NCBI RefSeq assembly: GCF_030253575.1
Contig: NC_080569.1
Span: 13,699,501-13,763,500, forward strand
DNA: 64,000 nt
DNA from: Rhododendron vialii
Lineage: Eukaryota > Streptophyta > Magnoliopsida > Ericales > Ericaceae
Direction: 5' to 3'
Position 1 is the stretch's first letter, and each line of letters starts with the position of its first letter. Position numbers and translations under genes: made by a program. This document shows, piece by piece, positions 1-64,000 of the stretch. The notes beneath the pieces are model-generated. The model saw only the letters and a program-made list of their open reading frames with translations, did no database searches and was not told where the DNA came from.

Positions 1-2160
1 CTAGAGGGACACCAAACCCCCCCAAACCTTCGCGAGCTCCACAGATCTGACCCTCTTGAAGTGTGGAACTGTTTACACCATATATTCACCGCATGTCGAT
101 AATCAACCGAAAAGTGAAGATTATGAAAATGCAACCTATTTTATTATTATTATTAAATATCCATATTAATATAACAACTAGTATTAGTATTTCTTTTATT
201 ATTATTATTTGCATATAGGACACTTGGCATACTTATACACCTTTGGAAGGACACTTGGCATATTCCTACACACTTTGAAGTTGAAGGGAAGTTATTTTGA
301 CACTTGGAATCAAATTAGAAGAATGAAGAGTAGTGGAAGTTAGGAAGTTATTTTCTACACATTTGTTATTTCCTATAAATAGTTTTTTAAGACTTCATTG
401 TAAATCCTCTCCAACAAATCAAAATCTATCTTTATTTGTCTTAATTTTTGTCTTACTAACCCGTTCTCGGGTTATAATTAGTAGTAGGAGTAGGATTTCA
501 TATGCTAAGCTTAACTTAGGATCTCCGATGTATCGCTCACAACGATAGATCTATCGTTGAAGATTGATGGAAGAATCTCTTCCATTCGTCTTCTTTCTTA
601 CCGCCAATCTCATATTTGACTCGACTACCATTTCTCTTCCTGTGAAGTCCTGAAATACGGCGTGAAACCACGGACCCATCTTTTGGAGACATGACCGCAT
701 TGCCCTTTATTTTGTTGTTAACTTTGTTTCCCGAAATCTCTGTCGAGTTTCAATTAGGAAAAAAATAGGTAAACAGGAACAAAGCCGATGACGGTGGAGC
801 AGGTCCTCCATCGCTGTCAACGATGGAGGTTGGGAGATGGAGGCAACAGAGGGCTTCAAAGCTGCAGAATCGCCACTAGATTTGAAAACGAGAATGGTGA
901 GAGCATCATTCCATTTATTTGTCATACCAAAATTACTAGTGCTACTCTAAGATTCATAAAGTGTCACACTAAAAAATTAATATTACCACTCAAAAAATTA
1001 CTATTGCCACACCATTCTATTGGTGGATGAGAACAATTATTCCAAAGCACAACCAAATTTGAGAATGAAAATGAATATTCCAATCTCATTTCATCCAATT
1101 CTATTCAAATCTCAATTCCATTCCATCAAACTAAACGTACCATGAGTATCTTGTTGTTTCTTTGGTTATTTGACCCATGACCAATAGGTCCAATACATTG
1201 GCCTCGCCTTTGTCATCAATTATTGCCTTCCTTCCCAACTTATTGCTTCCCCTTTTTCCTATTGCCCGGTTCTGTGTACTACATTAGTGCAATTTTTTAG
1301 TTTCCTAATTCTAAAATATGTTCAGTGAAAAAAAAAATATTCTAAAGTATGTTCCACTGACACTGAGTGGTTAAAATTTTAAAAGAACTTGTTCCATCAT
1401 AACTAAAGAACGTTCAACTGATCAACTAAAAAAAACTTTTTTCTAGTTAAAATATTAGTTGTATATGACAAATTGTGAATACTAATTTGGTAAGAATGAA
1501 TCAGATTGAAGCTCTAGTGTCGTCGTTCGCTGATATCAAATTTAACAAAACCCATAATTTTCTTTTGCATTCTCTGTGAGAGCATAATTTGTTTTCGGGT
1601 CCACCTGGAGGATGAGTTTATGTTTCTATTCCGTTAAAATTAGGGCCTAGGGGGACTTGGAGACCAAGTTGATAGCACTCAGCAGGATCGGTGAGGCGAG
1701 TCCTCATGCATGGGCCTTAGCCCGGCGTGTTGTAAAGCTAAATCCAGCCCATTATTCCAGGCGAGTCCTCAATCCTCATGCATTAGTATTGTTTTAATTT
1801 TTTTTTTTGTGAATTATTAATTTGTCTTGATGAGAGGAAACGAAAAAGTAAAAAATTATATTCAAGACTAATTATTTTAATAAAAAAATTAATCCAAAAA
1901 TCAATCTGTTTGACCAAAAAAATTTACATATAGATTTCTTTTGTTGAGATGAACCAATAATCCAAAAAACATTGACGTAAATTTAACAAATGCAAAATGT
2001 TTATAAATTAATAATGCGAAAAAAAATAATCCTGGAGAATTATTTAGCCAAAATAGTCTTGAATTTTTTATAATAGCTTATAATAAGTTTTACCAAGCGT
2101 CATCAACTTATTTTAAGTTTCTTAAGTGAATAATCAAAATAATCATAATCTAATAGTTTA
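1..2160. other. Gene-poor AT-rich stretch
   Basis: No open frame here resembles a known protein. The part at about 300-560 has a TATA-like CCTATAAATAG near 374 and CT-rich sequence after it, which would suit a promoter or an old LTR, but no terminal repeats are visible. A short motif AGGCGAGTCCTCA occurs twice near 1695 and 1759. Nothing else can be supported. Confidence 0.4.
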
Positions 2161-2169
2161 ACCTATGCG

Positions 2170-2814
2170 TGATAAGTGTGTGGCCCGTGATCCTCAATCC
2201 TTCTCCTCCGTTGGTGGCTTGATGGTTGGGTCTTCTCCTAGCCTGCACAGTGAGCGCACGACTAAAGACCAGGCCGGGGGTTGTCCCGGCAAGGCCCTCC
2301 GGCGTGAGGATAAGTAATGTGCAGAGCAAGTAGGCAGAAGATTATGAGAGTGAGTATGTAGTAGCATGTACCTCTTTAGGGTTTCCATTGCTAGGTATTT
2401 ATAGAGCTCCTTCACTTGCTCTCCAAGCACCAGCACGTGCCTTGCGCGGGTCAGGCAGTGTCATCATGACGTCACCAAATAGATCTGGTAACCGTTTTTA
2501 GGGCTGAGCTGGCACACCCATGTGCGCTCATGATCATCTTCTGTTATAACCGCTTTTACACGTGGAATGACATGCAAATCAGCGGCTAGCCGTGGTCGGC
2601 AGTGGCCTTGCTCTGCGGGTGGCCGAACACGCCTTTGCCGATCGGGCACATGATTGACAGGAGAGGACAGTCACAAGTGACCCGCCGTGGAAGGTGGCCG
2701 AGAACGAGCTGACCTGCCGACGAGTCCGTGGCAAAAGAAATGGTCGACGTAGAACAGGGACGGGAGCCGTGCTCAAGGTTCGAGCTCGGCACGGTACGGG
2801 CTCGGTCGTTACAT
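2170..2814 (-). mobile_element. Gypsy-type LTR fragment or solo LTR
   Basis: Read on the minus strand, the segment opens at 2814 with TGTAACGACCGAGCC, a start typical of plant Ty3/gypsy LTRs. It carries a TATA-like CTATAAATACC near 2400, followed by CT-rich leader-like sequence. Its GC content is higher than that of the flanks. The far end was not resolved, no TSD was found, and no internal coding part adjoins it. It is best read as an old solo or truncated LTR. Confidence 0.5.
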
Positions 2815-2869
2815 AGAGAACTCACGTTCGGCCTGCTACAATAAGAAAATGGGCCATAGGAGGAGTTAG

Positions 2870-3000
2870 AGAAAATGACGGCCAATGACGTGTTTTGATA
2901 ATTAATACCTGCCAAAGACATTTTCAACATTAACAAATATTCTTAGCATGTCCTTGGCAGATATTAATTATCAAAACACGTCATGGGCCGACATTTTCCT
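2870..3000. mobile_element. Small palindromic MITE, Mutator-like
   Basis: The two halves are inverted copies of each other: AGAAAATGACGGCC on the left matches CGGCC-type sequence ending ATTTTCCT on the right, and GACGTGTTTTGATAATTAAT is repeated inverted inside. It is flanked by the exact direct repeat GAGGAGTTAG (2860-2869 and 3001-3010). That fits a 9-10 bp TSD of a Mutator-type non-autonomous element. It has no coding capacity. Confidence 0.75.
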
Positions 3001-3010
3001 GAGGAGTTAG

Positions 3011-4170
3011 GCTAGCTCCAAGAGAAAAAGATTAATGGTAGACCTAAAATTGCCATTTTTGTGAATCTTACACAGTGTTTGGTAGTAGTGACACAGTATG
3101 TTTTCAGGCTAGAGCGGTCATAATGCTTGCAAATTGCAAGTCAAGAGAAATGGAAGAAAAAGTGAAGCTCACCATTGCTTCAATCTCCCGAGTGTAGCTA
3201 GCCCTGCGACGGGCCTTCCTATGAAGAGATCATTGCAACAATTCGATTTCTTCAACAGAGAAGGAACCGGATTCAAGCAACATCTCCTAGCTAGCAATCA
3301 ACTTTGAGTTTCAGAGAGTTGGATTGATCAGTTATTGAGATCAAAAGCTTTTGTAGAGATTGTTTTCGTTGATCGTTCGTTAGGATTAATTTAAACCAAA
3401 AGTCATGGGGGCATCCGCGTAATTTTATTTTTCTATGGGAATAGGAAAATTCATTAGAACAACAAAAAATGTGACATTGGCTGTGGCTTTTGAACTAATC
3501 TTTGGTCTAATGAGAGATAGAAGGCTTGGAACAATTATGAAAGAGTTGGAAGGCCTTCTCATAGCCTCTTTTTTTTTTTTTGAAAATGCCTTCTCATAGC
3601 CTTTGAATCGGAAGCGATATAGTTCTCGTGATTGAGTTCTTTGCCAAAACTAACAGTTCTCCTACCTTCTCTTAGTAGTTAGGCCCCGTTCCGCTTTCTT
3701 TCTAAACTTTCTTTTTCAAAAATAATATAATTTCAAACTAAAATATAACAAAAATAAAAAATAATATTTCAATTTTTTTTTGCACTGTTTAAAATATCTC
3801 AATGAGATCTATCAAACAAGATCCATATTTGTAGAAAAATTATTTACATAAACACATAATTTTTGAACTTAAAATTACTTTCTTTTTCTAAAAGTTCTTT
3901 TTTTGGGAAACTGGAACGGGTATAGTATTGTTAAGCTCTAACTGCGCTGTTTTGCAAGTTGTGAAGACTGGGATGAATCTCACTCATTTATAACTGTTAT
4001 CAAACGAGGCCTTATTTTGTAGCTAACCGTATGTAAATCATCAATGTGAAAATTAGCTCGATTGAACAACCGTATCTATTTAAGAGAACAATTTTTTCTT
4101 AAAAAGCAATGCATGTATGGAATCTGACCATCTATTGTTCAAAATTACTAAATATAATTTGACCAAGCCT
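3011..4170. other. Intergenic, no gene seen
   Basis: No coding sequence is recognisable. Apart from the small terminal-repeat element at 3682-3920, nothing specific can be supported. Confidence 0.4.
3682..3920. mobile_element. MITE-like element with GGCCCCGTTCC ends
   Basis: The left end GGCCCCGTTCC matches the inverted right end GGAACGGG, with an AT-rich interior of about 200 bp. A relative with similar ends and a similar interior phrase (AAGATCTCAATAAGATCT-like) lies at 9361-9599. The TSD was not resolved, so the superfamily is open. Confidence 0.4.
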
Positions 4171-4875
4171 TTGTATTAAAAAATTGGCATATGGTCCACT
4201 ATAGCATGTTTCTAACCCAGTAGGTCCACTGATCAAGTTTCTAACTCATTAGGTCCACTAATATGTATTTGATAAGGCATAAAGTCCACTACATTTAAAA
4301 AGGGAAATAGTACTTGACAAAATTACCCTTTCCATTCAAATCTCATATTTTTAGCCCATTATCCGTTTTACGTTTGAAATCCCGACAGTTACGTTGGAAT
4401 AAAGCGACAGAAGATTCTCATTTTCTGATACACTGTATATAACGTTATTGTACATATATAACGTTATATACTCGTTCATCAGTTCACATTTAACTTAAGA
4501 TACTTACATTTTACGTTATATACTCATTCATCGGCTCGCATTTAACGTTATATGAGTTTCTGAAATCTTTTTTTATTATAATATAAGAACATATAACATT
4601 CCACATTTACATCTGAATGTATATATATTAACATAAAATGGTATATGTTCTATAATTTTTTAGGAGTTTCGCTGCACAAAAACTCCCATATAACATTATA
4701 TTTTTACTTTATTGAATTGGTCCGTGCAGCGGCCTCAATGATTTGCTTCGAGTAACAATATATGTTTTTTTTTTTGTTGTGAGGTACACAAGTCAGGAAC
4801 TTTCATATAATGTTATATGTTCTATTTTTTTAGAGTTTCACCGCACATAAACTCACATATAACGTTATATGTTCT
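4171..4875. repeat. AT-rich repeat with TAACGTTA palindromes
   Basis: The octamer palindrome TAACGTTA occurs exactly at 4440, 4459, 4543 and 4860, with several near copies between, mostly inside ATATAACGTTATAT-type contexts. A second phrase, GAATTGGTCCG...GCGGCCTC, begins near 4714. It recurs after the solo LTR at 7498, inverted at about 7839-7864, and at 7962. The flanks of the LTR therefore belong to one older repeat whose ends were not resolved. Confidence 0.5.
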
Positions 4876-7484
4876 TGTAACGATCCGGATTTTTGACCCA
4901 ATTTTTTTCTAAATATAATATTATTAGAATTATTTTTCTTAATGCAATTCTTTTTTTTTAAAATACAATTATGCATGCAATATATACATGCATTCTTTTT
5001 AAATTTTTTCTACACACATATGCGTGTATGCACACTCTTTCTCCTCCCTCACCTCAAACTCCTTCCGTCTTTCCGTCTCTTACTCAGTCTCTACTTTCTC
5101 CCTAACCCTAAAACCAAGCCCAATTCGTCCATTCAAAATCCCATGAACCCAACCCTATTAAATTCACTCTTATCCTCTTCCACCAAAATTCTTCTATAAA
5201 TACCCCACCCCATTGACCCACGAAAATAGCACAATATTTTCCACGCCCCACCAGTCCGGAAAAGAAGAGAAAAACAGAAGAAACCCAAGCTTCAATCAAT
5301 GGAGTTTTAGAGAGAGAAAAGTGGGTTTCATAGCTATGCCCAACCGAAACTCAATTCAACCATCCCGATCACCTCCTACAACCCAGAGCATCCTCAAACA
5401 AGCCTCAATCCGATCCCAAAGTCTCCCGATCAAAGAACCCGAAGTTTTCTTTCCCAAAATTCAAGATTTGTTTTTAAATCAATTCGATCAGATTCAAGGT
5501 ATTATAATCTTATCCAACCTCTTCTCCAAGTATATTAAGTGTTTATATGTTTAATTCTATGTCCCGAACGAAAAAAATATAGTTCACTACGCGTTTTCTG
5601 CTGTATTTACCAATTTGATATTATTTTTGAACCCGACACTTTATTTGTAAATATTTACGAAGAAGATTACCCTTATGATATTTATTTTACAATCTTTTTG
5701 ATATTAATATTATAAAAAACTACTGATCTGATATTATTTTCATACAGTGTAATACCATATTAGTATAAATTATATTAGTTATATCAGTTTAATTTATCTG
5801 GTAGATTGAGTTGGTTTTAAACGTTTCGAAACAATTTTGCAACCTTCTGAACATCATTTTTGATACCCGGACTATTTTTTATAGACTTTTCACACCTCAA
5901 AGATCATAACTTATTAAGATCATATTTTTTTATTTAATTATCTATTTATTAAATTATTTATTAGTTATCTATCAAAGTTTACAAACGAAAAATCTTTGCG
6001 ACCTTCCAAACAACGTTTTAACACCCAAAATAATTTTTCCTAGACTCCTTGCATCTCAAAGATGATATCTTTTTAAATTAATATTTTTTATTTAATTTAC
6101 TATTTATTGTTATTTCTATAGCGTTTCCAATCAAAAATTATTTACGACCTTATAAACCTTATTATTAATGCCCGAGTAATTTTATTTAGACTCCCTATAT
6201 TCCGAAGATGAAATTTTGTTAACCTCAATATATTTTAATTAGTAAATTATTTATTATCTATTTACTTCACTTTCGGCCACTTTATTTAACGTTTTTATTT
6301 AAATTAATTCCGTGACTCTCCGAACCCAACTTTTGACACTCAACTGATTGCATAGGACCTCTAGGACTCTTATTCCAGTCATGTTAAATTATTTTAATAT
6401 TTTTACCTAATTAACGCATTTAATTTGTTTTTTATTAATATAATTACTTAGAAATAATTAATGAGAACCTAGAAAAATATTTCTTTTAAAATTCTTTTAA
6501 AAAGGTTCTTACTTCATATCATCATGGCCATACAAGACTAAGAGCAACGGCCCATTCATAAAAGGTTGAGTGATTGCTTTACTTGTAGTTTGTTTGAATT
6601 ATTATTCGTTTTAATTGCATATTGCCCGATACTTGATTTGAAATGCTAGATTAGACCCTAGAGACATGGGGTGGTATGCGAATAGAACTCACCTAGTCGA
6701 TGCTAGGTAATGGATGAATTGGAAAGTTTTATTTTTAAATTGCCTGCAAGCGTGATTTTGAGATGTGATGAGATTGAAACTGGCGGGAGTCCAGTGATGA
6801 ATTGATAGACTGGCGGGAGTCCAGTGATGATCCTGAAGTGATTGTGAAGTGGTATATAAGATAGGCGAACCCTAGTTGTGATTTAGGCATGATAAGCTTT
6901 CCCCTTGTTGTAGCTATTGGGGTGCACACTCGGTATATAATTTAGGTGTATCTGCGACAGCAAAGGAAAGTGACCTCATGGGACCGAGCATGGCTAGCGG
7001 TTGGGGGAGGAAAGATCTCGCGGAGGGATCTTAGATTTCACATTAGAATAATGAATAGTTATTAATTGGTGTTTGTAAATCCTTATTCTGCTTCTCTCAT
7101 TATTATTATCCTGTTGCTTGTTAACTGTAAAGTAAGGGGGATAGTTGGGTTGGATTATTTTACTGGGTGATTTATCACTCACGGAGACGTCTGTATCTTG
7201 GCAAATCGTTTGCTTCAGCGATCAATTTGCCAGTGGGCGCAGGATTCAATGGAGAGGATTCAAAGATGTTGTAGTTCAACACGGAAAGAATATTAAGAAC
7301 GAAGATCGAGTATGCTTCGGATTTGTATCAAGTCTAGAGTCAGCTCTAAAATTAATGTATTTTGAATCAGTAAATTTATCTTGTGACTGTAATAACTAAA
7401 CTTTATTTTGAAAAATTATATTTATTTAGCAAATTTTCTTAAGATTTTAATTTTATCTTGCTTCCGAAAAATTGGGGCGTTACA
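4876..7484. mobile_element. Solo LTR, Ty3/gypsy type
   Basis: The segment starts TGTAACGATCCGG and ends GGGGCGTTACA, so its short terminal inverted ends are TGTAACG/CGTTACA. The exact 5-bp duplication GTTCT lies on both sides (4871-4875 and 7485-7489). No gag or pol sequence is present, so this is a solo LTR left after recombination between two LTRs. It looks whole end to end. The exact TSD suggests moderate age. It is inserted in the AT-rich repeat described on either side. Confidence 0.85.
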
Positions 7485-9360
7485 GTTCTACTTTATTGAA
7501 TTGGTCCGCGTAGAGGCCTCATTGACTTGCTTCTAATAACTGTATATGTATGAGCTTCTGGAATCTTTTTTATTATAATGCAAGAACATATAAATAATCT
7601 TATATATGTTTACAATGCAAAAACAAACAAAGAACCTTATATGTATTACTTTGCCACATAAATAAATACACAAAAAAAAATGTAATACATGAGATTCTAT
7701 CCTTTCTAACTCTAAAAAAAAAAGGAAAAAAAAGAAGAGGAGATATCGTAATTTCTTTCCCTTTGTCGCCGTCGCCTTCTTCACAGTCGACTTCACAGGT
7801 AACTACCACTTGAACAACTGCACAAATAATAAGTCAGTAAGGCCGCTGCGTGGACCAATTCAATAAAATGAAACATATAATGACCCGAGTTTGATATAAC
7901 CATATCTACTCGCAATCAAAACCCTAACTTAATCTAGCCAAACCATTCATATAATCATATATGAATTGGTCCGCGTAGCGGCCTAACGGATCTGAGCATA
8001 TAACCATATATATGTTACCTAACAGCGGCTAACAAAAGTACAAAAAATAAAACCCTAACAAATCTTAACATATAACCATATATGTTTCCAACAGTAGCTA
8101 AACAAAAGTACAACATACAAAACCCTAACAGATAGGCAAAGAGTAGACATGGGATTGGACTGCAAATCCTACGAGAGGTCACTTTAACCATTTGAATACA
8201 ACAATCGGTTGACAGGGTACAACACATCCTTTCGAAGACCCAAAATTCGTATATAACCAACATTGATATAACCATATATACTATCAATAACTTCATATTA
8301 GCACATTGAATCCCTAACTTAATTCAACCATACCATACCAGATCAAAAATTGATATAAGTACATACCCATGTCTGTTACACAATCAAAGCCCTAACTTTA
8401 CCAAACACCAACCTAGCAAATATATATATCCATATATACCCCAAGTTCACTTTTAGTTTTTCTAAGAAACATACCGAATGGATCGAAGCAAACGGAGGAG
8501 ATTGACGGCAATGGGGATGAACCGAAGGGTACAGAACGACGGAGATGAATTGAAAGAAATCGGAGATTGATTGACGGCGACGAGGATGTGAAACAAAGGT
8601 GAACAACTGGGACGAGGATTTGACGGTTACGGCGACTAGGGCGATTGTGGGACGAGGATTTGAAGGCGACGGCGACTGTTGGTGAACGAGCGCCATTGTT
8701 GGAGGACGACGGAGATCGGCTGACAACGACGACAAAGAACGCTGACGACAAATGGTAGGCGATCGAGGAATGGAGTCTTGGTTTTTTCTCCCTGGTTCGT
8801 TTTGAAAAAGTCTGGTTCGTTTGTTTTTCTCTCTGTTTGGGGGAGGGGGGGGAGGGGTTTTGTAATGGGGAAGAATTTTTCGGATAGGGTTTTTTTGAAA
8901 TGGCTGAAAAAATGGGGCAAAACATTTTTAAAAAAGCAGGAGTATATTAGACTAATCGGGATAATTATATCCTTACTAATAGGTTAATGGACTTAGGGGG
9001 TTATAGCATTTAGAAGTGGACTTGTGGGGTTTGGAAAGTGATACCTTTGTATATGTACCTCGATCATAAACCAGATTTTTGTGTGGAAGCTCTATTTATG
9101 TAAATTAAACTACAAGATCGAATGATCGAGATTACGAAAATAGGACCCTAATGAATCACATTTTCACACACATTTTATCGTCACGTTAGAGTAAGATCGA
9201 AGATGGATCATCACATGATAAGAATAGAGGATCTGTTTCTCTTCTACTGTTTTATTGGACCTCCATTTTTTTCCCCAGTGATGAAAAAATCAGCACTATA
9301 TTCCACCCAAGTAAAACCTAGTTTTACCCTCCCCTCCCCCTGCCCAAAACCATGCCATCT
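7485..9360. other. Right half of the AT-rich repeat, no gene
   Basis: This stretch continues the repeat interrupted by the solo LTR. It contains AACCATATAT-type phrases and three copies of the GGTCCGCGTAGCGGCC phrase. The minus strand at 8413-8925 has a proline/serine-rich open frame with no recognisable domain, judged to be chance. Nothing else is supported. Confidence 0.4.
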
Positions 9361-9597
9361 GAGCCCGTTCCAAAACACCTTCTTAAAAAATAAGTACTTA
9401 TTTCACATTTTCAAACTAAAAAATAATGTAAATGAAAATTAATTTTTTGATTTTTTTTACACCGTATTAAAGATCTCAATAAGATCTTTCAAACAATATC
9501 CATATTGCATATTTTTAAATTTCAATGAGCTTATCATTTTTGAGCTTCAAATTGCCTTTTTAAAAAATAAGTATTTATTTCACATTCCGGAACGGAG

Positions 9598-9599
<2 letters not shown>
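9361..9599. mobile_element. MITE-like element with GTTCC ends
   Basis: Left end GAGCCCGTTCC and right end GGAACGGAGCC are inverted matches. Just inside, AAAAAATAAGTACTTATTTCACATT and AAAAAATAAGTATTTATTTCACATT-type sequences lie near each end. The interior is AT-rich and non-coding. It resembles the element at 3682-3920. No clear TSD was found. Confidence 0.5.

Positions 9600-9603
<4 letters not shown>

Positions 9604-9652
<49 letters not shown>
9604..9652. repeat. (TC)n microsatellite
   Basis: About 24 uninterrupted TC units directly after the MITE-like element. It explains the Arg/Glu-repeat open frames on the minus strand. Confidence 0.95.
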
Positions 9653-9655
<3 letters not shown>

Positions 9656-10963
9656 CGAATCTTTTCTCTTGTCAAAGTTGAAACACTCTCCTTTATTAAT
9701 GTGGGACTTCTGCTTAGAGTCTCTGAAAGGCCTGAAAAAGACAAAAAAAAAAAAACACACACACACACTAGATGGGACAAAAGGTACAGCCTATTCAGTA
9801 CTGTGTTGAATTCAGAATGGGAAGGAACACCGAATTAGCCAAAGGTAAAAAATTTCCTCCTACTGTACGTTTTCACTTCCGCTTCTGTTGTAGTACAAAA
9901 ACTTGCTATCGATCAAAATCATCTTCATTGCATGTCCTGAGCAAGAAATTGACCCTTGAATCCTTCCTGACTCTGGTAGATAGTGCATCTATTTCCAAGA
10001 AAGTTTCGCCATTTCCAAGACCAAAATGAAGAACGTGGAATTACTACTCTAGTCCCCATAGTCCTAGCACCATTACACGTAACGCACTGAAAATTTTCAA
10101 ATTTTAAGACATTAATGCCCTCATTAGTACTATTATTACTACTAAATATAATCCACCACACCCCATACAACCCATCTTCTTCTTCCTCCCTCTTCCTACA
10201 CGCATCCCTCGTCTTCTTTCTCCTAAAACCCTTTCTATGGTGTCACTCGGGAATATTTCTATTTTCAAACGAAACAAAGACATACGCAAAGTTAGAAGTA
10301 TCCATTTGACCTCTACTTTTGTGTGTGCCTTTGTTCAATTTGAAAATAGAGACTTGGGAGTGGTGCGAGCCCGTAGCCGAGCTACAGACTCTTCCACACC
10401 GCGGGGGCTCAGACGAGTCGAATCTGTTGCTTGAAGCAAGGCCCCACTCAAACCATTAATGGTCACGCACGTCCAAGTGGGCTCTTGGTTGGCAGCCAAA
10501 GGGCTAGTTCATTTGGTTGGTGAGTTTGTTTCTAACTTGATTAACCATTGATTCAATTCCTAGAGTTAGTCCGCAAGAATGTTATTTTTTTCTAATTTCC
10601 CTCGTCCTGGGGTGGATTGCTTTAAGCGACCGAGGAGGGGATTATAGTTGAGGTATGCATAAATTGGTCCGGATCGTCAAACCAAAAAAAGAAAAGTATC
10701 AAATGGATCACTAAGAAAATGTAACAGTTTTCTTTCTAAGGTGTAGTCGTGAGAAGATCAATTCACCAAATTGATCATGTTTTATCACTTGAAATACCAA
10801 GAAAAAGGTGACAATATTGAAATAGAAACTTAGAAGAGTATACATACCATCTTTACTGGTAAAAAAAACTCTTCAACTTCAATGTAAAATCTCGCTAAAA
10901 CTACTTGAATCGATCGATGGTGTAATTATCCCAGAAAAGAGTGTGGGGTTTGTCAAGTGACAA
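9653..10963. other. Downstream region of the LRR gene, no gene seen
   Basis: Short open frames at 9772-10029 and 10104-10434 have no recognisable domain and no convincing splice context. The stretch from 10450 to 10963 contains the 3' flank of the minus-strand LRR gene. No RNA gene was recognised. Confidence 0.4.
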
Positions 10964-12406
10964 TCACACAATGAACCAAACGACAAAACAAAGAAAACAA
11001 AGATTTTGATCAAGCCCAATTGGATGGCTTGAACTTCCCCTCTCGCCGTCCCAAAATGGCTTCAATGTGCTGCTATCGCCTGGATTATGATCTTCTTCCC
11101 AAGTCCTACTACTGTTGATATTTGCACTTGTGCCCAAACATGGTGGGGTTTCTAGATAGGTAGTAGAAACATTTCTGTTCTTGAAGAGCTCTTGACTTAA
11201 GCATAGCCCAGTATTGCCCCTAACGTCTAATCTCTTTCCAATCCTAATGATGAACTCTTGTGGGAAGATTAGCTCCCCACTAAACTGATTGTGGCTCAAA
11301 TTTAGGTGATCCAAATTTGGAAGTGCCCCTAAGTTTGGCGGGACTGTCCCATTGAGGCTGTTGTTGTCTAGAAATAAGGTAGACAGATTTTGCAACGAAG
11401 ATAAGGTGTTTGACAAAATGCCTCTTAGACCACAACATGAAAAACTCAGCACTATGATCTTCCTTAAGCTCCCTAAAAACAAGGGTATCTCTGAATTCAA
11501 AGGGTTGTCTTCAATCATTAAGTACTCTAATTGCTGCAAACCTGATAGGGTTTCTGGGATGGGCCCAATAAGTAAGTTATGACTCAAGTCTAATAAGACC
11601 AACCTGTTTAACTGCCCCAAACTCTGAGGCACCTTCCCTTGAAGCTTGTTTGAGCGGAAATCCATCTTTTGAAGAAATTGAAGCTGACCCAATGAAGAAG
11701 GAACCTCATTTTCCAGCCCATTCCAACTGAGGTCCAAAATGGTTAAGCTCTTTAAATCTCCTATTTCTTCAGGGACTGAACCACTTAGGTTATTGGAACT
11801 GAGGTCAAGTTGCTCCAAACTCACTAACCCACCAAATGTGTTTGGAATTTCTCCTTGTAGATTGTTTTGTGCAAGGCATAAGACCCTTAAGGTACCAACC
11901 ACTGCCAAACTTGGGGGAATTTCCCCTGTTAGGCTTGGGTTGGACTCAATGGCTAGATGCTCTAAGGAAGACAGTGTCGTGCCAAAGAGAGTCGGAGAGA
12001 GAGAGACTGGTGATGAAGTGAAGCAGTTGAAGAGAGAGAGGACCTTGAGGTAAGGGAGTTTGAGTAGGGAATGTGAGAGTTTGGCTGTGGTTTTACAAGG
12101 TGGGTTGAGAATATCAGGGCCAATGTGGATCCTTGTGACATGAAAGCGTGGAGGGTTTTCTTGTCCAGTGCTCTCACATTCAACACCAGGCCATGGAGTG
12201 TCACTGCATGGTTGTGGGTAGGTTTGGTCCCAAGTGGGGTCCTCAAGAAGTGAACCCATGAACTCAAAGAGACCAGAGAGCTCCTCTTGGTCCATCTCTG
12301 TTTCTTGTTGGCAAATCACCTCATGAGCCAACAAGACAAGGAGAAGTACAGAGAGAGGAGAGAGAGAAGCCATGAAAGGGGTGGAAAAAGAGATGCTGGT
12401 CCACAC
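10964..12406 (-). CDS. Leucine-rich-repeat protein, PII-2/RLP29-like
   Basis: Single-exon frame of 480 codons. A signal peptide is clear if translation starts at the second Met (codon 12, MASLSPLSVLLLVLLAH), so the true start may be 12373 rather than 12406. The mature N-terminus has the EMDQEELxGLFE stretch and a Cys pair around PCSDTPWPGVEC. About ten plant-type LRRs follow (LxxLxxLxLSxNxLxGxIP), roughly residues 105-390, then a Cys-containing cap (GLCLSQEL...PPCLG) and a hydrophobic C-terminus (LCFLCFVVWFIV) that could be a membrane anchor or GPI signal. No kinase domain is present. The family includes PIRIFORMOSPORA INDICA-INSENSITIVE 2 and receptor-like protein 29, cell-surface proteins linked to perception of fungi. 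The function here is inferred from family only. Confidence 0.85.
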   Translation of the reverse strand: MWTSISFSTPFMASLSPLSVLLLVLLAHEVICQQETEMDQEELSGLFEFMGSLLEDPTWDQTYPQPCSDTPWPGVECESTGQENPPRFHVTRIHIGPDILNPPCKTTAKLSHSLLKLPYLKVLSLFNCFTSSPVSLSPTLFGTTLSSLEHLAIESNPSLTGEIPPSLAVVGTLRVLCLAQNNLQGEIPNTFGGLVSLEQLDLSSNNLSGSVPEEIGDLKSLTILDLSWNGLENEVPSSLGQLQFLQKMDFRSNKLQGKVPQSLGQLNRLVLLDLSHNLLIGPIPETLSGLQQLEYLMIEDNPLNSEIPLFLGSLRKIIVLSFSCCGLRGILSNTLSSLQNLSTLFLDNNSLNGTVPPNLGALPNLDHLNLSHNQFSGELIFPQEFIIRIGKRLDVRGNTGLCLSQELFKNRNVSTTYLETPPCLGTSANINSSRTWEEDHNPGDSSTLKPFWDGERGSSSHPIGLDQNLCFLCFVVWFIV

Positions 12407-12457
12407 AAGAATCCTCTTGGTGAAAGTGTGGACTTGTGACAGAAACCAAGACGGATG

Positions 12458-12465
12458 TTTTTATA
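12458..12465 (-). promoter_or_regulatory. TATA box of the LRR gene
   Basis: TATAAAAA on the minus strand, about 50 bp upstream of the first ATG and about 85 bp upstream of the second. This spacing favours the second ATG, since a plant start site usually lies near 30 bp past the TATA box. Confidence 0.55.
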
Positions 12466-12469
12466 TGCA

Positions 12470-14412
12470 TAAATGCTTAATGTTTGGATGATAAGAGACT
12501 ATGGAGTATCAAAACTCATGGTCGGTGTGCAGAAGCTTATCTCTCTATCCCGTTTGACCAAAAAAAAAAAGGAAGAAGCTCATCTCTAATAGAAGAAAAA
12601 TATTTGCATGCTATTGGTACCGCTACGTGATACCTGAATTTCCTCCATAATGATACATTTATGGATTGTTAAAGTTTAAATATATAAATCTCACATGAAC
12701 GTGCGGTAATGGAGGGTGCAATATGACAATGTGAATGTGCACAAAAACCATTGAACAATTACTCTGAGTGGATGGAGCAGTTCTTGTTTGTGGGCTCCAT
12801 CGTAAATCTTGAGTTCATTTGTCCATGTTTTAGATCTTTTTTAGTAGTAATATATTACTAAAAAAAATCTAAATTATTCCAGGATCATCTCAACAGAAGT
12901 TCATCTATAAGGTTTTGAAGAGCCATCCATGCTTTTGAAACAATTAAGTCGAAATTATACGGTTCAATTTTTTTTTTCGAACATTACCGACGAGTCGTGT
13001 TTTCACGGTTCAATTATTAAATCAACTTGATTGTTCTAGTGTATTATTTTCAGCTAAGATTATCATAGCAACTTGATTGTTCTAATTATTTTCACATGAA
13101 TTTTATAAGATCAACAATTGGGTTAATCTTCTCGACAACACTCTCCCGTGCAAGGAAACGAGTCCAACTAATGTGTACACCATGTGTGGGACCCAAGGAT
13201 TCGTGTATAAAATTAGCTCAGTCGGATATCAGTAAGGTCCTTCGCTCAATTTCTTGTCACAAATTGATCAAAAACTGATTAAACTTCTATCAATATTAGA
13301 GTTAGCTTGCCGATCAAAAACTTCTACCAATATCCGAGTTAGCTTGCCGATCAAAAAAATAATTATCCAAGGTAGCTTATTTTTTTACAAGGATCATTAA
13401 AAAATATATTTTAAACAAATTGAATGGCTCTAATCATTTGTGTAGAACCTATCTCGGAATCTCACAAAACGGTGTATGCATTTGGTGTGCAACAAATGGT
13501 GCATTCATTATTAAAATTGGCAAGGAAACTTGTGTATTCTCCAAGGGGCATATACGTGTATGATCTCAATTGGATGCCTGTACATGGCTTCATTGGAACC
13601 TGCCTCCATGTTCGGTTTTTGGTCTCTTAACCCAATTTTTTCTACCCACGCATAGTTCCTAATAAATTTTATTTTCAATTAGGATTTTGATTTTGAGACT
13701 CCACTTGTTGAAGCGACGGCACTACATAGTTTCTAATAAATTTTATTTTCAATTAGGATTTTAATTTTGAGACTCCACTTGTTGAAGCGACGGCACTAAT
13801 TTTGGAGCGCTAAAATTAATATTCTTCTAGTTATTACTTTTATTTCTCTATCTTAACTCTCTCCACTCATTATTTCAAAAAATTTCCTCAAGTCTCAAAC
13901 CAAACAAGACGACTCGAGTGAGTAGAAAAATTATTCAATACCTAGAAATACCCAAACTCTTTTTTATCACACATTGTGGTTACGCTCGTGACCACTCAAA
14001 GCAAAGTGTAGAAATCCCACCTCAAAGGGTGATTGGAGAAGAGGCAAGCTAGCATCCAAAGGGAGGGAGGGAGGGGTGAGGGAAAGGAAAACAATTGCAT
14101 TAAAACGGAAACATTTGTCAGAAGAGTCAAAATGGGCTTTCATCAAACAGGGATAAAGTAGCCACTCTACTCCACACTGCTACAGTGTGACAGGACGTAA
14201 CTCTAACGTCAGTCAGTAGGCAGACTCTCTGGAACACTGATGCCGACATTACCAAAGGATTTCAGATATGATCATCTTCGGTTCCAAGAGACTATTCACT
14301 GCCACATGCAGGATTCTATCTCTTCCCCCCTAGGAGATTATTTGTGCCCCCACCACCAAAGTGCCCAAGCCTCTTTCTCATCACATACTCATTATAGGAC
14401 TTGTATATTTAA
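12470..14412. other. Intergenic, no gene seen
   Basis: Upstream region of the minus-strand LRR gene and unassigned AT-rich sequence. Apart from a 74-bp tandem duplication near 13.7 kb, no coding or RNA feature can be supported. Confidence 0.4.
13651..13798. repeat. 74-bp tandem duplication
   Basis: Two adjacent copies of a 74-bp unit containing CTCCACTTGTTGAAGCGACG and CAATTAGGATTTT, differing at only a few positions. They are non-coding and look like a recent slippage or repair duplication. Confidence 0.85.
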
Positions 14413-14781
14413 GGCCTGTTTGGGAGCCAAATTGTGCATTTTTCTGTTAGGGAGCCAAATTGTGAGAATTGATTCTCTCACAATACATTATGAAAACTAC
14501 ATTTTATGGGCATAATTTGAGAATTAATTTTGGATGAGCTTTTATATTCTCATATTGGATTATCTTTCCAAATTCACAATCTATATTGAGCATATCCTCA
14601 AAATACTCATTCATATAAATTATTCTGAGCATTATCTCTCAAACACTACTTTGTTACAAAATTTATTATGTCATACTATCTCGCAAACATTCTACCACAT
14701 TCATAATCTATTCTGGCCACAATTCGAGACCAATAACTCACAATCCAAAATGCAAAAATAATTAGGCTCCCCTACAAGCCC
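14413..14781. mobile_element. MITE, Harbinger-like
   Basis: Left end GGCCTGTTTGGGAGCC pairs with right end GGCTCCCCTACAAGCC, an imperfect terminal inverted repeat. TTAA lies on both sides (14409-14412 and 14782-14785), compatible with a 3-bp TTA/TAA type TSD. The interior is AT-rich and non-coding. Confidence 0.6.
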
Positions 14782-14785
14782 TTAA

Positions 14786-15576
14786 TTTTGGACTTTCATA
14801 TTTATGTAGAATTCATATACTTTGTTTGGATTCTGTATAAATGCTTGGTGAGGACTGAGGAGGAGGCCTAAGGAACCCGTCTAAGTAAATAATTTTTCCG
14901 GTTGGACAAGATGGTCGTATTTGTAAACGTTACATACACCTCTATTCCATTTTTTTCCACGAAAATGAACAAAGAAATGACAATCCAGAAATGAGAATCA
15001 TAGAGAGACATTGGCGGTCCTTTTAGTTCGGGTCAATTATGATTTAAAAGGTTTTGTACGGTGCCATATTGCATGATTTGTTACATAGCTTTAGTCAACA
15101 ATTTTTAATTAGTCAAAGAATTAGAAATTACTAAATCATGAAAATCCATTATAAATGAAAAGATGTAGACAATTAAAACATGACACGAATGCCAAAGATG
15201 GACAAAAAAAAAATCATGGACGGAGAGAGTAAAATGTCGATCAAATTCAGCCAATTTCTATATGGTATCACAGTCGTACTTATTGATCGACAAACACCTA
15301 CAGATTGTGATCATCCTAGTCTACTCTCATTTCTTCGTTTGTCTTCCCACATTTCCAAGGTCTATGAATGGCGATTGAAGAAACAGAATCTACATGCATC
15401 TACAACAGTGAAACTTCCTTTTTCCCTAGTACACATATTTGATCGATGTGATTCTGGAAATCGGATTGTAAATCCTATATACATACACTTTGGAAAATGT
15501 TGATGCACAGTGGCTCGATCTCGTGTATGACTGCTATAAATCTCTGTATCTACTTTTCCTCACATTTTTGGTTTAA

Positions 15577-15638
<62 letters not shown>

Positions 15639-16310
15639 TCAAGTGCGGATTGCATTGGAACAATTAATCGATCATTTTAGTTCTCTTTCTAGGTAGAACT
15701 CATGCATGTGCATGGTCTCAAACATCAACTCTTCAGTCTTGAGAAAATAATTACCTCCATGGAGACATATATTAATTGATCATGCGAGGAGCGGAGTATC
15801 TCTTTTACATTAGCTGCTAGGTACTGGTGCAATAGTTGCAAAAGATTGAGTTAGTTTAGTTTCCATACTTTACTCGATCTGCCTTCTAAATATTGTCCTC
15901 TGCAAACTGCTAGCTGTTAGGACAAGAGTTGAACAAATGAAATTTGAAGAATCGATTACTCTGTCGAATGCTGAAGAAATAAATCGATCTCTATATATAG
16001 AAGAGATCCTCTACTTTGGATACCACATCTAAACCTAGTTCTTCTACATCTCTACAATTGGTTCTACTTCTTCAGTAGGACCTTCTCGGTTTGATAATAT
16101 TCGACAGCCATTTTGGTGTTTCACAATTTGGAGTACTTCCATAGTTTGGGGTTCACAGTTTGGTGTGTCACATGCAGTTTGGTAGTAATTCTTAGGTTGT
16201 TCATCTGGCCACAACCACAGTTCATGAATGTACTTACCACCACAATCTTTTCAATTTGGGCAAATGTTTAATAATGGCAAAGGTTTCGGTACGAAAGACC
16301 AAGAAGTGAG
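14786..16310. other. Intergenic with a TA microsatellite
   Basis: No gene recognised. The open frame at 15180-15503 has no domain. It includes the TA tract at 15581-15633. Confidence 0.4.
15581..15633. repeat. (TA)n microsatellite
   Basis: About 26 TA units in a row. Likely highly polymorphic between individuals. Confidence 0.95.
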
Positions 16311-16378
16311 TGATAGAAATTCTATCAGAGGTTAATTTAGTGCTATATAGTATAGAATTTCATAAAACCAAACCAGAG

Positions 16379-16409
<31 letters not shown>

Positions 16410-19261
16410 GAAAGTAAACTTGGAATGCCAGCTCATCTTTTACACGATATCTATCAACTAGTTCTGCTTAACAACTCACTAACAAACTAACTAATTAATG
16501 ACCCTTGCTTACACACCCCTGCAAACTAATGGGTGTGTTAACAACCATTAGTTTGTCTTTAAGAAAAATAAAACGAGCTATAGAAAGGGACTTTGTAAAA
16601 ATGTCTGCTACTTGGTCCAAAGTTCCAACATGTTGAATGACAATCTGCTTGTTCAGGACCTTTTCTCTGATAAAATGATAGTCAATTTCTACATGCTTGG
16701 TCCTAGCATGGAAATGGGATTAGAAGCCAGGGCTATGGCAGAAAGATTATCACACCAGATGATAGGAGGCAATGTAGAAGGCAAACAAAGCTCCACAAGC
16801 AATTGTTGAACCCATGTAACATCTGCTGCCGTTTGTGCCAATGATCTGTATCCAGCCTCTGTGGATGACCTTGCAACAGTATGCTGCTTCTTGGCACACC
16901 ATGATATGAGATTAGATCCAAGAAACAAACAGAAACCTGTAGTTGATCTTCTATCTACTGGATTACCAGCTCAGTCAGCATCCGAGAAGGCAGTTAAATA
17001 CAATGGACCAGGAGTGAAAGCAAAGCCTTGATTAAGACTACCTTTAATGTACATAGTATACGTTTTACAGCAACAAAATGACTATGTTTTGGGTTATGCA
17101 TGTGCTGACAAGCAAGGTTAACAGCAAAGGATATCTCAGGTTTGGTAAGAGTGAGATATTGAAGGGACCCCACTATAGTTCTAAACCAACGCACATCATC
17201 AAAATCAGCATCAGGAGTAAACTGAGCAGGCTTAGTAGAAGAAGGAGAATTACTTGGTTTACAGTCAAACATTCCTGCCTTAAGTAAGAGATCAGTTGCA
17301 TACTTAGTTTGAGAAAGGATAATAGAAGATCCATGATACAATACTTCAATACCCAGAAAGTAGCTCAAAGAACCAAGGTCTTTCATCACAAATTTGGAAC
17401 TTAGAACAGAAATCAAGTCTGCAATGTAGGAAGAGCTGCTACCAGTAATTAAAATGTCATCCACATAGACTAATACCAAAGTAATATCTGCAGCAGTTTT
17501 CTTGATAAACAGAGAAGAATCAGCTTTGCTTTGAACAAACTCTTGTTGAAGCAGAAACCCAGAAAATACAGAAAACCATGCCCTAGGGGCTTGCCGTAAC
17601 CCATAAAGAGCTTTAGTCAGTTTACACACAAAAGAAGGATGAACAGGGTCTTTATAACCTTGTGGTTGTCTCATGTAAACCTCTTCATCAATTACCCCAT
17701 GTAAAAACGCATTGGACACATCCAATTGTTTGATGGACACTCGAACCGTGGGTTGTTTAATGACAGGACTGAAAGTTTCTGTAAAATCCAACCCCTCAGT
17801 CTGTTGATTTCCATTTGCAACTAAATGAGCTTTATATCTGGCCACACTTCCATCAGAATTACGTTTGATTTTATAGATCCACTGACAACCAATAACATTG
17901 GCTCCCAGAGGAGGTGGAACAAGTGTCAATGTCCCTTGTTTGACTAAGGCTTGATATTCTTCATTCATGGCTTGATGCCACACTGGATACTTAATGGCTT
18001 CAGAGTAATAAACAGGTTCTTTTTTTGGCAAAGTTAAGTCAGAACCAACAACATTCAAACTAAAAACAGTTTTAGGTTTGACAATCCCATGCTTGGCTCT
18101 AGTAACCATGGAATGTGTGTTCAGAGAAGAGGAAGAATTGGAAGTTTGAACAGGAGAAAGAGAAGAGGAATGAGGAATATGAGAAGAGGAATGAGGAATA
18201 TTAGGAACAAAACTTTCAGTGGGAACATCATGAGTGACAGGAGAAGAGGGAGAAGAGACAGGGAAAGGAAAAGAATTGAGATCAGAAACAGAAGGAGACA
18301 CTGGTGTGACAATAGTTTGATTGGAATCAGCAGAATTAGGAATAACAGACAGAGAGGAAGAGTGAATAGGTATGGCAGAAATCTCATTCATGGTATTATG
18401 ACCAGAAGGGTGATGATTTGTGAAGACAAAAGTTGCAGAAAAGGGAATAGTAATAGCAAGATCCTCAAATTTAGTTAGAGGAACACTAAAAGAAGTAGGA
18501 GAAGAAGATGACAAAATTGAAACAGATTGAACTAAGTCAGGATAAGGAAATTCTGTTTCAACAAACTTAACATGTCTAGAAATGAAAACTTTATTGGTAC
18601 TGGGATCATAACATCTGTACCCCTTTGTTTGAGGACAATAACCCAAGAAAACACAAGGAGAAGATTTTGGAGACAATTTATTTAAGGTATACGGTTTCAG
18701 CCAAGGATAACAACTACAACCAAAAGGCTTGAGAAATAAATAATCAGGTGAAGTCTGAAACAACAAGGTATAAGGAACTTGGAACTTGGAACTTGAGACT
18801 AGTATGAGGTAGTCTGTTTGTAAGACACACCGCAGTACTCAAGGCTTCAAGCCAGAAATTGGTAGGTAATCGAGATTGCAAGAGAAGTGTAATAGTAGTT
18901 TCAATAAGATGTCTGTGTTTCCTTTCAGCTAGACCATTTTGTTCTGGTGTGTGAGGACATGAGGTTTGATGAATCATACCATTAGTGAGAAAAAGAGTTA
19001 AAAGAAAATGATTTATGAACTCACCCCCATTGTTACTTCTCATAGTTTGAATGGTGGTGTGAAACTGAGTTGACACATAGGCTTTAAACTGACTTATAAC
19101 ATGCTTAACTTCTGACTTATAATGAAGTGGAAATAGCCAAGTAAATCTAGAGAAATCATCAATCATCAACAAGTAGTATCTAAAGCCCTTATGAGATGGG
19201 AGTATAAAATTAAGAAAACTCCTTGTCAGATTTGTGGCAAAACAAACCATAGAGCCAATTA
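16311..19261 (-). mobile_element. Broken Ty1/copia retrotransposon
   Basis: On the minus strand, from high to low coordinate, lie an integrase core (about 18750-19200), a long copia-type reverse transcriptase (about 17000-18760) and an RNase H end (about 16690-16930). An LTR-like block follows at 16311-16543, with ends TGTTAACA...TCTATCA read on the minus strand. That domain order defines Ty1/copia. The 5' LTR and most of gag are missing, so the copy is truncated, and it also has a few internal breaks. At 19212-19260 a gag zinc-knuckle-like fragment lies on the opposite strand, which points to a local inversion. Only one LTR is visible, so age cannot be read from LTR divergence. Confidence 0.85.
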
Positions 19262-19865
19262 AGAACTGTTACTACAAGGCTAGCTAATAAGAGTATGAGT
19301 TATCATCGACCTTCAATACTTAACCTCAACCAAATTTCCCTCTACTAACGTATGTCCCCTTTTTCCCACGTGGTGCTTCAAGGCACTCTAAGACCGCACA
19401 TTCTCATTCTTGTTGGCTCTACAACTAAATGTATTGACTCCACACAAATCTAAAGTATTGGAGTACTGCACAACGTGCATGGCCATGCTAGATAACTTAT
19501 TGGCCTAGTAGAACACACGAATTATATATCCCGATGTTTCTGGAGACTTCCATATCAATCTGAACAAACTTGTCCTGCGCACATCTAGGTCAATTGTTTA
19601 GGACACACGTAAGAGAGGGCAGGACACATACGTAATAGATGCTCTGGCGTTCATTCATTGTCTAAAAAGTCCCTATTAGGTGATCGGTTGTCCCTCAATG
19701 GCTCACCAATCTGACCCTTCAGGATATTCGTTTCATGGACCCTTATCTGTCTTAATAAAACATGATCTATTTTTCGTTTAAAAAAACAAAAAAATGTACA
19801 TTCGCTCAGAGCATAACCGTGTGCATCGAGTTTGAACTGTGTTATATTCTAATAGAAACCTACCA
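19262..19865. other. Intergenic, no gene seen
   Basis: Unassigned sequence between the copia remnant and the segmental duplication. No coding feature is supported. Confidence 0.4.
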
Positions 19866-22497
19866 AAAACAAATAAATTAAGTGATAAACAAACATGAGA
19901 ATTGAGACCATAAGAACATAAATAATCAAAAAAAAAAAAAAACAAATGTATAAGAACAAATATCTAACAATTTTATAATCGTAACTAATATGCAGAGGTA
20001 CTGACTGTGTTTTATTTTATTTTTTCTGAAAGGGATTTTATTGTTTATTTTTTTTGTGAAGTTGAAAGGGATTTAATTGAAATATTAAGTTTGAGCAATT
20101 TTTTGTCCCCTAGCATAGTGGCAACATGGTCGGACACTTGAATAGGGAAGAGGGAGGGAAGAGGTGACAAGGGTCCCAATTAGTGTATTAAATTAGAATG
20201 GTACATGTGTAAGACCACGTATTAAAAATTAGAGGAAACATTGAATAATTTGGTCTACACCATAATTATTTGCATAAGATCAGGATTGTTGTGCAGAATT
20301 TGGAACATAATTATATGGTTCAAAATGCGCTATGACCTCCGGGCCTGGGGATCCTGTAATAAACAAAGTCACTATAAGGTTGTAATGAGTATCTAAGTCA
20401 TCTATCTCAACAATCAACGGTCTGAATTTAAAAAAAAAAACTCTTTCAAGAAAAAGTTATTTTCTTCCATGGAAGAGTTTTTTTTTTAATCCAAACCATT
20501 CAAAAACTTTTGAACGACTAAAATTGCTCACTACAATCTTGTAGTAACTTTGCTCACTATAGGTCTCCGAATCCGAAAGTTCTTATGAGTTATGATAAAA
20601 GGGACACTTGTATTTATCAAAAAGTACACGTAGAAGCCATTGTGACCATCTCCCCTTTCCTTCCCACAAAAAATCAAGTGTTTATCGTCCACAAAAAATC
20701 AGATAGTGCAACTATGCATTAGAACTTACCGTTCAAACAAAAAGATGCAGTAGAACTTGAGGTGCAATTCTGATAATCCACCGTAGAATGTGTTCGTTTA
20801 GGGCTCCGCTTTGATAATCAAATATTGTTCATTTTTTTTTTTTTAAGATTGGAAGGAAAATAAAGAGTTGAAAAGAACGATAGGGATCGGCACAACGGAG
20901 AGTGAGAGAGTTGAGAAATCACGAAAAATATTCATTTGGAGTTCAACTACTAGCTTGGAAATAGAAATCACTGAGGAAAGCAGATTGAAAAACTAATTAA
21001 CCTACGTTCTGAAAATATAATATCTGGAAAAATTAGCAAACAACAAATAAAAAGTCATAGCTCATATTAATAGAGTTTTTTAAGAGTCGTTGGATGTGGT
21101 CGTTCATAATATATCTTTTTCGAAAATAGAAAAAAATATATACAATTAAATCTCGAGCTATGCTACTAGCATATACACATACAAAAACACTTGCATGTGC
21201 ACTCATACAGTGTGTATAGTTTTTACTTTTCTTAAATGACACATTTGTTTTTGTAAGGATATAAGTACATTTCCAAAAGAACAAAAAATTTATGACCACA
21301 CACAAGCACTTAAATACTTACAGACACGATCATATATATATATATTACATTAACCTTGCACAAAATTGCACACATATATATACATGTACACATTGACTTA
21401 TAAGATGGGGCCCACAAACAGTGCATGCGAATGTGTTTGTAAGTCTGGTGAATCGTAGCCAACAAACAAGAGAGAGACAGGTGTGAGGTGTTTGATTTGG
21501 AAGGCTAATTTTGAATCAACTAATTAATCATGGTTAAAATGGGAATTAGGCGCACAGTATGTACAGTATGAGTTATTGTTGGGGAATGGATAGAGATTCG
21601 AGAAGTTCATTGAACAGTACTTGTGCAACGTATCTGCCAGTCTGTAATATATAAAAAGAATAAATAAAGAGGTTAAGGGTTTGGAAAATGCCACTCAAGG
21701 GGTTTACAGTCTCGGTGTTTTGTTGAGGTGGCTTTTATTTTGGAGTTGCCTACAACTTTAGCCAAGTTTGCTGGCAGTACTTTACTTCTAAAGTCTGTAA
21801 ACAAATGATTAGGTTAAGAACTTAAGAGTATGATGTGGCAACCAAAAATTTGGGAAAATTTGAAAATTTTTTTTTTTTGAAGAATTATCACTTTAATTTC
21901 TTCATTGGCTAAAGCTATAAAGATTAAAAGAGAAGCAAAATTATCATACTAACTTTGGTGTTATTTTCTAAATCAGTTTCCTCCGTGTGGTTAAGAAAAG
22001 AGGGTCTTGGGTGGTTAGGCCGGTGTACCGAAACCCCTATTATCTCTATACTTCGTGTTATGAGTTAATGAAATTTTTTTTGCTGATAAAAAAAAAACTT
22101 GGTGTTATTTTTTGTGGCACATAAAATTAAACTTTCTTTTTGCTCGGCATACATAAAATTAAACTTAGTGTTATTAATATGAGGTCTAAAGAGGGAAAAT
22201 GTTTTTTTTTTTTTCAATCCACATTATCTCTATAATTTTCTGGATGTTAGTATGTATATCATTTAGGGGGGGGAAAAAAACAAGCTAATTGAAAAGTCGT
22301 TATATATGATGTCATTTAAACGCGTTTGTCTTGAAGAAAATGCATAAATGTAATTGTAAAGTAAAGTAAGATTTTGTCAATATAAGTCTACTCTTTTGAA
22401 GACAACTGTAAAGGAAATCACATGGCTACGATATATAGATGGATCTAATTATTTAAAAATGTATTTCTAAATAATGAAACTGTAATAAAATCATCTT

Positions 22498-23042
22498 CTT
22501 CTTTTTTCTCGGCAAAAGAAACTTTTATAAATCTTGAAAGGTTACATCGAGGGAAACATCGAAAGCACACGACGCTTATAAGATCAGACAAAGAAGAAAA
22601 AAGAGAGAAACACCAAAAATAAGCATCCAACAGAGAGTTTGACGGATCACCTGACACACTTCAAACACAAATTACAATTTCACCTTTTTAACTCCATCAA
22701 GAAAACCTTTAATCCTCCACAGTGTATACCTTAATATCGAACTTCACTTTAATCCACATCGCGACTCTGATGTTGATCACCTCACCCACTTGCCCTACTC
22801 CTGTTGAAGCATTATTGAACACGTAGTCATTCCTCGCCAACCATAATAACCAAATTGTAGCAAAGAATGTCGTTTCCCACAAATGATTCTCCAAAATTCT
22901 AAATCTATTGTCAAACCACCAAGTAAAGAGAGCTTCCAAAGATCGAGGACACACCCATCTCACATGCCACCAATCCAGAATCAAAGACCAAACATTCCAT
23001 GAGAATTTGCAATGTAGAAAAAGGTGTTGGGGTGTCTCCAAA
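22498..23042 (-). mobile_element. 5'-truncated LINE (L1 type)
   Basis: The minus strand encodes the C-terminal zf-RVT part of a plant LINE ORF2 (pattern HLFLHCKFSWNVW...W..RWVCP, then TTFFATIWLLWLARND). Exact 17-bp direct repeats TGTAATAAAATCATCTT lie at 22481-22497 and 23043-23059, a target duplication typical of target-primed reverse transcription. The A/G-rich end on the minus strand lies next to 22498, so that is the 3' end, and the 5' end is truncated at 23042. The matching place in copy B (near 30.6 kb) lacks it, so it inserted after the duplication. Confidence 0.85.
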
Positions 23043-23370
23043 TGTAATAAAATCATCTTATAGATGGATTCTACGAAAACTAATTGCGCAATGGAATTCA
23101 CATAATGGACCTTCAAGTAGTATGATCATATAAGTATTTTCCGAAGCACTCACTATTTTTTTTTTCCAACCGATAACAGATGATATTATATCTCCAATCA
23201 AAAAGTACATTAAGATGAAAACTCGTCCTTAGACAAATGATCAAATAATCACGACAGAGAGGATTCATCCAACAAACTATACCCCAAACCAACTAACATT
23301 TTCTCGTAGAAACAAGAAACAACCCAAGACAACCATGGGAGAAAATCGTACTAACCACTCTATAGAATTA

Positions 23371-23769
23371 CAGAAAAACTATGAGTACCGACCATTGGGA
23401 AGGAAAATCGTACCGACGGCCGTCGGCAGGCCATCTCAGGCCACCGGACGGCCGATCCGAGCCGTCCAAAAATTCTATTAAAAAAAACTGATGGGGCCCC
23501 TGCAAAAATAACTGCAGCCGAGGTGTGTAGGGTGCTTAATCTAAGCACCCTTTTTTCGTGTATATATGTATATACGTGTATATACACGAAAAAGGGGTGC
23601 TCGGATCAAGCACCCTACACACCTCGGATGCCGTTGATTCCTGCGCCGGCCCCATCGGTTTTTTTTTTTAGAATTTTTGGACGGCTCGGATCGGCCGTCC
23701 GGTGGCCGGAGATAGCCCGCCGGCGGCCGGCGGTACGATTTCTCTCCTCCTTGGTCGGTACATATAGCA
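23371..23769. mobile_element. Palindromic element, copy 1
   Basis: Almost the whole 399 bp is one inverted repeat centred near 23575, with GC-rich arms: GTACCGAC...CGGACGGCCGATCCGAGCCG on the left and its complement on the right. The centre is CGTGTATA...TATACACG. The flanks hold ACTCTATAGAATTA (23357-23370) and ACTCTCATAGAATTA (23770-23784), a 14-15 bp imperfect direct repeat that may be a TSD. It is non-coding. A second copy is at 26003-26395. It sits about 300 bp upstream of the first DUF761 gene. Confidence 0.75.
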
Positions 23770-23927
23770 ACTCTCATAGAATTAATTGAGAAACTAAACA
23801 GACATTTTTCCTCTGAAAATGATGACAAGGGGGCTCCTTGTAATTTCATGGGCTCAATTATTTGCCAACCCCTGGATGTGGATTCATTCAAGCCGGTCCA
23901 GTCCTTTTCAATTCACTCGGAAACGCC

Positions 23928-23935
23928 TATAAATA
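23928..23935 (+). promoter_or_regulatory. TATA box, DUF761 gene copy A
   Basis: TATAAATA in the context CGCCTATAAATACCC, 130 bp upstream of the ATG at 24065. The same box and about 150 bp around it are conserved upstream of copy B. Confidence 0.75.
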
Positions 23936-24064
23936 CCCGGCCTCTTCATTTACAACTTCGACCAACTCAATTTTGAAAACCAAAAGTACTCCCTTCCAAA
24001 ACTCTCAAACGTACCATTCCCCCAACAATCCCTCCCTCTCAACCTCTATTTTCTCCTCTGAAAA

Positions 24065-24889
24065 ATGGCAATCCACCAGCTAAATCTAGCACATGAAAAT
24101 CAACTGAAACCCCTCAAACTCCAAGGTTTCAAACAAAAGGATCAAATGGCAAATGGGATATCCTCCTTTTGGGCTTTGCTTTTCTCCATTTTCGTCTTTG
24201 TTTCTGTCTTCTACATCTTCAGCCTCTCCCCTTCCTCTCTCCTCAACACAACCAAATTCTGGTTCTTCATTTCCAACACTCTCATTCTCATCATTGCTGT
24301 TGATTTTGGTGCATCGAAAAAACGAGCCGAAATCTACGAAGAGTGCGTGGAAGAAAGCATGGGTAATATTAATAGGTTTCCATCGTTCGAGTGTCCATAC
24401 CCGGAAAAGGAAATTGCTGAGACAAACAATCCACAGCACCCGGAAAAGAAAATTGCCAAGACAAACATTCCAGCCCAAAAGGAAAAGAATTTACAAGAAA
24501 CTCTAGAAGAAGTAAAAGAAGTTGTCGTTGATGTTGTTAGTAAGAGAGAATCCAGGGAAAATAAAATGCAAGTCGTTGCAAAAGTTGATTTGAAAATGTG
24601 TATTGAGGAACCCGAAGAAAAGATGGTAGAATTCCCTCCAAAAGTTGATCATGAGAAAGTTCATGAGGAAGAAAAGGAAAGAGAAACAAGCATTGGAAAT
24701 GAGCGGCCAAACGAAAAAGAAGAAGAAGGAAGACAAGAAGAAGAAGATGATGACGATGATGATGAGTTTTCAAAAATGTCAAATGAAGAATTGAACAGAA
24801 GAGTTGAGGAGTTCATTCAAAGATTTAACAGGCAAATTCGGCTTCAAGCAGCTCAAAACAGAATCCAGCAAACGCAGGGATGTAATTAA
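24065..24889 (+). CDS. DUF761-type two-helix membrane protein, copy A
   Basis: Single exon, 274 codons. Two hydrophobic helices lie near the N-terminus (about residues 35-54, FWALLFSIFVFVSVFYIF, and 65-82, FWFFISNTLILIIAVDFGA). A long charged, coiled-coil-prone middle follows, with an acidic run of Asp/Glu near 220-235. The C-terminal motif SNEELNRRVEEFIQRFNRQ (about 238-258) is the DUF761 signature of plant proteins such as PAMP-induced A70. No enzyme motif is present and the molecular role is unknown. The start is fixed by the conserved MAIHQLNLAHEN shared with copy B. Relative to copy B, the frame ends about nine codons earlier after a small change near the stop. The tandem paralogue lies 7.1 kb downstream in the same orientation. 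Confidence 0.85.
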   Translation: MAIHQLNLAHENQLKPLKLQGFKQKDQMANGISSFWALLFSIFVFVSVFYIFSLSPSSLLNTTKFWFFISNTLILIIAVDFGASKKRAEIYEECVEESMGNINRFPSFECPYPEKEIAETNNPQHPEKKIAKTNIPAQKEKNLQETLEEVKEVVVDVVSKRESRENKMQVVAKVDLKMCIEEPEEKMVEFPPKVDHEKVHEEEKERETSIGNERPNEKEEEGRQEEEDDDDDDEFSKMSNEELNRRVEEFIQRFNRQIRLQAAQNRIQQTQGCN

Positions 24890-24985
24890 AAGTCCACCAA
24901 ACGTCACTGGAAAATGGAGGGGGGGGGGAAAGCTTGCATATATTCCTTGTGCTTTTGTAAATTGTTACACGTGCTTTGACCCCTT

Positions 24986-25990
24986 TTTTTGTACCGGGTC
25001 GGTTTGGTTAGGGAAATAATGGTAGAAATTGTAAGAAATAGGTAATATAGACCTTTTGATGTTATATAGTAAGAATGTCCTAGAAAGTAATGAAAAGTAA
25101 AGATTCCCGCACAATTCTCTTAAGCCATTGAATTTGCCTTACTTTTCTCACAAATGGTACAAGGAAATCTATTTTCTGGTGAGAATCAACAATAACTAAC
25201 ATGATTTTTGTAATTATCTTCCGTCCACTTTTTTTCTTAATTTGGACAACTTTCTTGCAATTTTCTTCCTTTTTAAACAAGACTATTTTGTTTTTTCTAC
25301 TATTTTCTTCAAAAACTTTCATCCTAAACAAATGGATGCATGCAATTTTCGGATAATTTTGTATAGAGGATTCTCTTCCTTGATAATTTTCCCCTTTGCC
25401 TTTTCTATCTTTCTAGAAGTTACAAGACTTGTCCAGATTAAATTTGAGAGCATTGAACAAATGAAACTAAATATGGATGAAGGTTAAGATAAAAAAGTGA
25501 ATAATTGGCCACTAAAAATTTTCAATTATTATACGACCACAAACACTTTACACATACCTCATACTGGAGGTGTAGTGCGTGTGATCTCTAATGTAAATGT
25601 GAGTGAATTTGTTGTTGTAGAATGATTAGCCACCAGACGTGCGTATATGAGAATTGAATGGCAGGAAGCCGGGAAAGCATCTGATGATAGGTGAGTGACT
25701 TTCATGTGATGGGCAATTGTAGTATGAAACAAGTGAATTGAATGGCAGGAAGCCGGGAAAGCATCTGATGATAGGTGAGTGACTTTCATGTGATGGGCAA
25801 TTGTAGTATGAAACAAGTGGAGTAAAACATCTTTTTCTTAGTTCCTCTAGTTTTGCGGAGTTAGTATAATATTCTTGCATTTATCAGAAATTGTTTCTGT
25901 TTCCGGATTTCAGGTTGCGAATATACGAAACCGCAAACTTGTGTATGGTGTTTTGTACAAAATTGTCTCTAGCTAGGATATCCTTACACA
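24986..25990. other. Spacer between duplication copies
   Basis: The 3' flank of gene copy A and unassigned sequence, including the exact 84-bp tandem repeat at 25651-25818. No further gene is supported. Confidence 0.4.
25651..25818. repeat. Exact 84-bp tandem duplication
   Basis: Two adjacent units of 84 bp, each starting GAATTGAATGGCAGGAAGCC, with no mismatch seen. The identity suggests a very recent event. 84 is a multiple of three, but the open frames across it show no domain and are judged to be chance. Confidence 0.9.
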
Positions 25991-26002
25991 TTTATTTTTG
26001 AG

Positions 26003-26395
26003 TACTGCTAGGTGTACCGACCATTTTTGGACCGAAACCGTACCGACGGCCGCGCGCGGCCGTCTCCGGCCACCGGACGGCCGATCCGAGCCGTCCAAAA
26101 ATTTTAAAAAAAAAAACCGAGGGGCCCCACGCGGGAATTAACGTCATCCGATGTGTGTAGGGTGCTTGATCTAAACACCCTATTTTTCGTGTATACATAT
26201 ATACACGAAAAATAGGGTGTTTAGATCAAGCACCTTACACACATCGGATGACGTTAATTCCCGCGGGGGGCCCCTCGGTTTTTTTTTTTAAAATTTTTGG
26301 ACGGCTCGGATCGGCCGTCCAGTGGCCGGAGACGGCCGCGCGCGGCCATCGGTACGGTTTCGGTCCAAAAATGGTCGGTACACATAGGATTTTCG
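26003..26395. mobile_element. Palindromic element, copy 2
   Basis: Same family as 23371-23769: arms with GTGTACCGACCATTTTTGG at the ends, CGGCCGCGCGCGGCC near the tips and a TATACATATATACACG-type centre near 26195. Its asymmetric outermost bases show it is in the opposite orientation to copy 1. The flanks hold TTTATTTTTGAG (25991-26002) and TTTATTTTTTGAG (26396-26408), a 12-13 bp imperfect direct repeat. It lies between the two duplication copies. Confidence 0.75.
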
Positions 26396-26756
26396 TTTAT
26401 TTTTTGAGGATTCAAATCCTCCCTCGGTCCAGAGGTTGGAAGTCATTTTTTTGTGGGTCTTAATTTTTTAGTCCCATTTTAATGATTATATTTTATTTTG
26501 AGATTTTAGCAAGTGGACGATTGGATTGGTTATCATAATTAATTGAGGTGGACATAAGCTGTTTGGATGCTTGAGTTATAAAAAAAACAAATAAGGTGAG
26601 AAAAACAAAACGAGAATTTTAGAGCATAAGAACAAAAACAATGATAGAATAAAAGCCAAATGTATAAGAACAACTACTATCTAACAAATTTATAATCGTA
26701 AGTAATATGCAACGGTACCGATCGACGGTGATATATAATTTAGGCGTAAGTCTGTT

Positions 26757-27122
26757 GACACAGACAAAGCGTGCACAAATTGTGCACAGATCCCAATGTG
26801 GGGCCCACTATAGGTCCCATACGAAAAATCCTAGCCGTTCATTAGATTTAAAACATTTTTTCAAAGATTCCCGTGAAAAAAATCATTTTGATTCGATATC
26901 TATAAGTACTTGATCTAATCATATAAGTTTTCATTCAGTTCAAAGTTGAATGAAAAGTTAGATGATTAGATCAAGTATTTATAGGTATCGGATTAATCTG
27001 ATTTTTTGTGGGGACCCTTGAAAAAATATTTCAAATTTAATGAATGACTCGAATTATTTGTGTGGGATCCATAGTGGACCCCACATCAAAATCTGTGCAC
27101 AATCTGTACCCCCTTTGTCTGT
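26757..27122. mobile_element. Foldback MITE with ACACAGACAAAG ends
   Basis: The ends ACACAGACAAAG and CTTTGTCTGTGT are inverted. Inside them the arms match over roughly 170 bp, for example GTGCACAGAT with ATCTGTGCAC, and CTTGATCTAATCAT with its complement. The centre is near 26945. No TSD was resolved. It is absent from copy A. Confidence 0.7.
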
Positions 27123-27130
27123 GTGAATAG

Positions 27131-27825
27131 TAGGGGTGGCAAATTGAACCCAGACCCATTAACAAACCCAGACCCATCAACTAGAAAATAGACCCAACTC
27201 AACCCAATCTCTCTCCCTCCCCCGCTGGTCCGAATTAAAAATCAATTGTGACCGGTAACAATTATTTTGACCAGTCAAAATTGAAAACACATCTCATCCA
27301 TTAATTGCGCGAATGGACCCTTGAAATTGTGCTCCGCCGTCAATAAATTTCTCTCATGGTAGTCCCGCAAAGGATTTGGATTAAAAAATTGACTTATTTT
27401 TTTGTCCTTATTCAATTTTTTTTTTCATTTTTTTGGTTTTTTGTCATCTTTTTGTGACTTATTAATTTGTTTTGATGAGAGGAATCGGAAAAGTAAAAAA
27501 AATTGATCGAAATTTAAAATTTTTTGAATAAAGACAAAAAAAAATCAATAAGACAAAAAACATTACTTATTCTCGTCTTTTTGAAAAAATTTATGAGTTT
27601 CGATCATAATTTTTTTTTACTTTTTTAATTTTCGATCATAATTTTTAGTATATATGTAATTGGGTTAATGAGCGGATCGGGTTTGCTTTAAAATAAATGG
27701 GTCGGGTTGGGTATGGGTAATTAGACTCATAGTTAATGGGTCTAAATGGGTCAATGACCCATTAAAGACCCAACCCACTAACAACTTACCCAATTTGACC
27801 CAAACCCGCCCGTTTGCCACCCCTA
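27131..27825. mobile_element. hAT-type non-autonomous element
   Basis: Terminal inverted repeats TAGGGGTGGCAAA / TTTGCCACCCCTA with subterminal GACCCATTAACA and GGGTTTG-type phrases. The flanking 8-mers are GTGAATAG (27123-27130) and GTGACTAG (27826-27833), an 8-bp TSD with one mismatch, as expected for hAT. No transposase is present. The element at 53328-54922 has the same ends but a different interior. Confidence 0.85.
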
Positions 27826-27842
27826 GTGACTAGCACCTCTCA

Positions 27843-28117
27843 GGGCATCTCCAATCCAATACTCTATTTAGAGTATCAAAATACTCTATTTTATTCATAA
27901 AGTGATTTTAGAGGAAATTACTATTCATATTTACTCCAACCACAAACCCTCTATTTATTCATAAAGTAATTTTAGAGGAGATCCTCCATATTTTCTCTCA
28001 TCCTCTAAATATGGAGGATCAAAATCTCATCCTCTCAAATAGAGGAAGCTTGAGAGGATGGATTGGAAGAATTCCATACTCTCAAATAGAAGAATAGAGT
28101 ATGGGTTGGAGATGCTC
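27843..28117. mobile_element. Tourist/Harbinger-like MITE
   Basis: Ends GGGCATCTCCAATCC and GGTTGGAGATGCTC are inverted, with the plant MITE hallmark GGGCATCTCCAA. TCA lies on both sides (27840-27842 and 28118-28120), a 3-bp TSD as in PIF/Harbinger relatives. The interior repeats CTCTATTT and TTTTAGAGGA phrases. It is non-coding. Confidence 0.75.
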
Positions 28118-28294
28118 TCATAATTTAGTTCTTGTGAAAGGGATTTAAGTTGAGCAATTTTTTGTCCCCTAGCATCTAGTGGCAGGCAGGATCTGGGAGG
28201 AGAGTGAATACGGGGAGTGACAGGACAAGTGGCACAACTACGGTCACATATCAGAGAATTTGGCGGCTTGTGGGTCCCAATAATTAAATTAATT

Positions 28295-28755
28295 CAAAAA
28301 TGCTACTAACACAACATCTCTCACACAACAACTCACATAATCGCTGACGTCAGCGTGACCTTGGTACAAAACGACGTCGTTTTGTAAAAAAAAAAAAAAA
28401 AACAGGTCGCGAGGAACTATGCACTGAACTCCAACAGCGACAACACAAGTAGTATACGTTCCAACAAATCAAGACCAAAAGATCAGAATGTTAATGGAAG
28501 TCCACCAGCATCGAGAAACAAGCATAATAGTGTATCGCTTGAGGGAAAATCGAACTCTTGTTTCTTTTGACTATTGAAGTCAGGTCAGACCTAAATATGT
28601 TCATTTGAATTAGGGGTTTCTCAATTTTTTTTTCGAATTAGGTTTTTTTTTTTTTTTTTTTTTCCAGCACATCAGGTTATGGTTTCTCAAATTGAAACCC
28701 TCTAATTGATGAGAATGAGGAGTAAATAGTGGAGGTAATCTATGGATCTGAAACA

Positions 28756-28810
<55 letters not shown>

Positions 28811-29130
28811 CCAAGAGACAGATGAGAGAGACCTTCGAGAGACAGACGTGGAGGATGTAACAGCGTCGGGGTTGCCGGAGGTGGTAGCGTCCACCGGAGA
28901 TGGGGGATCGCGGTGTTCGGTTGTGGTGTCACCGATGGTGGCGGGGGCCCTCTCTCGCTCCTCTTGTCTATGTTTTGATGGTGAAAAGGAAAAGGGAAAA
29001 GAAGCTGGGTTGGTTTTTGTTTTTTTTGTTTTTTTTTTTACAAAACGACGTCGTTTTGTGACGAGGTCATGATGATGTCAGCGGTTGTGTGAATTGTTGT
29101 GTGGGAGATGTTGTGTTAGTAGCATTTTCC
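28295..29130. mobile_element. Non-autonomous Mutator-like element
   Basis: TIRs of about 100 bp. Each contains AATGCTACTAACACAACAT, CACACAAC, CTGACGTCA or a variant, and the palindrome AAAACGACGTCGTTTT next to an A- or T-tract. Flanking 9-mers are AAATTAATT (28286-28294) and AAATTATTA (29131-29139), seven of nine matching. The equivalent place in copy A (20190-20198, AAATTAGAA) is empty. The TIRs match those of the 7.25-kb element at 38146-45397, so this is its probable non-autonomous partner. The interior carries a GA microsatellite and a GGTGGC-type GC-rich patch. Confidence 0.85.
28758..28806. repeat. (GA)n microsatellite
   Basis: About 24 GA units inside the non-autonomous Mutator-like element. 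They explain the serine/leucine-repeat open frames on the minus strand. Confidence 0.95.
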
Positions 29131-31101
29131 AAATTATTATTGTACAGCCGTATAACCATGGATTTAAAATTAGAGGAAAGGAAAAACGTTGAATAATTTG
29201 GTCAGCTAGAAACCATTAACCTCCCAATTCCTTGCCTAAAAAGCCGCCAAAAAAAACCTTGCCAAAAAAATGGAAAAAAAATCACCTCCCAATTCTGAAA
29301 AATTATTGTGTACTGTGGTGGTAGCCCACTACCCTTCTCTCATCATATATTCATATGGGCCCTGAACAAAGTATATGGGCCATTTGTTGATCGATTGTGT
29401 GGTGAGAAAATATGTTGGGAGAGTAAATTGAAAACTAAATTAAACCCACATTTGGGGAAATAACAAGTGGAAAAATTAGCACACTTCAAATAAAAATTAT
29501 CGCACAAATGGCGAATTTCAACAGTGGCTGAAGGTGTGTGTGCGTGTATATTTATTTATTTATTTATTTATGTTATGCGAGTAATCAAAATTTACAAAAT
29601 CTATCTACTCATGTGTTTTTGCTACCGTTGAGTAATATAAAGAGCCAGGCTTGAAACGTGAATTATTTCTTTTAAAAAATAAAAAAAAACTATACGAGTA
29701 AATGTTACATATTTTTTGCAAGGCGATAAAGTTGCATTTTCCAAAATGAGAATAGTAGTCAACAAACAAGAGAGACAGGTGTGAGGTGTTGATTAATTTG
29801 GAGGGCTAAAACGGGAATTTAGGCGCACAGTGTATGAATTATGGGGAAGTAGATAGAGATTAGAGAGCTGATCGATCAAATTAAAAAAAAAATAGATAGA
29901 GATTAGAGAAGTTGATTGAACGCTTAATTAATTATATTGTGACGCAACTGTAAGAAGAGAAATACTACTGGTCTTCTACTACTATAAAAAGAGCTAGGTT
30001 AAGAAAACGCCACTTGGGTTTTCACAGGATCGTGTTTTGATGATATGGCTTTCATTTTGGAGTTGCCTCCAACTTCACCCAAGTTTGCTGGCACATATGA
30101 CATCTCTATCTATCTCAGGTCTATAAACAAATTAATGATTAGGTTAAGAGCATGATGCATGTGGCACCCAAAATTGGAAAATAAAAAAAAATAAAAAACT
30201 TGCAATTTGTTCAAGACAATTATTAGTAGTATCAGTTTTCTCTCTTGGCTAAAGCTATTTTATAAAAATAAAAAGAGAAACTAAATTGTCATACAAATTA
30301 CATAACGTGGTTTGATTTAATTTTAATAATTTGAGGCTTAAAAACAGAACAAGCATTTTTTGCAATCCAGCCACGTGATCTTGAAAGAGATGAGTCATGT
30401 GGATTTTATCGATATCAAACTTGTTACAACGTCATAGTCTTATAGTTTTGTAGACTTTGGTATGTGGATCATTTGAAAAACAAGCTAAATTGACCCAACA
30501 TGTTTTTCTCGGAAAAAATAAATAAATGACAAAATATGATTTTAGAAATATGCATCTATTCTGTTCAAAACGAATGTAATGAAATCTTGTGGTTACGATT
30601 ATCGCGGTCAATTTTCTTTTTCTTTTTATTGAAAAACAATCTAAAAATTCAGATCATCAAAATTAATGTTGTCGAGGTGAGTTGCATGTGGCCAACTGCA
30701 CAATGCTATTCACATAATGACTTTAGAAATTAAAGCTTGATCGTATTACATTAAATTCATCGATCGAGGTGGTTCCTACTGTGCATTACACATATGGCTA
30801 GGTGTATCATGTACTATGTAGTTATAAATCTTGAATATTCATGAGTGTTTTCCTTTCACTGGGAGTACTAGCTAGCAAGAAAATCTAATTAATCTCATTA
30901 CCTAAAAGCTTAATAAACATTTGCGAAAACAGCCATTTAAGCAAACAAATCTAGTTTTAGAGAACCAATAAACAATGCCAAGTGGCAAGTGGGAAATAAA
31001 GACAATGGGGTTCCTTGCAATTTCATGGGCTCAATTATTTGCCAACCCCTTGGATATGGATTCAAGCCAGTCCAGTCCTTTTCAATTCAATTGGAAATAC
31101 C

Positions 31102-31109
31102 TATAAATA
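31102..31109 (+). promoter_or_regulatory. TATA box, DUF761 gene copy B
   Basis: TATAAATA in the context ACCTATAAATACCCC, 99 bp upstream of the ATG at 31201. The upstream block TTTCATGGGCTCAATTATTT is shared with copy A (near 23846), so the promoter was duplicated with the gene. Confidence 0.75.
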
Positions 31110-31200
31110 CCCCCTCTTCATTTGCAACTTCTACCAACTCCAATATTGAAAACCAAAAGTCCCTTCCAAAACTCTCAACCTCTTTTTCCCCCTCTGGAAA

Positions 31201-31986
31201 ATGGCAATCCACCAGCTAAATCTAGCCCATGAAAATGATCAACTGAAATCCCTCAAATTCCAAGGTTACAATCAAAAGGGAAATGGGATATCCTTTTGGG
31301 CTTTCCTTTTCTCCATTTTCATTTTCATTTCTGTCTTCTACATCTTCAACCTCTCCCCTTCTTCCCTCCTCAACACCACCAAATTCTGGTTCTTCATTTC
31401 CAACACTCTGATTCTCATCATTGCTGCTGATTTTGGTGCATCGAAAAAACAAGCCCAAGTCTACGATGAATACGTCGAGAAAAGCGGGGGCAATATTAGC
31501 TTTCCATCGTTCCAATCTCGATACCCGGAAAGGGAAATTGTTAAAACAAGCATTCCACCTCAAAAAGTGAAGAATTTCCAGGAAACTCAAGAAGAAGTAA
31601 AAGAAGATGTTGTTCGTGAGAGCGAATCCACGGTAAATGAAATGCAAGTTGTTGTAAAAGATGATGTAAAAGAATCAACAGAGGAATCCCAAGGGAAGAT
31701 GGTGGAATTCCCTCCAAATGTTGCTAATGAAGCTCATGAGGAGGAAAAGGAAAGCGAAACAAGCATTGGATATGAGCCAGATGGAGAAGAAGAAGAAGAA
31801 GAAGTAGAGGAGGAAGAACAAGAACAAGAAAATGAGTATTCAAAATTGTCAAATGAAGAATTGAACAGAAGAGTTGAGGAGTTCATTCAAAGATTTAACA
31901 GGCAAATTCGGCTTCAAGCAGCTCAAAACAGAACCCAGCAAATGCAGAGAGGAAATTTTGTCCACCAGACCTCATTGGTAAAATGA
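31201..31986 (+). CDS. DUF761-type two-helix membrane protein, copy B
   Basis: Single exon, 261 codons, paralogue of 24065-24889. The N-terminal helices (about residues 32-51 and 62-79) and the C-terminal SNEELNRRVEEFIQRFNRQ motif (about 217-237) are nearly unchanged between copies. The charged middle differs by many substitutions and in-frame length changes. Strong conservation at both ends with a loose centre argues that both copies have been under selection as proteins. Copy B ends with about nine extra residues (NFVHQTSLVK). Function unknown; DUF761 relatives include pathogen-response proteins, but that is only a family hint. Confidence 0.85.
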   Translation: MAIHQLNLAHENDQLKSLKFQGYNQKGNGISFWAFLFSIFIFISVFYIFNLSPSSLLNTTKFWFFISNTLILIIAADFGASKKQAQVYDEYVEKSGGNISFPSFQSRYPEREIVKTSIPPQKVKNFQETQEEVKEDVVRESESTVNEMQVVVKDDVKESTEESQGKMVEFPPNVANEAHEEEKESETSIGYEPDGEEEEEEVEEEEQEQENEYSKLSNEELNRRVEEFIQRFNRQIRLQAAQNRTQQMQRGNFVHQTSLVK

Positions 31987-32173
31987 AGAGAGAGGAATTT
32001 CCGACGTACCAAAAAAAATGGAGAGAGAGAGAGAGAGAAGAAATTGTCGGAAATTTTCATTTCTTATGTTATTGTTAATTGTTACTTGTGTTTGTGTTTG
32101 TTCCCCTTCTATCTATCTATAGTGAGTTGATGCCAGGGGATTAATTGGGCTAGTACCACACCCAAACTCACAC

Positions 32174-32278
32174 CCAAATACACACCCATACTCACATGAG
32201 TAGTGGGCCCCATACACACACTAGAGTCTAGTGTGTGTATGGGGCCCACTACTCATGTGAGTATGGGTGTGTATTTGG
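32174..32278. repeat. Perfect 105-bp palindrome
   Basis: Two 52-nt arms, beginning CCAAATACACACCCATACTC and ending in its complement, pair without a visible mismatch around the single base at 32226. It lies about 190 bp after the stop codon of gene copy B, so it may be in the 3' UTR or terminator region. There is no TSD and no relative elsewhere in the window. Confidence 0.95.
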
Positions 32279-32366
32279 AAATTAAAAAATGGGTTGACTG
32301 GTATAATAAGAAGGGAATAATTAACTACTAACATGTTGACACACTGGAACCGTAACATAACATTTA

Positions 32367-32489
32367 GGATTGTGATTTTGGCACTCCAAAAATTGATAGA
32401 GAGGTTCCAAAACTGAACTGTTTTGATAGACAAAACGACTTCGTTTTGGAGCCCCTCCGTTAATTTTTGGAGTGCTAAAATCAATTTCC
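32367..32489. mobile_element. Micro-MITE, Mutator-like
   Basis: Ends GGATTGTGATTTTGGCACTCC and GGAGTGCTAAAATCAATTTCC are imperfect inverted repeats. The exact 9-bp duplication TAACATTTA flanks it (32358-32366 and 32490-32498). The centre has AAAACGACTTCGTTTT, close to the AAAACGACGTCGTTTT palindrome of the larger Mutator-like elements. It is non-coding. Confidence 0.75.
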
Positions 32490-32498
32490 TAACATTTA

Positions 32499-33559
32499 GG
32501 CTATGTTTGAATGACAGACATTTTAGGGAGGAATGAGAATGTGATTCCATAATTCTAACAGCCCATTTGGATGGTAAGAAAGGATGTAATAAGAAAGGGG
32601 AGTCTTTTCTTACAAAATCTCACCATTTTTTATGAGATTGGATGAGAAATGGGAGAAGCCAGTCAAAACATTTCATTTTTGTAATTTTCTCTCAATTTCT
32701 CAACAAAATAGTCAATCCAAATGAGTAATTTGGCTAGAAATCAAAACCCTTATGTTTCTTTTCTCTTGAAATTACTTCATCCAAAGAGGTTGTAAAATTC
32801 CTATGTTTGGAAAGAGCTTGAATGGAAATATGATTACCAAAACAAAGTTGAAAGAGTTAATTGCATTTTCATCGACACAACTAATTTCATTTTGAACATC
32901 TCTTCGGTGTGTAGATATTTTGAACTCCATAAACAATTGTAGTCTTTGGTTCTTTCTAAGTACACACTTGGTTCAGGCCCACCAATAAAGGGTATGGATA
33001 TGTTGTCAAATATGGTTTTTTTTTTGGGTTCAAAAAGAACATGAAACATGTTTCCTTTGTGTCTGGGGAACATGTTCATTAAATAGACTGTCTCTTTTTT
33101 TTTAATCATAAATAGATTGTATCTTGATCAACATGATTTTTGACTTTAATTATTGTTCTCGACGAACTTCTCACATATTCAATTTTTGGTTTTATCATCA
33201 AAGTAAACCTAGAAAATGCTTACAAAGGGCCATAACAACAATGTCCAGTCCCAAAATGAGAACAGAATCCTCATAGAATAATTTTTTTTAAAAATGAATT
33301 AATGAAACTTATTAAGGAAAGAAATACAGGAAACTAGAAAGGCATGAAAAAATTCTTCTCTCTTTTTTTGTCAGTATAATTCTTCTCTTTGAATTGTTTG
33401 GTCCTTACTACCTAGCTAGTACTCCTAGCATAAGGAGAATATTAAAAATATTTCAAAGAATCGAAAATGAAGACCTCCATAAATCCGGAAATTGATGGGA
33501 GGAAACAAAAATTCTATCACCAAACACAAACACGAAAGATAATATTCTCTCTGTTGTGG
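32499..33559. other. Intergenic, no gene seen
   Basis: No coding or RNA feature is recognised. The minus-strand frame at 32834-33109 has no known domain. Confidence 0.4.
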
Positions 33560-33773
33560 AGAAATTTTTCAGTGCTGGGTGAGTATCACGTGGTGGCCCC
33601 TTGATGCATTCGGGCTGTCCATTTCAGTTTTGGACAGCTCGGATTTGGAGAGAGAAAAAGGAGAGAGAAAGAGGGGAGAGAGAGTTTTAATCTAGGCCAA
33701 CGCACTTTTGGACAGCCTGGATAGGATCCAGATCCTCTACCCACATTTCTCTCCACACATCTTCCGCACCTTT

Positions 33774-36230
33774 TGTAGAAACCCATAATTATTTTCTCAA
33801 ATTTTAAATGTTTAATATGTATTTGGATTATCGAAGTACGTATAATGCAGAAGATATGAGTTGGGTCAATGTGAAATGACTTGTAATTCGTGGGAGTTGA
33901 CGCGATACAATAGGAGTGAAAGGGTGAAAGTGTTATTTGTGCTATATAAGTCAAAAAAAAAAGAGAGAGCAGGAGATTTTTTCTCTTTTCCTTTCCTTTC
34001 TTTTCTTCTTCTCCGGTGTCTCTCTCGGCTCTCACCCCTCTCACCTTCTCTCTTCGATTTCATCGACCACGAGTGAGGCTTTTGAAAAATCCCAAGTACT
34101 AAAGTTGTTCTACGCGACGAGAGCTTCCTATCCATCGAAGAAAATTCACGATCGGAGCACTTCGAAGTTTCCTCAATGTTCGGGCTTGCTTCTAACCCTC
34201 GAGGTAGGGATCTCCTACCTTCTTTACATGTTTAAGTGTTGGTTAGATGTACAAGAATCAAGTTTGATCATCTATTTGAGTCTTGAACAAATCTGGTATA
34301 TGCTGAAAATTTCGTGGGTTCTGCTGATCTGTCTTTTTGGAGCCTTTTTGCTAGGAATTAATTTTTGGTGTCTTCATAACAGTTAAAGTACGTTTCAATA
34401 CGAAGATTTCGGTACCAAGATCATGCAAAACCGATAATCACACAATTAGTTATGAATTTTTGAATACTGGCTGTTTGCTGGATGTGCGAATCTGTGCATG
34501 GCTGTCTTCTTTTAACTCTCTGGGCATGACGAACATTTTGGGTTGCTTTGGGTCTTTTACAGGAGGTGCATATTTAAGTTAAGAAGAGATTGACATTGGA
34601 ATCAATTAATTTGGTTAAGTATACAATTTTTGGTGAATTTCTAAAGCTGGGTTGGTTGATAGGTGCGAAAATGGTTGCGAAACTGTTTTTCTTTTGATTG
34701 TTGGGTTAATTTCCTCTCGTTTCTGAACCTGGGATTTTTACTGAGTGTAGGGCTTGTCGTAGTGCAACTTTTGGCTTTGGTTTCACTATTTTTGGGTTTA
34801 AGATGAGAGAGTTATGATTTTTCAATCAATTTTACTTATTTTCGCGTAGAATCTGACAGCACCGGCGGACTTTGGTAAAATAGCCATAACTTCTAGCTTG
34901 GGACTCGAAATGATGCACCATTTGTTTTGTTAGAAACTAGACATATAAAGCTTTCCAACGATACATCCCATGCATCATGGGTATGTCCGAGCGATAACAG
35001 ATTTGCACACAAAACTGACCCAAATTCTGCTTTGCACCAGTTTCACTGCTACGCTGAGCTATAATCGCAAAGCCATAGTAAGGTTATCCGAACTCCGTTT
35101 TTTATGTATGACCTATGGATCGAAGAAAAAGAAGTATACTTTTCAATGGTTCAAGTGTCGTCCTTGAATTAGCGTGTTTAATTGGATATAGTCTAATGTA
35201 AAGGATTAACTTTGCCAATTTGACATGTGGGGATACAATGGATTGATTTAGATGATTAGGTGTTGGATTAAAGAGAACTTGTGGTGTATAAGAGTTATGC
35301 ATTGTTGGTGTATTGACGTTGATGTTGTTTGATGCTTAGAGAAAAATAAACACTTTTAGGGCATTGTATTGAGTATAAATAGAATCATTGAGTATTGTCT
35401 AAACATGTTTCCATTTGATTGAATGTTCTAGGAAGTTCGAGTCGTCACGTGGATCGAGGTGAGTGATTTAATACTTAAACACATGGTTTTGAACTTATTT
35501 TCCTTATCGAGCTTATTTGAACATGTTTTATAAATTATGTACTCCATGGATAACAATGAAAGGTGGACTTATTTGTGAAATATTTGCGAATCTATTTAAT
35601 GGCATTCCCAACGTCCGGTCATGCTAGGGGACGGCTTAATGGCTAGCAAGGGTGTTTGAGGTTGGTATTTGTTTTGGGATAATGCGTAGACGTCTGGCTT
35701 ATCCACTACTGGGGACGCCCGGTAGCTTTGAATTTTGAATAGCGGAATGTGCATTATATTTGGCTTATAGTTTTGAGTTCTTTGTTTTGAAATATTATCA
35801 AATTATTTTGCATTGTCCATGGAAAGCAAGTGAGTTAAGTATTAATCATTCACACGAGCTTTGGCTTATGTATTTTCTTTTCCACCTTTCAGGAAGCGAC
35901 GCGTAGTGTGGCAGAGTGTTTACTTTTGAGATGTGTTGTATATGTGGAAAAGGAAGTTATGCTACATGGTCACTTAGCTTTGTGTATGATTTGTTTAGTT
36001 TGTAAATTTGTAGGTAAGCACAGCTCTGAGAGGTTTATCCTTTTGGTTTGTAAACCTATGTGAGACTTTGGTTTGTTATTAATAAAAGTTAACTTTTGCT
36101 TCCGCTGTTATGTTTAGCCCCTTTTGATTATCGCTTGCTTAGATGAGATTTGATTTGTGATTTGGCCTTAGTGAGAAATCACTGGCATTTGTCATGATTA
36201 AGACTTAAGGGGCGGGTCAGGGTCGTGACA
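33774..36230 (+). mobile_element. Solo LTR, Ty3/gypsy type
   Basis: Begins TGTAGAAACCC and ends GGGTCGTGACA, with the exact duplication CCTTT on both sides (33769-33773 and 36231-36235). A TATA-like GCTATATAAG near 33940 and AATAAAAG near 36082 suit plus-strand LTR transcription. There is no internal coding part, so it is a solo LTR. It looks whole. It interrupts one arm of the foldback element, so it is younger than that element. Confidence 0.85.
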
Positions 36231-36419
36231 CCTTTTGACTAGATGTTGACAACGCATTAATGAGCCCATCTGACGGCTCAAGTGAAGCCAGTTCTGCTAC
36301 TCCCAAATTCTTTAGAGACACGATGACGTTTTGTTCCTGCTGCAAACGGCAGCTTAACCCCTGCCCTCTTTTCTGTTTCCAGCTCCATTGTTTTCTGATC
36401 TTAATCCCAAGTTCCCAAC

Positions 36420-36431
36420 TTCCTCCCCCCC

Positions 36432-36464
<33 letters not shown>

Positions 36465-36800
36465 AATTCCAACTCCTCATTCCCTTACCAAATTTTCGCT
36501 GTACTGTTTCAGTGTAGAGAGAGAGAGAATCAGCAATGGGTCACGAAGAAGAAGAACCAATTCTGCCGTTGCCAGATGACGTTGAACTCCATAATCTCGT
36601 TCCCTTCCCTTTTTCGTGATTGAATCCTTCACTCAATCAGTCCGCCAATTTTGACTCCGATGATTCATCTCCCATCCTTATCTCCATGTGGAAAGCTACT
36701 CATCTCCCCAATCTCTACTTGATTTAGGTTTTCTTTTTCGCTCAAGGAAAAAAGGACAGGGTTTTACTTATTGCGTAAGCAAATTGATTTGCTTTTTTTT
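36420..36800 (+). pseudogene. Possible captured gene start, unidentified
   Basis: Inside the foldback element, a C-tract and TC repeat are followed by an ATG at 36536 opening a short frame (MGHEEEEPILPLPDDVELHN). Further coding-like sequence follows in another frame, then intron-like T-rich sequence. The order 5' UTR, first exon, intron start resembles a fragment of a host gene captured by a transposon. The source gene is not recognised. Confidence 0.35.
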
Positions 36801-37320
36801 TTGTGTTTTTGTAAATTGATTCAAGGATTTTGTTTTTGTTTTTTCGTTGACAAAAAGTGCAAGATTTGTTTTAGGAAAGGAGAAAGTCAGAGCTTGAATT
36901 TGTTGGGGAATGGGAATCAGAGGTTGATCAATTTGCTGGGGATTTGAATCCATCAAGGTTGATTATTTAGGAAAAGAGAAATTCAGAGCTATGAAGAGAA
37001 GATTTGGCAAGGAAGGGAGGAGTTGGGAGGGGGTGGTAGTGGTGGTCAGGAGTTGGGAACTTAAGAAAACGGTGGAGCTAGAAACGGAAAAGAGGGCAGG
37101 GGTTAAGCTGCAGTTTGCAGCAAGAACAAAATGTCATCGTGTCTCTAAAGAATTTGGGAGTAGCAGAACTGGCTTCACCTGAGTCGTCAGATGGGCTCAT
37201 TAATGCGTTGTCAACATCTAGTCAAAAGGTGCGGAAGATGTGTGGAGAGAAACGTGGGGAGAGGATCCGGATCCGCCTGGATAGGCTCCTCACGCACCAC
37301 GTGGGCACAAATTGGGGGAT

Positions 37321-37504
37321 GGTGTTGTGTAGTGGTATGCGCAATACCGTGTTACGCACCTCCAAACCGTCGGATAGTAAATCCGATGGCTCGAATCTCA
37401 TCTCGGTAATAAATAGCTCTCGATCGTTGATTGCCGAGATGAGAGCCAAGCCATCGGATGCACAATCCGACGGCTCGGAGGTGCGCAGCATGGTGAACAA
37501 CACC
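37321..37504. mobile_element. Palindromic MITE nested in the foldback arm
   Basis: Ends GGTGTTGTG and GAACAACACC are inverted, and the arms match through ACGCACCTCCAAACCGTCGGAT and GAATCTCATCTCGG around a centre near 37425. It lies only in the right arm of the foldback element, not the left, so it is a later nested insertion. Confidence 0.65.
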
Positions 37505-37657
37505 AACCCGAAATCCTGTGGGCACAGCCACGTGGTACTTACTCAACACTGAAAAATTTCTTATGTGTTTAGGTGTGGTGGTAGCAAAGTTGGGGAGGAA
37601 ATTGGTGAGAAAAAGAGGCGCCTAAGATTTAAAGATAAACCAAGAGGAAATTAGATA

Positions 37658-37896
37658 CTCCCTCTGTCCCAATTTACTTGTCATTTTTTGGAGTTTGTGC
37701 CACTTTTCAATTAATTATACTATCTTGTAATTTATAATGTTTTAGGTGATTTCAAAAGCATTGAATTATAGAATAAATCGAGATCTATCAAATAAGATTT
37801 ATATTGGATATAAAATTTATTACCACTTTAGAGATATAACTAATTTTTTAATCCAGTTAGAATAGAATTGGAACAAGTAAATTGAGACGGAGGGAG
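37658..37896. mobile_element. Stowaway MITE (Tc1/mariner)
   Basis: Ends CTCCCTCTGTCCCAATTTAC and GTAAATTGAGACGGAGGGAG form the classic Stowaway TIR (CTCCCTCCGTCCC). TA lies on each side (37656-37657 and 37897-37898). Non-coding, 239 bp. Confidence 0.9.
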
Positions 37897-38145
37897 TATA
37901 TAATTATCTATTTTTGTTTTCTTTGTAAAACAACAAAGTGAAAGTTCTTTTCCTTCTCTTTTCTTGTTTTTCCTTCATTTTTCCTAGTAAATGAAACAGA
38001 CACTCAACTTTCTTCTCGATTATACCCCACCCCAAAATAAAAAAATGTTCTTTAAAAAAGGTGGTTGATAATGCCACGACAACTCTTTTTAAGGCCATGA
38101 CTGTTCCTATTTTCTGACAACATTATCCCTTTGATATTTGTTCCA

Positions 38146-38235
38146 GGATAATGCTAGGCACACAACGTACGGACGCCACAACATTTACACAACGTGCTGA
38201 CGTCATCAAAACGACGTCGTTTTGATTATAAAAAA
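38146..38235 (+). repeat. Left TIR of the Mutator-like element
   Basis: GGATAATGCTAGGCACACAA through AAAACGACGTCGTTTT to an A-tract. It pairs with 45308-45397 at about three quarters identity by eye. In Mutator elements the TIR is the transposase binding site and often the promoter. Confidence 0.85.
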
Positions 38236-39059
38236 AAAAAACCCTGGTTCCAGGTCTTGAAACGAAACTCTCTTTCCCTTCCATCCCCACCTTCACGATG
38301 AGAAGAGAATCGAGAGAGAGGGTTGCGCCGACCACCACCACCACCACCACCACCGGCGAAGACGACGCTTCCACCTCCACCGGTGATACGCTTCCCACCT
38401 CCACCACCAGTCCCCAACCCCAAGTCTTCTGTTCTCAAATCCCCTCTCCCTATCTCGAGCTGATTCTCCTGGTCACCGCAGACGATGGAAGCGCTCCCCA
38501 CCGCCGGCGACCGCCACCACAACCGGCTTCTGGCAGTCCGACGTTACCCCCACCACGAAGGTCTCTCTCTCTCCTTGAACTAATTGCTGAGTTGCTAGGA
38601 AAAAAAACCCTAAAGTGAGTTTCTTGAAAAAAAAAACCCTAATCAGAAAGTTTTCAATGTTCTCGACAACCATCTCGCTAGAAAATGAAGATGATATGGA
38701 AAGGATGAGTGTTCATTCTACAGAAAATAAAGACAGTTTGCTGAAAGTTGCTCGTGAAAATTGCAGCCAAAGTAATTGTTTTTTCTTACTTGAACTAATC
38801 AATTTTTAGAACAAAACATAAACAAAGCCTATAATCCTGCACTTGATTATCGTTTTTTGGAATATATGTCTTGAAATGCACCTACACATTGGTAATTCCT
38901 TATTTTTGTTGTGCTTCATAATTTACGAATTTCTAGAGATGATGTGCATGATAGTATATTTTGTTGACCGTTCTTATTCGATTCGATTTTGGGAGTAATG
39001 TTATTGCGTAATGAACTAGGTCAAATATGTATTTTTCTCATTCCTGCACTGAATTGTAG

Positions 39060-39542
39060 GTTGGAGATGTTAGTGAAATAATTGAAGAACCGCAAATCAG
39101 TCAAAACCAGAAGAAACAAATTCTGTCCTTATAGATACCCTCAACAACAAGTGAGGGTTCTACGGAGGATTTTATCAGAATAACTATGCCCCCAACACCT
39201 AATCGGACTCCTAAAAGAGTGAACTTTTCACCAAGGCCCAGCCCTTGTTTTTACGGATTCAATGATTCTCCAAGTCCATTGTCATCAAGACGTAAATCAT
39301 CAATGAAAAATCTCCTTCCAAAACTGAGCTTCAAATTTTGGAATAGTAACTCAGAGATAGAGAAGGCTGCTATCCTAGCTTTGGGGGATTCACCAATTGG
39401 GTCACAAGAGAAGCCCATTCAAAGGACAATCTCACAACTTTTTGCACCCAAAATGAAAATGACTTCGTCTTTACCTGTTACCCCAATTGAACATTCGAAT
39501 CCGGAATCTACGCATAGAGGGAACACAATCAATTGTTATGCT
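39060..39542 (+). pseudogene. Captured exon of a RING-CH (MARCH-like) gene
   Basis: A 483-bp stretch bounded by an AG acceptor (GAATTGTAG) and a GTAAGT donor, in one frame from VGDVSEIIEEPQ to HRGNTINCYA. It includes ITMPPTPNRTPKRVNFSP and the KNLLPKLSFKFWNSNSEIEK, SSLPVTPIEHSNPES stretches typical of the region before the RING-CH zinc finger in plant RING/FYVE-like ligases. One in-frame TAG (39132-39134) breaks it. The RING-CH domain itself is absent. Retained intron borders show capture from genomic DNA rather than mRNA. It lies inside the Mutator-like element. Confidence 0.7.
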
Positions 39543-41345
39543 GTAAGTATCTCATACTTTGCTCTGAATCTTTGGTGACTGTAATAGCGTAATGCGTTTA
39601 CTTAGTATTGCTTGATGATGATTTGGGGCAGATTCTAAGTCCAAGTGTTCATTGGTGTTTCTTACCCGTTATTAGGTTAAATACTTTCTAAAGATCAGCA
39701 GTTTGCCTTGCAAAATTGGGTCTTGGTTTAGTTTTGTAATACCAACTACCAAGTAAGCAGTGCAAAAGCTGGATGCTTGATTTCTTTTTCCACTTTCATA
39801 GCTTAGTTAGAGCATATTTACATGAAAATTCTTGGGCATTTCTTAGTGAATGATGGGAATTTGTTGCAAAGTGAAACTTTATGTGATTTTCTATGTTGTT
39901 TAGGTGCATGAACTTGTGTTTGGGGGCTGAAAAACTTGACGATAGAAGTATTTAAACTTATGGTACTTAGAATCCTTTGTTCAAAACTAGCAGTCCACAC
40001 ATGGTCCAACAGCGAACATGACTAACAAGATTGCCATGGCTCAACAACACACTGAGTTGGACTGACTGTACAGCAGCAGAGAATGAGCAGCAACAGCTGC
40101 TTTGACTATAGGATACCTTCTTCCCTTCTCAAATGGTTGGACTGACTGATCATTGCTTCCAGGACCCAGCATTCCATAGTTCCATATGATAATTCACGAA
40201 GCTTGAGAATTCTTGTAGGATACACATTGGACACAAACTGGACACACCACCAAAACAATCCACCAATATGAACACTTATAACCTTGTTCAAAACCGGGAC
40301 TTAGTTAATGGCTTGACCATCTTTAGATGAATCTGTTTACCATCTTTTATTTTTTATGGCTTGCTACTCTATCTCCAATTTAAATTGGTCGCATAATGCT
40401 CAACTTTGTAATGTTATTCTTCTCATTAATGTAGATGTTTGTTGGTGGAGTTCAAGCGGAGTAAAAATATGGCGCGGCCAATGGAGAGAGCCATCTATTA
40501 AATCTAGAGGATGGGAAAAGAAATCATGTAATCGTGCAACGGTAAAGGATAGCTCAGCTGCTGCGAAAGTTAGCTATGGGACCAATAGCTTTGCAAAAAC
40601 TAGTGGAGACTTGAAAAGGCAGTGAAAGAGATTGAAGCCATTCAAGTGAATCAAAGGCCAAGGAAAATGATCAATTTGTTGTAGTTTGGAATATCAATAT
40701 GTACTAAGTTTTGTAATATCAACTTGTAATATTGCGAAACCTAACTTCGTATGTAATTGTTATTTTGATGAGAACAGCCCGGCATGGGTTTTAAATTTAT
40801 TGTATTATGGTTTTCGTTGTCAAATGATAATTTGGCAATAGGTTTTGGCTATGAATGTGACTTGTGAATGGTGATTTAGAATGAGAAATGCCCGGTGTGG
40901 GCTTGTGCATAACTTCATGTTGTTTCTATTGTTGTTATTGATGTACTGACTGAGACGCTAGACGTCGGGCTAGGACCAAAAAATAGGGGAGACCATGCTG
41001 AAATTTTTCAAGAACCAAATACAGTAGCATGATAATGTCGAATAGAAGTGGTCCAAACTATCAATCTCATGTTCTATAATAATAATAATATCATGATCTC
41101 AACATAAAACCGGAGCAACAAGAATACAGACAACCAATTTGACATTCTAACATGTCTATGTCCATTTCCATTAATCAAAAAGAATAAAGTAGAATGCATT
41201 TCATTACAGAAGTCAACAAGAAACAAAAATCTCCAAACCATCTACCTCATGAAAGGTCATTACATGCAAGGACACGAAAAGGGATACAGGACACAAAAGG
41301 GGACACAGACATAGGACACGATATAAAACAATACAAGCAAGTGAA

Positions 41346-43416
41346 CTACTCTTCAACATTATCCGGCGCATTCATCATTTGCATATAACTTTGTTGTCCT
41401 CCGCATCCTTGCCATTGACTTTTTAGCATACTTGGTTGTGGTCCTCTCCAATATTGACCTTGAGCTTCCAAAATACCTGATTGTCCTCCTCCCCAACCTT
41501 CACTACCCGCAATAATTGATTGACCCATCCAAACTTGACCATTTAATAAGCTTTGTGAACTTGGAAAATAAGGCATAAATTGGTTCAAACTTGTTTCGGT
41601 GGGGCATAAAGTTGGGGAAAATGGGAAGATGCTTCCACCTTGTGCCATATTTGGTCGCATGGGATGGGGCATCATGTTTGGCCACATTGAGTGTCCCATG
41701 TAGCTTGGGTGGCCCTGCCCATAAAAAAAAAAGTATTTTGAATAACAATTACATGACACATGAAATTATGCAAGAAGTCAATAAAATTTCTTACATTTAC
41801 ATTTACGATACTCTCTTGTGTCCCGATATGGTGGCTAACCGCAATCTCCTCAACCTCCTGAAATTAGCAAATTATATAACTATTACACATTCATCGAACA
41901 AATCTATATGTCCATATTAACTAGTAAGCAACGAATCGTAAAAAACTTATACCTTGGATTTTTCGTTGGACAATGGCTTCTTAGACGTTTGTCTTTTCTT
42001 CGTAACAGCTTTTTCCACAGCACCGATCTTTCTTTTGCACGGCGGTCTCCCTTTTCGTCGAAGACCTTCCGGGTCAAGTATGTCCGTGCTCTGTTTAGGA
42101 GGTATAACCCCATCTACAAGTGAAAAAGAACTTTTACGAGTTCCCGTGTCATCACCAAGTGAAACCACATTACTTTCACAAACAACAGAAGCTTCCATCA
42201 GCTCTCGTTTTAGCTCGTGTACCCGTTTCATCACCATATCATACTTTTCTTGAGATTCTTCCGCTAAATCAGCAACTTCATTAAAGATATTGCACATGTT
42301 GTCATGCCGACGTGCTTCAATTGACGTTGACGACTTATCGTAACAGATTCGAACTTTTGTGTGGATCCTTTTCACATTTTTACACCATCTTCTCAACACA
42401 TACTTGTCAAGCACTCTTTCAATTCCCTTTTGATGCCACACAAATAGTTGATGTTTACACACCATTCCTCTAGACTCGAACAATCGACAATTACAATGTG
42501 TTTCATTGGTTTCAGCATTGAAATTAACAGTAAATGCCACTTGAATTCTCTTTTTCTCTTCTCCTTCGCCATATGTAACCCACTCATTTATCTCATGTTC
42601 AGACCCGATATCATCAACTTTAGCCGGCTTATCACAAAAACAGTGAATTTTATTGAAAAATTGTTTCTGAAACTCCTTAACCTTTGCATGGGTGTAAACA
42701 CTTTGAAATTGCTTCTCCAACTCATCTTCGGTCATTAACGGGATGAAAGTGTTCCAACTTTTCGCATCTGCATGATTTTCACTTTCCACCTTGTTCCCCA
42801 ATGCATTTTCATACTGTCCTACAAATTGTTTCAGGGTCGTTTTTGAATGAACATAACCATTAAAATACGCATTTATATTCTCACTTCTTTGTGTGGATGA
42901 CATCCCCGCCCAAAAAACATCGTTCAAATAAGCAGGCACCCACCTTTTCTTCTCCAAATACAACCCCTCTAACCATGTGTTACTTTGAAGCTCGTACTTC
43001 TTAATGAACACATTCTAAGCATCCTCAAATTGTTTTATGGTAAGTGAAGCATAAACTGCCCTATGCATACACCAACTACTATTCTCATAGGCATTGCACC
43101 CATTCAACTTTTCTGGGATCTTTTTCATAATATGCCATATGCACCATCGATGTCGGGTGTTAGGGAATATATCTTCTATGGCATTCTTCATGGCCATACA
43201 TTGGTCGGTAATAATTGCTTTCGGAGCACAATCCCACATGCATGTCTTCCAAGTCTCAAATAACCACGAAAATGACTCCGTGTCTTCGTGAAAGATGAGC
43301 CCGCATCCCAATAAAACAGACTGGCCATGATGATTCACGCCTACAAACGGAGCAAAAGGCATGTCATGCCTGTTTACCAAGTAAGTTGTGTCAAAGGTCA
43401 CAACATCACCGAATTC

Positions 43417-43447
<31 letters not shown>

Positions 43448-44259
43448 TAGAAGACATTCCTTAATCGACCCTCATCATCCAAATCCATTGCAAAAAAGAA
43501 GTCTGAATTATCGGCTTTCATCTTCATGAAATAATTGTGCATCGCTTGAGCATCTCCTTCCACAAGTAGTGAACGACGCACTTTATCCACATGATTCCGG
43601 CAATCTTTCTGGATATATGGAAGCTTACCAGGTCCCCCAGCCTCAATCTGAAGTGAGGTATAAGTTTGGTTCAGATTGATCCCAGCTTTATCATTCAATT
43701 CAAGTTTTCTTTTCACGTGTTCATCGAGTGCCCTATTGCTCCTCAAATACCTTGCCTTTCCCGGGCTCTGTTCATGATTGTGAACTAAAGCAACCCGGTT
43801 TAACCTCCACTTTCCATTCGGGTGCAACACAATGGTAACATGAGCTTGACAATCAATTTTTGATTGTGGCCGTGGTTTGACCGGATTGCTTGTTGTCACC
43901 CTTGCCTTTCCAGCACGACTGCATGCTATAGTTAAATCCTTCAACTTTCCATCTTTTCCCTTTCTCGATGTTCTTTTTGCCACAGCAAACCCTTTTTCTT
44001 TAGCATATCTTGAGTAATATGAATAAGCTTCCTCCGATGTGTCAAAGGTCATTCCCTCTTTCAGTTCTTCAACTTCATCTTCACAATTTTCTGTTGCCTC
44101 CTTCCCAACTCTGCTAGTATCTATTTCACCACACTTTTTGTTTGAAGGACTACTCCATACCTCTTGTTCGTCTTCATGGTCTCCACTCCATACATCTTCT
44201 TCTTCTACACACTCTTTGTTTGGAGGCATTGCCGATGGAACAGAATCCGACGACATCAT
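41346..44259 (-). pseudogene. FAR1-type MULE transposase, two in-frame stops
   Basis: Three exons on the minus strand: 44259-41953, 41857-41807 and 41714-41346, with GTATAA and GTAAAT donors and CAG acceptors that keep phase. About 908 codons. Domains in order are an acidic N-terminus; a FAR1 zinc-finger DNA-binding domain (from GMTFDTSEEAYSYYSRYAKE to WRLNRVALVHNHE); a MULE DDE transposase core (VVTFDTTYLVN, AIITDQCMAMKNAI, HRWCIWHI); a SWIM finger (CNCRLFESRGMVCKHQ); and a basic tail plus a Met/Gln/Gly-rich C-terminus. Two TAG codons (43449-43447 and 43017-43015) replace Trp at conserved places (NVF-W-ADARSR and FEDA-W-NVF). Otherwise no break was seen. A host FAR1-related gene is the alternative, but its position between TIRs and a 9-bp TSD marks it as the element's transposase. 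Confidence 0.85.
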
Positions 44260-45307
44260 CTAGTGGTTAAAAAAATGAGACAATTATATAGAGATATAAT
44301 CAACTGACAATGCAATAAATAGATTGAACAACAATATAAGATACAAGAAGACTAAGCCGAAATTTTGTATATAATATAACATTATTCGCAATTGCAAATC
44401 AATTTGAACATGCATGTAGTCGAAACCAAAACCACTTATATGTCATGCACATACACATACTTTTACTTTAAACGGTCCTTTCAATATTCTAAACTGAAAC
44501 CACTTATAGCTTCTCTACTTAATACTAAAATGAGACCAGGATAACCTTTGACAAGTAGATACGGCTTCTCCATTTTCTCATGTGAGCAAGAGATGTACCA
44601 AAATATGTAAACATGTATTATAGCATGCAAAGTGAAATCTGTACTGAAATTTTAATTGTTGTGGCTTTGTTCTCAACTTACCACCAGAAGCTGTGTCAAC
44701 TACATACCAGTGTAAACAACTCGAACAATCTAAGGTTTCTTGAATTGTATTTTCATCCTCTATATTCAGGCTAAAATTCCATTCTAGTAAGAAAAAAATA
44801 CACATTATTCTATATTCAGGCTAGGGTTTCTTGAATTGTATCTAAAATTCCATTCTATATGTACCAGTAAAGTCCTGATCTAGTAAGAATCAAAACGCAT
44901 AATTACAAAAATATATATATATATATATACACATTCGAATTTTCTGCAATCCAGAAAAAATACAGAGAGAGAGATACCTTCAGTAGTTATCTTCTTTGTC
45001 CTCGTCAGCAAATAATCCCTAAGAAAACGAGTCAGGGAGGGAGAGATTCAGCTCAACTCTCAAACAAATCCTAACTCCAATAAAATCAACCCAAAATCAA
45101 ACTCATGGTGGGTGTAACAACGTTGGAGTTCTCAGAAATCCGTGGTGGTGGTGGTCGCCGGTGGTCGTGGGAAGAATACCGTGGTCGTCAATGGTGGTGG
45201 GAGCCCCTTTGAATGTTTTGAGCATAAAAAATGGAGGGAACGAGAAAGGGAAAGGGAAAGGGAAAGGGAAAAGGGGGGTTTCTCTGTTCCGAGAAATTTT
45301 TTTTTTT

Positions 45308-45397
45308 TTTAAATTATCAAAACGACGTCGTTTTGCGCTGACGTCAGCGGTTGTTTGAGTTGTTGTGTGGGAGTGGTTGTGTGTCTAGCATTTTCGT
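45308..45397 (-). repeat. Right TIR of the Mutator-like element
   Basis: Read on the minus strand: CGAAAATGCTAGACACACAA, then CACACAACAACTC, CTGACGTCAGCG and AAAACGACGTCGTTTT. It is closer to the TIRs of 28295-29130 than the left TIR is. Confidence 0.85.
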
Positions 45398-45406
45398 TTG
45401 TTCCAT

Positions 45407-46319
45407 TAATCCATTAATTATCTTCTTTTCACCGCTATATTTCTCACCACTTCCTCTCTCTTTATCGCCGACCGGCCACTTTCTCTCTTTAACCCCGTTC
45501 ATCGGAGGCCACTGATCCAAGGTGAGGATGCAAGATGTTCTCTTTCATCAGTTTCAGAACTCACGTTTCCGTAGAAAATACAAATCATAGCCAACGGTAA
45601 TCCTTGAGTCAGAACAGATGAAACAAATTAAATGGAATGATAATCTTTGAATCAAGCAATACCTCAATCAATTTATTGTACTTAATCTCAAAAGAATCAC
45701 AAAGGCTTGGTTTGTAAAATGAACGTAATTTGAAGACATAGGATTCAGAGAAAAATTTCACAAAAGGGTTTGCTTTTACTTTCGTCTTCATCCTCTCCGC
45801 AATGGAGAATCGGTTCAGATTTGGAGAAAAAGAGAACACATGTTAATTTCACTCCATACTGAGGAGAGATGATCAGCGAAAATAGACAGAATATGGTGTG
45901 AAGGAGTAGAGTTGGATCTTGTGGTAGTTTCATATTTTGGAATTGACAGTGGATCGATCATCAATAAAGACGGCTAAAGACAGTCGGAGAAGAAACAGAG
46001 GAGATGGAAGTGGGTTTCTTGCCGATAAGTTGAAGAGAGAGAAGGAGAGAGGGGTAAAGTTGTAAAGGACAGTCTATTAGTCGTGGCATTAAAAAAAAGG
46101 CTCGTGGCATTAACGGTACCCTTAAAAAATTTACCCTGTTTCCATTTCTCTCCACGAACACCAAACAGTGAAACAGAGCTTTGAAGGTGAAAATAACACA
46201 CGGAACGGAACACCAACCAGGTTCAGCAGCTGTACGGGTAATGAGTGGACCAGTTTTATCCACAGGTAAGCTCTTCACATCTTGATTATTCAGATTTTTG
46301 TGACAAGAACAGAGTCATA
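45407..46319. other. Upstream region of DEG5
   Basis: This holds the probable promoter and 5' UTR of the plus-strand DEG5 gene. No clear TATA box was found close to the start. Minus-strand frames here have no domain. An upstream in-frame ATG at 46245 would add 25 residues to DEG5 and is less likely. Confidence 0.45.
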
Positions 46320-46574
46320 ATGGTGGCGGTTGTGAATTCTCTGCAATTCGTCCCTACACCAATCCCACCTCAAATCTCTTCATCTTCTTCTTCTTCCTCG
46401 AATAAGGGTATCCTCACCAGACGCAGTACAATTCTCTTCACTGCGGCATCGGTATTGGCTCCTTATCTCCAATTACTACATCCAAACTCAAAACCATCTC
46501 TTTCTTCTCATTCTGCCATTGCCCAGCAACAAGATGAGCTTGACCCAGATGAAGATCGCGTTGTCCACCTCTTC

Positions 46575-46639
<65 letters not shown>

Positions 46640-49600
46640 GTGCGTTAAACTTTTTTATGGCGTGAATGCTCCTTAATTTGGTATGTAATTCCTTAATTCT
46701 GAATGTATATCCGTGTAGTTTTTTACCAACTACTAACATAGCTGTTGGTTATGGTTGTAGGATAATTCACCGTCAGTCGTCTTCATCAAGGACCTTGAAT
46801 TAGCGAAAACCCCCAAGAGCAGCTCGGAGGAGGTCATGCTAATCGAAGATGAAAATGTGAAAGTGGAAGGGACTGGTTCTGGCTTCATTTGGGACAAATT
46901 TGGACATATTGTAGGCATTCCCTCTTTGGCTTATCATGCAATGTAATTACAGATGTGTCTTTCTAATGTGCCTTTCTTTCTGAATTAGTATTGACGGTAT
47001 CATGTTTTCTTTCCCAATTTTTGTCTTTGAAAACATTGCGTAGTGTTTTTTTTTATCCCATTTTAATCATAATAACTCGAGAAAAAAAATAATCATAGTA
47101 ACTCTCCGCTCTTGTTTTGGTTGTGCAAAAAGCAATGATGTGAGGAATTTTTACTTTGTTCTTATCGACTTTTCCTTGGGATTTAATTGTAACCATAGGC
47201 ATTCTCTCCAAGTAACCACTGGCGTTCTTCTTCTTCTTTTTGTCCTGCGAGTGTCTACCCATTTAGTGTTTTTATTTTGTTTGTTCAGCGTGTGTCCCAA
47301 ACATTTTGATGCCTACAAACCTTGTTTTTACTTCATGAACTCTACGGATGATAATGTTTTTTCTTTCCATTATGAGGTGTCACTTCACTATTAAACGGTT
47401 AGCCTTCTGTGTATGCCAGGTAACTAATTATCATGTTGTGGAGAAGTTGGCAACAGATAGAAGTGGACTACAACGCTGTAAGGTTTTGTTCGTAATTGTC
47501 ATTCATTTACTTTTTCATTATGGTTTCTCAGATCAGTGAATAATTCATATCATCATTATTGATTCAGCTTAGCACGTCTTTTCTTGGCACATTGGAATTG
47601 GCATGCTGGTGTTTCTTCTACAGGTGTTTTTAGTTGACGCCAAAGGCAATAACTTCTCACGAGAAGCCAAGATTGTTGGTTTTGATCCGGCTTATGATCT
47701 TGCTGTCCTGAAGGTTTTCTATTTGAACTCCCTCTAACTTTCATCTTTTGTCTTTTATTCATCTAGGGTAGAGCATACTTCCCCTTTGCTCTCAGCATTT
47801 AATTAACAATATTAGGTCCTTCTGCATAGGCTTTGATTTGTAGTTGCGCACCAAGTTTCTACATTAGTGAATGGGTAATCGTTATTGTGAAAGGTGACCT
47901 TATACACATCATAAAACCTTTACATCGTTGTAATAAAAGGCAAATGTTTTGGCACCAATACAAAGTCTTCACTGCTTGGATAATGATGTGGAATTTTATG
48001 TCCACCATTAGCTTCTTATCAATTCATTTACGCTTTGCTATTTCATATCTCCATCTATCTGCACCATATTTGTTTTCTCTGAGCCTCTGACATAATATTA
48101 TTTGCAGGTTGATGTTGAAGGCAGTGAATTAAAACCAGTTATACTTGGTACATCTCGTGATTTGCATGTGGGTCAGAGCTGCTTTGCCATTGGAAATCCA
48201 TATGGATACGAAGACACTTTAACAACAGGGGTATTTACATTCTGCAATTACACCCTTATAGACCAAGTGCCTTTTTTATATTATCAAAGATCGATCAACA
48301 TTAGTAAACTTAGGGTAACAGGGCAAGGTTGTCAATTTTGCGAATGAACTATATGTCATCATGCAAGAAATTAATTCATAAGTACTTATTTAGTGATCAT
48401 GGCTTAATAGTTATATGTGGGGGGGATAGCGGTTACATACTTGAGTAAATTTTATTTTTTCCCTTTGCCCAAAAACTGGGTCAGCTGTAGCTTGACTTGT
48501 AGCTCTATTTGGACCACTTATCTTTGTATGGCATGGACAGAGTACTTGCTTCAATATGGATCTATGTTTACCGATACTCAGATTATGGTTGTTTGCTGAT
48601 AATTACTTAGCACAGGTAGTTAGTGGGTTGGGAAGGGAGATACCTTCACCAAATGGACAAGCCATCCGAGGAGCTATACAAACAGATGCTGCTATTAATT
48701 CAGGTAAATCAGGCGAAGCTGTTTTGTTTCTTTTGTATAGCATCAATAGTCTTTGGTTAGAGATGCCACTCTTGGTTGTAGTTAGGTGATTTTGGAAGTT
48801 CAGATTATCAAACCTATAAAATGCCGTTGGGCTTCAGTGCTTAGTAACTGTAGTAGTTTTTTTCTTTTGAAAAAAGAAAAGAAAAAATGGACTATGTTGT
48901 TTGAGTTCTTAGTTCACTGTAGTAGTGATTTTAATGTCTTGCTACAAATAATGCTTTGAAGTCTTTTCCAAATGGACTATGTTGTTTGAGTTCTTAGTTC
49001 AGTTCCTTGATCATCCTTTAAGTTTATGATCTCAATGCTGCCATTTATTTGGTTTTGATGCACAAGAAACTGCACAGGAAATTCAGGTGGGCCATTAATT
49101 GATTCATATGGGCACGTTATTGGAGTCAATACCGCTACATTCACTCGCAGAGGTGAGAATTTTTTTCCATTGTAATAATACTTTTGCAGCAATGTAGTGG
49201 AAATAAATGCGGACAAATAAGTTTTGCATGTTCGGACCGCCTTGGATTGTTTATGTAGTTTCTGGGAAGATGACCTTTGGGCAACAGTTTGAATGTTTTG
49301 GGTCCCATTGGAGTTTTGTATCAATTGGAGAAAGATCTCATTTTAGTATATCATACATCATAGAAGTTGGGCCTCTTTGGTTTCAGAAGACATGTCTTGA
49401 TAAAATTCATTTAAAGGGGCTTAGTTTGCAAAAAGGGAAAATTATTTCTGCATTGGTGAAAAGTATTGTACCTATGCCTCAAGGTCATACTGTAACTAGC
49501 ATGATTTTCCTCAAAACTGTTCCAACAAAAATGAACCAAAACAAAAGGGGAAAACGAAAGAGAAACCAGCAGCTATATCTCTCAATCTTGTGTTTACCAT

Positions 49601-49825
49601 TATTCTCGAAATCAATAACCTAAGTCATCAGGACATTCAGTATAAAAGACCTCTCTTTGTAAGGAATGAAAAGGGGCTTAGTTCGGAGTTTGAATGATGG
49701 TTTTCTATGTAAATTCAGGGACAGGAGTGTCCTCCGGAGTCAACTTTGCTATTCCTATTGACACAGTTGTCCGGACTATACCTTCACTAATAGTATATGG
49801 AACACCTTACAAAGACAGGTATTGA
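46320..49825 (+). CDS. DEG5: DEG5 chloroplast (thylakoid lumen) serine protease
   Basis: Eight exons: 46320-46577, 46761-46910, 47420-47482, 47624-47713, 48108-48230, 48616-48703, 49078-49152 and 49719-49825. All have GT/AG borders and keep frame; 317 residues. The N-terminus is a Ser-rich transit peptide, followed by RRSTILFTAASVLAPYLQLL and an AIAQQ-type lumen cleavage region. The trypsin-like S1C domain has His in VTNYHVV (exon 3), Asp in DPAYDLAVLK (exon 4) and Ser in NSGNSGGPL, split between exons 6 and 7. There is no PDZ domain, and it ends at VYGTPYKDRY. That is the length and layout of Arabidopsis DEG5, which pairs with DEG8 in the thylakoid lumen to cut photodamaged photosystem II D1. 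The catalytic triad is complete, so the gene looks functional. Intron 1 opens directly with a TC microsatellite. Confidence 0.93.
46579..46637. repeat. (TC)n microsatellite at the DEG5 intron 1 donor
   Basis: About 29 TC units beginning one base after the GT donor of intron 1, so the donor reads CAG|GTCTCTCT. Length change here could affect splicing of the first intron. Confidence 0.95.
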
Positions 49826-50606
49826 TCATTTTGCTCAGTTAGATTGAAGAGCTGCTGCTCTTGGTCCTCCTCTTCGATATATCGTGCAAATCACCGGTGG
49901 TAGAGCTGATAGCCTCAGATGATAGGCTTATTTTTCGAGTTACAAAATCTCCTTTCTGTGCTGTTGTTAGACAGAACTCGAGAATTTATTATTTGAGGAA
50001 GTTTTTTCGGGGTACTGTTGTAATCTCAGAAGAACATTTGTATGCTATGGTAAGGTCTTATTATTTGAGTTGATGTGCAAGTGTGCTTTTGATGACTCCC
50101 ATTCTTGACCTGTATGATGTTTAGCAAGCAAGTGAACAGATAATTCTGTTGGGTGCTTCTGTGAGATAATTCTGGTAGAATGAAAATGGAATCATGCCGA
50201 TTTCCGTTTCCTGTAAATTTTTCTTTTCATTCCTGTGTCTTTTGGTGCTACTTGTTGCTTTCTTTCCACAAGTTCCCTGGATCCCTATCCTTTGTATGCC
50301 TCCTGCCTTCCTATTTATTTCTCCACTTTAACATATGACCTTTATTGAACATACAGACACTAGGTCAATACGCTCCAAATGACTAATTTGGACTGCGTTT
50401 TACTGTCTTTTATCTCTCCCATACTTCTATGCCAGCTCTTAAACTGAAATTATAAACTTTGCGCTTCTCTAATTGTCAAATGAGGGTCTAGATATACGAC
50501 TCTACTGTTGGAAATTTTAGCTCCGCCTCTAATGAAGGCTCAAAACTCGAAAAGAAAACAATAAATGAAACAATCTGAACCACATCTTGACTACGGCTAC
50601 TCCAGT
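49826..50606. other. Convergent 3' region between DEG5 and GSTU
   Basis: DEG5 (plus) and the GST gene (minus) end towards each other here. The stretch holds their 3' UTRs and terminators. No separate gene is supported. Confidence 0.5.
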
Positions 50607-51954
50607 TTACTCAATCCGATAGAATCTTTTGTGCACTTCATACATCTCTAAAGGATCAGGAAGAACACTGGACACACTTTCTCTTGTTGCACATCTTATC
50701 ACCCAAGCTGATAGTTTTGGGCACTCTTCCTCAAATTTGAAGTTTCCATGAGTCTCGTACCCGTAAAACATGCTAGAGAAGGGGATGAAGGCTATGTCCA
50801 GAAATCCAAAATTATCTCCTCCAAAGTACAATTTGTCTCCCAAAACCTCTTCAAGTTGCTTGAACTCTGCTATTAACTCTTTCTTGCATTCTTCTTTGGC
50901 TTCTCCCTTGCTCTTCAAGAACTTTGTTTGGGAGCTAAAAAGCTGCACAGTCGAACCCGTTAGTTTTCTAACCACTAACTCAGCTAAATGTTCACACTTT
51001 GGTGAAGAAAAGAGTATTTCGTTCATCTATAGTCTCCACATGTCCTCTCCTATCTTATGTATTCAGTTTATTTCATACTCAGGATCAAGCATTTGACGCG
51101 TAGGTAGGCAGGGGGGGTTGAGCACAAGATTTCAATATCTACTACGTGCTCTAATACCATGTGAAATCTTATCACGCTTATTTATCTAAAATGTAAATTT
51201 TGTTACATTTATTTTCAGTGAAAGAACCACTGATCCTTAACTTATTGCTAGTCGGGGCAGAAAATGTAATTAACCGATGGTTTTCGAATGAAGCTGGACA
51301 CCAAATGACACCATTTTGGCTGACAACCAGTTTTAAGCTTGTCGATTGATGTTTTATTCATGTTTGTGTCTCTTGTTTTGGCATGATGATCTCTTTTTGT
51401 TATTAATATGTTGTTCTCTTTATGCAAAAAGAAAAAGAAGATCGAACATGACAATCGTATTGTTGCCTAATGGCGTCACCAACATTTGCATAGAAAAGAC
51501 GGGTTCAAGTCTATGAAACAAAGTGTCATTTTCTTCTTAAGAGGGCCTTTTGATTTGTGCGGAAAGAATTTTACATGGACATTAATAAATAGAAGGAAAA
51601 AAAAAAAAAACTCACCTTGTTGTCAATGAAATGAACCCAGAACCTAGAAAAGGCTCTCTCACTAGGATCATGAGGAAGCAAGTTAGGAACACCATCTCCC
51701 TTCCACATTTCATCAATATACTCAAGTATGTTGACAGATTCGCAAATGGGTCTTCCTTGATGGATCAAGATGGGCACGGATCTTCGAACCGGGTTCATTT
51801 CCAGAACCAGCTGGCTTCTTTGAATAGCAGTGAGATCTATTTCTTTGTGCTCATATTTAGTAACCCCTTTCTCTTCTAAAGCTATCCGCACTCTCATGCC
51901 AAATCCATTTCCCCAGAAATTAACCACCACAACATCATCACTCTCTGTTGTCAT
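50607..51954 (-). CDS. Tau-class glutathione S-transferase
   Basis: Two exons, 51954-51616 and 50942-50607, joined by a phase-0 intron (GTGAGT...GTGCAG) at the place usual for tau GSTs (after FIDNK). 224 residues. The N-terminal thioredoxin-like domain has FGMRVRIALEEKGV, the cis-Pro turn RSVPILI and the glutathione-binding ES motif in GRPICESVN. The C-terminal helical domain has FGFLDIAF and WVIRCATRESV. Tau GSTs conjugate glutathione to electrophiles or act as peroxidases in the cytosol. Oddity: the catalytic serine of the WPSPFG motif is replaced (WGNGFG, Asn16), and neighbouring prolines are glycines. Activity may be reduced or changed, or the protein may be a ligand binder. A decayed duplicate lies at about 59.8-61.0 kb. 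Confidence 0.9.
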
Positions 51955-53319
51955 TTTTCTTCTGTGTAGACCAAAAGGACTTGACGCTTAAAAAGGCTTG
52001 TCTGACTTCTGTTCATTTCGGGAGCCCAACGAAGGATTTTATAGGCTTTAAGGAGGGAAGCTTCATTTCAACTCTCTCCTCTTTTTTCCAATGTAGTGGC
52101 TCATCATGTCATGGCTTACGGGTGGGCGCTTAGTATAGACTTTTTCTATATCTACTAGATGCCTGCCTATCGTCATCACTCGTGTCAAGATTTTTGACCT
52201 TCTATTATTTTCATTTCTTTTTTTATGGGTACTACAGGGATAAGGAAAAGCTCAGGCGGCTGATTTTGTGACTCTCTTTTTTTGTTAACGTCACTCCCCT
52301 GCAAGTGTATAGGTACTACAGGGATAAGGAAAAGCTCAGGCGGCTGATTTTGTCACTCTCTTTTTTTGTTAACGTCATTCCTCCGCAAGTGTATACACTC
52401 AGGGGAATGACGTTAACAAAAAAGAGAATGACAAAATCATTTTCCAAAGCTTATCTCATCCCAATCTATATCTATCAGGGTTTGGTAGAACCAATTGGCC
52501 CAAATTGCTTATCCAGGTAGGAGAAGCAAGACCTCTACGAGAAGGGATAAGTGAAACCCAACCCACCCCACCCCACCCGATCTTTAGTTTATCCAAGTTT
52601 CTAAAATTCGCCGCGCGTCCCTCCCTCCACCAAGTCCCCTATTTCTCTTTTATAAACATGCCGTTAAAGGAACAAGATTTTAGGGACTTGTTAAAGGCAC
52701 TTGTGGGTCATTAGCCAGAAACTATTTTTTTTTTAAAGAAATACTATAATAGAAAAAATTGATCATGAAAGAAATCACGTTGATCAAATATTGGTTGGTA
52801 TATTTTTGAAATTCAATTATGTAGTTTAAAAACTCAATTGGAATTCATTTTCACAATACAATTGTGGTCGGAAAACATGTCAATCGACTTTTAAGAAACA
52901 TGAATTTTTGGATTAAGCATTCTATCTTGACAAGATAAATTTTAAAATTAGAAATTATGATCAAAAGTTATAAAATTCACTAAAGCTAAGAGTAATTCAT
53001 AGTTGACAGATTTTTTTATACTTAATTTTTTTCTTAAATTATTGATAGTTTTTAGTACTTTTTTATTCCTCCCGTTAATAGAGATCTACAAATTTACATA
53101 TGTTGAGGTAAAAATAAAATAAAATAAATTATTAGCACCAAAAATAAGTCATTAATTATCTCTGTTTGTTCAAACTTCACCAACCATGCCGATTCCATCA
53201 AAGAAGATTCACTCCAGCGGTTACTCTCTTCGGCGAGAAATTTGGTCGTTCGATTCTCTCTCTCTCTCTCTCTCTCTCTCTGGCAAGAAGGAAAGCCCAA
53301 ACCACTGGTTGTTCTCTTT
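51955..53319. other. GSTU upstream region, no other gene
   Basis: The first 250 bp are the GST promoter side and are shared with the duplicate near 61.0 kb (ATTTATAGGCTT-type phrase, CAAGATTTTTGACC). Then comes a small foldback repeat (52229-52470), followed by AT-rich sequence and a short TC tract at 53256-53281. No coding feature. Confidence 0.45.
52229..52470. repeat. Foldback repeat with one arm duplicated
   Basis: An 82-bp unit (TACTACAGGGATAAGGAAAA ... TTGTTAACGTCA) occurs twice in tandem (52229-52310 and 52311-52392). An inverted partner follows, starting TACACTCAGGGGAATGACGT. The structure is a small stem-loop element whose left arm has been duplicated. Confidence 0.75.
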
Positions 53320-53327
53320 CCTGTCAC

Positions 53328-54922
53328 TAAGGGTGTCAAATGGGCGGGTTTGGGTCAAAATGGGCAAGTTATAAGTGGGTTGGGTCTTTAATGGGTCATT
53401 GACTCATTTAGACCCATTAATTATGAGTTCAATTACCCATACTCAACTCGACCCATTTATTTAAAATCAAACCCGACCCGCCCATTAACCCAATTACTCA
53501 CCACCACCACAACGCCGCCGCCACCACGCCACCCTCACCGCCGCCGCCGCCGCCACCACCACGGCCACCGCCGCCACCACCACACCGCCGCCACCACCAC
53601 CACCACGCCACCCTCACCACCACACCGCCGCCACCACCACCACAACGCCGCCGCTGCCACCACCTCCACACCACCCTCACCGCCGCCGCCACCATCGCTG
53701 CCACCACCACCACCACAACGCCGCCGCCACCATGCCACCCTCACCGACGCCACCCTCACCGCCACTACGGCCGCCACCGCCACGCCACCCTCGCCACCCC
53801 CACCACCATCGCCACCACCACGACCACCGCCGCCGCTGCCACCACCGCGCCACCACCACCATGGTGGCGGCGTGGTGGTGGAGGTGGCGGCGGTGGTGGC
53901 GGCGGCGCGGTGGTGGTGGTGGTCGTCGTGGCGGTGGTGGTCGTCGCGGCGGTGGTGGTGGGGGTGGCGCGGCGGCGATGGCCGTAGTGGTGGTGGTGGT
54001 GGCGGCGGTGAGGGTGGCGTGGTGGCGATGGTGGTGGTGGCGTTGTGGTGGTGGTGGTGGCAGCGATGGTGGTGGCGGCGTGGCGATAGTGGCGTGGTGG
54101 TGGTGGCGGCGGCGATGGTGGCCGTAGTGGTGGTGGTGGCGGCGGTGTTGTGGTGAGGGTGGCGTCGTGGTGGTGGTGGTGGTGGTGGTGGTGGCGATGG
54201 TGGCATTGTGGTGGGGGTGGTGAGGGTGGCGTGGTGGTGGTGGTGGTGGTGGTGGCGGCGGCGGCGGCGGTGGCATTGTGGTGAGGGTGGCGTGGTAGTG
54301 GTGGCGGTGTCGTGGTGGTGGTCGCAGCGGCGGCGGTGGTGGCAGCGCGGTGGTGGTGGTGGTGGTGGTGGCGTGGCGATGGTGGCGTGGTAGGGGTGGT
54401 GGTGGTGGCGGTGGGTGTGGCGCGGTGGTTGAGGTGGCGGCGGCGGCGGCGACATTATGGTGGTGGTGGCGGCGGTGGTGGTGGCGCAGTGGTGGTGGTA
54501 ACGGAGACGGCGGTGGCGGCAGCGGTGGTGGTGGCGTGGTGGTGGGGGTGGTGAGGGTGGCGTGGTGGTGGCGGCGGTGGTGGTGGCGCGGTGGTGGTGG
54601 TAACGGAGACGGCGGTGGCGGCAGCGGTGGTGGTGGCGTGGTGGTGAGGGTGGCGTGGTGGTGGCGGCGGTGGCGGCGTGGTAGAGGGTGGGCTGCATTC
54701 ATTGGGAATCTGGTAAAAGATGAAAATTTTTCATGGGTTACTTTCATGCCCATTGGGTCATTTTAGTTGACCCAATTAATACCCAATTAAGACCCAATTA
54801 ATAATGGGTTAGTTGGGTTTGGACCCATTCTTACCCAGTTAATAAATGGGTTGGGTTGGGTCTATTTTTTAGTTGATGGGTCTGGGTTTGTTAATGGGTC
54901 TGGGTTCAATTTGTCACCCCTA
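53328..54922. mobile_element. hAT-type element with GGTGGC-rich core
   Basis: Ends TAAGGGTGTCAAA and TTTGTCACCCCTA are inverted. The exact 8-bp duplication CCTGTCAC flanks it (53320-53327 and 54923-54930), diagnostic of hAT. Subterminal phrases GGGTTGGGTCTTTAATGGGT and TTAATGGGTCTGGGTTCAAT match the ends of 27131-27825. No transposase is present. The middle (about 53500-54690) is a huge triplet/hexamer repeat, described separately. Confidence 0.9.
53500..54690. repeat. Strand-switching CCACCG/GGTGGC repeat array
   Basis: From about 53500 to 53862 the plus strand is CCACCACCG/CCGCCACC repeats. At CACCACCACCATGGTGGCGG (near 53860) it flips to GGTGGC/GGTGGTGGT repeats until about 54690. The longer G-rich side includes a near-repeat of a block starting GGTAACGGAGACGGCGGTGG at about 54498 and 54599. 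All long open frames across it are repeat artefacts. The sequence could form hairpins and, on the G-rich strand, G-quadruplexes. Confidence 0.9.
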
Positions 54923-54930
54923 CCTGTCAC

Positions 54931-57464
54931 CGTAGCTCCCATTGAACGGCTTGAAGTTCTTATTAGGGCTTTTCAACTATAAAAAACTATCACACCAGAG
55001 GAAGGTACAAAAATTTATGGATTCCTAAATTTGCACTTAGTTTTTGGCCTCCACTGTAAACTGTTGTGCATGCTTGTACCATGTGCAAAATACAAGACTC
55101 TTGCGCACAATAATTTTGACATTAACAAAAACAGTTTTGGCAATATCATTTCTCTTAAATTTACTCTTTGTTGGTACTTCTTTTTCATTGCGTGCTTCGG
55201 AGTTTTTCTTGTGTTGTCGAAATCTGGATTTGAGGTTTTGGTTGCTCTTATTAGTATCGTATTGCTCTTCTTAATCTCCAATTTGTGGCCCATAAATACA
55301 GCCAAGCTCACAGTTTGTCTGTGTGGTATATTCTTCACGGGGATTGATCTAAGTCACATAAGTCGCATGCGCGTGTTTGAGCGAAAGCGCGAGCGTCAAA
55401 GCGTCAACACATTCCAAACTAAAACTACTAAAGTCCGTGAGAGGGAGGATTGAAAGCGTGAGCTGGGATTGAGAGCGGGAGCGCAGAGCATTTGGAAGGA
55501 TTATGTGACTACGGGATTGATTACTTGTTTGCTTGTTTAAAAATTTTGGTCCTCCAGCATCAATCAAATTAACTTTTTATATTTTTACGTACCCTAATTA
55601 TGGATAATAATTATGAGCAAAAAATTATGGATAATAATCCCCACGAAGATCTTACTGAAGATTAAATCCTCTATACGTATGTGTGCGCGCGCGCGCATGC
55701 GCAGAGTGACAACCGTACACAAGGTTATTCCAAGCAAAGTTCTCTCTGTTATTATCTGGGAGGTTCGTCTTGGGTTTGTTGGTTTCTTGGGGGTGGGATC
55801 ATAAAGACATTGTGTGTTTTAATATCATGAATTTATTATTTATTATAGAATTTGTATGATTGTAGCCTTTGTAGGTCACATGCAACTCACTGCTAAGGCA
55901 TATAATGTGTATATATAGATGTGTATTACATGCTTATGTATTTGGAGGTCAATCCTACAATTACTGCAAGATAATGTGCCTACTGTGGGTTGTAGCGCGC
56001 TGATAGGAATTTCATTCAGTGGGGTCCTTCGTAAATTTCATTCAGTGGGGTCCTTCGTAAAGTCATTTGTAGTGTCTGATTTCTAATTCTACAAAGCTAA
56101 TTATTAAGAAAACCAACTTTACCATGCAATGTTGCATTTCATTAATTATCAAGGTTCAATGGAGCCAACAGAACTCTACTCAAACAGTCAAATTATATGC
56201 ATGAATCAAATGGACGGTCATCTCTTTTTTTTTTTCGTGATTCTAAAAACCTTTGCCAACTAAGCCATACCCCCCCCGAGCCAAGTGGAGCAAACATGAA
56301 GGAGTGCAATTAATGCATGCTTCTTAGTAATAGTATCTACTGTTCATTTTCTCTAAGTTTTAGTGGCCGTGTTCAGTTGAACCCTCTCAAGTCCATTCCA
56401 CAACTCCACATAGCTCCAATCTTTCTAAAGTACAAAATTTGATGCTAAATGAGTTCTTTACATCTGTTGCACCTTATGATCAATCGAACATGCAGGATTA
56501 GCCATTCATGAGCATATTTTTTTATTGTTCCAATAGTTTGTCCCTTCTTTAAAAATGTTACTACTTACTATAATCAGCATTTACTATTCAATTTGGACAT
56601 GGTAGATGGATATGCAGAGTTTGTCTGTGGAAAACCAACTGTTAGTTGTTCACAATTTTAAAACCGGGTTATGTTATTTCCCCTTCTTTTCAACAAGACA
56701 ATAGCCTTATGTCTACCTGATTACTTATTCATTGCTTCCACTTTTTTACTCTCCCACGTACATGCCTTTATAGGGCCAATGCTGCATAGGTTTGACTTGA
56801 ATAAAATCTTACGTTTATACTTTAGCACCGAGTGACCGACAGAAACCATCTCCTACCAGGTCAAACAGATAAGTTTTGGGGGGTCAAATCTATTTTGGTT
56901 CTAGTGTATTTATTTGCGAAGAATACATGCATCCAGTGCACTAGGTAGAACTGTAGAAGCCATATGATTGTCCAGAAACTTTAAGAAAATGGTGTCTTCT
57001 CTTAAACACCATGCAGCAGTCAGCAAGAGGGCGTGCACAAGGGCGCAGGTAGCTTTGTTAGAAATTTAAGAAGATTCACAGTGTTTTTCTCAAAATCTAA
57101 GAAGTGTATAAGACCGTTCTCTACTCCGTTCATACTTTCTAGTATCCTTTACTCTGCAGATTATGTGTTTTTTAGCGTTTCTATGTATTTTTGTTTATGC
57201 ATATGCAGTTATACAATAACAAATTAATAATAACTACATGAGATCCAACACCATTCTTCTTCAGATTTTTTGCTGGAAATTGTTAAATCTTTCCTTCTTA
57301 GGAAGAATGACAGTAGGAAGTTAACAGAAATGCTAGGGAAGGAGAACCCTAAATTGTCATGAGATGTTTTTATGTTTTATAAAAGGAGTTGTTGCGGTGG
57401 AAAAATATATGAATGGACTATACTTGATTGAACACATAACCTTTTATTGGGCTTTAGAGTGCAA
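54931..57464. other. Intergenic, no gene seen
   Basis: No recognised coding sequence. The hydrophobic frame at 55031-55453 has no family match that I know and no splice context. Minor features are a GCGCGCGCGC run near 55685 (alternating purine-pyrimidine) and a 27-bp tandem repeat ATTTCATTCAGTGGGGTCCT near 56010-56060. Confidence 0.4.
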
Positions 57465-57669
57465 TTTGTTCACCCTCCTTAAAAGAGGTTGAACATTACC
57501 CTTCTTTCTATTGGTTGAAATGATGTGGATCCCACTACAAAGTGATGTCATGCTTATCATGCAATACACTTTTTTGATAACCATGACATCATTTTGTGGT
57601 GGGATTTACACCATTTCAATTAATAAGAAAGAGGGTAATGTTCACCCTCTTAAGTGGAGGGTGAACAAA
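57465..57669. mobile_element. Palindromic MITE with TTTGTTCACCC ends
   Basis: TTTGTTCACCCTCC and GGAGGGTGAACAAA are inverted, and the arms match through AACATTACCCT, TTGAAAT and GATGTCATG around a centre near 57566. Similar direct repeats CCTTTTATTGGGC (57440-57452) and CCTTTATTGGGC (57677-57688) lie just outside both ends, possibly an imperfect long TSD. Non-coding. Confidence 0.7.
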
Positions 57670-58248
57670 ACCCAACTCCTTTATTGGGCATAGTGGCAAA
57701 AACAGATTCACATTGCCAATTCGAATTTATTTGGACACAAGACTTATTCTGGTTTTTTTGCCTGTTGTTGATATTTTTCACTTGTAATGCTGTTTATTTA
57801 CAAGCTTCAGTGTTCTTGACCGATAAAATAAGAATAACTGACATAATCAATGGGTTTGATTTGGAGAATATTTTGTTTAGTAAAGTAACTTTAATGTCTC
57901 GTAGTTATTTTCTTTTAGAATTCATGTAAATCTTGATGATTTGTTTCCGGTTTTAATAACCATGCTCTGATTGACACGGATTTGCTTTTTTATTTGCACA
58001 TGTTTTGCTTAGCTTCTCCTCCTTTTATCTATGGAGTTCTGAGATTGGTGACATTTTCTTGCTCTTTTCTTTCTTTAATTCAACTGTGTACTAAGAACTT
58101 GAAAAGCAGTGGAGATAGAATTCAGTATATAGATGATGAAAAAGTCACAGGAAAATGGTGTATGGGCATCACATACACCTGCAAAATCCATCTCGCTAAG
58201 GAAGTGGCCTGTTTCATTGGAAAGAAAATGGAAAAGTCATGTGGGTGA

Positions 58249-58944
58249 ACAAAGTCTGTGACAGAGGCAAAAGGTAATTCACTGCTTCAAGGGTTTTCAA
58301 CAACATCAGAAACTAGCAATACTAGGGAAAGTCACGAAGATTGTGTAGACTCGAAGAAGCAGCCATAGAAGAAACACAAAAGCAAGAAATATTGCCCTAG
58401 GGTATTGGTTGAAGTCAAACCAAAGAAGAATCCAAAACCTTCAACTCCCAAACGATGCACTCCAAAGTCTATGACAGAGGTAAGAGGTAATTCACTGCTT
58501 CTAAAGTTTTCAACTACATCAGAAACTAACAATACCAGGGGAAGTCACAAAGATGATGTAGACTCGAAGAAGGACAGTTAAGAAACCCAAAAGCAGGAAG
58601 AAATATTGGCTTAGGGTATTGGTTGAAGTCAATCCAAAGAAGAATCCAAAACCTTCAACTACCAAACGATGCATTCCAAAGCCTTCCAAGAGATTTTCAG
58701 ATGAGAAGAGGAGGGATGTTGTAGAGGATTGTCTCCCTTCTGCCTCCACTAAACCCTCAAAACGTTTACAGGTTGATGGGAATGGAATTGATGCAACTTA
58801 TGTCCCAGCATCAGCCAAACAAGCGATCAATTTCGACGAGCAAAATCATAAGAGAGATTCTAGGAAAGCTGCTAGAATCATTATTCATAAATATCAACTA
58901 CTAAAAAGGAAAGTCGATGGGTCATCATGCGGGCGCCAAAGCAA
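58249..58944 (+). pseudogene. Decayed fragment resembling a DEMETER/ROS1-type protein
   Basis: Two tandem copies of a unit of about 213 bp (58251-58463 and 58464-58680). Each encodes a basic, proline-rich stretch (PRVLVEVKPKKNPKPSTPKR and VLVEVNPKKNPKPSTTKR). This is like the KHRPKVxxExKPKxxPKP motif in the N-terminal part of plant DME/ROS1 DNA glycosylases. The first unit has an in-frame stop, and the second is shifted relative to the first. The frame then continues through SDEKRRDVVEDCLPSAST to 58948. The glycosylase HhH and FeS domains are absent. The match rests on one motif only, so another lysine/proline-rich protein is possible. Confidence 0.45.
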
Positions 58945-59672
58945 TTGAACAGTCAAAAGAAGGCAATTTAATGATGAAGACTCCACGGGCATGACATTTG
59001 GCTTTACCCCAACTGAGGTGTGGATTCAGTCTACCCAGATAGAGGGAGGGGCTGCTAATGACCCTCATTATATAAATTAGACACGTTGCTGCAACCAAAA
59101 CTCCTTAAAAGTCTACCAAAGGAAATTCTGGGCCAACCAATGCCTGAGCAAAGGCAGAAACTTGGACCCAATTTTTCCAGAAGAAAAGAAGGATGACAAG
59201 ACGAAAGACAACCATGTATGACACTTTAAAGTCTGTGATAGCTGCAGAAGATAGCCATAAGACACCTAAGAAGGGAATGATCAGAAGACACCTAAGTTAG
59301 TTGCCTTATGTCTTCTGATCGTTCTCTTCTTAGGTGTCTTCTGGCTATCTTCTGCAGCTACCACAAACTTTAAAGTGTCATACATGGTTGTTTTTTGTCT
59401 CGTCATCCTTCTTTTCTTCCACACCCCGGAAAAATTGGGTCTAAGTTTGGCAGCTATTACTCAGGCATTGATTGGCCCAGAATTTGCTTTGGTAGACTTT
59501 TAAGGAGTTTTGGTTGCAGCAACCAGTTTGATTTATATTATGAGGGTCATTAGCAGCCCCTCCTTTGTCTCAGACAACTGGGTAGACTAAATCCACGCTT
59601 CAGTTGGGGTAAAGCCAAATGTCATGCCCGTGGAGTCTTTAACTATTAAATCGCCTTCTTTTGACTATTCAA
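58945..59672. repeat. Long inverted repeat (hairpin locus)
   Basis: Left arm 58945-59290 and right arm 59309-59672 are inverted copies with about nine in ten bases matching by eye, around an 18-nt loop (59291-59308). Shared phrases include GAAGGCAATTTAATG-type sequence, GACTCCACGGGCATGACATT, CTGCTAATGACCCTCATTAT and ACTCCTTAAAAGTCTACCAA. The left arm is the direct continuation of the coding-like sequence before it and stays open for 40 or more codons. This suggests the right arm arose by inverted duplication of a gene fragment rather than as a transposon end. No TSD was seen. A transcript across it would fold into double-stranded RNA of about 350 bp. Confidence 0.85.
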
Positions 59673-59807
59673 GTGTCCCGGTTAGCAATTATATCTTGAG
59701 ATAAAGCTTTCAAAAGTTATATTACTGCCAAACGGGACACTTGAAATTTGGCCCCTCCTGGTTCTGCACCTGATGAAGATTGAAAAATGGCAAAGAAATA
59801 CTCCAAT

Positions 59808-60960
59808 TTTCTGAATCCCAAGGAATCTCTTCTGCACTTCATGCATCTCCAAAGAATCAAGTAAAACAGTGGACACACTTTCTCTTGTTGCACATCCTTT
59901 CCCCCAAGCTCAAAGTTTTGGATACACTTTTTGTTGCTGCACTCGTCTCTTTCCTTTTGACATTGGATAGATGTCTTCAACCGGAGTTCTTGTTTAGTAT
60001 TGTTGTATGTTTTAGCCAATTGTGTCTTTTCGATTCCAGTGCCTTAGCTTGGTCTTTTATTTTTCGGGACTGTAAAACTTTATGCATTTTGTATATATAT
60101 ACATGATTTTCACTCTGCAATAAGTCCAAAGTACAATTTGTCTCCCAACACCCCATCATTTTTTTTCCTGCTTTCCTCCCAACACATCTTCATGTAGCTT
60201 GAACTATGCTGGTAACTCTTTCTTGCATACTTCTTTGGCTTCTCCCTTGCTCTTCAACAACTTTGTTTGGGAATGAAAAGAGCAACATAGTCAAAGTCGT
60301 TAAAAATTTAAGCAAATCACATAATTTCATCAAGTGATAGGCCTAACTTTGTCATTTACACACTCAGCCGTCCTCTCATATGCGGTCACTTTCATTAGAT
60401 ATAGAAGTTGAGCACAAGTTTTACTGCATAGTCTGATACCATATGAAATCCTATACCTTTGACTTATCTAAAATCTCAATTTCCTCTTGAAAGGGTCTTC
60501 ATATTTTTATTGATTTCGTCTTAAATTTTGAAAATGTAGATTGAAAGTGACGAAATGGCTCAAATGGTGTCACGCAACATTTCCATAGAAAATACGGGTT
60601 CAAGACTACGACTGAATTGAGATTTTACAAGTGGTCATATTAATTCCTGAAAAAGAAGTTCTAAAATTGGTATTAATAACGTAGGGATTCGGGGAAGCTG
60701 ACCAATGAACCCAGAACTTGAGAACATAGAAATGGATCTGTCACTAGGATCATCAGGAACACCATCTTCCTTCCACATATTATCAATATACTCTAAGTAT
60801 GTTGATAGATTCACAAACGGGTCTTCCCTTATGGATCAAGATGGGCACCGATCTACACCCGGATTCATTTCCCGAACCAGCAGGCTTCTTATATTATAAA
60901 AGAAAAATGCAACAGTGAGGGGTCTCCCTCGAATTAACCACCACCACATCTCTATGTTTC
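59808..60960 (-). pseudogene. Decayed tau GST duplicate
   Basis: Collinear with the GST gene at 50607-51954. The 3' exon end (CTTCTGCACTTCATGCATCT, GTGGACACACTTTCTCTTGT) lies at 59830-59900. Middle pieces (AAGTACAATTTGTCTCCCAA, TTCTTTGGCTTCTCCCTTGC) lie at 60128-60270. Exon 1 pieces (CACTAGGATCAT, CTTATGGATCAAGATGGGCA) lie at 60735-60850. An unrelated segment of about 240 bp separates two parts of the 3' exon, and the frame is lost in several places. The upstream flank is shared to about 61200. It is a dead copy from duplication of the locus. Confidence 0.8.
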
Positions 60961-61619
60961 TCACTCAAAAGTCTCTAAATTATGTTCATTTTGTAACCCG
61001 AACAAAATTTATAGGCTTAAGGAAGCTTCATCTATGTATCAAAAACAAAATTTATAGGCTTAAGGAAGCTTCATCTATGTGTCAAAAAAAAAGGAAGCTT
61101 CATCTCAAATCTCATCTTTTTGAATGCGGTATCTCATGTCATAGCTTAGACTTTTTCTACCTCTAAATGCAACCTATCGGCATCACTTCTGTCAAGATTT
61201 TTAACCTTTAGATATTTTCTTTGGTTTTTAACCGGGATGGGGAGGGGTAAGCGGATAGTGATAGACCAGAATATACTAAATTGTCTTCCATTCCAAAAAT
61301 TGTCTAATGTAATAAAAAAAATAAGTGTCATACAACAAGGGGATAAGAATGAGCACTTCGCAATAAAAAGAACAAAAAAAGTGCCATGCAAATTCATTCC
61401 ATGGTCCAAGTTCAAGCACAAAACAAATGCAAAGCCTGCTGAAGAGTGCATGAATAAAACTCAGAAATGATTGGTCATATAAATTGGATTCATACAAAGT
61501 CGATAAGCGTCTTTGTTGGCTCTTGAAAAAGTAGAAAAAAATAATAATAAAAGGAATAGGAAGAAATCCAAACACAACCTTAACACGCAGAAAATGTATG
61601 ATAGCTGAAGCATTTTCCT
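60961..61619. other. Flank of the GST duplicate, no gene
   Basis: Up to about 61220 the sequence matches the GST upstream flank, with a short local tandem repeat (AAAATTTATAGGCTTAAGGA, twice near 61006 and 61048). The rest is the 3' side of the minus-strand LSM gene. Confidence 0.45.
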
Positions 61620-61961
61620 CTATTCCTTCAGTGAAAGTAGCGACAATTGTTCTTCAATGGAGCAATCGACATGACAAGATTTTCGGCAAGAGAAGGGGAT
61701 AAGAATGAGGCCAAGGCACCGTTGTTCCATTGGAGAAGGGGAAGAATGTCTGGTGTTTCGATACTCCACTGCATCTTGGAGAATAATGTTTCCTTGCTTA
61801 TCAATGCAGTAGAATGTGCCCAAGAAAAAGCGCCCGTCACTTACCCCCACTAGCATTTGCCGAAATAGCAGTTTCTTCACTGTACCCACTAGACTGGAGC
61901 CATTTGTTTCAGAAGTTCCTACTTGATTTAAAGATGTCTGCGTGCGTTGTTCAGTTTCCAT
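61620..61961 (-). CDS. LSM-domain protein, NAA38-like (NatC auxiliary subunit)
   Basis: Single-exon frame of 113 residues. After a short polar N-terminus, the Sm fold runs from VGTVKKLLFRQMLVGVSDGR (Sm1, with the DGR turn) through FFLGTFYCIDKQGNIILQDA (the FxCxDxxGNIxLxDA pattern) to MEQRCLGLILIPFSCRKSCH (Sm2 region, LGLILIP). It ends CSIEEQLSLLSLKE. This is the layout of plant NAA38/LSMD1-like proteins, small auxiliary subunits of the N-terminal acetyltransferase NatC. Length is normal and the frame is unbroken. On the minus strand, TTCCTCAG just upstream of the ATG could be an acceptor for a 5' UTR intron. Confidence 0.88.
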   Translation of the reverse strand: METEQRTQTSLNQVGTSETNGSSLVGTVKKLLFRQMLVGVSDGRFFLGTFYCIDKQGNIILQDAVEYRNTRHSSPSPMEQRCLGLILIPFSCRKSCHVDCSIEEQLSLLSLKE

Positions 61962-62527
61962 CCTACTGAGGAATTTGTTTTGAAACTCACAAATACTTCA
62001 AGAAACCAAATCCACCAAGAAACCAAATCCGCCAACTTTATGTGTTCTGTTGATCCTGCAAATCATAATTTACCCCAGTATCAGTCAAGGACATATGTTA
62101 CTCTGTTAGAGAAGGAAAGGAAACCATCAACGTAAACGGATGAGCATAAAAAAGAATTTTTGCATTTACTATGAAGTTAGCTTTACTTGTAAAAAAGGAT
62201 ATGAAAGGAGGCTCGTATTTAGTCGCTAAGATAATATTATCCTTTTCTGGCCCTTGATATCAAAGTTGCACTAATCTTTTAGGGTTATTTCCAAGGACAC
62301 CCCTTCAACTATCATATTTTGTCAACATAACCCCCTCATGTTTAAAATTTATTAACCTCACCCCCTCATCTATCAAAACTCATCAACTACACCCCTTCCA
62401 TCCAATTTTGTTAAGAAATGTTAGCAAAAACCATTAACTTGTAAGGAATAAACATTTTGAAGCCTAAAATGCCCATCAACAGAAAAACCCAGAAAATCAC
62501 ACTCCATCTTCTTCTCCTCAACCCTAC

Positions 62528-62569
<42 letters not shown>

Positions 62570-64000
62570 AAAAAAACCAAACTCCCTCAACTCCAAAAAA
62601 TCAAAACCCAAACTCAGAAATATCAAGACTGTACTTACAATAGTCTCAATTATCTTCTCAAAACGAATATCAATTCAGCTAACCTTACCACAAACTTCAT
62701 AAATGCAAAATTCTTTACTTTGATTTTTTTACTTCAACTAGGTTCTTTTTCGTGCAAGGCACGAATATTATGCCCGTTGAAGTGAATATTTTATGATTTG
62801 GGGTAGTGTTTTGTTGGCATTAGCTATAGAGTTTAAATAAGAAGAGCAACGAATTTAAAGATCGATTGCATATAGTGTTCTGGTATGAATACAGTAATTT
62901 TGTTTAAGTTGTGGGCAAATTAGTCTTTTCGTTTTGTTTGATTGGAGAGGCTTTTTTTGGTCACCCGATGGTGATGAATGCCGGAAGCAGAAGTAATATT
63001 ATTATTTGCAGATTGGGGAAAAATTGTTCAACTGCAGAACTAATTACCACCGCTGTAGATCGCTAGATCTGAGGGAGAATCTGACCAGACTGGTACACCA
63101 AGCTCGACTACCACTTATCTTCAACTACCATTACGTTGCCACCTAATTTAAGTCCACTCCCAGTTTCTAATTCTCCTTTTTCTTCCAAATAGTTCCCTTT
63201 AATCCTATTAGAGTTCTAAAAGGCACGCCCTAGAGGCAAGACACAGCCAAAACGCCACGAACACCTTGAGTGCAGTCCATAACGCACGACTTGGGCTCCT
63301 GAGGTGCAAGGCACATGAAGCGTGCACCTCAAATGTACAATATAATGCCAATATGGCACAAATCGCACCTTTGTCTCACCAAAATATTAATGCATAATTG
63401 TACAAATAAACTACTCAATAAATTTTCCCCAATTGAAAACTTTGATTATTGGAAAACAAAAATACAAAAACCAACTACAATTAAGATAATTGCACAATCT
63501 TGACTTGAGAATACATGTTCCGAGAGAAGCTTCCAACTACAAATCTGCGATCGTATCATAAACAATTCTTTGTTTACCAACTCATCTAGCCCGATATAGC
63601 TTGCCTGTGCATCTTACCTTATTTCAGTGCATCAACAAGATTTATTCTCTTATGCTCCTACAATTGCTATAACTCCCTGCTCTATACAGACAGATCTATT
63701 GGTTCACTGAATCCGAGATGTGCGGGACTTAAATATGCTCAAAGTCTCAGACACACTTAGCAAAGCCCCACTGTGTCCGATTTTTAGTGTTTTTACTTCA
63801 CTCAGACATATTGGGGCACTTTAGAGGTCAGGATGATCTTTAGAAAATTAGTAAGTACAGGAGGGATCAAAATTGTTGTGGAGTATCAGTTCTTGAACAC
63901 TTATTGAGTGACTTTGTTATTACTATCATTATATCTCCATAATGTCAGTATTACTTGTCGTTTCTTATCCCTAACTTGATAGAAACAATAATTATGTTTC
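61962..64000. other. Upstream of NAA38-like gene, no other gene seen
   Basis: The first few hundred bases are likely the promoter and leader of the minus-strand LSM gene. A TC microsatellite lies at 62527-62567. From there to the window end, no coding or RNA gene is recognised. Confidence 0.4.
62527..62567. repeat. (TC)n microsatellite
   Basis: About 19 TC units, explaining the Arg/Glu and Leu/Ser repeat frames across it. Confidence 0.95.

Follow-up and report, generated by a model that had tools for sequence, protein, structure and literature searches.

Loci at which an inverted gene duplication gives rise to siRNAs are already known in plants. Mu killer in maize is reportedly a naturally occurring inverted duplication with a transposon as its source, and is said to have been described by Slotkin et al. 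in 2005; PAI, the gene duplicated in another such locus, is a biosynthetic gene. The closest known system is the VIM4-VIM2 inverted repeat of Arabidopsis Cvi-0. Its siRNAs are reported to act both in cis and in trans, with the homologous VIM1 reduced, and its small RNAs map over the first exon; the two genes share 99.86% identity between the start and stop codons, and the account includes siRNA and 5′RACE data (PMC13213937). SULF of Antirrhinum and YUP of Mimulus are described as small-RNA loci that trace back to coding genes duplicated incompletely or in inverted orientation (PMC12371187). For hairpin transgenes, perfect inverted repeats were reported to be methylated and self-silenced, whereas mismatched ones were not (PMC9263138). 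A literature search covering titles, abstract openings and few subscription papers found no natural hairpin locus made from a DME/ROS1 gene.

The window, i.e. the whole stretch of 64,000 nucleotides analysed here, corresponds to C13:13699501-13763500 of a genome that was searched over 532.6 Mb in 13 contigs; candidate counts from the genome sequence search are lower bounds. As shown in Table 1, the window contains a palindrome of about 730 bases, which is real and far beyond chance. Gapped alignment of one arm with the other gave 322 identical columns out of 353 (91.2%); the other 31 are mismatches, and 20 gap columns come in addition. The ungapped inner core lies at 59180-59290 and 59309-59419. 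The preliminary description had proposed a hairpin locus formed by inverted duplication of a gene-like fragment, and the aligned arms bear this out, the right arm being an inverted copy of the last ∼365 bp of the gene copy. Its inverted arms and 18-nt loop were found as described, but "near-perfect" overstates the identity of the arms. It had also placed a tandem repeat upstream of the left arm and had the left arm run straight on from the gene-like fragment. Both points held: the repeat units match without gaps at 58250-58359/58463-58572 (88%) and 58381-58470/58595-58684 (92%), spaced 213-214, and the BLASTN match to the parent gene is collinear.

Table 1. Features of the palindrome locus, in window positions. 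L005, locus of the parent gene; L004, locus of the second palindrome.
Feature	Position	Strand	Remarks
Copied parent upstream region (putative promoter and 5′UTR)	55651-58132	+	With gaps/insertions; BLASTN to L005
MITE-like foldback	57465-57669	.	95-nt arms, 82%; within copied 5′ region; common to L004
Presumed first coding exon of the parent, copied with a broken frame	58133-58941	+	ATG at 58133; internal stops
Tandem duplication of parent L005 4291-4511	58250-58684	+	Two units, spacing ∼213; also in L004
Palindrome left arm	58942-59296	+	Parent exon in sense orientation (L005 4788-5112), slightly extended
18-nt spacer	59291-59308	.	Between ungapped inner arms; gapped arm alignment enters it by a few bases
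Palindrome right arm	59305-59675	-	Antisense copy of parent L005 4783-5149
Small foldback	59668-59745	.	27-nt arms, 85%; at outer end of right arm; also L004 5773-5850

Predicted RNA folding of 58930-59690 gave −561.9 kcal/mol, whereas 20 shuffled sequences averaged −201.4 (sd 6.5, z −55.9). The opposite strand gave −554.1 kcal/mol (z −49.8, 20 shuffles), and one long duplex is predicted for either strand. A long inverted repeat, a short loop and arms homologous to a distant gene, the structural features of an hpRNA locus, are all present. The Rfam search of the window at the gathering threshold returned no match.

The palindrome forms the end of a frame-broken, largely collinear copy of the parent gene (55651-59251), which starts about 2.5-2.7 kb before the ATG and reaches into the coding exon. 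The collinear BLAST pieces (55651-58247 and 58463-59251, reaching L005 5112) span about 3.6 kb. Toward the 5′ end they comprise 55651-55874, 55902-56035, 56033-56101, 56371-57266 and 57730-58247, the last of which extends beyond the ATG, and they are 69-82% identical to the parent. The copied upstream region may contain a promoter, the activity of which is uncertain because the region is interrupted and differs from that of the parent to this extent. In the genome search, 55651-57440 was found in the window and the parent only (2 candidates, both scored). Protein search placed parent residues 1-40 at 58133-58252, 60-137 at 58243-58476 and 96-312 at 58562-59191, the copy carrying stops and frame changes. 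A larger duplication was sought by comparing the window with L006-L008, but the matches were scattered and no longer than 68-260 bp each (pieces of at least 60 bp considered).

Several other features lie in the window. Degenerate pieces of a GST gene (59799-60890) start about 120 bp past the right arm and are 71-96% identical, in the same order, to a GST gene at ∼50.6-51.8 kb. An open frame with an LSM domain (61620-61997, minus strand; Pfam PF01423, over cut-off), which is perhaps an NAA38-like gene, is directed toward the palindrome. At 53499-54673, ∼1.2 kb of degenerate CAC repeats is followed almost directly by GTG repeats, giving a large inverted structure of simple repeats. Farther off are the remnant of a Copia-type retrotransposon, which carries an RVT_2 domain (16994-18838, minus strand), a pair of open frames (24062-24889 and 31150-31986; 275 and 278 aa) that are alike by eye and apparently a local gene duplication, and a FAR1-type gene (41947-44259, minus strand) with the FAR1 DNA-binding domain over cut-off at 43447-44259 and a weak SWIM match at 41947-43014.

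With the palindrome as query, the genome search returned three candidates, all scored and all on C13: the palindrome itself, a second palindrome and a single-arm match (12313787-12314111, 79%) 1.45 Mb from the window locus. The single-arm match sits within a gene with a 550-codon open frame from an ATG, the end of which may enter an intron. One exon of this gene matched the ROS1 chains 7yhq and 7yho in the PDB (E 2.5e-21 and 2.6e-21) and another matched at 7.9e-9; the PDB matches of the downstream exons are to Arabidopsis ROS1. Perm-CXXC was over cut-off in the gene (L005/L006), and RRM_DME scored 34.0 bits in one exon, just under the cut-off of 34.6, and 44.9 bits, over it, in the upstream neighbour exon. 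The motifs GLKSVECVR and VDTNVGR lie in the open frames of two exons; we take them to be part of the catalytic region of the DME/ROS1 family. Glycosylase exons, Perm-CXXC and RRM_DME, the features that define the family, thus occur together, and viewed exon by exon the parent is an apparently intact DEMETER/ROS1-type glycosylase gene. The demethylase source raised conditionally in the preliminary description is thereby supported, and the search with the arm sequence that it suggested did lead to an apparently intact gene on the same contig. Pfam and PDB searches with the gene fragment alone gave nothing useful; the parent gene was needed first. Protein search with the 550-codon frame of the parent gave 12 matches (16 candidates), none of them outside the parent and the two palindrome loci, so the parent is the only evident target. 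Genome-wide, RRM_DME gave 20 matches (25 candidates) at ∼9 places on C2, C3, C4, C7 and C13, four of them on C3; places were grouped by position, with two C3 matches 5 kb apart taken as one gene. Judged by these matches, the DME/ROS1 family in this genome appears sizeable.

The second palindrome (L004) is whole, lies at C13 13835073-13835776, 76 kb away, and is 91% identical to the first. Homology of L004 to the window begins at 57440, so that the greater part of the copied upstream region is absent there. In the window, the right arm continues into the loop as antisense parent copy. All four arms of the two loci contain 18 nt absent from the parent, and two short parental stretches kept in the right arms are missing from the left arms at both loci. 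These shared changes give the order of events: part of the gene was duplicated, an inversion followed, the left arm then lost short stretches, and the palindrome was finally copied to L004. Across 307 gap-free columns of the four arms, 18 separate left from right arms, 1 separates the loci and 0 split crosswise, which indicates that the palindrome was copied after the inversion; in a further 6 of the 307, one arm alone has the base of the parent. These column-pattern counts exclude misaligned loop columns of one arm. The tandem repeat is older than the copying, since it is also present in L004. At the level of sequence, a partial gene duplication, its inverted repeat and the later copying of the finished palindrome are thus shown.

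Between the arms of one locus, identity was 0.902 for the window palindrome and 0.883 for that of L004; between like arms of the two loci it was 0.966 and 0.930, and between arms and parent 0.792-0.805. The four-arm comparison gave no sign of homogenisation, the arms diverging independently. The two loci differ at 44 of 709 columns in the palindrome and at 177 of 3865 in the flanks (Fisher p 0.07), the direction being that of faster change in the palindrome. The flank total is the sum of 63/1499 and 114/2366, with 109 columns to the right of the palindrome (11 differences) left out. No extra conservation of the palindrome relative to its flanks was therefore found between the two loci, and its divergence follows the pattern that would be expected without present selection on pairing. 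Both palindromes are nevertheless still predicted to fold, the one in the window at −553.6 kcal/mol and that of L004 at −494.0. A methylation-type mutation bias was considered and set aside: of 39 arm singletons, some of them from loop columns misaligned in one arm, C>T/G>A changes made up 19 and A>G/T>C changes 9, but CpG is equally depleted in the arm region of the parent (observed/expected 0.29) and in the palindrome (0.28), the window value being 0.63. The locus seems to be decaying slowly and is probably near-neutral today.

We tested how far the arms still fit the parent with a simple plant-type scoring scheme of our own (mismatch 1, G:U 0.5, positions 2-13 weighted 1.5; threshold ≤3). 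Antisense 21-mers of the window arms reached the threshold in 124 of 686 registers (56/351 in the right arm, 68/335 in the left); the other 562 scored above 3. None of 2106 control 21-mers from six random window stretches did so. The arms of L004 reached it in 150 of 651, equal to or above the window arms. One 21-mer of the window right arm matches the parent exactly, and the best matches fall at L005 5010-5062. Outside the arms, the broken exon fits equally (147 of 672 21-mers at score ≤3), so the fit reflects descent and not selection on the hairpin.

On balance, these results favour a natural hairpin-RNA locus derived from a pseudogene, plausibly siRNA-producing, decaying and with residual capacity to target its parent. 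Its layout of upstream region, sense arm, loop and antisense arm resembles that of an RNAi hairpin transgene. If the locus were transcribed, for example from the copied upstream region, the transcript would fold into a duplex of ∼350 bp, which DCL enzymes could cut into siRNAs of 21-24 nt. Hairpin RNA and siRNAs from this palindrome are plausible on the basis of its sequence. Such siRNAs would act most readily on their own locus, by methylation in cis, and at some sites they might still direct AGO to the mRNA of the parent. The 91% identity of the arms need not mean a loss of activity, because mismatched hairpin transgenes are reported to escape self-silencing (PMC9263138). Regulation of the parent is possible; a strong or maintained effect is unlikely.

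It could well be, with somewhat less confidence, that the locus is an inert rearrangement: a decayed, untranscribed pseudogene, made palindromic by a fold-back template switch, from which no RNA is made. The frame is disrupted at both palindrome loci in the protein search, and the absence of extra conservation, the independent divergence of the arms and the lack of most of the parental upstream region in L004 all agree with it. Nothing speaks against it directly; long inverted repeats that are transcribed in plants are able to give siRNAs, as in the two cases reported in PMC13213937.

An improbable explanation is a selected feedback locus, in which hairpin siRNAs tune the parent demethylase and the demethylase sets the methylation of the hairpin. 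The identity of the source gene, the restriction of the parental upstream region to the window copy and the parent, and the residual targeting capacity of the arms speak for it, as does the methylation-sensitive "rheostat" reported for ROS1 expression in Arabidopsis (PMC4380477). It is opposed by the missing conservation signal, the missing homogenisation and an arm-parent identity of about 80%. RNAi feedback on active demethylation is more doubtful still: in it the hairpin locus, carrying the upstream region of the demethylase gene, would be co-expressed with that gene and lower its product through siRNAs, while demethylation would keep the hairpin locus active; if true, it would be a self-limiting methylation thermostat peculiar to one plant lineage.

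That the palindrome is a common MITE or a foldback transposon of another multi-copy kind, for which many genomic copies with target-site duplications had been named as the sign, is extremely improbable. Its form is palindromic and MITE-like elements lie nearby (the foldback in the copied 5′ region, and 26008-26387), but its arms are a demethylase exon and the genome search found two such palindromes and one parent gene among 3 first-look candidates, all scored, a count that is a lower bound. The hairpin at 26008-26387 has 188-nt arms, 97% complementary, and is a high-copy MITE-like element: in the same search it gave at least 2497 first-look candidates, of which 40 were scored, with 80 matches listed at 96-100% identity. 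An assembly artefact from a chimeric or snap-back read is hardly credible either: amplification can create long palindromes, but these arms differ at 31 sites plus indels and the second locus has the same palindrome with changes of its own.

Among known systems, Mu killer is likewise a natural inverted duplication, but its source is a transposon whereas here it is a host gene. PAI4-PAI1, unlike the present palindrome, is a proven case of silencing, and PAI is not a methylation regulator. The likeness is that PAI4-PAI1 (Ws/Cvi) is an inverted gene duplication, which is reported to silence its homologues (PMC13213937). SULF and YUP differ in being established small-RNA loci in flower colour, SULF being reported under selection (PMC12371187). 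With VIM4-VIM2 the palindrome shares inverted copies of a gene of the DNA-methylation pathway and a short non-palindromic middle (PMC13213937). The differences are that a broken fragment of a demethylase, from the opposing pathway, is duplicated here and that the arms are 91% identical to each other and ∼80% to the target. Its single-copy parent, inverted duplication and later palindrome copy form an ordered series for the birth and decay of a hairpin locus. The interest of the palindrome lies in its target and not in its mechanism: transcription would make it a natural RNAi locus directed against a DNA demethylase, the mirror of the Arabidopsis Cvi case, in which methylation maintenance is the target.
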